Source: a virus
Direction: 5' to 3' (one strand)
DNA: 36,518 nt
IMG/VR virus record: IMGVR_UViG_3300033151_000137
Location: 1 to 36,518 of that record
Made by a program: the position numbers and the translations under genes. This document shows positions 1-36,518 of this stretch, piece after piece (position 1 is the first letter of the stretch; each line of letters starts with the position of its first letter). The notes beneath the pieces were generated by a model. That model saw only the letters and a list, made by a program, of their open reading frames with translations, made no database searches and was not told the origin of the DNA.

Positions 1-1
1 C

Positions 2-1192
2 TGGGAGCACACGAAACACCTTACCTTCTCGCATATCCTGGGGAATGAGAAACAGCGCAACCGGGCACTGCATAACCCTAAAGCAGATGTATACCTGATC
101 AACTACGAGAACCTGGTTTGGTTGGTGGCCCAGCTCCACCACTATTACATGCGGAGGGGTTTCCTTATGCCGTTCGATATGGTCGTATGGGATGAAGTCT
201 CAAAGATGAAGACCAGCACCTCGGGGCGATGTAAAGCCGTGTTCAGGATACTGGATCAACTCCCACGTAAAGTCGGCTTAACCGGGACGCCGTGCTCCAA
301 TGGCATCGCGGATCTACACGGCCAGTTCCTGGTTGTGGACAATGGCGAGCGACTGGGTACACACATCACTCACTTCCGCGAACGGTTCATGAACAAGAAG
401 TACACCGGGTGGGGTTACGATCCCATGAAGGGAGCGCAGAAACACATTGAGAACCTGGTCCATGATATTACCTTACAGATGTCCGCCAAAGATTACCTGG
501 AGATGCCAGCGTTCACGCTCAATGATATATACATCCCGTTCCCTGAAAAGCACCGGGAGATGTATGACGAACTCGAGAGGGAGATGGTCACTAATCTGGA
601 ATCCGGGGAAGAGGTCGCAGTATTCAACGCCGCCGCCCTGACTAACAAGCTGTTACAGTTTGCGAATGGAGCCGTGTATAAACTGCCTGGCTCCCCGGAG
701 TATCATCTGGTTCACGAGTTAAAGATCGAGGCGCTAAGGGACATCATCGAGGAATCCGGAGACAGTCCGATCCTGCTGGCGTACATGTATAAGTCTGACC
801 AGGCCCGGATCCTGAAGGCATTCCCGTTCGCGCAATCGTTAACGCTCGCCAAGGGTAAAGCCGCGACCGAGATGGTCAACGACTGGAACGCGGGCAAGAT
901 CAAGTTAATGGTCGGGCACCCGGAGTCGATGGGCCACGGGTTGAATCTGCAGAAAGGGGGCCATACACTGGTCTTCTTCGGGATACCCTGGGCATTGGAT
1001 CTATACGAGCAGTTCATTGGCCGAGTACTAAGACAAGGCCAGTCTATGCCCGTGATCTGTCACAGGATCATGATGCATGACACCATCGAGGCCACTGTTC
1101 GAGATAGCCTGGACAGTAAAGCTACCACGCAGACCCAACTACGGGATGCAATCAAGAACTATACCAAAGTCAAAAGGGGACTATTCACATGA
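2..1192 (+). CDS. SNF2-family DNA helicase/ATPase, 5'-truncated by window edge
   Basis: Superfamily 2 helicase of the SNF2 type, expected to move on DNA during phage replication or recombination. The frame is open from base 2, so the start and the Walker A region lie outside the window. Visible motifs are INYENL, the Walker B-like WDEVSK near base 190, motif III LTGTPCSNG near 280, motif V SMGHGLNLQ, and motif VI EQFIGRVLRQGQ near 1010. The GTG at 122 is internal and is not the real start. The 3' end overlaps the next gene by ATGA. In related phages an SNF2 helicase commonly follows a VRR-NUC gene, and here VRR-NUC is at the far right end on the same strand, which suggests the two are close in the intact genome. 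Family assignment is secure; the exact role is inferred. Confidence 0.93.
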   Translation, partial: WEHTKHLTFSHILGNEKQRNRALHNPKADVYLINYENLVWLVAQLHHYYMRRGFLMPFDMVVWDEVSKMKTSTSGRCKAVFRILDQLPRKVGLTGTPCSNGIADLHGQFLVVDNGERLGTHITHFRERFMNKKYTGWGYDPMKGAQKHIENLVHDITLQMSAKDYLEMPAFTLNDIYIPFPEKHREMYDELEREMVTNLESGEEVAVFNAAALTNKLLQFANGAVYKLPGSPEYHLVHELKIEALRDIIEESGDSPILLAYMYKSDQARILKAFPFAQSLTLAKGKAATEMVNDWNAGKIKLMVGHPESMGHGLNLQKGGHTLVFFGIPWALDLYEQFIGRVLRQGQSMPVICHRIMMHDTIEATVRDSLDSKATTQTQLRDAIKNYTKVKRGLFT

Positions 1193-1617
1193 AGACATCC
1201 AAACCTAAGTGGGGCTCGTATATGCCCCGAGTCATGGACGCTTTGAAGGGACAGCATCCGATGTTCATACGAGAGATCGCCGAGAGATCAGGGCTCACCT
1301 CGTACCAGATATCGAACGTCCTACACAACCATCACGAGCGGTTCATCAAGAAAGCGCTGGTGCCAGGTAAGGGCACGGGTCGAGGCAATCGTAATCGATA
1401 CGCGTTATCGCCGCTAGGCGTCGCCTGCTTACCCGGGCCGCCGCCTGTAGCCAGCTTCCCTATCGTCCAGTTCTACCCGGTCTTGATCCTGTTACATGTT
1501 AAAGTCTTCGGGCCGCTACGTCACGCTCGACGAGACCTTGCCAAACAACGCAATGACCGTGAGATCCAGAGGCAGATCCTGCTCGATGGTGATGACGGCT
1601 ACAGTGTCCAGACCTAG
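1189..1617 (+). CDS. small winged-helix-like DNA-binding protein, C-terminus doubtful
   Basis: A 142-residue ORF translationally coupled to the helicase by an ATGA overlap. Residues about 10-80 resemble a winged helix: MDALKGQHPMFIREIAERSG, then a turn and a putative recognition helix around TSYQISNVLHNHHE, then a basic wing rich in K, G and R. After about residue 82 (YALSPLG) the sequence turns proline-rich and irregular, and its last 102 nt run antisense through the end of the convergent tail gene. A TAG lies in another frame just after the domain, so the natural protein may end near base 1420 and the tail may be read-through or the result of a frameshift. A DNA-binding role is inferred from the predicted fold only. 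Confidence 0.6.
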   Translation: MKTSKPKWGSYMPRVMDALKGQHPMFIREIAERSGLTSYQISNVLHNHHERFIKKALVPGKGTGRGNRNRYALSPLGVACLPGPPPVASFPIVQFYPVLILLHVKVFGPLRHARRDLAKQRNDREIQRQILLDGDDGYSVQT

Positions 1618-3600
1618 ATTAACCACCTCGAAGTCTTCGGAGGCTTGCGGCTCCACGGTATCCATTGGCGTGGGTGCCCGTCGGGTGGCCGGTCTCTGAC
1701 CATTGATTATAGGTTTACCAGATGCTAATGCTCGAACCACGATCTGGTTCCAGCGCTTCTGATAGATCGTATCGGATCCGGCCTGGTTACCCGCAGCCAG
1801 AGGCAGCGTCACCAGTCTTACGGTGAACTGTAATCCTACAGCGGCCACTCCCTCGGCCAGTTCACTCACCTGCACCACGCCGCCCGTGACTACCTGGTCG
1901 GGGTACACGGCACCCTCCACCTGAATCTGAACCGTCTCACCTTCGAGATGCTCCAGCCCATCAATGAACCCCGAGCCCAAACGTACGGGCCTCTCTATCC
2001 ACGAGTCCATGTTGTTGTACTCGGGAGTCTGTGCCTGAGTCTCCAGGTATAGCTTATTGTCCCCGTGGTAAATCAACCCATGAAGATAGTCTGTGCCCTG
2101 GACAGGCCCCGTCGTAAGATCTTTGACCTGCTTCTGCATGATCACCCGGGTCCATCCGTAAGTGTCCGACCCACGCTCGTAGGTGAGCGAGGCCAGGGTT
2201 CCGTCATTAAGTACACAGTGCAGCAGGTTCTTAGGGTTCTGGTGCCATACGATGCGCTTAATGCCCGACCTGGTTATGTGTTCAGAGTTAAAGGTTAAGT
2301 CTTTAGATAGCCAGTTATCGGCCTGCCATTCGTATTGTATCGCCCGAAGCTTAACGCGATCGGCGGATACATAGAAGATCTGGTCGCCCACCTGTACCGG
2401 CTGGACCGCTGCGCTGCCGTACGATGATTGCTGTTCAATGCTGATATCCGAGGGAGAGATGTACGCGCCCTGTGACGTAATGATCTGCTCACCGGAAGAG
2501 GTCCCGATCATTAACGACTTGAACCCGGCCATCCATTGAATTGCGCCGAACTGATTAAGTGTGAACTCCAGCCCGTCATCATCGAGAACGCCCAGGGTAA
2601 AGTTCTCAGGCAGGCCCGACTTGCTGGCCCAGAACGTACTCGCGTTAAGAGGCGGTCCCGCGAGCCATAGTCTGCCCTGGAAGAAGGTTCCCGTCCTCGG
2701 ATAGCTTCCGTTGGCCCACTCCGCAGGCTGGCCCGTGAATGTCACGATGGTCCAGGCGAAGGCGTCGGTCGCCCTGTCGTACGTGATCTTGTACGGCGGG
2801 TAGAACTCATGTAATACATAGATGGCGTTACCCACCGGTGCCTGAACCGTCTGTATCAGTTCGAGATCTTTCTCCAGGTACGGGGTGGTATATTCCAGCA
2901 CGCCCGTGGACAGATGCGCCACCGCAAAATAGGAGACCGTCAAAGTCTGGTCGGCCTGGAGAAGATCAGAGTCCAGTATGAGAGTGATCCAGACGCGAGT
3001 GTCCGGCCCCGTGTCGAACTCGATAATGGACGAGGCCGACGTGGGCAGCGCGAGGATGTCCCCTGCTCCCTCCGACGTTCCCACTCGAATCTCTCCGGTG
3101 GAAGCCCCCGCCAACGTCCACTCTACTACGTGGATTGTGTTGGGCGCCAGCCCTGTCACCTCTTGGGATATCTGAGCTATCTGGTTGGCACTGCTCGGGA
3201 TGTGAAGCGTAGCCCCGCTGGTGGTAAAGTCTACCGACCCGCTGCCATGCTCGGTGTCATGCCACCCTGCACTCAGCAGGGCGAACGCCGGGTTCACCGA
3301 CAAAAGCCCACTCGGCGCATGGCCGACCCCTGACGAGACAAACAGCTTCTTGTCTAAGAAGGTCATGGAATAGAAGAAGTCATCCGACACAGGAAGCGCA
3401 GCCATCCGGCCCGTAGATCCTGTAAACGCTTCTACGAACTTCGACCCCTTCCTCGAGATGGCAGGACCTCGGGAGTCCACGAACATGTTCTCCACATGCT
3501 GTGCTCCCTCTCTGTACCCATCGATGTCGGACCGCCCATACACGAGGGGGGACACTTCACCAAGAGTAAAGCTATTGGTTATCGGGGTGAGCTTGGGCAT
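1516..3600 (-). CDS. tail tubular protein B-like / tail nozzle protein
   Basis: A 694-residue structural protein. The N-terminus (NSFTLGEVSPLVYGRSDIDGY, then AQHVENMFVDSRGPAISRKG) is the typical opening of podovirus tail nozzle or stabilisation proteins that play the part of T7 gp12. The middle has beta-rich repeats such as WLAGPPLNASTFWASKSGLPENF and SSGEQIITSQGA, which are common in this family. The ATG overlaps the upstream stop in TAATG and follows a strong AAGGAG ribosome site. It is the last gene of the leftward late block and converges with the plus-strand gene above, overlapping it by 102 nt. No terminator was obvious between the two. Role assigned by N-terminal resemblance and position. 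Confidence 0.8.
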   Translation of the reverse strand: MPKLTPITNSFTLGEVSPLVYGRSDIDGYREGAQHVENMFVDSRGPAISRKGSKFVEAFTGSTGRMAALPVSDDFFYSMTFLDKKLFVSSGVGHAPSGLLSVNPAFALLSAGWHDTEHGSGSVDFTTSGATLHIPSSANQIAQISQEVTGLAPNTIHVVEWTLAGASTGEIRVGTSEGAGDILALPTSASSIIEFDTGPDTRVWITLILDSDLLQADQTLTVSYFAVAHLSTGVLEYTTPYLEKDLELIQTVQAPVGNAIYVLHEFYPPYKITYDRATDAFAWTIVTFTGQPAEWANGSYPRTGTFFQGRLWLAGPPLNASTFWASKSGLPENFTLGVLDDDGLEFTLNQFGAIQWMAGFKSLMIGTSSGEQIITSQGAYISPSDISIEQQSSYGSAAVQPVQVGDQIFYVSADRVKLRAIQYEWQADNWLSKDLTFNSEHITRSGIKRIVWHQNPKNLLHCVLNDGTLASLTYERGSDTYGWTRVIMQKQVKDLTTGPVQGTDYLHGLIYHGDNKLYLETQAQTPEYNNMDSWIERPVRLGSGFIDGLEHLEGETVQIQVEGAVYPDQVVTGGVVQVSELAEGVAAVGLQFTVRLVTLPLAAGNQAGSDTIYQKRWNQIVVRALASGKPIINGQRPATRRAPTPMDTVEPQASEDFEVVNLGLDTVAVITIEQDLPLDLTVIALFGKVSSSVT

Positions 3601-3785
3601 TACCTGTTCTCCTTAGAGATGTATACCAAGAGACCTCCCACGATCAAGGTAATGATCTCGGTGTGGCTCTTGGTTAAATGGTCCGTCAGCTGATCAGGAT
3701 GCATCCCCAACAGGACCGAGACGCTGACGGTATAGGTTACTACACATAGGCCCAGGATGGCGGCGACTTTATCAGTCACTCTCAC
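3600..3785 (-). CDS. small two-TM membrane protein, holin candidate
   Basis: A 61-residue protein starting with GTG (a second in-frame GTG lies two codons later). It has two hydrophobic segments, about residues 7-26 (VAAILGLCVVTYTVSVSVLL) and 44-57 (IITLIVGGLLVYIS), separated by a polar stretch with His, Asp and Lys, and a charged C-terminus SKENR. Size, double transmembrane layout and charged tail fit a class II holin, which would form lesions in the inner membrane to start lysis. It lies between two tail genes and overlaps the tubular B start by one base. No endolysin is recognisable next to it, so holin is a guess from topology; a virion-associated membrane protein is the alternative. Confidence 0.6.
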   Translation of the reverse strand: MRVTDKVAAILGLCVVTYTVSVSVLLGMHPDQLTDHLTKSHTEIITLIVGGLLVYISKENR

Positions 3786-3786
3786 C

Positions 3787-6700
3787 CTATTGAACCTGCC
3801 CGACTAGTGTAGGAACGTTGCTCGCGTCAAGATGCCAGATATATAGACCCGACAACGCCGCGTGAGCGCCCTGGTTCAACAGCACCTTGATCTCAGTATC
3901 CGACCAGGCCTCAATGTAGCAGACCTCCCGGACAGTAGAGGCGTACAAGTCCACACCATTGTCCGCCAGTTCGATTCGTTGAGGCGTGGTGTCTAAGTAC
4001 TCCTGGGCCATCATCACGAAGTTATCAGGCACCGCCCACTCCAGAGGTCTGGATGAATTGTTCCCAACCAATCGAGGGACGAAGCCGTTGAAGTCTCCGC
4101 CGTGATTCGTATAGTCGCCCGTGACCTCACCGATTATCTCCCCGTTGATCCTGCCCTCGATCGAACTAGCGCCACGATTGGCCGCCAGCTTAGGCACATG
4201 CATCAGGATCTCCATTAAGTTCCATTGGCCCGGGATAGGAGTATTCGCCAGCGGCGCTCCGTTGTGATCCGTTCCGATCAGACGCCAGGTCCATGACACC
4301 TGCAGTACGTCACTGTTCCCGCCGTTGGTGTCCCATATACGGGCTAACTTAGTAGGAGGGAATGATCCGTAATACAACACGTTACCGCTGGCAGCTGGCG
4401 ACGGGAGCGGGTCCTCTATGTTCAATTGAGTTTCTGAAATAATAGGTGCGACCTGTCGAGTTCGATGGAGTGAACCGTCGTCTAAGACAATGCTCACCCG
4501 GTGGAACACCCCCTCAATTAGGCGTGTGCTTGCCGCAGAGAGCGTGACCACTGTAGCCCCGCCACTTAGGTCCCCGGATGTCGCTCTCGCGACTGCTGGA
4601 CCTTCTTCCACGTAGTACAACCACCTCCGGTACAAGGTCTCTCCTTCCACCTGGTCGTACCATCCGCGCACATGATCGAGTGCGAAGTCAACAAATGCGA
4701 TGGGCGGATACGAGGAATAGCTGGCGGACTGTTGCCCGTAAGCTTTGTCCGGGTCACCGATCCATGCGCCAGGTACCTCTCCCGGTCTCGATTCGTGGGG
4801 ATGGTCAATGTCAGTCTTCAACAGATCGCCTGAGGTAAGCTCACCTCGAGGGTTCTCCAGCACTCCGTTGTTGTAGTACTGATCGAACATGTCGAACGAC
4901 CGGGGAGCCGCCTGCGCCTTAGACCCCATGCCGGTGCCTCCGATCGTTAGCGCCCCATTGTGTCGAGCCACTCCCGAAAGAGAGAACCCTGGCTCCTCAG
5001 AGAAGCTGGCGGGTATGCCGGGGGATACCGTCATGGTTCCAATACCGATGCCTAAAGAGCCATCTGCACTGGTCGCTGTAAAGGTAATACTCCCAGAGGT
5101 TCCACTTGAGACCGGTTTCCCTTTGATCACAAAGGCCTGGTCATCATAGACAAGCCCGGCAGGCAACGTGCCCTGTATCGCAATGGTATCAACCGGGTTA
5201 AAGAACAACCCTCTGACATTGAAGAAGAACTCCACGCCGGTCTCTAGCAGAGGCTGAACGTACGGGATGCCCGCGACGGGAGCTTCGCCCCATACCGACA
5301 CCCGGCTATGCCAATTGGACTCGTCAATGTTAGTAAAGAGCATAGGATTGCCCGGGGGCTCACTCTCTTCTGACACCGAACTTCCCGATTGAAGGGCCCA
5401 GAACTTGGTGTGACTGGCGTCGTCAGGGTCGCCGAAGCGAAAGTCACTGACTGGCCCAATGAATCCGATGTCGGTCCCGACCGCGCCGACCACGCCGAAC
5501 TTCAACCGGACGTTATCATTAAACGGTGCGTCAGAGTTACGAGCGCCGATGATGTCATGGTCAATTACCAGAGTCCACTGGATCCCCCGCTTGAACAATA
5601 CGACCTGGTGGTTCCGTCCATCATGCAGTCGACCATTCGCGATAGTCCAGTTAGTCTCAAGGCCGCCCTCGTGGAGGAAGACTTTCCCCCGGTTACAGTT
5701 TAGGGTGAAGTTAAGGTTGGGGCCATCCGCATCAATGAAGATGGGCGTCCAATCAGTATTCAAAGCAGGCGAGAACTTAAACGAGATGTCGTAGTTCTCG
5801 GGCAGAGTGATCGGGAACTCCATCTCCATTACTGAAGACTGCCCGTCGAGTACCAGTTCCCTATTGGAAAGAGGTACGAACGCGGACACCTCGATGCCGT
5901 CAGCATCCAGGATCGTATTCGAGTACCCTGCGCCGTTGAACGCTTCCACGCCAAACGAGTTTCCAGCCAGAACCTGCTCTGTGTCCGCAACTCCAGACAC
6001 GTAGCCGTCTGCGTTTATGCTGGCTCCCGAGGGATAATCCCCCGTTAACGCCCAGCCTGTTGGAGGACTACCACTCGCGGCAAGAGGTGCCGCATCTACT
6101 CCGAAGGACTGGCCCACGGTAAGATCCGGCAGATCAAAGACGCCAACGAGGACCGGAGGCGTGTCGTCGCTCGCCCCAAGGATCAGCACCGAGCCCGAGA
6201 GATATCCCCAATCGTGAGTCATCGTCATCGTTAAGTTAATCACCCCGGTCCCCGGCACTGTGCCGTGCAGCTCGACCCATCTAGGCGGAGGCGCGGCAGC
6301 GTTAGGTACATACTGGATAGGGCCGTTATCCGCCCCTGAACAGTCAAATGATGTAGGCCTGTTCGGTGCCGTAGACGACGCCGCCAGCCTGAATAGGAAA
6401 GGTTCGCCCGGAGGAAGTCCCGCGAGCTGAAGCGTGTCACTGCCCGACAGAGCTACGGTAAGGTAGCTGACATCGTTCCAGATGCCTTGAGGCCAGCCCC
6501 ATTCATCCTGTGCGGCAGCTGCAGCCCCGATGGCTCCATTCCAGTTCACCAGGGATGTCAGGCTAACGCCAGTGGGGTCGCCGTTCTCATCGAGTAGATC
6601 TGCCGACAGAACGTCATTCGTAGCAAGAGCGCCCCGGACGTCGTTCCATGTAGCAGGTCCAGCTCCCGAGCCCGCTCCGTGCATCATCTTGATTATCGTC

Positions 6701-7851
6701 TGGGTCATAACTCCCTGGGCGATATTAATGTCAGCAGCGTTCGACTTTGCGGTCCCACCTGAGTTAGTACAGGAGATCACGATTGCGCCCACAGACCCCG
6801 CCGTAGTCGGCACCCCGGACAATGCCCCGGTGACCGGGTCAACGTTCAGGCCACCCGGAAGTGAAGTACTGGAGAACACTGGGTTGCCCGCAGCTGTAAA
6901 GTAAGGAGACACATCGTATGAATACGAGATCCCGACCTCGCCATCCGGCGGATCAAAAGTCCCACTGAAGACAGGAATGGGGGCCGACGGGGCCGCTACG
7001 ATGTCAATGGATGCTGGGTTGGTTATGTCGGAGCCGTCAATATTGGTGCCGGTTACGGTCACTCCCTGAAGCCCTCCATCTCTCGAAGGCGGCCCTGCGA
7101 TAACGCCAGTGTTCTCGTTGATGTTAAGTCCTGCAGGCAAGACGTTGACCGTGTAAGAGGTCACCGGGCCTCCTGCTGCGAATAGGGGAGCCGTAGCGTA
7201 CGAGTACGCAGCCCCGACCTCGCCATCCGGCGGATCAAACGAGCCGCTGAATATAGGCGGCGCGGCCACTGTCTTGCAATTAGTGATCTCGAGATCGATG
7301 GGCACCAGAGGGACCGAGTTTATGTAATCTCCTAGTCCGTTGTACTGCCATTCGATGATATCGTGGTCAACAGGTGGCGTGATCCAGGTCACTGCGTACG
7401 CGACGACCTTTGTCCCGGAGCCAGTGGCGGAGGAGATTGTAGCCGATTCGCCAGTCGTATGGTTGTTAATGGACACCCCGTTGGGTATCGTGCCCTCGGT
7501 GAATGTGACCTCACTGTTGAACTCGACAGTCACCAGGATGTCACTGGGTGCCGCACATACTGCAGTTCCCGTCCATCCTTTGATAGCTCGGAGGCTTACC
7601 ACGCCCGAGTCAGCACACCAGAACGACTGCTTCATGTCACTCAATGAGCCCGCGTACCCTCGAGAAGAGAGCACCTCACGCCACATGTCGTTGGCCGAGC
7701 CACCCGGAGTCCCACCCTGCACGAGTAAGAACTCCAGCTCCGCGTCGTTTAGGTCCTGACTGAGCGCCCCGTTAAGCTGGTAATAGGCCAGCTGCACATC
7801 GTTAAGCTGCCCGGGGCCAGCGGCGGTTAGTATACAATCGTTAATGTTCAT
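3787..7851 (-). CDS. giant tail adhesin-like protein with Ig-like repeats and LamG-like domain
   Basis: A 1354-residue protein directly after the tail fibre gene. The first ~90 residues (NDVQLAYYQLNG, then WREVLSSRGYAGSLSDMKQ) resemble the opening of phage tail appendage proteins. Putative-Ig (He_PIG-type) repeats of about 85 residues follow near 205-290 and 300-385, each opening with a shared FDPPDGEVG segment; weaker copies lie near 590-670 and 855-940, with motifs such as LPAGL..N..TG...G.P. Between them, about 680-830, is a concanavalin/LamG-like beta-sandwich segment. The last ~400 residues look like another sugar-binding or beta-rich unit. A role in receptor or polysaccharide binding is inferred; no catalytic motif is evident. 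ATG start, one base after the previous stop codon. Confidence 0.75.
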   Translation of the reverse strand: MNINDCILTAAGPGQLNDVQLAYYQLNGALSQDLNDAELEFLLVQGGTPGGSANDMWREVLSSRGYAGSLSDMKQSFWCADSGVVSLRAIKGWTGTAVCAAPSDILVTVEFNSEVTFTEGTIPNGVSINNHTTGESATISSATGSGTKVVAYAVTWITPPVDHDIIEWQYNGLGDYINSVPLVPIDLEITNCKTVAAPPIFSGSFDPPDGEVGAAYSYATAPLFAAGGPVTSYTVNVLPAGLNINENTGVIAGPPSRDGGLQGVTVTGTNIDGSDITNPASIDIVAAPSAPIPVFSGTFDPPDGEVGISYSYDVSPYFTAAGNPVFSSTSLPGGLNVDPVTGALSGVPTTAGSVGAIVISCTNSGGTAKSNAADINIAQGVMTQTIIKMMHGAGSGAGPATWNDVRGALATNDVLSADLLDENGDPTGVSLTSLVNWNGAIGAAAAAQDEWGWPQGIWNDVSYLTVALSGSDTLQLAGLPPGEPFLFRLAASSTAPNRPTSFDCSGADNGPIQYVPNAAAPPPRWVELHGTVPGTGVINLTMTMTHDWGYLSGSVLILGASDDTPPVLVGVFDLPDLTVGQSFGVDAAPLAASGSPPTGWALTGDYPSGASINADGYVSGVADTEQVLAGNSFGVEAFNGAGYSNTILDADGIEVSAFVPLSNRELVLDGQSSVMEMEFPITLPENYDISFKFSPALNTDWTPIFIDADGPNLNFTLNCNRGKVFLHEGGLETNWTIANGRLHDGRNHQVVLFKRGIQWTLVIDHDIIGARNSDAPFNDNVRLKFGVVGAVGTDIGFIGPVSDFRFGDPDDASHTKFWALQSGSSVSEESEPPGNPMLFTNIDESNWHSRVSVWGEAPVAGIPYVQPLLETGVEFFFNVRGLFFNPVDTIAIQGTLPAGLVYDDQAFVIKGKPVSSGTSGSITFTATSADGSLGIGIGTMTVSPGIPASFSEEPGFSLSGVARHNGALTIGGTGMGSKAQAAPRSFDMFDQYYNNGVLENPRGELTSGDLLKTDIDHPHESRPGEVPGAWIGDPDKAYGQQSASYSSYPPIAFVDFALDHVRGWYDQVEGETLYRRWLYYVEEGPAVARATSGDLSGGATVVTLSAASTRLIEGVFHRVSIVLDDGSLHRTRQVAPIISETQLNIEDPLPSPAASGNVLYYGSFPPTKLARIWDTNGGNSDVLQVSWTWRLIGTDHNGAPLANTPIPGQWNLMEILMHVPKLAANRGASSIEGRINGEIIGEVTGDYTNHGGDFNGFVPRLVGNNSSRPLEWAVPDNFVMMAQEYLDTTPQRIELADNGVDLYASTVREVCYIEAWSDTEIKVLLNQGAHAALSGLYIWHLDASNVPTLVGQVQ

Positions 7852-7852
7852 C

Positions 7853-9604
7853 TTAGTCCTTGCTACATAGTATGCAATCGAGGTATTTAGGCGTCCAATC
7901 AGCCCCGCCCGCGTTGTCGTTTAAAGTAATGCTATGGGAATGAGCGCCGGCGGCCCCGGTATTAGTGTTACCCCCGGCTATGATCGTCCCTGCACCTGAT
8001 ACACTCATCACGTTAAGGTTCTGTATGGACACGGAGTGGGCATGAGCGGGCTCATGGCCCGTGGATCCCGTATGCGTATGCAGCGGGACCTTATTGTTCA
8101 GGATCGGACTGTCTGAGCCCCCGGTCCCGCCCCCGTCACCTGACACCACGCGAACCATAACGTCGTCAAGGGTGAGAAGTTTAGTCCAGCCTGCAGGTGC
8201 GTCCGCTTGATAGAACAGCATCACTACACCGGAAGGAATACCGGGTGACATCCACCCCGTCCATGTGCCTCCTGCGCGGGCTCGAGTGAACATCTCTCCG
8301 GTGGCACGGTTGACCGCGACCTGAGACAAGTTATCGGCGTCCTCGGTGAGCTGAGTCACGAAGTAAGCATCCGTCGTAGGTAGATTATGGGTGCCTGCCG
8401 CAAGCTGGTATTGACCGCCTGCCACTAAAAGGTTGGCATCTGTGCCCACCAGGGCCTCTCTAAGCGGCGTTCTCTCCGTAGAGAACCACGCATCCCGGGC
8501 AGTCAGTCCTATGTCCACCGCGTCCAGCGCTTCCTGCACATTGGTGCCGATTGCGTAGGAGTTCCCGCCATCGTTGTACGCCGTCAGAGTCGCGTCAGTC
8601 GCGGACACCATATCCGGCAAGAAGTACCACCCCTCGTGTACGAGGACATCGCCCCCTGAGGACACTTCCTCTAAGAACATCAGCCCATCGTTCTGTGCTA
8701 CGAGGACCTCCGAGGGTGCGGAGTCTCCGACTGCTGCGAACAGATGAATATGCCCGGTCAATTCGCCCGGGGCCATCGTGATCAGGAAGGCGTCCCCATT
8801 GTGAAAGTCGCCCGACCATGACTGGAATCGCTCCGACGGGTTCCTGTAGTCAGGTGCGTTACACCACCCTGGCAGATCATTGGGTTTATCACAGAGGTCA
8901 TCCCCTCGATAAGGACCCAACAGCTGCAGGCTGGAGAAGGTTAATAATTCATCAGGGACGTGTCCCTGGGAGTTCAGTTGAACCGGCCCACCGGCCTGGT
9001 TAACGTTCGTGAATCCGATCTTGGGATAGCTCGCGCCGCCTGATATCGCCTCGACCTGGAGTAGCTTCCGCGAGTCATGGCCCCCGGATCCGTCCTGCAC
9101 ATCCACACGATATACGGCAGGCACATCGATCTCTGCAGCCAGGGCAGTGACGTTGCCGTCCACATCGAAATAGATGAACTTCTCAGCACGGGTCGCCTTG
9201 GGCGGTACGATCACGTTCACCGAGGACGGGTCTTCCGACTCCGGAATTGAGATCGCTTGTCGAACCGCTGTACTGAGTTGCTGAGTCTCCATGGTGAGCC
9301 GGTCTAAGCCCCGTTCGTGAGTCTCAGCAGGGAATGCGTCATATGGAACGTAATCGATCTCTTGAGTGAACGGCACGATCCTACGAATGGTAACGAGGTC
9401 GCCGTCGGCAGGTGCTAGGTCAAAGGTGACCACCCCGCCCAGGTCGTCGACGTTCCGAACGATCGAGTACCCAGTACTCTGCTTAACGCTGTTCAGGTAG
9501 ACGACCACGTCCTCGTCCGCGAACACGAGGTACGCGTAAGTAAACGCGACGAGTGCACCGTCGCCTTGGTATTCGGTTAGGTTGTCTTCACTTGATACGG
9601 TCAT
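7853..9604 (-). CDS. tail fibre protein with T7-type N-terminal anchor and collar-like C-terminus
   Basis: A 583-residue tail fibre. Residues 1-150 match the N-terminal tail-attachment domain of T7 gp17-type fibres: YQGDGALVAFTYAYLVFADEDVVVYL, VRRIVPFTQEIDYVPYDAFPAETHERGLDRLTMETQQL pattern. The middle is a variable shaft. Residues about 450-583 carry a phage tail-collar-like module, IPSGVVMLFYQADAPAGWTK, then a His-rich VPLHTHTGSTGHEPAHAHS stretch like the metal-binding HxH motifs of other fibre tips. The fibre should attach to the tail and contact the host surface. It precedes the adhesin-like gene, and together they probably set host range. Start is ATG. Confidence 0.88.
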   Translation of the reverse strand: MTVSSEDNLTEYQGDGALVAFTYAYLVFADEDVVVYLNSVKQSTGYSIVRNVDDLGGVVTFDLAPADGDLVTIRRIVPFTQEIDYVPYDAFPAETHERGLDRLTMETQQLSTAVRQAISIPESEDPSSVNVIVPPKATRAEKFIYFDVDGNVTALAAEIDVPAVYRVDVQDGSGGHDSRKLLQVEAISGGASYPKIGFTNVNQAGGPVQLNSQGHVPDELLTFSSLQLLGPYRGDDLCDKPNDLPGWCNAPDYRNPSERFQSWSGDFHNGDAFLITMAPGELTGHIHLFAAVGDSAPSEVLVAQNDGLMFLEEVSSGGDVLVHEGWYFLPDMVSATDATLTAYNDGGNSYAIGTNVQEALDAVDIGLTARDAWFSTERTPLREALVGTDANLLVAGGQYQLAAGTHNLPTTDAYFVTQLTEDADNLSQVAVNRATGEMFTRARAGGTWTGWMSPGIPSGVVMLFYQADAPAGWTKLLTLDDVMVRVVSGDGGGTGGSDSPILNNKVPLHTHTGSTGHEPAHAHSVSIQNLNVMSVSGAGTIIAGGNTNTGAAGAHSHSITLNDNAGGADWTPKYLDCILCSKD

Positions 9605-9606
9605 CT

Positions 9607-12600
9607 TTAGAACCTCGGCATAGTATTAGTAATAGGGGCCTTTTCCCCCCTCATTGTTGGCACAGGCAACGCGCCCTTCTTCTTGCTCAGTTCCGTGTTG
9701 TCGACGGGTGTCTCGCCGAATCCTGGAGACCGTAGTGCGTTCATGAATCGCTCGGCGTTGTCTAGCCCGCCCACCTGATCCGCAAACGCCTGAGCGGCCT
9801 TGGGGTCGCTTTCGAGAATGTCCTTCAAGTCTTCCTTCAGGAACGCATTAGTCGCGACCTTGGCCGCCTTGGCGATCACTGACCTGAGTTTATCCGCCCG
9901 GGCAGACTGAGGTCCTTTGTCCATCTTCGAGTACTGTTCATGCTTGAGGGTAGCGTTGACCGCCTCCCTTCGAGCGATGCCGACGCGCTTAACGAGCTTG
10001 TCGTACACGCCGCCAGCCCCTTCGTCCATCGATAGTAGAGAGAACTCCATTCCATGCGTCCGGAGCATAGGAGAAGGTTCCGCAGGCGCGATGCCATTGG
10101 TCGCCAGCTCTTTGGTTGCCCGGTCGTCTTTAAGCGTGCTTACCGCATACGGGCTTATGGCATATACCATAGCGCCGCCTTCCGGAACGATTGGAGATCC
10201 ATCCCAGTACCTGGCCGGTCTAAGGTCCTGGTACAACATAGGGTTGATCTCTTTCATCTTCATGCTGACGTGGTGAGTGAACCCCGTCTCATACTTGCCG
10301 TCATCGTCCATACGAACCGGGTGGGGGTTCGTCACTCGAGACGCAGACTTCAGCGCACTCGAATAGGGAACGAATCCCTGGGCGTAGCTGGCGATCCACT
10401 TGTCCACCCGGGACGGATCGTCGATAGTATCGAGTAGATCCCGCATTCCGGACATGAAGGTAGCATCCAGCGTATGTTTAGCTATGCTGAATCCTCCCGC
10501 CACAATGTGTTTCTGGACGCTCGACTCTTCCCGAGACCAGGCCGCTTGATCGAGCTGATCGACCACGCCTGCAATGCTCATCGCGAACGGGTCGGTCCGC
10601 CGGTAACTGTAGTACTTGTTGCCGATCCGAATGGAATTAGGCTGCCATCCTGTTCGCTCAAGGGTCTTTCTCAGCTTATAGTCTTTAGGACCATTGCCGG
10701 TCAGGTTCCCCGCTTGGTACGCCGCAAACACGGAGCCCGTCACGGCAAGACCGGTGACCAGTTTAGCCTGGGCTACATCTGCCCGAGCACCACCTGCCGC
10801 CAGGTCCCCTCTCAACTCTTTATCGAGACCCGCTAATATGCTCGACTGGAGGCCGTAGTGGACCAGGTTGGCCGGTGTGTTTATGAACGGAGTCAAGAAC
10901 TTAAAGGCGGGCACCTCTGCAGACAGCCGCTTTAGGGACCGAGCGATCACGCCTACGACGCCTCGCTGGTCTTCCGTTGTCATGGTGATCTCTTTAGACT
11001 TCGTCATGGCCGCGTCGTACAGCTCATCAGACGGGTCGTCCAGGACACCCTTGACATGTTGATCTAGAGATTGGCCCGACTTACCCGCTGCCAGGCCATC
11101 ACGAACGGCCAACGCAGTCAGTTCCGATCGGAACGCCAGGGTCTTGCCATAGGCGTCTTCAGCCTGCAGCAGTCGGAAGGACAAGGTCGAGGCGTCAGCG
11201 ACTGCTTTGCCCATCTTCTCCCCGGTCTCCCCGCCGAGTCGGCCCCCCACGTACATGGCCGTCTCTTCTATGGCCCCTTTGACGTTGGTGCTTTTCTCGG
11301 ATCCTATCTGAGACTTGCCTGAGATCAGGGTCTCGGTAGCCAATCGGAGGCCGTCTCGGACCCCAGCTACTCCCGACCAGATGCCTGCCAGCGTTTCGTC
11401 CGCACTGACATAATCGTCTCGTTCGCCGATACCTGCAGCGCGTCGAGTCTCCCCGATGGCCGCTGCTACCGGCTTGATTACAAGTGACTCCCATGCCTGG
11501 ACCGTAGCCGTGCCCATCGTATTGACCACATGGGTCTGGACGCCGGACAAGATGTTGTTGGTCCAATACTCCGCCGCAATACGAATGCCGTCTCGCAGCA
11601 CGCGGGGTTTGAACTGTTTGATCAGAGCAGTGTCCGGATTAACTCTCGCTTCCTTAGACAGGTTGGCCGCATGTTTGGCGATGGTGTCCCGGGCGCGAGT
11701 TCCGCCTCCGTCGACCAGCTCCATAATAGCTTCTACACTGCCCGAGTTCAGAGTCTCGGCAATGATGTTTTGTTGTTGCAACGCTCGGGCGACCTGCTTA
11801 ACTTGTCCCTGGGTGTACCGTTGTAAGGCCACGAACGCCTCGGCTTTCTTCTCATAAGCCAGCAGCGTGGCCGGGGTACGGTCACCTTCTGCCACTTTAT
11901 CGGCCAACGTGACAACGTCAGCGCCCAGGGTTGATAGCATCTTTCTCGAGGCGAGCAGTTGCTTGTCGTTCATTAGTCCCACGGTGGCCGGGTCGGCTCC
12001 GAATCTAGACTGCAGAATGTTGCGCACCTGGTCCATGTTCTGTGTCGCTTCTTCCAGCGACTTGTTTGTTCTGACACCGGCGGCGGGCTCGAGGGATCCG
12101 ACTACATCCAACAGCTTGGCGACGTCGTCGGCTGACTTCATCTTGCTCAAGGCTACGTCGGGATCCATCTCGGCCAGGCGCTTGTTAGCGATCCCGCCCT
12201 CGTGGTGACGCTGGACATTGATGTTGCGTTGATCTGTTCGTTTGTCGGCCACTACATCGACCGGTGGCGCGTCTTGATACCCTTCCAGTACTTTGGCTGC
12301 AGTGCCTTCTTCAGGCATAGGCAGGCCGCCGGGAACTTCATCTGCCACAGGCAAATGACTATCATCGCCCAGGGTCAGAGGGTCGCCTTCAGGGGGCAGA
12401 GCTTCGTCTGCTACCTTAGACTCCATGAGGATCCGGTCCAGGTCTTCAGGAGCGGGTCCGTCTTCTTCCATCTTACGACGGGCAGACATCGAGTCGAATA
12501 TGTCCTTGGTCTTCTTCTTAACCAGGCCCGTCTGTCCGAACTCCCGCATCAGAGTTCGAGTGATAGCCGAACCGAGCCCGGCCACCTGGATCTCTTGAGA

Positions 12601-12699
12601 TTGACTGGCTGCGGCCTCTGGGTTCTCCCCGGAGTCTCGAAGGTTATAGGCGGACAAGAGCTCCAGGTCGCCCTGGTCGCTTGGGTTTCTATTGATCAT
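9607..12699 (-). CDS. large internal virion (DNA ejection) protein
   Basis: A 1030-residue protein starting MINRNPSDQGDLELL. An earlier in-frame start at 12888 would put 63 arginine-rich residues over the upstream gene, so the ATG at 12699 is preferred; it overlaps the upstream stop as ATGA. The sequence is mostly helical, with a more hydrophobic central part near residues 430-480 (YWTNNILSGVQTHVVNTMG) and glycine/alanine-rich segments such as LVTGLAVTGSVFAAYQAGNL. Length, position before the tail fibre and composition fit the gp16-like core protein that is ejected into the cell envelope. I see no lytic transglycosylase motif. Function is assigned by context more than by motif. Confidence 0.7.
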   Translation of the reverse strand: MINRNPSDQGDLELLSAYNLRDSGENPEAAASQSQEIQVAGLGSAITRTLMREFGQTGLVKKKTKDIFDSMSARRKMEEDGPAPEDLDRILMESKVADEALPPEGDPLTLGDDSHLPVADEVPGGLPMPEEGTAAKVLEGYQDAPPVDVVADKRTDQRNINVQRHHEGGIANKRLAEMDPDVALSKMKSADDVAKLLDVVGSLEPAAGVRTNKSLEEATQNMDQVRNILQSRFGADPATVGLMNDKQLLASRKMLSTLGADVVTLADKVAEGDRTPATLLAYEKKAEAFVALQRYTQGQVKQVARALQQQNIIAETLNSGSVEAIMELVDGGGTRARDTIAKHAANLSKEARVNPDTALIKQFKPRVLRDGIRIAAEYWTNNILSGVQTHVVNTMGTATVQAWESLVIKPVAAAIGETRRAAGIGERDDYVSADETLAGIWSGVAGVRDGLRLATETLISGKSQIGSEKSTNVKGAIEETAMYVGGRLGGETGEKMGKAVADASTLSFRLLQAEDAYGKTLAFRSELTALAVRDGLAAGKSGQSLDQHVKGVLDDPSDELYDAAMTKSKEITMTTEDQRGVVGVIARSLKRLSAEVPAFKFLTPFINTPANLVHYGLQSSILAGLDKELRGDLAAGGARADVAQAKLVTGLAVTGSVFAAYQAGNLTGNGPKDYKLRKTLERTGWQPNSIRIGNKYYSYRRTDPFAMSIAGVVDQLDQAAWSREESSVQKHIVAGGFSIAKHTLDATFMSGMRDLLDTIDDPSRVDKWIASYAQGFVPYSSALKSASRVTNPHPVRMDDDGKYETGFTHHVSMKMKEINPMLYQDLRPARYWDGSPIVPEGGAMVYAISPYAVSTLKDDRATKELATNGIAPAEPSPMLRTHGMEFSLLSMDEGAGGVYDKLVKRVGIARREAVNATLKHEQYSKMDKGPQSARADKLRSVIAKAAKVATNAFLKEDLKDILESDPKAAQAFADQVGGLDNAERFMNALRSPGFGETPVDNTELSKKKGALPVPTMRGEKAPITNTMPRF

Positions 12700-15600
12700 G
12701 GCATCGTAGCCTCTTCTTGAATTCGTAGAGCGTCCCCGTACTCGGAGTGAGACAAGGCGGCAACGTCCGCTGCGCCGTCCCCTTGGTAAGCAGGGTCGTA
12801 GGCCATCATGACAACGTCGGGCTCGCCTCGGTTGTATAGGTGATACACATCTTTGGCCCACCCACCCGGCGCTTCGGCGTCGTCCCATGGCACCTTAGCC
12901 ACAGGCTTCATGCCTAGTACCGAGTAGAATCCAGGAAGGATAGTGTTGAATGCGTCTAGCTTTCGACCTCCCTCCTGTATAGCGAGGGACATCATGGAGA
13001 TCATTCCATTAGGTTCCGCAGAACTCGAGAACACACTAACAATGTCACCGTCAGGTTTAAGAGCAAATCCAGCCTTGCCATCGTCCATGACGAAAGTGCG
13101 CATGTTCTTATAATCAGGTTCATCGTAAACATAGACAGACGACCCGAACTTATGGGTCGCTGCTGATTGTGATATGGCCGCGTGGAAATCGGCGGAGCTA
13201 TCCGGTCCGATCTCATAGATAGGCGCTTTTGAGATGTTGGCCTGGTCAAAGGCCCAATTAGGTGAGATGGAGTCTTTCTTGTGTCCGACTTTACCCGTCG
13301 AAGGCAAGTACTCCGCGACTGCAGCGACATCCGAGTTTAGAACCCGTACGCTTTCGCCATCTCCGCTATGTCTTCGTCCGTGACTCCGGGGTGCGCCTTC
13401 TTGATGCTCTCGAAAGTGCTGGTCCCGTAGGTTTCTTGCAGTGCCTTGACTGATGAGCTGGGCTCTTTCGGCGGGTTCAAGTTCGGGTCTTTGGAGTCCG
13501 CCAGTTTGCCCAGCCTCTGGTAGAATTCCTGATCCCCCAGTTCCTCCCGTTTCCGATCCATCTCCTCGTGCAGCCCGTTCCCTAGCTCGCTCGATGCCAT
13601 CTTCTCCGAGTTCTGCTCGGTAGTATTCTGTGAATGCTTTCTCATAGTCGTTGTCCCGTCCGGTTTGTTTAGACCCCATTCTATCCCATAAACGCTGCTC
13701 TGGGAACCATAAGGTAGCCTGAACTGCAGCCTCATCCATCTCAAGGCCAGTATGAGCGTTAACTCGGTTCTTGATCTCGGTCACAAGATCCCGCATTTGC
13801 TGCCGTTCTTGGCCGCCTGCTGGGGTGTCTTTCGCTTTCTCACGATTAAGGATAGCGCGAACCAGCTTGTGGACCTTGTTCTTCTTCTCAGGATGCCCGG
13901 CTCTCGCCCACTTGCCGTACGAGGTCATCGCCCAGTCGATCAAAGCTTCGTCGTCGGTCAGATCCTCAGGCAGCGCGTCGAACGCCTCCATCTGGGATGC
14001 GTTCTTCTTGTACTTGATCTCTTTCCGTAGCTCTTTCAACTGCTTGGGCAGTCTGTCCTGACGAACTTTACCCGTCAGTCGGCCATAGGTTCGCGTCCAC
14101 CAAAGGTCGAACGTGGGAATGTCCCAGCGACCGTTCAGGTTCGAGAAGAACCCGGAGCCAATCTTCGGCCCCATCAGTTGAGATCCTGGGAGCATAGCGT
14201 CGGACGCTTCCCCCTTATAGTCGTCGATGATCCCCGCCGCTTTCAATTCTGCAGGCGTGAACTCGGTAAACAGCACCTTCTGGAACCGCTCCTCGCCCAT
14301 CGTCTCGATCGCCCGATTGTACTTGGCGAACGTCCCGGCCATAGTGACTCCTGAAGGACCACCTTGTGTGAAAGTCTCCGGGAACTTCCCGGTCTCACGA
14401 TACACACGATACGCCTGGTCGGCCAGCTTCACATTGGCGGACACGTTCTGACCCTGACTAGTGACAGCCAGCGCAAAGTTCGCGGCCACCCGCTTGATCG
14501 GATCGGTTGCCGTTTCAGGGAATATCTCTGATCGGATCGACTCCGCCTTGGCCATCGTTTCACGATACCACTCTACGGCGTTGGCCCCTTCTGAGTTCTC
14601 GATCTCCTCCATAACTTCCCGGGCTCCCTTGTCGGCCAGCTCGTTCATGTCGTCTTTAGGATTAAGCACCCGACCGCCAGTCGACTCTCTCGCGAGGTCG
14701 TCCATTACCCGGGTGACCTGCACTGTTGGAGGCGCGATATCATCCGCTTGGATCATCGCGTTCTCGGGCAGCTGCATCAGCCTGGTGGCGTTCACCACGT
14801 CCGCGCTCTCATCGAGGGCAGGGAACTTGTTGATATCCAGGCCGACCGATCCGCGTTGGGCCATAGGGCCTCCGCTTCTATATCCGCCTGGTGCTGTCTG
14901 TAGATTATTCACGCCGCGCTTGATGCCTGCCGCTCCGGCAATGACAGCAGGAGGGAGCGCTGCGCCTAGCGTCGCGCCTGCGACTGCATGGGCGGCCACC
15001 TCGCCTACGTCCACGCCTTCACCCGTGTGTTGTCCTTTGATCACTTGACGACCCGTACTCTCTGCCGCACCGTATCCCGCGCCCTCTGCTGCCCCGATTG
15101 CAGCTATTCGAGCCACTCGGGACTGCAAGGCTTTCTTCAGGATGATTGCACCACCTTTAACTGCAGGTGCTGCGAACAATCGGATGCCCAGGTAAGTGGA
15201 CGGATCCAACCCCACAGCGACCAGTCCCCGCCCGAAGGCGTCCAGACTCATCTCGGTGTTGTCGTAGATTGTAACCATATCGTACAACGACTTGGAGAAC
15301 TCCTCCGAGCCGTTAATGGCCCGTGAGGTCATAATCCCCAGGTAGGCCAAGTTATTCATTCCAGACATGCGCCACTTGCCGTATTCGCTTAGTTCTCCAT
15401 CAGATCCCTGGAACGGTTCGCCCTCGAGGTATTGATGGAACCCTCGCACCGCGTCCAGCCATTGAGGCGTCTCCGCCAGCTGGTCTTCCGTGTAGGTCTC
15501 TGCGGATGGCTCGGGCTCATAGTCCATGGCAGAGGCTGCCTTCTGCATCTCTGGCAGATCCTCGCGCACGAACTTCAACTCGTTGGCCGATCGCCAGGCG

Positions 15601-16127
15601 GTGGATACTTGTTGCTGGCTCCAGCCCTCAGGCATGGTCTCTTTGAAGTCTACGAACTCGCCGCCCGACTTCATGACACCATACGCCACTTTCGAGAGGG
15701 AATATACATCCTCCTCGGGGGCGATGGGGCCGTCGGGGGTCAGGTCCTGGTGACTATCTCTGATCCCGTTAATTCCGTCTCTGATCCAGTTCTCGTCGTC
15801 CTGGAACTGGCCGGTAATGTTCTCACCCGACGCCAGATCGAACCCTGCTATGCCCTTCTTATGGGGCTTAACCGCATTATTAGGCAATGACACCGGGCGT
15901 TCACTCTCCGAGGTCAGGGGGGCGCCTTCGTGGTACGCTTTCGCGTAGTCATAATCCGTCTGCCTGGGGCCGTTAACCTCCAGGTTACTTGTCTTGACCA
16001 GGTTATCCGACTCGAGCTTGTCCTCTGCGCGTTTGTTGTAGTCCTCGACGTCGTCGAACTCCCGCATGAGCTTGTCTACTTCAGACTCAGGTTGTGCCTC
16101 TTCTACTATTCTGGAGGTAAGATCCAC
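12696..16127 (-). CDS. large internal virion protein with C-terminal GNAT-like module
   Basis: A 1143-residue protein starting with GTG in a TAGTG overlap, with an AGGGG ribosome site upstream. Residues about 300-410 have alanine/glycine-rich hydrophobic helices of the type found in ejection proteins. Residues near 720-820 (DEAAVQATLWFPEQRLWDRMG) resemble a domain seen in phage polyvalent proteins. A glycine/arginine-rich linker of about 90 residues follows (about 843-930), which is also covered by an open +1 frame. Residues about 940-1115 (SSVYVYDEPDYKNMRTFV, DDGKAGFALKPDGDIVSVFS, GGRKLDAFNTILPGFYSVLG) look like the acetyltransferase-like module at the end of polyvalent proteins. Probably packaged in the head and ejected with the DNA. 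Ejection role is inferred from position. Confidence 0.72.
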   Translation of the reverse strand: MDLTSRIVEEAQPESEVDKLMREFDDVEDYNKRAEDKLESDNLVKTSNLEVNGPRQTDYDYAKAYHEGAPLTSESERPVSLPNNAVKPHKKGIAGFDLASGENITGQFQDDENWIRDGINGIRDSHQDLTPDGPIAPEEDVYSLSKVAYGVMKSGGEFVDFKETMPEGWSQQQVSTAWRSANELKFVREDLPEMQKAASAMDYEPEPSAETYTEDQLAETPQWLDAVRGFHQYLEGEPFQGSDGELSEYGKWRMSGMNNLAYLGIMTSRAINGSEEFSKSLYDMVTIYDNTEMSLDAFGRGLVAVGLDPSTYLGIRLFAAPAVKGGAIILKKALQSRVARIAAIGAAEGAGYGAAESTGRQVIKGQHTGEGVDVGEVAAHAVAGATLGAALPPAVIAGAAGIKRGVNNLQTAPGGYRSGGPMAQRGSVGLDINKFPALDESADVVNATRLMQLPENAMIQADDIAPPTVQVTRVMDDLARESTGGRVLNPKDDMNELADKGAREVMEEIENSEGANAVEWYRETMAKAESIRSEIFPETATDPIKRVAANFALAVTSQGQNVSANVKLADQAYRVYRETGKFPETFTQGGPSGVTMAGTFAKYNRAIETMGEERFQKVLFTEFTPAELKAAGIIDDYKGEASDAMLPGSQLMGPKIGSGFFSNLNGRWDIPTFDLWWTRTYGRLTGKVRQDRLPKQLKELRKEIKYKKNASQMEAFDALPEDLTDDEALIDWAMTSYGKWARAGHPEKKNKVHKLVRAILNREKAKDTPAGGQERQQMRDLVTEIKNRVNAHTGLEMDEAAVQATLWFPEQRLWDRMGSKQTGRDNDYEKAFTEYYRAELGEDGIERARERAARGDGSETGGTGGSGILPEAGQTGGLQRPELEPAERAQLISQGTARNLRDQHFREHQEGAPRSHGRRHSGDGESVRVLNSDVAAVAEYLPSTGKVGHKKDSISPNWAFDQANISKAPIYEIGPDSSADFHAAISQSAATHKFGSSVYVYDEPDYKNMRTFVMDDGKAGFALKPDGDIVSVFSSSAEPNGMISMMSLAIQEGGRKLDAFNTILPGFYSVLGMKPVAKVPWDDAEAPGGWAKDVYHLYNRGEPDVVMMAYDPAYQGDGAADVAALSHSEYGDALRIQEEATMP
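13337..13600 (-). CDS. overlapping +1-frame ORF inside the ejection-protein gene
   Basis: An 87-codon reading frame, opening MASSELGNGLHEEMDRK and ending IAEMAKAYGF before TAA, lies wholly inside the 1143-residue gene in the +1 frame. The frame stays open further upstream, to 13744. Its codons (GAG, CTG, AAG, ATC, TAC, TTC) look like those of neighbouring genes, while the host frame over the same bases gives a low-complexity Gly/Arg linker. A GGAG lies 3 nt before the ATG, which is close. It may be an overprinted gene, the product of a programmed +1 frameshift giving a shorter protein, or a sign of sequencing indels. I cannot tell which. Confidence 0.35.
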   Translation of the reverse strand: MASSELGNGLHEEMDRKREELGDQEFYQRLGKLADSKDPNLNPPKEPSSSVKALQETYGTSTFESIKKAHPGVTDEDIAEMAKAYGF

Positions 16128-17833
16128 TAGGAGTCCCCTGTAAGTTTATCGATCCGTTCTAGCCGGTCCATCTCTCTAATCGTGTTAATCATCACATCTG
16201 CCTCGGCCCGTGATAACGTCCCGTTGGATATTCTCTCCCGGATCTTCTCCCGGGTAGCCTCTCCGTCAATAATCTTCCAGCTCGATCCGTCGTAGGCCAC
16301 TGCAGGCACCCGCACGACAACCGCTTGCACGCGTTCTCGATCTAGAGCACTCTTGTTGTGGGAGTAGGCGATGGACGCGTACTTGGACACGTACCGTTTC
16401 GCCCACGTCATGGGGTCGAATCCCGCGCCAGCCTCCCTCGAGGCATCGAACATCGCGCTGTCCATCTCGAGAGCCGCAATCATGGTCGGCCCTGACTGAT
16501 CGAATAAGCCCATCGAATCCTTACCGGCACCCGTGATCGACTTGTAGATGAAGTTCTCAGCTTCTCGGTACTGTACATTCTTGACGCCGATGTCGGCCAT
16601 CTCGTCCACCCGTTTCCGCATCGCAATTCCGTCTTCCCCGGTGATCCCGCCACTGGAGGGGCCGAGGTTGACTGCGTCGGTGATATCCGCCATGACAAGC
16701 CGCTTCTGCTCAGAATACGACATGCCAGGTTCGGGTGCTGCCAGGGAGTAAACCTGGGCGTTCAATCTGTTCTCTGCCTTAGGATGTGACTTGAGACCGG
16801 TGGCCTTCTCCGAGGATAGTAGCGATCGGTTTAACGCATAAACCGACTGCGCGTCCTGGGGGTCCATACTCAGGGTCAGGTCTCTTACGACCTCCCACGG
16901 TTGGCCTCCTCGCATGTAGAGGAAGTCAGAGGCACCCAGGCGTTCCTGATCACTTCGTTCGATCTTCCGGACTTTCGCTTCGGCCTCATACTTCGTCGTC
17001 AGTTGTCGCTGTTTGCTGTCCACTCGGGACCCCAGTTGGCTCCGCTGAACGGCGGTCATTCGATTGGGCTGGCCGTAGATGAAGTCCATGGCATCGGTCA
17101 GGCCGAAGCCGTCCTGGCTCATAGACATCTTACTGGCCACGCCAAAGTCAATCTGACTGCCGAGCTCCATTAGACGCTTCGCGCCCTCGGGTTCGGTCCA
17201 TATGCCCAGCTTTACGTTGTCATCAATTTGTGCGGTCGCTTCCCTCTCGTCCAAAGCGTCTACTGCTTTCTTGTAGGATACCTCGACCTCCGCTCGCTGT
17301 GCGTCACGGGTCTGTTTGGTCTTGGAGGTGCCGACGCCCTGCATGTTCCGCAGAACTGACTCAGTCATCCCCTGGACATAGGCGGCCTGGTATTCGGTGC
17401 CCTGCAGTTGTGAGATAGACTCGGCGCTCAACTCCTTGTGCTGGAACTTGGTGTAGTCCATCATCATCTCCCGGGTCTTAACGAGGGATGATCCTTTCTT
17501 CTGATACTTCTCTGGATTGGCCTTGATGAACTTCAGGATCCGATCAGGGCCCTGGAACTTGTCCGTATCGATCACCGGTGTATTGGTCAGATATAAACTG
17601 TCCTCCATCATCGACGCTTTGTCTTCCTGGATCCGCTGGCGCAGCATGAGCTTGTCCCCTGCTTGCGCTTGCGCTTCCCAGATATCGCCGACGGCCTGAG
17701 TCACTGAGTTAACCGCGCCTACGATGGCCCCGGTTACCTCGTTCTGAGCCCGCCACTTACGAGAGGGCGCGTTAACGTCCTTTCGACCGAGCGACTGAAC
17801 TTGTCCTGTTCGTATTCCGCCAGGTAGTTTCAT
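16127..17833 (-). CDS. internal virion protein, helical (gp15-like position)
   Basis: A 568-residue protein, mostly charged helices with no transmembrane segment or enzyme motif. It opens MKLPGGIRTGQVQSLGRKD, followed by NEVTGAIVGAVNSVTQAVGDIWEAQ, a pattern common at the start of podovirus internal core proteins. ATG start overlaps the previous stop as ATGA. Order after the gp14-like gene and before two proteins over 1000 residues long matches T7 genes 14-15-16, so a gp15-like role in the ejection channel is likely. Sequence alone does not prove it. Confidence 0.68.
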   Translation of the reverse strand: MKLPGGIRTGQVQSLGRKDVNAPSRKWRAQNEVTGAIVGAVNSVTQAVGDIWEAQAQAGDKLMLRQRIQEDKASMMEDSLYLTNTPVIDTDKFQGPDRILKFIKANPEKYQKKGSSLVKTREMMMDYTKFQHKELSAESISQLQGTEYQAAYVQGMTESVLRNMQGVGTSKTKQTRDAQRAEVEVSYKKAVDALDEREATAQIDDNVKLGIWTEPEGAKRLMELGSQIDFGVASKMSMSQDGFGLTDAMDFIYGQPNRMTAVQRSQLGSRVDSKQRQLTTKYEAEAKVRKIERSDQERLGASDFLYMRGGQPWEVVRDLTLSMDPQDAQSVYALNRSLLSSEKATGLKSHPKAENRLNAQVYSLAAPEPGMSYSEQKRLVMADITDAVNLGPSSGGITGEDGIAMRKRVDEMADIGVKNVQYREAENFIYKSITGAGKDSMGLFDQSGPTMIAALEMDSAMFDASREAGAGFDPMTWAKRYVSKYASIAYSHNKSALDRERVQAVVVRVPAVAYDGSSWKIIDGEATREKIRERISNGTLSRAEADVMINTIREMDRLERIDKLTGDS

Positions 17834-18327
17834 GTTACCTTCTTCTTCGCGGTGAGTTTATTGTACCCTTTCGCCAGGTTGGGTGCCTGGGCCCCGATGG
17901 TGCTGACTGCCGTCCCGACAGACCCCCATAAGGCGGCCTCGCCACCTCGACGAAGGTTATCCGCCTCGTAGCCTGCCTGTTGAATGTTGATGGCGTTACG
18001 GGAGTCAGTTGCACGTTGCATCCAGGCAATGTCCTCCTCGAACTTCATCTGCTCCCCGGTACGATAGATCTCCTGGGACCCGCCGCCCTCGGTGCCAGAT
18101 GCTGCAATCGATGCTTTGATCTTGGCCTGTTGCTCCGCGTTGCTCACACGTAGCCTGCGTTCTTCCTCGGTGTTCTCTACATTGGATGCCAGCGCGTTCT
18201 CTTGCGCGATACGTTCCGCGTCAGATGCTGCTGCGTCCGCTGTGTTCTTGGCCTCGACGCCCTGATAGATCCCGGTGCCTGCGGCGACTACCGCGCCTAC
18301 TACTGCTGCAATTTCAAAGCCAGTCAT
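17830..18327 (-). CDS. small internal virion protein (gp14-like)
   Basis: A 165-residue protein. It has an N-terminal hydrophobic helix (FEIAAVVGAVVAAGTGIYQG, residues 3-22), a long polar alpha-helical middle (AASDAERIAQENALASNVENT), and a second weakly hydrophobic stretch near residues 130-155. This layout is typical of T7 gp14-like proteins, which insert in the outer membrane during DNA ejection. It overlaps the preceding GNAT gene by 14 nt and the following gene by ATGA. Assignment rests on size, topology and order. Confidence 0.75.
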   Translation of the reverse strand: MTGFEIAAVVGAVVAAGTGIYQGVEAKNTADAAASDAERIAQENALASNVENTEEERRLRVSNAEQQAKIKASIAASGTEGGGSQEIYRTGEQMKFEEDIAWMQRATDSRNAINIQQAGYEADNLRRGGEAALWGSVGTAVSTIGAQAPNLAKGYNKLTAKKKVT

Positions 18328-18754
18328 TATCGTCGTCCTCGTCCACTATGGAATAGATCGCCAGGTCCCGTCTATTCGGGGACACCTGTCGCAGTACTCC
18401 TTCTTTCTTAAACCCTAATGCTACTAGGAATCGGTTGTATTCGTCATTGTCAGCTAGGCAGGTGGCCTGGATCCGATGGACGGACAGGGTCTCCCACGCT
18501 GTTGCGATGGTGCGCTTGGCAAACTTCATGACCAGGAGGCCGTGACCTCTGACTCGTTCCGAGGGGAACGCGAACATGTCGTACACGCCCGGCACGACGC
18601 AAGACAAGCCAACGATGCCCACCGGGCACCCGTCGACCAGAAGCGTCCAGGTAGGCCCGGCCTCCTCGTCATACTCCGGACCACAAATGTAGTCGCCGAT
18701 ACGAGGTTTAAACATCTTCCGGTCACCGACACGGTAGGTTCTGAACTCTACCAT
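18314..18754 (-). CDS. GNAT-like acetyltransferase fold protein (T7 gp13-like position)
   Basis: A 146-residue protein with GNAT features: beta strands around TWTLLVDGCPVGIVGLSCV (residues ~35-53), a DMFAFPSERVRGHGLLVMKFAKR segment in the place of the acetyl-CoA pyrophosphate loop (residues ~60-82), and a C-terminal ATCLADNDEYNRFLVALGFKKEGVLR motif as in Rim-type acetyltransferases. Podoviruses often have such a protein just upstream of the internal virion genes, and T7 gp13 holds this place. The loop RVRGHG departs from the strict Q/RxxGxG/A pattern (it reads R-V-R-G-H-G, close to it), so activity is plausible. Substrate unknown; it may instead serve as a virion assembly factor. Confidence 0.78.
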   Translation of the reverse strand: MVEFRTYRVGDRKMFKPRIGDYICGPEYDEEAGPTWTLLVDGCPVGIVGLSCVVPGVYDMFAFPSERVRGHGLLVMKFAKRTIATAWETLSVHRIQATCLADNDEYNRFLVALGFKKEGVLRQVSPNRRDLAIYSIVDEDDDNDWL

Positions 18755-19362
18755 CCGTAATACGGCTTGATCTCGTTATCTTCTCCTAACAAGCCAGGAA
18801 CGCCCTGCTGGGTGTCCTTGCCTGAACCTGCTCCCTTGGCTTTCACCTCGGCCACTGCGCGAGCGCTGCGGTCGGTTGGGTCGGCCTTTCCGAAGAAGCG
18901 GGTGAGGTATTCGGTAGAGGTCTCCTGGCTGGCTCCGTATCCTGACTTGAACTTCCCGCCGCCCTGCAATGTGAACTGTGGGTTGCCATTGTGATCGTTT
19001 ATCGTACGAGATCCGCCTGCATTCTGGACGTCTTCTTGCTTACGAAGATCCAGAATCTCATCATCTGTCATCTTCGAATTAGACCCATACTTCATGTAGA
19101 ACTCGTTTAACTGAGATCCGGTCGCCCCTTCTTTGAGCTCGGCTATCGAGGCGTCATACTTACGCCCCTCTTCCGCGATCAATAGGGCGGCGGTCTTGGA
19201 CCCCCCGGTGCCGTACTTCTGGTTGATGCGGGATACGTTACCATCTCTGGTCTTCCCTGCATCGAATTGCCACTGGTTGTACTGCTGCCAAAGGGGCCGG
19301 ACTCGGTTTATGTCTTGTACTGCCTGTTCGTCTCGGTTCTGTCTAGGTTTCTTGCCGCTCAT
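18748..19362 (-). CDS. hypothetical protein between tail tubular A and the GNAT gene
   Basis: A 204-residue polar protein that I do not recognise. It opens with a basic SGKKPRQNRDEQ, has charged helices such as LIAEEGRKYDASIAELKEG, and a glycine-rich second half (NAGGSRTINDHNGNPQFTLQGGGKFKSGYG). No transmembrane segment or catalytic motif is seen. It starts with ATG in an ATGA overlap with tail tubular A and ends 6 nt inside the GNAT gene, so it belongs to the late virion operon. A minor virion or tail-assembly protein is the most likely role by location. Confidence 0.75.
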   Translation of the reverse strand: MSGKKPRQNRDEQAVQDINRVRPLWQQYNQWQFDAGKTRDGNVSRINQKYGTGGSKTAALLIAEEGRKYDASIAELKEGATGSQLNEFYMKYGSNSKMTDDEILDLRKQEDVQNAGGSRTINDHNGNPQFTLQGGGKFKSGYGASQETSTEYLTRFFGKADPTDRSARAVAEVKAKGAGSGKDTQQGVPGLLGEDNEIKPYYGW

Positions 19363-19961
19363 CTGGTGGGCCCCGCGCCTTGAGTTCGAGACCGCCGCCC
19401 GCTGTTAATCCAGCTTGCAGTGATCCGTTTAGAAGTGCCCTGGATCTGATCTCTCGAGGTCGCTTCCGCCACCTTGATGCCATACACCTGGTACATTTGT
19501 TGCTGTATCGATTGGGAGCTTACGATAGGGATGGCCAGCTCAGAGGCCATGAACGCTGACAAGGCGTGAACGAACATAGAGGAGAACTTAAAGGGGTCGG
19601 TGACCTGGACGATAGCCTTGATCACACACGTTGAGGAATTGGCCATTACCGACTGGTCCTCGATCTCGTACTCGAGGCCGTGGGTAGAGTCGACTCCTGC
19701 AAAGACTACGCGCAGAACTTCTGCAGGTAGTGGAAATTGATTGTGGAACTCGCCGAGTGACTCCCCCGTTGCCTTGGGGAGCTTGTACCACCGGGTGGCA
19801 AAGGTCCAGTTATGCGCTTCTATGGCTGCATCCCGGACTATGGGATACATGGATTTACACAACGACGCGGGTACGGAGTCATCATCGAGGGAGATGATTG
19901 GTGACTCGCCAAGGGACGCCAATGCATAATTGCAGATAGCTACTTCCGAAACCTTCGCCAT
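19359..19961 (-). CDS. tail tubular protein A (gp11-like adaptor)
   Basis: A 200-residue protein of the T7 gp11 type, the ring between portal and tail nozzle. Diagnostic features are the opening VSEVAICNYALASLGESPI, then MYPIVRDAAIEAHNWTFATRW, and FHNQFPLPAEVLRVV, which match the usual 'N.AL..lGe..I ... r...r...l....W.FA..r ... y.lP.D.lrv' pattern. Length is normal for the family. ATG start, six bases after the preceding small gene. Confident. Confidence 0.92.
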   Translation of the reverse strand: MAKVSEVAICNYALASLGESPIISLDDDSVPASLCKSMYPIVRDAAIEAHNWTFATRWYKLPKATGESLGEFHNQFPLPAEVLRVVFAGVDSTHGLEYEIEDQSVMANSSTCVIKAIVQVTDPFKFSSMFVHALSAFMASELAIPIVSSQSIQQQMYQVYGIKVAEATSRDQIQGTSKRITASWINSGRRSRTQGAGPTR

Positions 19962-19967
19962 AGTGGT

Positions 19968-20201
19968 CTACTCGAATGCGGAGGCAGCTGCCTCGCGTTT
20001 AGCTTTATTGGCCGCCTTAGTGGCCCGCCCTTTCTGTGCTGGAGTCATCTCCGGCTGGGTGTCCAGTGCGACTTCCTCGTCACACATAAAGACGCGAATC
20101 TCGTCCTCGGTGTATTGACCTCGAAAGGCTGCACACACCTGGGGGGCCGTCGCTCCTGCCTGCTCCATGGCCTTAATCTTGTTAACGTGAACCAGGATCA
20201 T
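19968..20201 (-). CDS. small acidic/basic hypothetical protein
   Basis: A 77-residue protein starting at the ATG that overlaps the upstream stop as ATGA, not at the earlier in-frame codon at 20273. It reads MILVHVNKIKAMEQAGATAPQ at the N-terminus, followed by a short helical segment around YTEDEIRVFMCDEEVAL and a lysine/alanine-rich tail (KGRATKAANKAKREAAAS). I do not recognise it. Position between capsid and tail tubular A suggests a minor head or head-tail completion protein, but there is no motif to support that. Confidence 0.68.
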   Translation of the reverse strand: MILVHVNKIKAMEQAGATAPQVCAAFRGQYTEDEIRVFMCDEEVALDTQPEMTPAQKGRATKAANKAKREAAASAFE

Positions 20202-20425
20202 GAGCCCCTCCGATCGTTCCGGGCATGGACTAGCTCTCGCTGAGAAGGCCGGTTCGCCAGGAAGTCCAGGCATCGGCCCAGGTACAGGTTGCTGTGGCTC
20301 TCACCACGATGTGACTCCAGGACACCATATCCAGCATCCAGCATCCATATCAGCTCAGAGCGGCGGGTCTCGGCACTTGGGTAGCGCATGGGTTTGAGCC
20401 CGGTACGCCTCGATGTTATAGCCAT
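20198..20425 (-). CDS. small hypothetical protein after capsid terminator
   Basis: A 75-residue protein starting MAITSRRTGLKPMRYPSAET. Its ribosome site GGAGAG immediately follows, and partly joins, the T-run of the capsid terminator, so it is translated only from read-through transcripts or ones that start there. It contains a predicted helix (TRRSELIWMLDAGYGVLESH) and a basic C-terminus, and couples by ATGA to the next gene. No family recognised. Probably a minor virion or assembly factor because of its place in the late block. Confidence 0.68.
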   Translation of the reverse strand: MAITSRRTGLKPMRYPSAETRRSELIWMLDAGYGVLESHRGESHSNLYLGRCLDFLANRPSQRELVHARNDRRGS

Positions 20426-20435
20426 TGTACTCTCC

Positions 20436-20461
20436 AAAAAGGGGGCGACGTGAGCCGCCCC
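20436..20461 (-). terminator. rho-independent terminator after the capsid gene
   Basis: On the minus strand a GGGGCG / CGCCCC stem (bases 20461-20456 and 20447-20442) with an 8-nt loop is followed by TTTTT (20440-20436). It lies 10 nt after the capsid stop codon. It should end or attenuate leftward transcripts, making capsid mRNA more abundant than the tail genes beyond it, as in T7 where a terminator follows gene 10. Confidence 0.85.
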
Positions 20462-20470
20462 GCATATGGT

Positions 20471-21370
20471 TTATGTAACAGTATTAGCTAACTTAGCCCA
20501 TACGATGTGCTCGTCTTCAACGCGAACGGCATCCATTTGCAACGACAGATACACCTGCCATGCAAACGACATATCAGGACGTTCTGCAACGTCTGCTGAG
20601 ATATCACCGGCAACATGAAGGCCTAACGCTTTGCGAGTACACGCGAAGCAATCCAGCTGATTAGCTAAAGGAACGTTTAAACGATTGGACAAGATCCAGT
20701 CAAAGCCTAAGAAGTCAGGCAGGTATCCAGTGGACAATGCTTGACGTGCGCCTTGGTAGTCAGAGCTTGTGACCTCGACTAACTGCAGCAACTTGCGACG
20801 CTGTTTAGGCCCGATCACAAAGCAACGCTTCTCATCAGGATCTACGTCGTTCTCTTGGAACTTCTCATCCACTTCCAGGATGAAGTCAATTGAGATCTCG
20901 TCGGTGTAGTTGCCGATGATCTGACCTGCAGGGAATGCTACTGAACCACCGGCCCCATCGCCCGCTGCACCTGTGGCGCTCTTGATGATAATGTCATCAA
21001 CCTTACGCTTCATGTTCATTACCAGGTTCTCTGTACTAGCAGACTTGGGATCGATCAGCATTTGCTTGATGTCTTCTTTCTCGATCACTTCGCCAGTGTC
21101 GAAGACTTTGATCAACGTGTTACGACGGGTCCACTCTAGACCGTCAGTGTCACCAACGCCACCCGAACCGTTACCGCCAGCAGGCGACACCATACGAGGT
21201 GAGGTCTTCTCACGCGCTTCAGACGCAGCTAATCGATCCCAGTTATGGGACTTAGACTGCTTGTTGACTTCGGTTACTGCACCGCGAAGGCGGGATTGGT
21301 TTTGTTGCGCTAGTTGTCGGACGGTGTTTTCAAACGTCTCGATATACGCTGTAGGGATCGTAATAGCCAT
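20471..21370 (-). CDS. major capsid protein
   Basis: A 299-residue protein starting MAITIPTAYIETFENTVRQLAQQ. The ATG at 21370 has a good GGAGAGG site; the earlier start at 21403 lacks one. The segment RNTLIKVFDTGEVIEKEDIKQMLIDPKS, the loop GAAGDGAGGSVAFPAGQ, and RRKLLQLVEVTSSDY with a C-terminal FAWQVYLSLQMDAVRVEDE are typical of a group of podovirus and siphovirus HK97-fold capsids that pair with short scaffold genes. Codons (GAA, GGT, CGT, AAA) are more host-optimal than in neighbours, as expected for the most abundant virion protein. The 142 nt upstream (21371-21512) hold only a weak GCGTA/TACGC hairpin and no clear promoter. A strong terminator follows. Confidence 0.92.
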   Translation of the reverse strand: MAITIPTAYIETFENTVRQLAQQNQSRLRGAVTEVNKQSKSHNWDRLAASEAREKTSPRMVSPAGGNGSGGVGDTDGLEWTRRNTLIKVFDTGEVIEKEDIKQMLIDPKSASTENLVMNMKRKVDDIIIKSATGAAGDGAGGSVAFPAGQIIGNYTDEISIDFILEVDEKFQENDVDPDEKRCFVIGPKQRRKLLQLVEVTSSDYQGARQALSTGYLPDFLGFDWILSNRLNVPLANQLDCFACTRKALGLHVAGDISADVAERPDMSFAWQVYLSLQMDAVRVEDEHIVWAKLANTVT

Positions 21371-21512
21371 TAGGGCCTCTCCGTGAATGATAAGATTAGT
21401 CAATCCGCATTCAGGGAATCCGTGAGGGCCTGGTTGTTGATGTTGCCACTTCCCGCCCGTGAATCCATGAGGGACAGACGAGAAGTGACCGATTGCGTAC
21501 TGTATACGCTAT

Positions 21513-21791
21513 TTATGGCGCTTTGTCTACTCCCCCTCTTCTTAGCTCAGGCTTAATTCCGCCCGCGCCGTCTCGATCCGCTTTGGCCTCGATCATCTCC
21601 TCCCTGATCAATCTCACCCGCTGCTCCAGGATGGCAACGTACAGATCGATCAGCGCCACCTGGGACCGCATCAGGTCCCGCATGTTGGAGCTGACAGTGG
21701 CCTGGGTACTGGAGTTAATGAGCTCTCGAAGGGCCTCCCCCTCGAGTAAGGCAGCCTCTCGTGCCTGGTCGATCTCGCTGGCCTTCAGCAT
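21513..21791 (-). CDS. small helical protein between scaffold and capsid
   Basis: A 92-residue, highly helical, charged protein (MLKASEIDQAREAALLEGEAL, then MRDLMRSQVALIDLYVAILEQRVRLIREEM) likely to form a coiled coil, with a flexible Gly/Lys/Arg tail. It starts with the ATG in a TAATG overlap with the scaffold stop. No family recognised. Its place in the head block suggests an assembly helper, but this is inferred from position. Confidence 0.7.
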   Translation of the reverse strand: MLKASEIDQAREAALLEGEALRELINSSTQATVSSNMRDLMRSQVALIDLYVAILEQRVRLIREEMIEAKADRDGAGGIKPELRRGGVDKAP

Positions 21792-22693
21792 TACTCTCTC
21801 CCTTCAGCCTTCATGATCTTGGTAGACAGCGACACCAGACGTTCCTGGAGGGCTGCCGTCTGCGCGTTGGTCAGCTTCTCGGTTGACAACCGCTTAGTGA
21901 CCTCGTCTCGCTTCTGTCGCATGTCCAGGGTCGTGTCAGCATTGACCGGTGTCAGGTCATGGGCCATCGGTGCGCCCTCGGTGCCCAGCTGTGTTGCAAG
22001 CTTGTCCACCCAGCGCATGATATCCCCACTGACGTCGGCTCTTGCCAGGGCGTCCTGCAGTGCCTGTGGCGCTTTAGTCAGCTCGAGCATAGTAACTGCA
22101 CGACCGAGCTTCTCATCGAATGCAGGGCCCCACTCCTTGCGAACCTCGGCCACCTCTGCCGCCTGCTCCGCCTGGTACTGGTCCCGCTGTCCGCCATGGA
22201 CCTCGATCTGTGCGGTCGCCAGCTCTTCGAACTGTGACTTGGTCAGACCGATGTCATGGGCCTTCTGAGCCAACGCCTTGTGGACGTCGGGGTCGGATCC
22301 GGGCATAACCTCGTAGCCGTCCGCCGTGTCAGGTCGTCCCATGGAGTTAAAGTACTCCGACATCTTGGCATCGTCCGATAGATCAGGCTTGCGCATCAAC
22401 CCGAGGGTCTCATTGGCCAGGATCTTGTCAGTAAATGCTGACACGTCCTCCTCTCCCGCCTCGAGAGACGGCATACGGAGGGAATTACCCACCATCTGCT
22501 TTGTATCCAGGAACCGCTGGGCCAAGTCTTCTACCGACTTAGTCTCAACCAGCGAAGGATTGTCTCGAATAGCATCCGGAAGCGCCTCGCGCCACCCTGT
22601 GGGTGAGACATCGACGGCACCGGCGTCCCCGGGGGCAGCGTGTGGCGGTGTTTCAGGTGTTGGTGATGGTGATTGATCATGTGCTGGGTCCAT
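21791..22693 (-). CDS. scaffolding protein
   Basis: A 300-residue acidic, proline/alanine-rich then helical protein, starting at the ATG at 22693 (GAGG site 6 nt upstream; the earlier TTG in frame is less likely). The opening TPETPPHAAPGDAG then GWREALPDAIRDNPSLVETKSVEDLAQRFLDTKQMVG is the usual start of podovirus scaffolds. The rest is coiled-coil like (EQAAEVAEVRKEWGPAFDEKL). It should guide capsid assembly and leave before or during packaging. Located between portal and capsid, as expected. Confidence 0.88.
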   Translation of the reverse strand: MDPAHDQSPSPTPETPPHAAPGDAGAVDVSPTGWREALPDAIRDNPSLVETKSVEDLAQRFLDTKQMVGNSLRMPSLEAGEEDVSAFTDKILANETLGLMRKPDLSDDAKMSEYFNSMGRPDTADGYEVMPGSDPDVHKALAQKAHDIGLTKSQFEELATAQIEVHGGQRDQYQAEQAAEVAEVRKEWGPAFDEKLGRAVTMLELTKAPQALQDALARADVSGDIMRWVDKLATQLGTEGAPMAHDLTPVNADTTLDMRQKRDEVTKRLSTEKLTNAQTAALQERLVSLSTKIMKAEGRE

Positions 22694-22694
22694 G

Positions 22695-22868
22695 TTAGTC
22701 CTCAATTAGCTTCATAATGTGAGCCATGACGTCCCTGCGCCCTGCCTCACGGTGGATCGTCGCGTCTTTCAAAGGCGCGTCGTAGTACTTAGTTGTCAGA
22801 TACTGCAGCAGGATCTTGCCTTCGCGTGTCGCGAATAGCCGGGATGCTGCGCCTTTAATCTCGGCCAT
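22695..22868 (-). CDS. Bbp19-like small structural protein
   Basis: A 57-residue protein opening MAEIKGAASRLFATREGKIL. The pattern 'F.t.eG..lL..L...y ... a.hreagRRdVm.hI..li' resembles the Bbp19 family of small phage structural proteins (Bordetella phage BPP-1). The earlier start at 22919 overlaps the portal gene and has poor context, so the ATG at 22868 is chosen although its ribosome site is weak. It sits between portal and scaffold, where Bbp19-like genes are usually found. Function within the virion is unknown. Confidence 0.75.
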   Translation of the reverse strand: MAEIKGAASRLFATREGKILLQYLTTKYYDAPLKDATIHREAGRRDVMAHIMKLIED

Positions 22869-22881
22869 CTTTGTAGGTTCT

Positions 22882-24537
22882 CTAGGCACTGACTGCTCCC
22901 TGTGTGGGCCCGGCAACACCGGCCTCGTTCAGTGACTGCAGACCTGCACCGACTTCCTGCATCGCTGCGCCGCCCGCCATCGCTGTCTCCACACCCTGCT
23001 GTTGTGCCCTCGCTTCCTTGTCTTCCTCGCGCTTCTCGTCCACCTCGTCCTTAGACTTCAGCACCTTCATGGGCACGCCTCGAAGGATGGCACGCTCACG
23101 AATGGCAGCATCGACGTCTATGAGGTCGCGGGCTTCCGGGAAGATCTCGGCCAGCTGTGCCACTTCCATCAGGAACTCAGTGATCGCAGATGCGACACCG
23201 GCCTTCTGTGCGCGTGGCAGGACGCCGTTATACTCGATGTTGAGATCGCCGACCTCGTAGCCCTCTGGCATCTCAGGGATCTTGCCCTGTCGCCATAGGA
23301 TGTTAAACGTCCTCTCGATGGTGGGATCGAACATGTCAGTCTTTAACCTGGCCACGGTCGGGCCCAGTAGTCGTTGCATCAGCTCGTATCGAACATTGAC
23401 CTCGGTGGCCGTCATCGCCGGTGACTCTTTCAGCTCCAGCTGGTTCTGGTAGAACGCATCTCGAACCGCCTGGGTTAACATGCTGATCTCGAGGTTGGAC
23501 ACATCAAACTTGGTGCCGGACTCATACGGAGCCAGGCCGTCCATGTTGGTTACGACTGTGAGGCCTCCACGGCCTAAGTCCAGGTCGCCAAGGATCGTAC
23601 CATCCTCAGTCAGGTTGGCTGGGTCGATCGCCTTACCAGCGGCCTCTAAGGTGGCTTCCTTCACCAGGTTCAAGGTGCGGATGTCTGCGATACACTCCAT
23701 GGCCGGACTGTAGCCCCACTTGGAGCCCCCAGTCTTAGCCCAGCGGGTGACATAGGCTGGCATCTCATAAAAGCCGCCCTCTTCACCCAGTAGTTCTGCA
23801 CTGGCCTTCAGCACGTACTTGTAGCCCCAGGGTCTCTCCTTCGGAGCCAAGAGCCCCGAGGTATCCGCGTCTTTCTTGTCAGCTCGAGGGAACACAGAGA
23901 ATATAACCTCGTGCGTCTGGGTCCCCGCTTCCGGGCTGTCTAGCTTGTCTTTGATCTTGTCGGGGAGGTCGTCTCCGAATAGGTCCTGCATCATAATGGC
24001 AGTCATCCATCGACGGCGGTACACGGTAGCCGCCTGCTTCCTGGCGTTCTCCTCGAATACACACTCACGAAGAGGGATGGCAGTGAACAGCAGGGCTCCG
24101 GTCTCCTCTTCGATCTCCTCGAACAAGATGGTGCTGCCGTAGGAGGTGAGATCCAGGTAGCTCTCGGCTATCTCGATGTCGAAGTTCGACTCCGACAGGG
24201 CCTCGTAAATGAGACGCTCGACGTCCTGCAGCCACTCCATAGCCTCGTTGTCGCTGTTCAGCTCGTCCTTGCTAAACTTCAGGTCGAACCACCGCTGTGC
24301 GAATGAGGTAATGTTGGCCTGCATCGCTGCTGCCAGCTGTTTACAGGCGATGATGGCAGTGGAGTCGAAGACCTCGCCTCGATCCCAGTCCACCTCGTTC
24401 TCGGAGGCACTGTCCTGGAAGAACTCACCTCTCAGGGGGAGCACATATGTCTCCACGTCGTTCCATATCTGGTCCACTGTGGCCTGCCTCTCGGCAAACA
24501 ACACGTCCCAGCGTTTAACTATCATCGAATTATCCAC
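22882..24537 (-). CDS. portal protein (head-tail connector)
   Basis: A 551-residue protein of the T7 gp8 type. Features are RQATVDQIWNDVETYVLPLRGEFF at the start, SCKQLAAAMQANITSFAQRWFDLKF-like helices, LIFEEIEEETGALLFTAIPLRECVFEE, a long helical stem (ATEVNVRYELMQRLLGPTVARLKTDMF), and an alanine/glutamine-rich tail. The GTG at 24537 has a GAGG site at good spacing and overlaps the terminase stop by 8 nt; an ATG four codons later is an alternative start. It forms the ring through which DNA is packaged. Confidence 0.92.
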   Translation of the reverse strand: MDNSMIVKRWDVLFAERQATVDQIWNDVETYVLPLRGEFFQDSASENEVDWDRGEVFDSTAIIACKQLAAAMQANITSFAQRWFDLKFSKDELNSDNEAMEWLQDVERLIYEALSESNFDIEIAESYLDLTSYGSTILFEEIEEETGALLFTAIPLRECVFEENARKQAATVYRRRWMTAIMMQDLFGDDLPDKIKDKLDSPEAGTQTHEVIFSVFPRADKKDADTSGLLAPKERPWGYKYVLKASAELLGEEGGFYEMPAYVTRWAKTGGSKWGYSPAMECIADIRTLNLVKEATLEAAGKAIDPANLTEDGTILGDLDLGRGGLTVVTNMDGLAPYESGTKFDVSNLEISMLTQAVRDAFYQNQLELKESPAMTATEVNVRYELMQRLLGPTVARLKTDMFDPTIERTFNILWRQGKIPEMPEGYEVGDLNIEYNGVLPRAQKAGVASAITEFLMEVAQLAEIFPEARDLIDVDAAIRERAILRGVPMKVLKSKDEVDEKREEDKEARAQQQGVETAMAGGAAMQEVGAGLQSLNEAGVAGPTQGAVSA

Positions 24538-25990
24538 GTCTATTCCTCTTGGTTGACTTCATGGCCGTTTTAACCGTCGGCTTGGTGCTATTCTTGCGGG
24601 CTATCACTGTACGCCCCTCCCCTTCCCCTTGCAAGCCGTACTCGAGGGCCTCCACAGGGTGACTGTAACGGTTCTTGTCGGGCTCGTCATGGTACCGGGG
24701 CTCACCAACCACCAGGATCCGCTTAAAGCAGAACCCCCCGGCCAGTCCTTTGCGAATAGTCTTGGCCTTAGGCAGCACCACGAGGCGGGGCCGTCCATCC
24801 ATTCCGACTTCACGAAGGGGGACCTCGACAGCAGCGCGGCGCAGTGCTGACTTGTTGCTGGCTGTAGGTTGACAGGGAATGCCCGCCGCCCTCAGGATCT
24901 GGACGGGCGTACGATCGGTTGATTGGTTCCCGGCATCGCCTGACGGGTCGCCCCATCCCTGGAACCGGAACCCAGGATAGGTGACGTTGAGGTACTTGAA
25001 CAGCTCAGGTGCGAAGGTGAGCGCACTCATGTCCTCGCAAATGAACTCATCGAAGCAGATCCAGCCGCCTACACTGGTACGCTGCAGGAATGCTGCAGCC
25101 GGTGTACGTCCGAAGTCAAAGCCAAGAATGATAGGCACCTTGGGTGCAGGTCGCCAGCTGGGCAGGTCTATGCAATGGACCGAGTCCACGTACCGGGGGT
25201 GAACAGGCTTGCCGTCTCCGACAAAGCCATACTCATTCGCCAGGTTAACTTTGATCCAGTCCTGAGACTTGCCTTGCATCCCTCGAAGGTAATACCCCGA
25301 TGGTAGGTTGTCTGTGTTTTCGGCAAACTCGTTGATCTGCCACTCGCCATTAGCATCCTTAACCACGCCTCCCGGTTGGTGGAAGAACGCCCAGTCGTCG
25401 GGGTGCTCTTCTTCTGCGAGCTCATAGAGCCAGTGGTCCTCATCCGGCGCGTTGGTGTCACCCAGCATACCGTGCCAGGTGCACACAACGCCCTCCTTCT
25501 TCGAGGGGTAGCGACCATGGCGTAGATCCAGCATGTCAACAACAGGCTTGGGAAGTTCTTTCGTCTCATTGAGCCATACTCCAGTGAGCTGCAGTCCTCG
25601 GGCCTTCTTAACGTGATCAGGCCGGTCGAATGCGATAAACAAGATCTCGGCCTCTACCGAGGTGTCATCCTCCAGCATGAATTTAAGCCGGTGTGTGGGC
25701 GGCTCTCGTCCTCCCTGCTTGAATTCGCCCAAGTACCCGTTACACTCGCGCCAATCCTTTATCGTCGTGCTAAAGAGCTCTGAATAAGTATTCCGCACGG
25801 CCACCCATCTCGTTCGACGGACGCCCTGCGCATCCGCTTCCTGCCGGGTCATCAGCTCGACGATCTTAACACAGGACATGATTGTCTTACCGCTACCCAG
25901 CGGCCCCCGGATGATCTGGACCGCCTTGTTCGAGTCGAAGTACGCCTGCAGCACCGCGCCCTGTGGGGTTATGCGTACGTCAGCCAGCAT
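24530..25990 (-). CDS. terL: terminase large subunit
   Basis: A 486-residue packaging motor. The ATPase domain has a Walker A GPLGSGKT (residues 29-36) and a Walker B-like segment TGVWLNE ending at Glu142 (residues 136-142). The nuclease domain begins at ILGFDFGRTPAA with Asp292, then WGDPSGD near 346-352, and a late acidic/His segment RYSHPVEALEYGL near 455. ATG start overlaps the upstream tiny gene in TGATG. It cuts and pumps DNA into the procapsid, together with the small subunit two to three genes upstream. Confidence 0.95.
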   Translation of the reverse strand: MLADVRITPQGAVLQAYFDSNKAVQIIRGPLGSGKTIMSCVKIVELMTRQEADAQGVRRTRWVAVRNTYSELFSTTIKDWRECNGYLGEFKQGGREPPTHRLKFMLEDDTSVEAEILFIAFDRPDHVKKARGLQLTGVWLNETKELPKPVVDMLDLRHGRYPSKKEGVVCTWHGMLGDTNAPDEDHWLYELAEEEHPDDWAFFHQPGGVVKDANGEWQINEFAENTDNLPSGYYLRGMQGKSQDWIKVNLANEYGFVGDGKPVHPRYVDSVHCIDLPSWRPAPKVPIILGFDFGRTPAAAFLQRTSVGGWICFDEFICEDMSALTFAPELFKYLNVTYPGFRFQGWGDPSGDAGNQSTDRTPVQILRAAGIPCQPTASNKSALRRAAVEVPLREVGMDGRPRLVVLPKAKTIRKGLAGGFCFKRILVVGEPRYHDEPDKNRYSHPVEALEYGLQGEGEGRTVIARKNSTKPTVKTAMKSTKRNRRG

Positions 25991-26115
25991 CAGTGAGGGC
26001 GGCGTAGGATAATGAAGACGCCGCCCACCACGAAGGTCAGGTATATCACGGCCACCGCGTACTCTATGGCCGTCTGGATCTGGTCGGGATATGCCGATAT
26101 CAGGTCTAGGATCAT
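25990..26115 (-). CDS. tiny one-TM membrane protein (41 aa)
   Basis: A 41-residue protein, MILDLISAYPDQIQTAIEYA followed by a hydrophobic segment AVAVIYLTFVVGGVFIIL and the basic end RRPH. Both ends show tight coupling: its ATG overlaps the upstream stop (ATGA) and its TGA overlaps the terminase ATG (TGATG), so it is very likely translated. One membrane span with a short positive C-terminus fits a small holin-like or membrane-anchored protein. No family recognised. Confidence 0.7.
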   Translation of the reverse strand: MILDLISAYPDQIQTAIEYAVAVIYLTFVVGGVFIILRRPH

Positions 26116-26264
26116 TGGTTCCTCCGACGACTATGGCGAGAGGTAACCTCGGTGGGTGCCGGGTCCGGGGTTGATGCAGTGTCCGAGTCTTCTGGTTCGG
26201 CCATGCCTGCCTTGACCAGGTAAAGGATCACGAGGGCGATAGCCAGGGGGATGATTGAATGCAT
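26112..26264 (-). CDS. tiny membrane protein with polar C-terminal tail (50 aa)
   Basis: A 50-residue protein starting at an ATG with GGAG 7 nt upstream. A transmembrane segment HSIIPLAIALVILYLVKAG is followed by a Pro/Asp/Thr/Ser-rich tail EPEDSDTASTPDPAPTEV and a basic end RHSRRRNQ. There is no lipobox cysteine, so it is not an Rz1-type spanin. It is coupled by ATGA to the next tiny gene. It might anchor in the inner membrane as part of a lysis set or act on the host; function unknown. Confidence 0.66.
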   Translation of the reverse strand: MHSIIPLAIALVILYLVKAGMAEPEDSDTASTPDPAPTEVTSRHSRRRNQ

Positions 26265-26317
26265 TGATATCTCCAGTGTATGAGCCGCGTTAAAGGGCAG
26301 CGGCCCGGTGCCTATGG

Positions 26318-26425
26318 TTAGTCGGAGCCCCATGCGTCCCAGATAGCCCACGCCAAAGCGAAGACCATCACCGGGATCAGCACGAGGGCGGCCAGGTAGC
26401 CCACCATGCAGGCTGCCTGGATCAT
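26318..26425 (-). CDS. tiny membrane protein (35 aa)
   Basis: A 35-residue protein, MIQAACMVGYLAALVLIPVM followed by VFALAWAIWDAWGSD, read just 5 nt after the small terminase stop. Almost the whole length is one hydrophobic span ending in an acidic tail. No strong ribosome site separates it from the terminase gene, so it probably relies on coupling. The 53 nt between it and the next tiny gene hold that gene's ribosome site. Too short to classify. Confidence 0.55.
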   Translation of the reverse strand: MIQAACMVGYLAALVLIPVMVFALAWAIWDAWGSD

Positions 26426-26430
26426 GTCCG

Positions 26431-26805
26431 TCACACGAACAGCTCCGCCGGGTCGTCTATGATCTCGGCGTCCTCTGCATCATCAGCATCAACGCTCCCA
26501 TCGAATCGCATAATACGAGGTCGATACAGGACCTCAGAGTCGATCTGAGCGTGGATATCCAGTTGCTTGAGCTGAGGTGCTACATATTTCGCTAACGTCG
26601 TGTGAATAGCGATCTGGTCGCCTATAGGCAGATTAGGAAAGTGTACGAGTTGAGCCAGAGCTGTCAGGGGGTGGTAATCGGGGAACTGTCGCTGCAATCT
26701 CTCGAGTGCTGACTGCTGATTATACCGGGGAGATTTAGCCAACGATGCACTCGCTTTGGTATGCATCTTGAGCCGGTGTTTAAAGTCTTCCTGATAGTAC
26801 TGCAT
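26431..26805 (-). CDS. terminase small subunit (probable)
   Basis: A 124-residue protein starting MQYYQEDFKHRLKMHTKASA at the ATG with GGGGG upstream; an earlier in-frame codon at 26844 is rejected. The core segment HPLTALAQLVHFPNLPIGDQIAIHTTLAKYVAPQLKQLDIH matches the pattern 'P...l..l....l....r..a...la.Yv.PkLk..e' of many podovirus small terminases. The C-terminus is very acidic (DADDAEDAEIIDDPAELF). It should recognise phage DNA and recruit the large subunit. It is the first gene of the leftward late block. Confidence 0.8.
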   Translation of the reverse strand: MQYYQEDFKHRLKMHTKASASLAKSPRYNQQSALERLQRQFPDYHPLTALAQLVHFPNLPIGDQIAIHTTLAKYVAPQLKQLDIHAQIDSEVLYRPRIMRFDGSVDADDAEDAEIIDDPAELFV

Positions 26806-26834
26806 AGCATCCCCCGAGGGTGGTCTTTTGCTGG

Positions 26835-26861
26835 AGTATATCACACTTCGATTGTACGAAG
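26835..26861 (-). promoter_or_regulatory. probable late promoter with extended -10 and spacer hairpin
   Basis: On the minus strand TGATATACT (bases 26843-26835) is an extended -10 box about 30 nt before the small terminase ATG. No good -35 lies 17 nt upstream. In its place a perfect inverted repeat CTTCG-6nt-CGAAG (26846-26861) overlaps the spacer, and may be an activator or repressor site. The late block begins here, so it probably drives all or most virion genes. Confidence 0.5.
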
Positions 26862-26881
26862 AATACTATGCCGAGGTGATC

Positions 26882-27007
26882 AGTTGTCTAGTTAAATGCT
26901 GGGGCTAAAAGGCTATAGAGTATTTCATATGTTAACGTCTTACTCAGTGGCCAACATGAGAGAACTGTATATATGATATTGACTATAGATTAAAGAGACA
27001 ACTAGAC
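26882..27007. repeat. inverted AGTTGTCT/GTCTAGTT motifs flanking an AT-rich segment
   Basis: AGTTGTCTAGTT at 26882-26893 and, reversed, GTCTAGTTGTCT at 27007-26996 share two 8-bp blocks in opposite orientation. The ~100 nt between them are AT-rich for this genome and contain two CTATAG hexamers (26913-26918, 26983-26988). The arrangement could be a regulatory or origin-like site. No gene is seen on either strand here. Confidence 0.45.
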
Positions 27008-27011
27008 ACCC

Positions 27012-27188
27012 TCCTATTGCGACTGGGCTGCAGCTGAGTCCAGTTAATCTCTGCGTGCACTTAATGCCTACCACATGCATCTGTGTGGTAATTACAGGCA
27101 ACCTCCAGAACAACCACACATCCTTGTGTGGTATATCCAGACGTCCTCCAGAATGAGACGCCTTCTGACCAGACGCAATGCTTCTGAC
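27012..27188 (-). ncRNA. structured RNA with CsrA/RsmA-like binding sites (candidate)
   Basis: This gene-free stretch follows the primase stop codon and is read on the minus strand. Hairpin A (27132-27113) is a perfect 8-bp stem with loop AGGA; its core ACA-AGGA-UGU matches the ACARGGAUGU core of the CsrA SELEX consensus, with GGA in the loop. GGA triplets also occur at 27149-27147, 27146-27144, 27138-27136 and 27106-27104, five within 46 nt, and further ones at 27041-27039 and 27014-27012. TTCTGGAGG occurs twice (27153-27145, 27110-27102), each followed after 12 nt by an ACCACACA hairpin. Hairpin B has stems 27100-27096/27069-27065 and 27089-27084/27075-27070. Further upstream an imperfect direct repeat (27156-27169, 27171-27188 on the + strand) precedes it. 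Promoter and 3' end are not clear; it may be the primase 3' UTR. Confidence 0.45.
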
Positions 27189-27229
27189 AGGAGAGAAGTG
27201 CGTTCGGTTAATCTTGTCGCCGCTGACAT

Positions 27230-29734
27230 TTACCGTAGGTCATTTGGGCCCGCATTTGCCATATAATGGGCGTATAATTCGCTCGGACTCATGGCCTCAC
27301 AATCCTTAATCGGAGCGATAAACCGGACGTTTAATGTCGACCCATCCCGCTTAACCTTGGCGTGAAATCGACCCCATCCGTGCGCGAGCAGGACCCCCGT
27401 TAAGGGCCGTCTGCAGATCGGTTTGAGGTGCCGGGTTTTGAACCAGTCCAGGATGGTGGTCTCGGTCGTAATCGTATGCTCGAATGGCGTGGATCGATCC
27501 GCTAATGCCTCGGCCAGGAATACTTCACTATTGCCCTTGGCCTCTTCTACCACCTCGTACATGGCCGGGGTCCGGTGCGGCAGCTTGCCCGCAGGGAACG
27601 TCGACACATCACGATGAAGGAGATGATGATAGACCGCAGGCAGGAACGCCGGATCTTTCATGTCACCATCGGCCAGGCCATCGTAGAACTCGGCGGGCAG
27701 TCGCTCGTCCGGGCTCTGGATCACCAATAGCTTGTCGTCTTCCTTATCGAAGGCCAGCGCCCCCTTGCTGTTCGAGAACATGTATACACTGTAGACGTTC
27801 ATCTGAGTAACCACGGCGCGACCCTTGAGGTTCAGGGTCTCCACGCCGCCGTTGGCCAGGCGGGTCTTCAGCTTGTTGAAGTGTCCCGGGTCGTCGTTAC
27901 GGACCTCCTCGAACACGACGAACTTGGCACGATGGAATACATCGCCCCAGCCACTGTTCCCCATGTCCTCGTCGACCATCTTGAAAGACGCGCCGTAGAG
28001 CTCGCTTAGGGGCCGAATGGTCAAGCTCTTGCCTGATCGTGGAGCGCCGAAGGTCAGCACCTGCCAGCGGATCTTGTCTTCCGGGAACTGGACACTGTAT
28101 GCCATATGATCAAGGACCAGTGGCGCGTATTCTCCGAAGATATGGAGGCACAGCTGGTGCCACCGGTAGAGTATAGCGTCGTTCTGGACCGGGGCGTGGT
28201 GCGGCGGTTGGTACGAGTTCACGTATTGTACGCCGTCGATAACTACCTTCTTGTCCGGCACGGGCAGCCACCCGATGCCCCGGCAGACGTCTTTGTTCGG
28301 TTGCTCGGCCAGCCAGGCACCGGGTCCGGTGTTGCCATCAGGTCCCAGGCTAAGATGCCCGTACAATGAGTTGAGCCGGGCCACGTCGCGGACGGCCACG
28401 TTATCCTGCATATTATAGTAAGCTTCCCCGGTGGCAAGCGTGACCATGCTGGACAATAGCCAGGCCTGGTCGGCGTTGGTGCCCTGGCTGCCGCCTTCCA
28501 CCTGTCGGGCCACACGTTTGACCTGTTTGATGGCGTCTTTGATCTCTGCCTTATTCATCGGGCAGACATCTTGCAGCGTCTGGATCATGGTCGAGATCAG
28601 GGCCGCGTCGGCCTCCAGGGCTATCGTGTTGATGCACGCGCCCAGCTGATCCGCCGGGTGACCTGCTCTGACGTAGTTGTCGACCTGATCCTGGAACGTG
28701 GTGGCGGGTATCACTTCGACATCGTCCACGAATATCGAGCCAGGGGCCTCCGGCGGTGTAGGGTTTGAGACCATGCCGGTAATCGTTCCCCAATCAAGGG
28801 CCGGTTGGTATCCATTCGAGCGGGCGGTCCACGCCAGGCTGGCCATGGTGCGCAGCTCGCGGTCGTCCTGCTCGTCCTGGCCGAATGACTCCCAGTAGCT
28901 CTCGATGGTCTCCGCGCCTGCGAAGTTGGAGCCACCTGCAGACCACTGGATGGCCAGCGGCAACAGCCCGGGGTTGTAATGGTGCATACTAAACAACACG
29001 TTAAGCCAGTCGGTACGATTAGATCCCGCGTCGACGTAGGCCAGCATCCCCTCGATGTCATCCCATTGCCTCGAGTCCAGGCTGACCGGGCGTACCGGCT
29101 TAACGTAAGGTTCCACATGGAACGCCAGGACGTTACCTTCGTTAATATATAGGGGATGGTTCGAGATGAAGCAGTATCGGGTGAGGTTACATCCTGACGG
29201 ATCCACCTGCATCCCGGGGAACGCCTCCTTTGTCTGGAGCACTACCTGCTTGTAATACCAGGAGTAAGCCGCCGGGGTGATCAGCGCATCATGGCGCAGA
29301 TAATCACAGTAGACGGCAATCTTGAGGCCGCGACCTGAAGGCGAGATCATGCCAAACAGGAAGTAAGGACTGGCACGAAGGGCCTCCAGCGCCTTGGCCG
29401 GGTCGCACAGGTCATCGTAGTCCAGCATCATCACACCCGAGGGGTGGTCCGCGTGGCGGCTCATGACGGGTTGATCATGTTTGACCGTCGTGGCCGTGAC
29501 GAATGCAGGGAGCCGGTTCTTGGCTTTCTTGTAGTCGTCCATGTCCCCGAAGATCTGGGCCGAGTGGACTGCAGCGAACAGCGGAGCGTACGTGGGGCCC
29601 GACATCTCCTCGAGGATCTCGAGTAATGGCCGCACTTGATGCTGCGACGGTTTCATAATGTTGGGTACGAAGGTCACAGGGGTTTGCAAGATATCTCTTG
29701 CATTATGTGAAGTAGTCTGTATAGTTGTTGTCAT
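27230..29734 (-). CDS. primase-helicase: BT4734-like prim-pol, PriCT_2 and SF3 helicase
   Basis: An 834-residue replication protein. Residues ~85-200 form a BT4734/VirE-like primase domain with MLDYDD (Asp105, Asp107), SPSGRGLK (131-138) and VDPSGCNLTRYCFIS (around Asp178). Residues ~225-310 (MLAYVDAGSNRTDWLNVLFSMHH, then ESYWESFG) match PriCT_2. The C-terminal ATPase has Walker A GAPRSGKS (563-570), Walker B FVVFEE (605-610) and a sensor-like FSNS at 653-656. It should unwind the fork and make primers. ATG with AGGAG 8 nt upstream; it overlaps the stop of the short upstream ORF as ATGA. The 385 nt after it hold the hairpin region. Confidence 0.92.
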   Translation of the reverse strand: MTTTIQTTSHNARDILQTPVTFVPNIMKPSQHQVRPLLEILEEMSGPTYAPLFAAVHSAQIFGDMDDYKKAKNRLPAFVTATTVKHDQPVMSRHADHPSGVMMLDYDDLCDPAKALEALRASPYFLFGMISPSGRGLKIAVYCDYLRHDALITPAAYSWYYKQVVLQTKEAFPGMQVDPSGCNLTRYCFISNHPLYINEGNVLAFHVEPYVKPVRPVSLDSRQWDDIEGMLAYVDAGSNRTDWLNVLFSMHHYNPGLLPLAIQWSAGGSNFAGAETIESYWESFGQDEQDDRELRTMASLAWTARSNGYQPALDWGTITGMVSNPTPPEAPGSIFVDDVEVIPATTFQDQVDNYVRAGHPADQLGACINTIALEADAALISTMIQTLQDVCPMNKAEIKDAIKQVKRVARQVEGGSQGTNADQAWLLSSMVTLATGEAYYNMQDNVAVRDVARLNSLYGHLSLGPDGNTGPGAWLAEQPNKDVCRGIGWLPVPDKKVVIDGVQYVNSYQPPHHAPVQNDAILYRWHQLCLHIFGEYAPLVLDHMAYSVQFPEDKIRWQVLTFGAPRSGKSLTIRPLSELYGASFKMVDEDMGNSGWGDVFHRAKFVVFEEVRNDDPGHFNKLKTRLANGGVETLNLKGRAVVTQMNVYSVYMFSNSKGALAFDKEDDKLLVIQSPDERLPAEFYDGLADGDMKDPAFLPAVYHHLLHRDVSTFPAGKLPHRTPAMYEVVEEAKGNSEVFLAEALADRSTPFEHTITTETTILDWFKTRHLKPICRRPLTGVLLAHGWGRFHAKVKRDGSTLNVRFIAPIKDCEAMSPSELYAHYMANAGPNDLR

Positions 29735-29913
29735 CTAATGTCTCCTATTGAAGTCGTGTTCATAGTGTTAGGTGCCGTTGTGGTAGGCGGATAGTTAAGG
29801 GTGGATCGCTTCGGTGACCCGCCCTTTTTTATGCCTGTCACATTGCTACGGAGGTCGCATTTCTCCTGCTGAATCATTCTCTCGTGGTACTCTTTCGATG
29901 TCTCAAATCTCAT
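29731..29913 (-). CDS. small ORF upstream of primase
   Basis: A 60-residue ORF from the ATG at 29913, which has GAGAACACC upstream like the other early genes. It is coupled to primase by ATGA. The product is basic and polar (MRFETSKEYHERMIQQEKCD at the start, then a KKGGSPKRS segment and a Thr/Pro/Asn-rich end). Against it: a plus-strand terminator hairpin lies inside its sequence, and the composition of the last third is odd. A longer version starting at 30054 would cover the divergent promoters and is rejected. Function unknown. Confidence 0.42.
   Translation of the reverse strand: MRFETSKEYHERMIQQEKCDLRSNVTGIKKGGSPKRSTLNYPPTTTAPNTMNTTSIGDIR
29799..29830 (+). terminator. plus-strand rho-independent terminator with UUCG loop
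   Basis: A near-continuous 11-bp stem (29799-29809 with 29814-29824, one A-C mismatch and two G-T pairs) closed by a C(TTCG)G tetraloop is followed by TTTTTT (29825-29830). On the plus strand this is a textbook terminator. There is no plus-strand gene to its left, so it would stop antisense transcription before it reaches the divergent early promoters. Confidence 0.75.
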
Positions 29914-29948
29914 GGTGTTCTCGTCATATTCGATAAAGGGAACCTCTA

Positions 29949-29977
29949 AGTCTACCACTCCCTTTCGTATTGAGCAA
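29949..29977 (-). promoter_or_regulatory. leftward promoter for primase block (candidate)
   Basis: On the minus strand TTGCTC (29977-29972), a 17-nt spacer and TAGACT (29954-29949) form a moderate sigma70-like promoter. Its start point would be about 30 nt before the ATG at 29913. It is back to back with the rightward promoter at 30011. Both boxes match only four of six consensus bases. Confidence 0.4.
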
Positions 29978-29978
29978 G

Positions 29979-29992
29979 TCGACCCGTGTCGA
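29979..29992. promoter_or_regulatory. inverted repeat operator candidate between divergent promoters
   Basis: TCGAC-CCGT-GTCGA is a perfect 5-bp inverted repeat. It lies between the -35 boxes of the leftward (29977) and rightward (30011) promoters, where one bound dimer could control both directions. The binding protein is unknown; the ribbon-helix-helix protein encoded at 31426 is one candidate. Confidence 0.4.
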
Positions 29993-29998
29993 TCTATT

Positions 29999-30025
29999 TG
30001 CAGAAAGAGTTTGACAAGTACTACC
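29999..30025. repeat. 27-bp direct repeat, copy 1 (promoter block)
   Basis: A 27-bp block beginning TGCAGAAAGAG and containing the -35 box TTGACA is repeated without mismatch at 30585-30611. Sequence after the block differs between copies, but both leaders end in AGGAGAACG shortly before the ATG. It looks like a duplicated early-promoter cassette, or a shared binding site around the -35 box. Confidence 0.9.
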
Positions 30026-30039
30026 AGGTTTGCTAAACT
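30011..30039 (+). promoter_or_regulatory. rightward early promoter P1
   Basis: TTGACA (30011-30016), a 17-nt spacer and TAAACT (30034-30039). A consensus -35 box and four of six -10 bases make a good sigma70 promoter read by host RNA polymerase. The start would be near 30046, giving an 85-nt leader before the gene at 30131. Confidence 0.8.
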
Positions 30040-30061
30040 CTCTACCAAGCCCAAGACCTTT

Positions 30062-30103
30062 GGCAGTTTCCAGAACCGGCTTTAAACTGAACACGAAACT
30101 GCC
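30062..30103 (+). promoter_or_regulatory. structured leader of the first early transcript
   Basis: GGCAGTTT (30062-30069) can pair with AAACTGCC (30096-30103) over 8 bp, or its CAGTTT part can pair with AAACTG (30084-30089) over 6 bp. The two pairings exclude each other. The leader lies between P1 and the ribosome site at about 30118 and could protect the transcript or act as a switch. Confidence 0.45.
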
Positions 30104-30130
30104 CACTACCAATTAATCAGGAGAACGACC

Positions 30131-30382
30131 ATGACCACTTATATATTCACAGTAGAAGCCGCCCTCTCCCTCCGTAAGAAAGGGTCCGTAGTTCTTAACG
30201 TGTTTAAGATCTCCGACGACGGCGAACAGCGCCCCGACTTCATAGCCACTGAGGTCTTTCAAACGGCCGCCTGGAAAGGTGGCCAGTCCGAAGCTTCCAA
30301 TATTGTAGCGAGGGTAGAAGGTCTCGCTATCTCCGACGGCTACAAGCTGGATCGTGAAGACATTCACGTCTTCGGCATCTAA
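30131..30382 (+). CDS. early hypothetical protein 1
   Basis: An 83-residue protein, MTTYIFTVEAALSLRKKGSV at the start, with a strong AGGAG site 8-9 nt before the ATG. It looks compact and mixed alpha/beta (VVLNVFKISDDGEQRPDFIATEV region), with no membrane segment or known motif. It is the first gene after promoter P1, a position in which lytic phages often place host-takeover proteins. A minus-strand ORF covers the same bases but has no promoter or ribosome site support. Function unknown. Confidence 0.8.
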   Translation: MTTYIFTVEAALSLRKKGSVVLNVFKISDDGEQRPDFIATEVFQTAAWKGGQSEASNIVARVEGLAISDGYKLDREDIHVFGI

Positions 30383-30391
30383 GGGGGGCAC

Positions 30392-30583
30392 ATGAAATCA
30401 ATCACAGTACGAGTTCAGAACGTGTACGGTAAAGAAGTCGTGTACCCAGTATGTGACGGCGCGATTGCCTTTGCTAAACTGGCAGGCACAAAGACCCTGA
30501 CCGACGCAGCCCTTGATACCATCCAGTTTGACCTGGGGTATTCCGTAAAAGTGGACCACGCTCCGCTGCCCTCTCGCAAATGA
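30392..30583 (+). CDS. early hypothetical protein 2
   Basis: A 63-residue protein, MKSITVRVQNVYGKEVVYPV, then CDGAIAFAKLAGTKTLTDAAL. A GGGGGG ribosome site lies 3-8 nt upstream of the ATG. The pattern of strands at the start (ITVRV, EVVYPV) followed by a helix and a final strand recalls small conserved phage proteins of unknown function found next to replication genes. It shares the P1 transcript. The second promoter block begins two bases after its stop codon. Confidence 0.8.
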   Translation: MKSITVRVQNVYGKEVVYPVCDGAIAFAKLAGTKTLTDAALDTIQFDLGYSVKVDHAPLPSRK

Positions 30584-30584
30584 A

Positions 30585-30626
30585 TGCAGAAAGAGTTTGA
30601 CAAGTACTACCGAGGTGTGTTCTAAT
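30585..30626 (+). promoter_or_regulatory. rightward early promoter P2 within repeat copy 2
   Basis: The second copy of the 27-bp block (30585-30611) contributes TTGACA (30597-30602). TCTAAT at 30621-30626 follows with an 18-nt spacer and matches five of six -10 bases. The leader to the ATG at 30681 is about 50 nt. This boosts transcription of the downstream early genes. Confidence 0.75.
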
Positions 30627-30680
30627 GGAATCCACTTCGGCGCTTTTGCTGGACACACTACCACCAACCAGGAGAACGCC

Positions 30681-30818
30681 ATGATCCACTTCATCATATT
30701 CGTATCAGCACTGACTTTGCTAGACGAGCTGTTGGGCAACTGTCTAACTACCTGGATCGGGGCGTTCGTTGTCCTGTACGCTTCACTATTCACTGAGACA
30801 TATTATGACAAACACTGA
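30681..30818 (+). CDS. small early membrane protein (45 aa)
   Basis: A 45-residue protein starting at the ATG with AGGAGAACG upstream, not at the ATG at 30597 inside promoter P2. It has two hydrophobic stretches, HFIIFVSALTLLDELLG and TTWIGAFVVLYASLF, and ends TETYYDKH. Likely in the inner membrane. It follows its own promoter and may alter the host membrane early in infection, for instance in superinfection exclusion; that is a guess from timing and topology. Confidence 0.7.
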   Translation: MIHFIIFVSALTLLDELLGNCLTTWIGAFVVLYASLFTETYYDKH

Positions 30819-31095
30819 GTTCAAAGCGCAGATCCTGCCACAAATAGACGCCGCTATCCTGGACCGTATCGCCGAGAAATGGCACCCAGAAACGCACTAC
30901 CTGTTCACTGTGTCCGGGGGATCGTACCGGGTCATGGCCGACCGGGAGCACCTCGAGAAGTTCCGGGCCAAGGTTATGCGTCTACCTAGTAAGGTCGGTG
31001 ATCCGAAAGGGCCAACGCCATCATCTCGAATGATCAACCTATCACCGGCGCAACGCGCATCCGCCACTAAACGCACACAGGAGTGCCACGAATGA
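30805..31095 (+). CDS. early hypothetical protein 3
   Basis: A 96-residue protein, MTNTEFKAQILPQIDAAILD, starting inside the end of the membrane-protein gene by 14 nt. The N-terminal half is mostly helical and includes DRIAEKWHPETHYLFTVSG; the C-terminal third is basic and polar (KVGDPKGPTPSSR, AQRASATKRTQ). No known motif. It ends in an ATGA overlap with the next tiny gene. Function unknown. Confidence 0.72.
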   Translation: MTNTEFKAQILPQIDAAILDRIAEKWHPETHYLFTVSGGSYRVMADREHLEKFRAKVMRLPSKVGDPKGPTPSSRMINLSPAQRASATKRTQECHE

Positions 31096-31190
31096 GACGC
31101 CACAACCCCCTTGAAGAGCTATTAATCCCGCTGATCTGCATAGCTGCAGCGGCCCTTCTACTCTTCTCTGACTTCACCATAGGATATTAA
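31092..31190 (+). CDS. tiny membrane protein (32 aa)
   Basis: A 32-residue ORF, MRRHNPLEELLIPLICIAAA then ALLLFSDFTIGY, starting in an ATGA overlap and ending 2 nt before the next ATG. A positive N-terminus followed by one hydrophobic span suggests a membrane peptide with its N-terminus inside. The perfect fit between neighbours supports it. It is the fifth very small membrane protein in this genome. Confidence 0.6.
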   Translation: MRRHNPLEELLIPLICIAAAALLLFSDFTIGY

Positions 31191-31192
31191 AC

Positions 31193-31384
31193 ATGAACGT
31201 ATCAACACGAGTGCTAGACAATGGACTATTCAAAGTGTCCGCCACCCAGGGCGAGGTGCATTGCACCGCCACCATGCCGAAGTCGAAGGACGCGGTATCG
31301 ATCGCCCTCCGATCCTGCCACCAGATCGTCGAAGTACTGGAGGCACTCGAGAAGGCGCATTCGGGTTGCTCTAACTGTGACTAG
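31193..31384 (+). CDS. early hypothetical protein 4, cysteine-containing
   Basis: A 63-residue protein, MNVSTRVLDNGLFKVSATQG, then a central strand-rich part (EVHCTATMPKSK) and a helix VSIALRSCHQIVEVLEALEKA ending SGCSNCD. The CxxC near the end could bind metal, but four cysteines are scattered and no known fold is evident. Its start follows the previous stop by two bases, so it is likely coupled. Function unknown. Confidence 0.7.
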   Translation: MNVSTRVLDNGLFKVSATQGEVHCTATMPKSKDAVSIALRSCHQIVEVLEALEKAHSGCSNCD

Positions 31385-31402
31385 TATGATACACTTCATA
31401 CT
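31383..31402. promoter_or_regulatory. promoter/operator before the ribbon-helix-helix gene (candidate)
   Basis: AGTATGA-TACACT-TCATACT is a perfect 7-bp inverted repeat. It contains TATGAT (31385-31390), a good -10 box, but the -35 region is weak. The gene 24 nt downstream encodes a small DNA-binding-like protein, so self-repression is a natural reading. The same GTATG/CATAC half-sites occur inside the promoter at 36362. Confidence 0.45.
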
Positions 31403-31425
31403 CCAACCGAATGAAGGAGGCCCCT

Positions 31426-31638
31426 GTGGCTACCAAGAGAACTAAGAAAGTCCCGAGGAAATCAGCGATGGAGAAATGGGCCATCGCGATTCCTAACACC
31501 GAGCTGGACAAACTGCAGACGACCGCAGACCTACTCGGGAAATCCAGTGCATCGTTGGCAAGGGAGCTGATCGCTGCATTCAATAATGGGCAGATTAAAC
31601 TGCCACTCAATCCACATATGAAAGAGGTTTACAAATGA
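31426..31638 (+). CDS. ribbon-helix-helix-like DNA-binding protein
   Basis: A 70-residue basic protein. The start is taken as GTG at 31426, because AAGGAGG ends 5 nt before it; the ATG at 31411 contains that ribosome site. After a basic arm (ATKRTKKVPRKS) come a strand EKWAIAIPNTELDKL and two helices (TTADLLGKSSASLARELIAAF), as in Arc/MetJ/CopG-like proteins. It probably binds DNA as a dimer and may repress its own promoter at the adjacent inverted repeat. Ends in ATGA with the next gene. Family by pattern, not proven. Confidence 0.65.
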   Translation: MATKRTKKVPRKSAMEKWAIAIPNTELDKLQTTADLLGKSSASLARELIAAFNNGQIKLPLNPHMKEVYK

Positions 31639-32087
31639 GCATAGAATCAAACATCAAAGCACTAACCGTAGCAATCCAGGACCTGACTTCGGCGCTGCAG
31701 CCAGCGGCAGAAAGTGATAAACAATACGTCAGAAACCTCCCTGACGCTTTGGCCGTCGCGCAACAAGCACAGATGGACCAGATCCAGCAACCTGCATCCT
31801 ACGTGGAGCAGATCCCGACGGCCCAGCAACAACCTGTGCAACAACCTGTGCAACAACCTGTGCAACAACCGGTTCAACCGGTTCAACATCCGGTACAAAC
31901 AGCGGTCCCTCCATTAACACAGGATCAAGTGGTCGCGGAATTGGTTACAGCTATGAATCGTTTGGGCCAAGGTGGTCAGGATCGTATCATCTCTGAGCTG
32001 AAGACTAAGTTCGGCTCGCATAAAGTGACTGAGATCGACCCATCGTTGTGGGGTTCCGTCGCTATATATGTACAGCAACTGGTATGA
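31635..32087 (+). CDS. helical protein with Gln-Pro-Val tandem repeat linker
   Basis: A 150-residue protein. The N-terminal ~60 residues are helical (SNIKALTVAIQDLTSALQPA), residues ~64-87 are a low-complexity linker built of QQPV units, and the C-terminal ~60 residues (DQVVAELVTAMNRLGQGGQDRII, then SLWGSVAIYVQQLV) form a second helical domain. It is coupled by ATGA at both ends, to the RHH gene before it and the nuclease after it. Two domains on a flexible linker suggest a bridging or accessory role in replication or recombination; a similar PVQPVQ stretch occurs at the end of the ssDNA-binding protein. Function unknown. Confidence 0.72.
   Translation: MSIESNIKALTVAIQDLTSALQPAAESDKQYVRNLPDALAVAQQAQMDQIQQPASYVEQIPTAQQQPVQQPVQQPVQQPVQPVQHPVQTAVPPLTQDQVVAELVTAMNRLGQGGQDRIISELKTKFGSHKVTEIDPSLWGSVAIYVQQLV
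31826..31894 (+). repeat. tandem 12-bp coding repeat (QQPV)
   Basis: CAACAACCTGTG is repeated three to four times in tandem, followed by shorter CAACCGGTT units. The repeat encodes the QQPV linker. It is prone to slippage and may vary in copy number between close relatives without changing frame. Confidence 0.85.
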
Positions 32088-33253
32088 GTGCCTCGTCACT
32101 TCATAGACACCTGGAGTGCGCGGGCAGTCGGGAGGCCGAGTATGGCCTTCCTTCGCCACCTCCCTCGGAGCGACAACTCCAGGGGGATGAGGCGCACGAA
32201 GCGCTCCGGCACGTACTCGATGGATCTCTCCAGTTATCTGCAGTAGAAGACTCACTGCGGCCCCACATAAAGGTGGCGGTGGATTACGTCCTGGACATAA
32301 CCCGGCAAGGAGGGTGGGCGCTGTCCGTCGAGCACGAGGTCGATCCTGTCCTGCAGTTCGGGGAGACCGGGCACGGGGGGTCCTGTGACATCATGCTGGT
32401 TAAAGACGACCATCTGATTATCATCGACTACAAACATGGCGAGAGCCGAGAGGTCCTGGCATTAGGGAATAAACAGCTACTAGCATACGCGGCGGGCGCC
32501 GTTCGAGAGACCAAGAGCAAGATCGAACGCATTGATCTGGTGATCATTCAGCCCCGGATCTGGTTCGGTCCTACAATCAAGGGATGGAGGCTGCCTATTG
32601 CCCTGGCGGAATACGAGTGGACCCTGATCCGATCTCAACTTGAACTGATCAAAGGGTCCAGCATTAAGTCCCCCTCGGACAAGGCCTGCTTTGGATGCAG
32701 AGCGGCCATCGTCTGCGGGGCAAGGTTAAAACACATTGAAGAGGTTACGATGGAAGCACAAGAACAAGTAAACGGCCCGGGCGTGGGCATCAAAGGTCTG
32801 TCGGATGCAAACATTGCCGCGTTCCTGGACACCCACGCGTCTATGAAATCGGTATACGCCGACATCGAAGACGAGGCACGACTACGAATTAAGGCAGGGA
32901 AGATCATCCCCGGCTGGAAACTGGTAGCCGGTCGCGGATCGCGCAAATGGATCCATGACCAGGACGTCATGGAGAAGAAGCTCAAGAACATGAAGGTCCC
33001 CAAGGCACAGTACTTGGTAGCCTCCCTCGTGAGCCCGGCACAAGCTGAAAAGCTGGAGTGCCTGTCGTCTAAGCAATTGAAGAACCTGAAGGGATTGATC
33101 ACGACGTCCACCGGCCAGCCTAAAATGGTAACCGAGTCCACGACCGGTGACGCCATCGTGTACGACAGCGGGGCTGCCTTTGCTGATCTCGATACTACGG
33201 CCCCCGAGGCGGTCGTGATCGAGCCCGTCAACCCATCTACTCTATTTATATAG
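32084..33253 (+). CDS. Cas4/AddB-like Fe-S PD-(D/E)XK nuclease (DUF2800)
   Basis: A 389-residue protein, start ATG in ATGA overlap (the ATG at 32048 is inside the previous gene). Nuclease residues are His38 of GDEAHEAL, Asp102 in CDIML, Asp115 and Lys117 in IIIDYK, and Gln131/Tyr135 in KQLLAY. Four cysteines fit an iron-sulphur cluster of the Cas4/AddB kind: Cys12 near the N-terminus and Cys202, Cys205, Cys211 in KACFGCRAAIVC. The C-terminal 150 residues are a helical accessory part. Matches DUF2800, found in phages next to DUF2815 and PolA. Probably processes DNA ends during replication or recombination. 5'-3' exonuclease activity is likely but inferred. Confidence 0.9.
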   Translation: MSASSLHRHLECAGSREAEYGLPSPPPSERQLQGDEAHEALRHVLDGSLQLSAVEDSLRPHIKVAVDYVLDITRQGGWALSVEHEVDPVLQFGETGHGGSCDIMLVKDDHLIIIDYKHGESREVLALGNKQLLAYAAGAVRETKSKIERIDLVIIQPRIWFGPTIKGWRLPIALAEYEWTLIRSQLELIKGSSIKSPSDKACFGCRAAIVCGARLKHIEEVTMEAQEQVNGPGVGIKGLSDANIAAFLDTHASMKSVYADIEDEARLRIKAGKIIPGWKLVAGRGSRKWIHDQDVMEKKLKNMKVPKAQYLVASLVSPAQAEKLECLSSKQLKNLKGLITTSTGQPKMVTESTTGDAIVYDSGAAFADLDTTAPEAVVIEPVNPSTLFI

Positions 33254-33263
33254 GAGATCTACC

Positions 33264-33917
33264 ATGTCAGAACAAATCATCATCGCGGAGGCCCGCCTCC
33301 GTTACACTAACCATCTGTACCAGGCTAACCGGTATCAGAACGATCCGAGCCAGTCGTTGAAGTACTCAGCGGCGGTCCTGGTCCCCAAGAACACCCAAAG
33401 CGGACAAGCGCTGAAGGCGGCGTTCGATCGTGAGGTGCAGAACTTCCACGGCGTACCTCAGTTGGCCTATGGTCAAACTCCTTGCCTGCTGGATGCTGCT
33501 CTGAAGTTCCCGGGTGACCCGTTCTACAACGACTACTACTTCCTATCGATGAACCGCAGCGCAGACGACGGAGCGCCCCAGGTATTGCTAGGGGTAGAGA
33601 CTCCTGTTGTGGACCGGGGCGAGATCTACCCGGGCGCGTGGGTCGCTGTTCACGGCCAGCTCTACGGATACAAGGGCGGGCGTGGCGGCGTCAACTTCGA
33701 TCTGTTCGGTGTAATGAAGATCAAAGATGACGAGCGCATAGGCGACGCCGCTCCAGATGCAGGCAACGCGTTCGCGGCGGCGGGCATCGCCGGCTCCGGC
33801 ATTACTAGGGCTGCGCCTCAACCTGCTCCAGCTGACTTCGGGATGAACCCTGCGACTACGGTCCAGCCTGTCCAGCCTGTTCAACCAGTGAATCCTAATG
33901 TCAACCCATTCGAGTAG
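33264..33917 (+). CDS. ssDNA-binding protein of the DUF2815 (Enc34-like) family
   Basis: A 217-residue OB-fold type protein. LRYTNHLYQANRYQND, then KYSAAVLVPKNTQSGQALKAA and the conserved YPGAWVAVHGQLYGYKGGRGGVNFDLFGVMKIKDDERIG block mark DUF2815, whose members include Enc34-like ssDNA-binding proteins. The C-terminal 40 residues are disordered, with a QPVQPVQPV segment and an acidic-aromatic end NPFE, as in SSB tails that recruit partners. ATG start has GGAGA upstream. Its end overlaps the polymerase start by 20 nt. Confidence 0.88.
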   Translation: MSEQIIIAEARLRYTNHLYQANRYQNDPSQSLKYSAAVLVPKNTQSGQALKAAFDREVQNFHGVPQLAYGQTPCLLDAALKFPGDPFYNDYYFLSMNRSADDGAPQVLLGVETPVVDRGEIYPGAWVAVHGQLYGYKGGRGGVNFDLFGVMKIKDDERIGDAAPDAGNAFAAAGIAGSGITRAAPQPAPADFGMNPATTVQPVQPVQPVNPNVNPFE

Positions 33918-35850
33918 CGTCCTATGGATGGACTACGAGACGTTCTCGCTGGTCAACCTGAAGAAGTGTGGCGTGGATGTGTACTCGAAAGATGAGTCCG
34001 CAGAAGCGCTCATGCTGGGCTGGGCGGTCGATGATGGCCCGGCTCAAGTATGGGATATCGCCAGCAGGGCGAAGATGCCAGATGAACTGGTGCCTTTCCT
34101 CCGCCTGGGGCTGGGCACTATTCGAGCGTACAACGCCCCCTTCGAGATGGCAATTGTAGAGAACGTCCAACGTTTCCCGGTAGACCCTGAACAATGGCAG
34201 TGCTGTCAAGTGCTGGCTTATTCGATGGGGTTTGCGGGTCGTCTGGGTGATATTCTGAAGGCAGTTAACTTCGAGCAGGACGAACAGAAAGACTCGGACG
34301 GGTTCCGGTTGATCATGAAGTTCTGCAAGGAGCAACCCAAGAAGCACCGGGTACGAAGGTGGAACCAGAAGCTGGCACCTGAAGACTGGGACCGGTTCAT
34401 TGAGTATTGCCGTCAGGATGTCGCCACGCTTCGCGCACTGTGGAAGTTCCTGGAGCCGTATGGATCGATGGATCAGCACGAGTGGAGTCTGTGGCGAATG
34501 GATCGTGAGATCAACAAGCGAGGGTTGCCGGTTGATATGGCCCTGGTGAGCTCGGCATTGTATGCCATGTCCCGGCAGAAGGAGTCGCTCCAGGTCCATC
34601 TGTCCCAGGTCACGGGACTACCGAACACATCGCGAGAGCACCTGCTCGAGTGGCTCAACGAACGTATCGACGATCCTATTCCAAATCTGCAGCGTGAGAC
34701 TAAAGAGACCTGGTATAAAAACCTCCCGGACGGTAACGCTAAGAACGCCCTTGAGATCTCGATGCTGATTGCCCAGGCGTCCAGCTCTAGCAAGTGGGAT
34801 GCCATCAACCTGCGGAACCATGAGGGCGTGGTGCGTGACACGCTGCAGTTTGCAGGCGCAGGTCGCACGCGTCGGTGGGGAGGCCGAGGGCTGCAGCTGC
34901 AGAACCTTAAACGCTCAACCGATACGATGGAGGCAGACATCTTTCAAATCCACCTGGGCGTGGCCAACATGACACAGATCAGCACCTGCATCCGGGGAGC
35001 CATCCAGGCACCTGAAGGATCTCAGCTTGTCGTGTCTGACCTGGGCTCCATCGAGTCGAGGGTGGTGGGGTGGCTTACGAAGTGTAGACGGATCAATGAG
35101 TTATTCCGATCAGGTAAGGACACTTATAAGGATCTGGCGTGTGAGATATTTATGACACCTTACGAGATGATCACGAAACCGCAGCGGACATTCGCCAAAC
35201 CGGCGGCCCTGGGGTGTTCGTACATGCTCGGTCGTAAAGGTCTGCGGCGTTACGCCGAAGGGATGGGTGTGGATATGACGGAAGAGCAGGCGGCGGAGCA
35301 CGTCGCAGCATTCCGAGGTATCTACCCTGAGATCCCCGGGTTCTGGAGCTGGCTCAAGTATGCCACGTATAACGTAGTAAAGAACGGCACCTTCGAGGCC
35401 GAGTATGGGCTGCAGATCTTTAAGGATGGAGAGTTCATGCGCATACAATTACCGTCGGGACGACGACTGAACTACCACCTCCCAATGATCGAGCAGAAAC
35501 CTGCGCCTTGGGACAATACACAACTTATACCTATGCTCACCTACATGGGCGCGGGATCAACTACAACTAAATGGGCGCGCATATCGGCCCACATGGGAGG
35601 AATCTGTGAGAACATTATTCAGGCTATTGCAAGAGATGTGTTGGCGGTTTGGCTTTATCGCGTTAACCGTCTGCGCCATATCGATATCATTGGTCACGTA
35701 CACGATGAGGTTATTACTCTGGTGCCTGATCGGCTCGCCGCACCGGCGTTGACCATGATCAACAACGAGATAGCCAAACCAATTACCTGGGCTCCGGACA
35801 TGATCCTGACCGCCGAGGGCTATGTTTCTAAACGATATAGGAAGGACTAA
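33898..35850 (+). CDS. family A DNA polymerase with 3'-5' exonuclease
   Basis: A 650-residue replicative polymerase. Exonuclease motifs: Exo I MDYETFS (Asp12, Glu14), an Exo II-like RAYNAPFE (around Asn79) and Exo III YCRQD (Tyr170, Asp174). Polymerase motif A is SDLGSIESR (Asp381), motif B RTFAKPAALGCSYM (Arg430, Lys434, Tyr442) and motif C HVHDEV (Asp603). There is no 5'-nuclease domain. The residue aligned to E. coli Pol I Phe762 is Leu438. It starts inside the DUF2815 gene, so the two are co-translated. It should copy the phage genome together with the primase-helicase. Confidence 0.96.
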   Translation: MSTHSSSVLWMDYETFSLVNLKKCGVDVYSKDESAEALMLGWAVDDGPAQVWDIASRAKMPDELVPFLRLGLGTIRAYNAPFEMAIVENVQRFPVDPEQWQCCQVLAYSMGFAGRLGDILKAVNFEQDEQKDSDGFRLIMKFCKEQPKKHRVRRWNQKLAPEDWDRFIEYCRQDVATLRALWKFLEPYGSMDQHEWSLWRMDREINKRGLPVDMALVSSALYAMSRQKESLQVHLSQVTGLPNTSREHLLEWLNERIDDPIPNLQRETKETWYKNLPDGNAKNALEISMLIAQASSSSKWDAINLRNHEGVVRDTLQFAGAGRTRRWGGRGLQLQNLKRSTDTMEADIFQIHLGVANMTQISTCIRGAIQAPEGSQLVVSDLGSIESRVVGWLTKCRRINELFRSGKDTYKDLACEIFMTPYEMITKPQRTFAKPAALGCSYMLGRKGLRRYAEGMGVDMTEEQAAEHVAAFRGIYPEIPGFWSWLKYATYNVVKNGTFEAEYGLQIFKDGEFMRIQLPSGRRLNYHLPMIEQKPAPWDNTQLIPMLTYMGAGSTTTKWARISAHMGGICENIIQAIARDVLAVWLYRVNRLRHIDIIGHVHDEVITLVPDRLAAPALTMINNEIAKPITWAPDMILTAEGYVSKRYRKD

Positions 35851-35851
35851 C

Positions 35852-36043
35852 ATGACAACAAAGATAGGAGTGGCCTCAATCGAACTGGTCCGAGTGAGGT
35901 ACGCCCTCGTACTGTACGCCTACTATTATGACAATACGTTTATATACGTGGACGTCGACGCTGCCGAACCGGATGGGGTGCCCGCCGCCCTTGAAGCGCT
36001 GGCCGCACGTATCCGAAAAGACCAACACTTACGAGAGAACTAA
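35852..36043 (+). CDS. small hypothetical protein after polymerase
   Basis: A 63-residue protein, MTTKIGVASIELVRVRYALV, then LYAYYYDNTFIYVDVDAAEPDG and a helix ALEALAARIRKDQHLREN. The ATG follows AGGAAGGA with good spacing, 1 base after the polymerase stop. Probably a compact alpha/beta protein. No family recognised; co-transcribed with replication genes. Confidence 0.72.
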   Translation: MTTKIGVASIELVRVRYALVLYAYYYDNTFIYVDVDAAEPDGVPAALEALAARIRKDQHLREN

Positions 36044-36074
36044 TATGCTAAACAAAGACCGGTGTGAGGAATAG

Positions 36075-36365
36075 ATGAAAGAGTCAGAGATTGAGAACCG
36101 GGTCATGCTGTACGCGAACACTAAGGGGGTGACCCAGTATAAGTTCGTATCCCCCAACACACGAGGGGTGCCTGACCGCATTCTATTATTCGAGGGGCGC
36201 TGCATGTTCATCGAGTTCAAACAACGCGGGGGGACAACCTCCCGCCTCCAGGACCTGCAGATCAAAAGGATCCGGGCCGCAGGCATCCAGGTGGAAGTCG
36301 CAGACAGCGTGACGTCCGGTGTGCTTTGTGTAGATCGTTTTGTATATAACATGAAAAAGGTTTGA
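36075..36365 (+). CDS. VRR-NUC domain nuclease
   Basis: A 96-residue stand-alone VRR-NUC nuclease, full length for phage versions. ESEIENRVMLYANTKGV precedes VSPNTRGVPDRILLF (Asp34) and MFIEFKQRGG (Glu47, Lys49), the PD-(D/E)XK core; SRLQDLQIKRIRAAG follows. It likely cuts branched DNA or nicks during replication, and in other phages it is next to an SNF2 helicase. The ATG at 36075 has GAGGA 5 nt upstream. A promoter -35 box overlaps its stop codon. Confidence 0.93.
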   Translation: MKESEIENRVMLYANTKGVTQYKFVSPNTRGVPDRILLFEGRCMFIEFKQRGGTTSRLQDLQIKRIRAAGIQVEVADSVTSGVLCVDRFVYNMKKV

Positions 36366-36390
36366 CACGGCATACCCAGTATGATTTAAT
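36362..36390 (+). promoter_or_regulatory. rightward promoter P3 with internal inverted repeat
   Basis: TTGACA (36362-36367), a 17-nt spacer and TTTAAT (36385-36390), a strong sigma70 match. The spacer holds CATAC-CCA-GTATG (36371-36383), an inverted repeat sharing half-sites with the operator at 31383. The promoter reads into the gene that starts at 36497 and probably on to the SNF2 helicase. Confidence 0.8.
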
Positions 36391-36398
36391 ATCCACAG

Positions 36399-36469
36399 CC
36401 TGACCACCGCTTAACTTTAAACCGCACTGCGGTCCTAAGCACCCGTCAGGATAAACCGGCAATGTTGCC
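36399..36469 (+). promoter_or_regulatory. structured leader after P3
   Basis: CCTGAC (36399-36404) pairs with GTCAGG (36445-36450), enclosing a second hairpin ACCGC-ACT-GCGGT (36421-36433). A short GGCA-ATGT-TGCC hairpin (36458-36469) follows. The 100-nt leader ends at the ribosome site GGAGA at 36486-36490. No T-run is present, so these look like leader structures and not terminators. Confidence 0.45.
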
Positions 36470-36496
36470 TTTACGACTATTAATTGGAGAATCCAA

Positions 36497-36518
36497 ATGT
36501 CAAATACTAATAAAACCG
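36497..36518 (+). CDS. start of a gene cut by the window end
   Basis: ATG at 36497 with GGAGA 6 nt upstream, preceded by promoter P3 and its leader. Only seven codons (MSNTNKT) are visible. Product unknown. Joining the window ends does not continue this frame into the helicase frame at base 2. Confidence 0.7.

Follow-up and report, generated by a model that had tools for sequence, protein, structure and literature searches.

We analysed a virus record over its whole length of 36.5 kb (hereafter, the window), which carries genes for terminase, a head-tail adaptor (portal-type), and major head, tail and internal-virion proteins. The gene in focus (hereafter, the outer gene; 12696..16127, minus strand) is an open frame that starts with GTG at 16127 and encodes a 1143-aa protein of the ejection or internal-virion type with a C-terminal GNAT-fold module (hereafter, M). 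Limnohabitans phage DC33 encodes a 3125-aa protein, the middle of which aligned at 31% with residues 516-1116 of the outer protein. Residues 202-315 matched a protein of phage LUZ100 annotated as 'putative internal virion D', and the neighbouring gene (9607-12888) had a PHROG match to 'internal virion protein'. As mechanical ORFs, the neighbouring and outer genes overlap by 193 nt, an overlap that ORF extension has probably created, because the likely start of the next gene is an ATGA overlap at ~12698-12701. A second, stand-alone GNAT-like gene (18314-18754, minus strand; PHROG acetyltransferase) lies within the structural gene region. According to PMC12195039, DC33 has a short tail (32 nm) by electron microscopy; the taxonomy line of its record (L001, PQ492659.1) puts this 39-kb phage in Inoviridae, in conflict with its gene content and the reported short tail.

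By alignment, M spans 12708..13235 (minus strand), and its GNAT fold was recovered by an AlphaFold2 model (pLDDT 88, pTM 0.81) and by PDB matches of that model to GNAT enzymes (Foldseek, 1ghe, E 1.2e-5; VIA, 1y9k, Z 12.0 over 129 residues, rmsd 2.5). The acetyl-CoA loop of GNAT proteins has the motif R/Q-x-x-G-x-G/A. This motif is not kept in M of the window (EPNGMISMM), and the loop was variable in the 31 aligned modules. We therefore refer to M as a GNAT-fold module and not as a proven acetyltransferase; by its sequence, it may not be an enzyme.

A +1-frame ORF of 135 codons from a TTG (13337..13744, minus strand) was found inside the outer gene, as described in an earlier sequence-only reading of this DNA. 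That reading had placed the TAA of the ORF exactly where the module begins; the stop is there (13337-13339), but it lies ~100 nt before the conserved module. The best start in the window is the ATG at 13600, which gives a nested gene of 87 codons (hereafter, S; 13337..13600, minus strand) with the C-terminus HPGVTDEDIAEMAKAYGF*. Its start is preceded at 3 nt by a Shine-Dalgarno-like GGAG (13604..13607, minus strand), a weak signal in this phage. Under the phage's own codon usage, the mean log-odds per codon was +0.236 for S (13340-13600) and negative for the two other frames (main, -0.078; third, -0.202), which bears out the earlier impression that the +1 frame is closer to the coding style of the phage.

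Upstream of the ATG (13601..13744, minus strand), the +1 frame is open as well and the main frame encodes conserved backbone. This part is not supported as S, because the third-position rate of the relatives (see below) stays high until the S start and the S genes of the relatives begin at the position homologous to the ATG. The coding interval first proposed, 13337-13744, thus holds for its last 87 codons and reaches too far upstream. We conclude from sequence comparison that S is a same-strand overlapping gene nested in the linker between the ejection backbone and M.

Conservation of S and selection on both frames

To the end of S in the window corresponds the main-frame motif SGDGESVRVL (13338..13367, minus strand). 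DC33 keeps this motif in the main frame (SGDG..VRVL; SGDGGKVRVL in full), and the same bases read in the +1 frame end in NPGLTRQEIVEMAEKFGF*, a peptide similar to that of the window. Most of the 80 further viral loci found via the outer protein share a +1 frame ending just before M, and the ending is also kept where the main-frame linker differs strongly (L067-L073, L082-L086). The likely S starts of the relatives lie 41 to 102 codons (mostly ~70) before the stop, often with AAGGAG 7 nt upstream, and the S proteins have conserved N- and C-terminal motifs, the former resembling MDAQQQHDxxM.

An S profile built without the window scored 19.5 bits against S of the window, whereas 100 synonymous shuffles reached at most 2.4. 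When this profile was run against all 716 ORFs of the window, only S was significant (E 1.6e-5, compared to 4.3 for the runner-up). We then profiled 72 loci, each representing a cluster at 80% nucleotide identity; the other 2 of the 74 clusters had too little upstream sequence and were skipped. Scores of at least 10 bits that none of 100 synonymous shuffles attained were obtained at 55 loci, 36 of them in training and 19 held out. L070 (score reached by 1/100 shuffles) and L005 (7.2 bits, 0/100) raise the recognised S genes to 57/72, leaving 15/72 loci in which the profile recognised no S.

The length of the ORF is weak evidence for S, because the amino acids of the linker favour an open +1 frame. 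A +1 ORF of at least 87 codons arose at the place of S in 377/1000 synonymous shuffles of the main frame, and a +1 run of at least 147 codons arose somewhere in the outer gene in 71/1000. Among the relatives, +1 ORFs of at least 40 codons were observed in 66/71 loci, and synonymous shuffling predicted 42.8/71, so often that length was dropped as a proof of S; for +2 ORFs, 1.75 were expected from the shuffles and 0/74 observed. As judged from these comparisons, it is conservation, not length, that takes S beyond chance. That +1 ORFs this long are not rare given the linker composition would suit a fortuitous, functionless ORF, or one created by two sequencing indels as had been suggested earlier. 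These readings seem hardly conceivable, given that the arrangement recurs in many unrelated contigs, assemblies and records and that the same bases are conserved in both the main and the +1 frames; we reject sequencing error.

Searches for S by sequence similarity gave little. Tblastn of phage records with the +1 ORF of the window returned chance-level matches only, and nothing exceeded the cut-off when S was compared with Pfam, PHROG and PDB sequences; weak matches below the cut-off were to DUF7188/phrog_1881 and HTH_54. The protein was predicted to be helical by a low-confidence model (pLDDT 64). S is absent from the annotation of the three phage records inspected (DC33, Caron and Barnstormer), and we recognised no description of S in the literature searched, mostly outside subscription papers.

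The substitution rates of related loci revealed constraint on both frames. The main-frame third-position rate was 0.310 upstream of S, 0.088 within S and 0.302 downstream (301 pairs, comprising 68 unique of 78 loci; the window itself had no close enough relative), and the corresponding rates at position 1, the wobble position of S, were 0.0895, 0.0968 and 0.0596. In bins of 10 codons (261 pairs, 56 unique loci), the third-position rate fell from 0.207 to 0.059 at the S start and rose from 0.038 to 0.327 at the S stop, with a freer, variable stretch at S codons 30-39 (0.242). The pair counts are not independent because the pairs share ancestry; the pattern persisted in 21 pairs without reuse of any locus and was clearest in the more divergent pairs. 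Actinobacterial loci with a different S sequence also showed the drop (0.437, 0.130 and 0.402; 34 pairs, 17 loci).

Purifying selection thus acts on both frames in the relatives, the window's own lineage lacking close relatives for the same comparison. The sequence-only reading had named stops in the +1 frame and constraint confined to the main frame of relatives as what would speak against an overlapping gene, and the opposite was found. Going by conservation and rates, both frames encode protein, and S starts and stops where its open frame predicts. We regard S as almost certainly a genuine coding gene.

A single-protein scan of viral contigs with the 1143-aa protein confirmed no relative, and the same kind of scan with the portal returned one close relative (L087), which is too short to span the S region.

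Start signals of S

We searched for start signals under a fixed criterion (spacing of 4-12 nt), which S of the window with its GGAG at 3 nt does not satisfy. SD-like signals preceded 48/57 S genes (at least 5 nt long in 35), whereas synonymous shuffles of 56 loci predicted 12.2. Together with the constraint that begins at the start codon, these signals indicate an initiation site of its own in the relatives, that of the window being weak. Some loci have S as an ordinary gene. In L070, the stop of the upstream gene is followed ~40 nt later by the start of S, whose end overlaps a separate M gene. On the plasmids pKRAD01 and pRop44186_a, RefSeq lists S separately (WP_041293812.1 and WP_183102289.1), in the +1 frame of M.

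A programmed +1 frameshift near 13600, yielding a shorter protein without M, had been offered as an alternative to an overlapping gene, and it would fit a +1 frame whose stop falls just before M. A frameshifted frame would be reached only from the main frame, and this is not what we observed: constraint sets in at the S start codon, SD-like signals precede the S genes, S of L070 begins ~40 nt past the stop of the upstream gene, and two plasmids have S as a separate gene. We consider the frameshift very improbable and reject it. Conservation, the sharp edges of selection and the SD-like starts all support the overlapping gene, and S very probably has its own start.

An internal start that would release free M after the S stop was also considered. 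In the fused loci, an SD-like start at this place was found in 1/57 only; this candidate was dropped, and S is therefore not coupled to free M.

In two contigs from different metagenomes, L066 and L081 (~7314), the main frame has a stop at the usual site of the S stop, so that the outer frame ends and S continues for ten codons. A comparison with the sequence of L020 points to a stop that has switched frames.

Association of S with the GNAT-fold module

To follow S beyond the window, we collected 195 M loci from phages, viral contigs and bacterial genomes; 3 were dropped due to short upstream sequence, and 124 distinct loci formed 74 clusters. A nested +1 ORF of at least 40 codons with its own start was found in 67/74 clusters, and none of 40 codons in the other seven (L006, L077, L099, L122, L124, L126 and L144). 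Loci were also chosen by the backbone only (82 loci, i.e., 80 found plus L002 and L003), of which 9 were too short and 73 could be judged. Both M and S were present in 25, M without S in 4, S without M in 0 and neither in 44 (Fisher p 1e-15). The 4 loci counted as having M without S are those with no profile match to S, and they have +1 ORFs that are S-like by eye.

S was thus present in 25/29 backbone loci with M and in 0/44 without M, which is the pattern expected of an effector-immunity pair, whose small gene should follow the effector module and not its carrier. The profile found S in 6 of 12 records, once in each and always at M; the other 6 include the actinobacterial type, which is outside the reach of this profile. 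No S was found in the distant solo GNAT relatives of phages (L006, L206-L210; 25-37% identity), nor in the minor capsid protein of a Methanobrevibacter virus (L205).

By phmmer, the upstream backbones of the M loci formed 19 components; 5 further loci had no usable upstream frame. S and M are carried together by a VG15/head-protease fusion (L005), an LPD38 protein (L059), an InPase/LPD23 polyvalent protein (L096) and a 3071-aa Nocardia protein with a WXG100_2 domain, encoded beside a WXG100-like gene (L102). Another LPD38 protein carries M with an S that was missed by the profile (L080), and a further Nocardia protein has M and nested S along with Gln_amidase, Zeta_toxin and GT4-conflict domains (L105). 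The two Nocardia proteins place M and nested S beyond phage virion genes.

Comparison of these loci indicates that the S-M pair is one cassette shared by unrelated carriers, namely ejection, head-protease fusion, polyvalent and WXG100-type Nocardia proteins, and that S belongs to M rather than to the backbone. The location of S inside an ejection-protein gene, as first described, stands, but the gene goes with the GNAT-like module and not with the ejection protein. S could alternatively be a real gene that serves the virion backbone, as an assembly factor, packaging adaptor or minor virion protein. Many of the loci are indeed virion or ejection proteins; the absence of S from all 44 loci that have the same backbone without M, and the occurrence of the S-M pair outside phage virion proteins, make this improbable.

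Possible role of the S-M pair

The explanation we favour, and hold to be probable on balance, is that S is an overlapping gene with its own start that is tied to M and binds it, keeping M inactive or folded until delivery. Late in infection, the mRNA of the M-bearing protein would be translated into S as well, giving a small, mostly helical protein of its own in the producing cell. S would bind M and hold it inactive or folded until the carrier is packaged or exported, and M would act without S after injection into the next host. The Gly/Arg-rich linker in the main frame would be a by-product of overprinting. We further propose that recombination could hardly transfer M alone, because the stretch joining M to its carrier contains S.

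For the part of this explanation in which S acts directly on M, we see close to an even chance. A direct partner of M is favoured by three features of the loci compared: S follows M and not the backbone, occurs in one copy and is present with varied carriers of a delivered type. S could be an inhibitor, an immunity protein or a chaperone of M, roles that are not distinguishable here. A delivered effector carrying its own antidote is a tentative and rather doubtful version: S would be the cognate inhibitor, encoded in the other frame of the stretch that fuses M to its carrier, so that the two would rarely be parted by recombination, and the cassette would spread as a unit among ejection, head and polyvalent proteins of phages and WXG100-type proteins of bacteria.

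The conserved start signals would also be expected if S worked mainly via translation, lowering or pacing synthesis of the M-bearing protein, with a peptide of little importance. The S peptide is however conserved along most of its sequence, which costs the main frame synonymous freedom, and has N- and C-terminal motifs; regulation alone would not require such constraint, and we consider this reading quite improbable.

Both overlapping genes and effector-immunity pairs have been described before. In GNAT toxin-antitoxin pairs such as TacT and AtaT, the RHH antitoxin is encoded by a small gene directly upstream of the GNAT-fold gene. S likewise lies just upstream of a GNAT fold; unlike these antitoxins, it gave no above-cut-off match to RHH or any other Pfam family, and it is nested, with M fused to a carrier. 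Rz1 of phage lambda is overprinted within Rz, on the same strand and in the +1 frame. S is a gene of this kind as well, but its link is to a single module of the outer protein, M, which it accompanies across different outer proteins.

Two systems of delivered proteins are also comparable. For MuF polymorphic toxins of temperate phages, Jamet et al. 2017 (PMC5576092) report a small ORF after the toxin gene in 89.4% of 191 and infer immunity from it. As in the S-M pair, a virion protein ends in an effector-like domain that has a dedicated small ORF. Their small ORF is downstream of the toxin gene, whereas S is upstream of M, inside the gene and in the other frame, so that S does not have the MuF arrangement.

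The polyvalent proteins of phages and conjugative elements include GNAT domains of two families (Iyer et al. 2017, PMC5512222). In the available text of this source, the proteins that contain these domains are large and presumed to enter the cell along with the DNA, as are the carriers of M, some of which have LPD38, InPase or LPD23 domains. 'Overlapping' and 'frameshift' do not occur in its main text, where no nested partner was seen; S, in contrast, is nested.

S is conserved in phages and in bacteria of at least two phyla. The pair illustrates that a module can carry a nested partner gene along wherever it is fused, and that gene callers forbidding nested genes overlook partners such as S. 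It also predicts what an injected GNAT-fold module would need in the producing cell, and could serve as a direct handle on the role of virion-carried polyvalent modules.

The surroundings of M in Rhodococcus plasmids and genomes (L097, L212 and L214) have one recurrent feature, an N-formylglutamate amidohydrolase gene that precedes the M gene.
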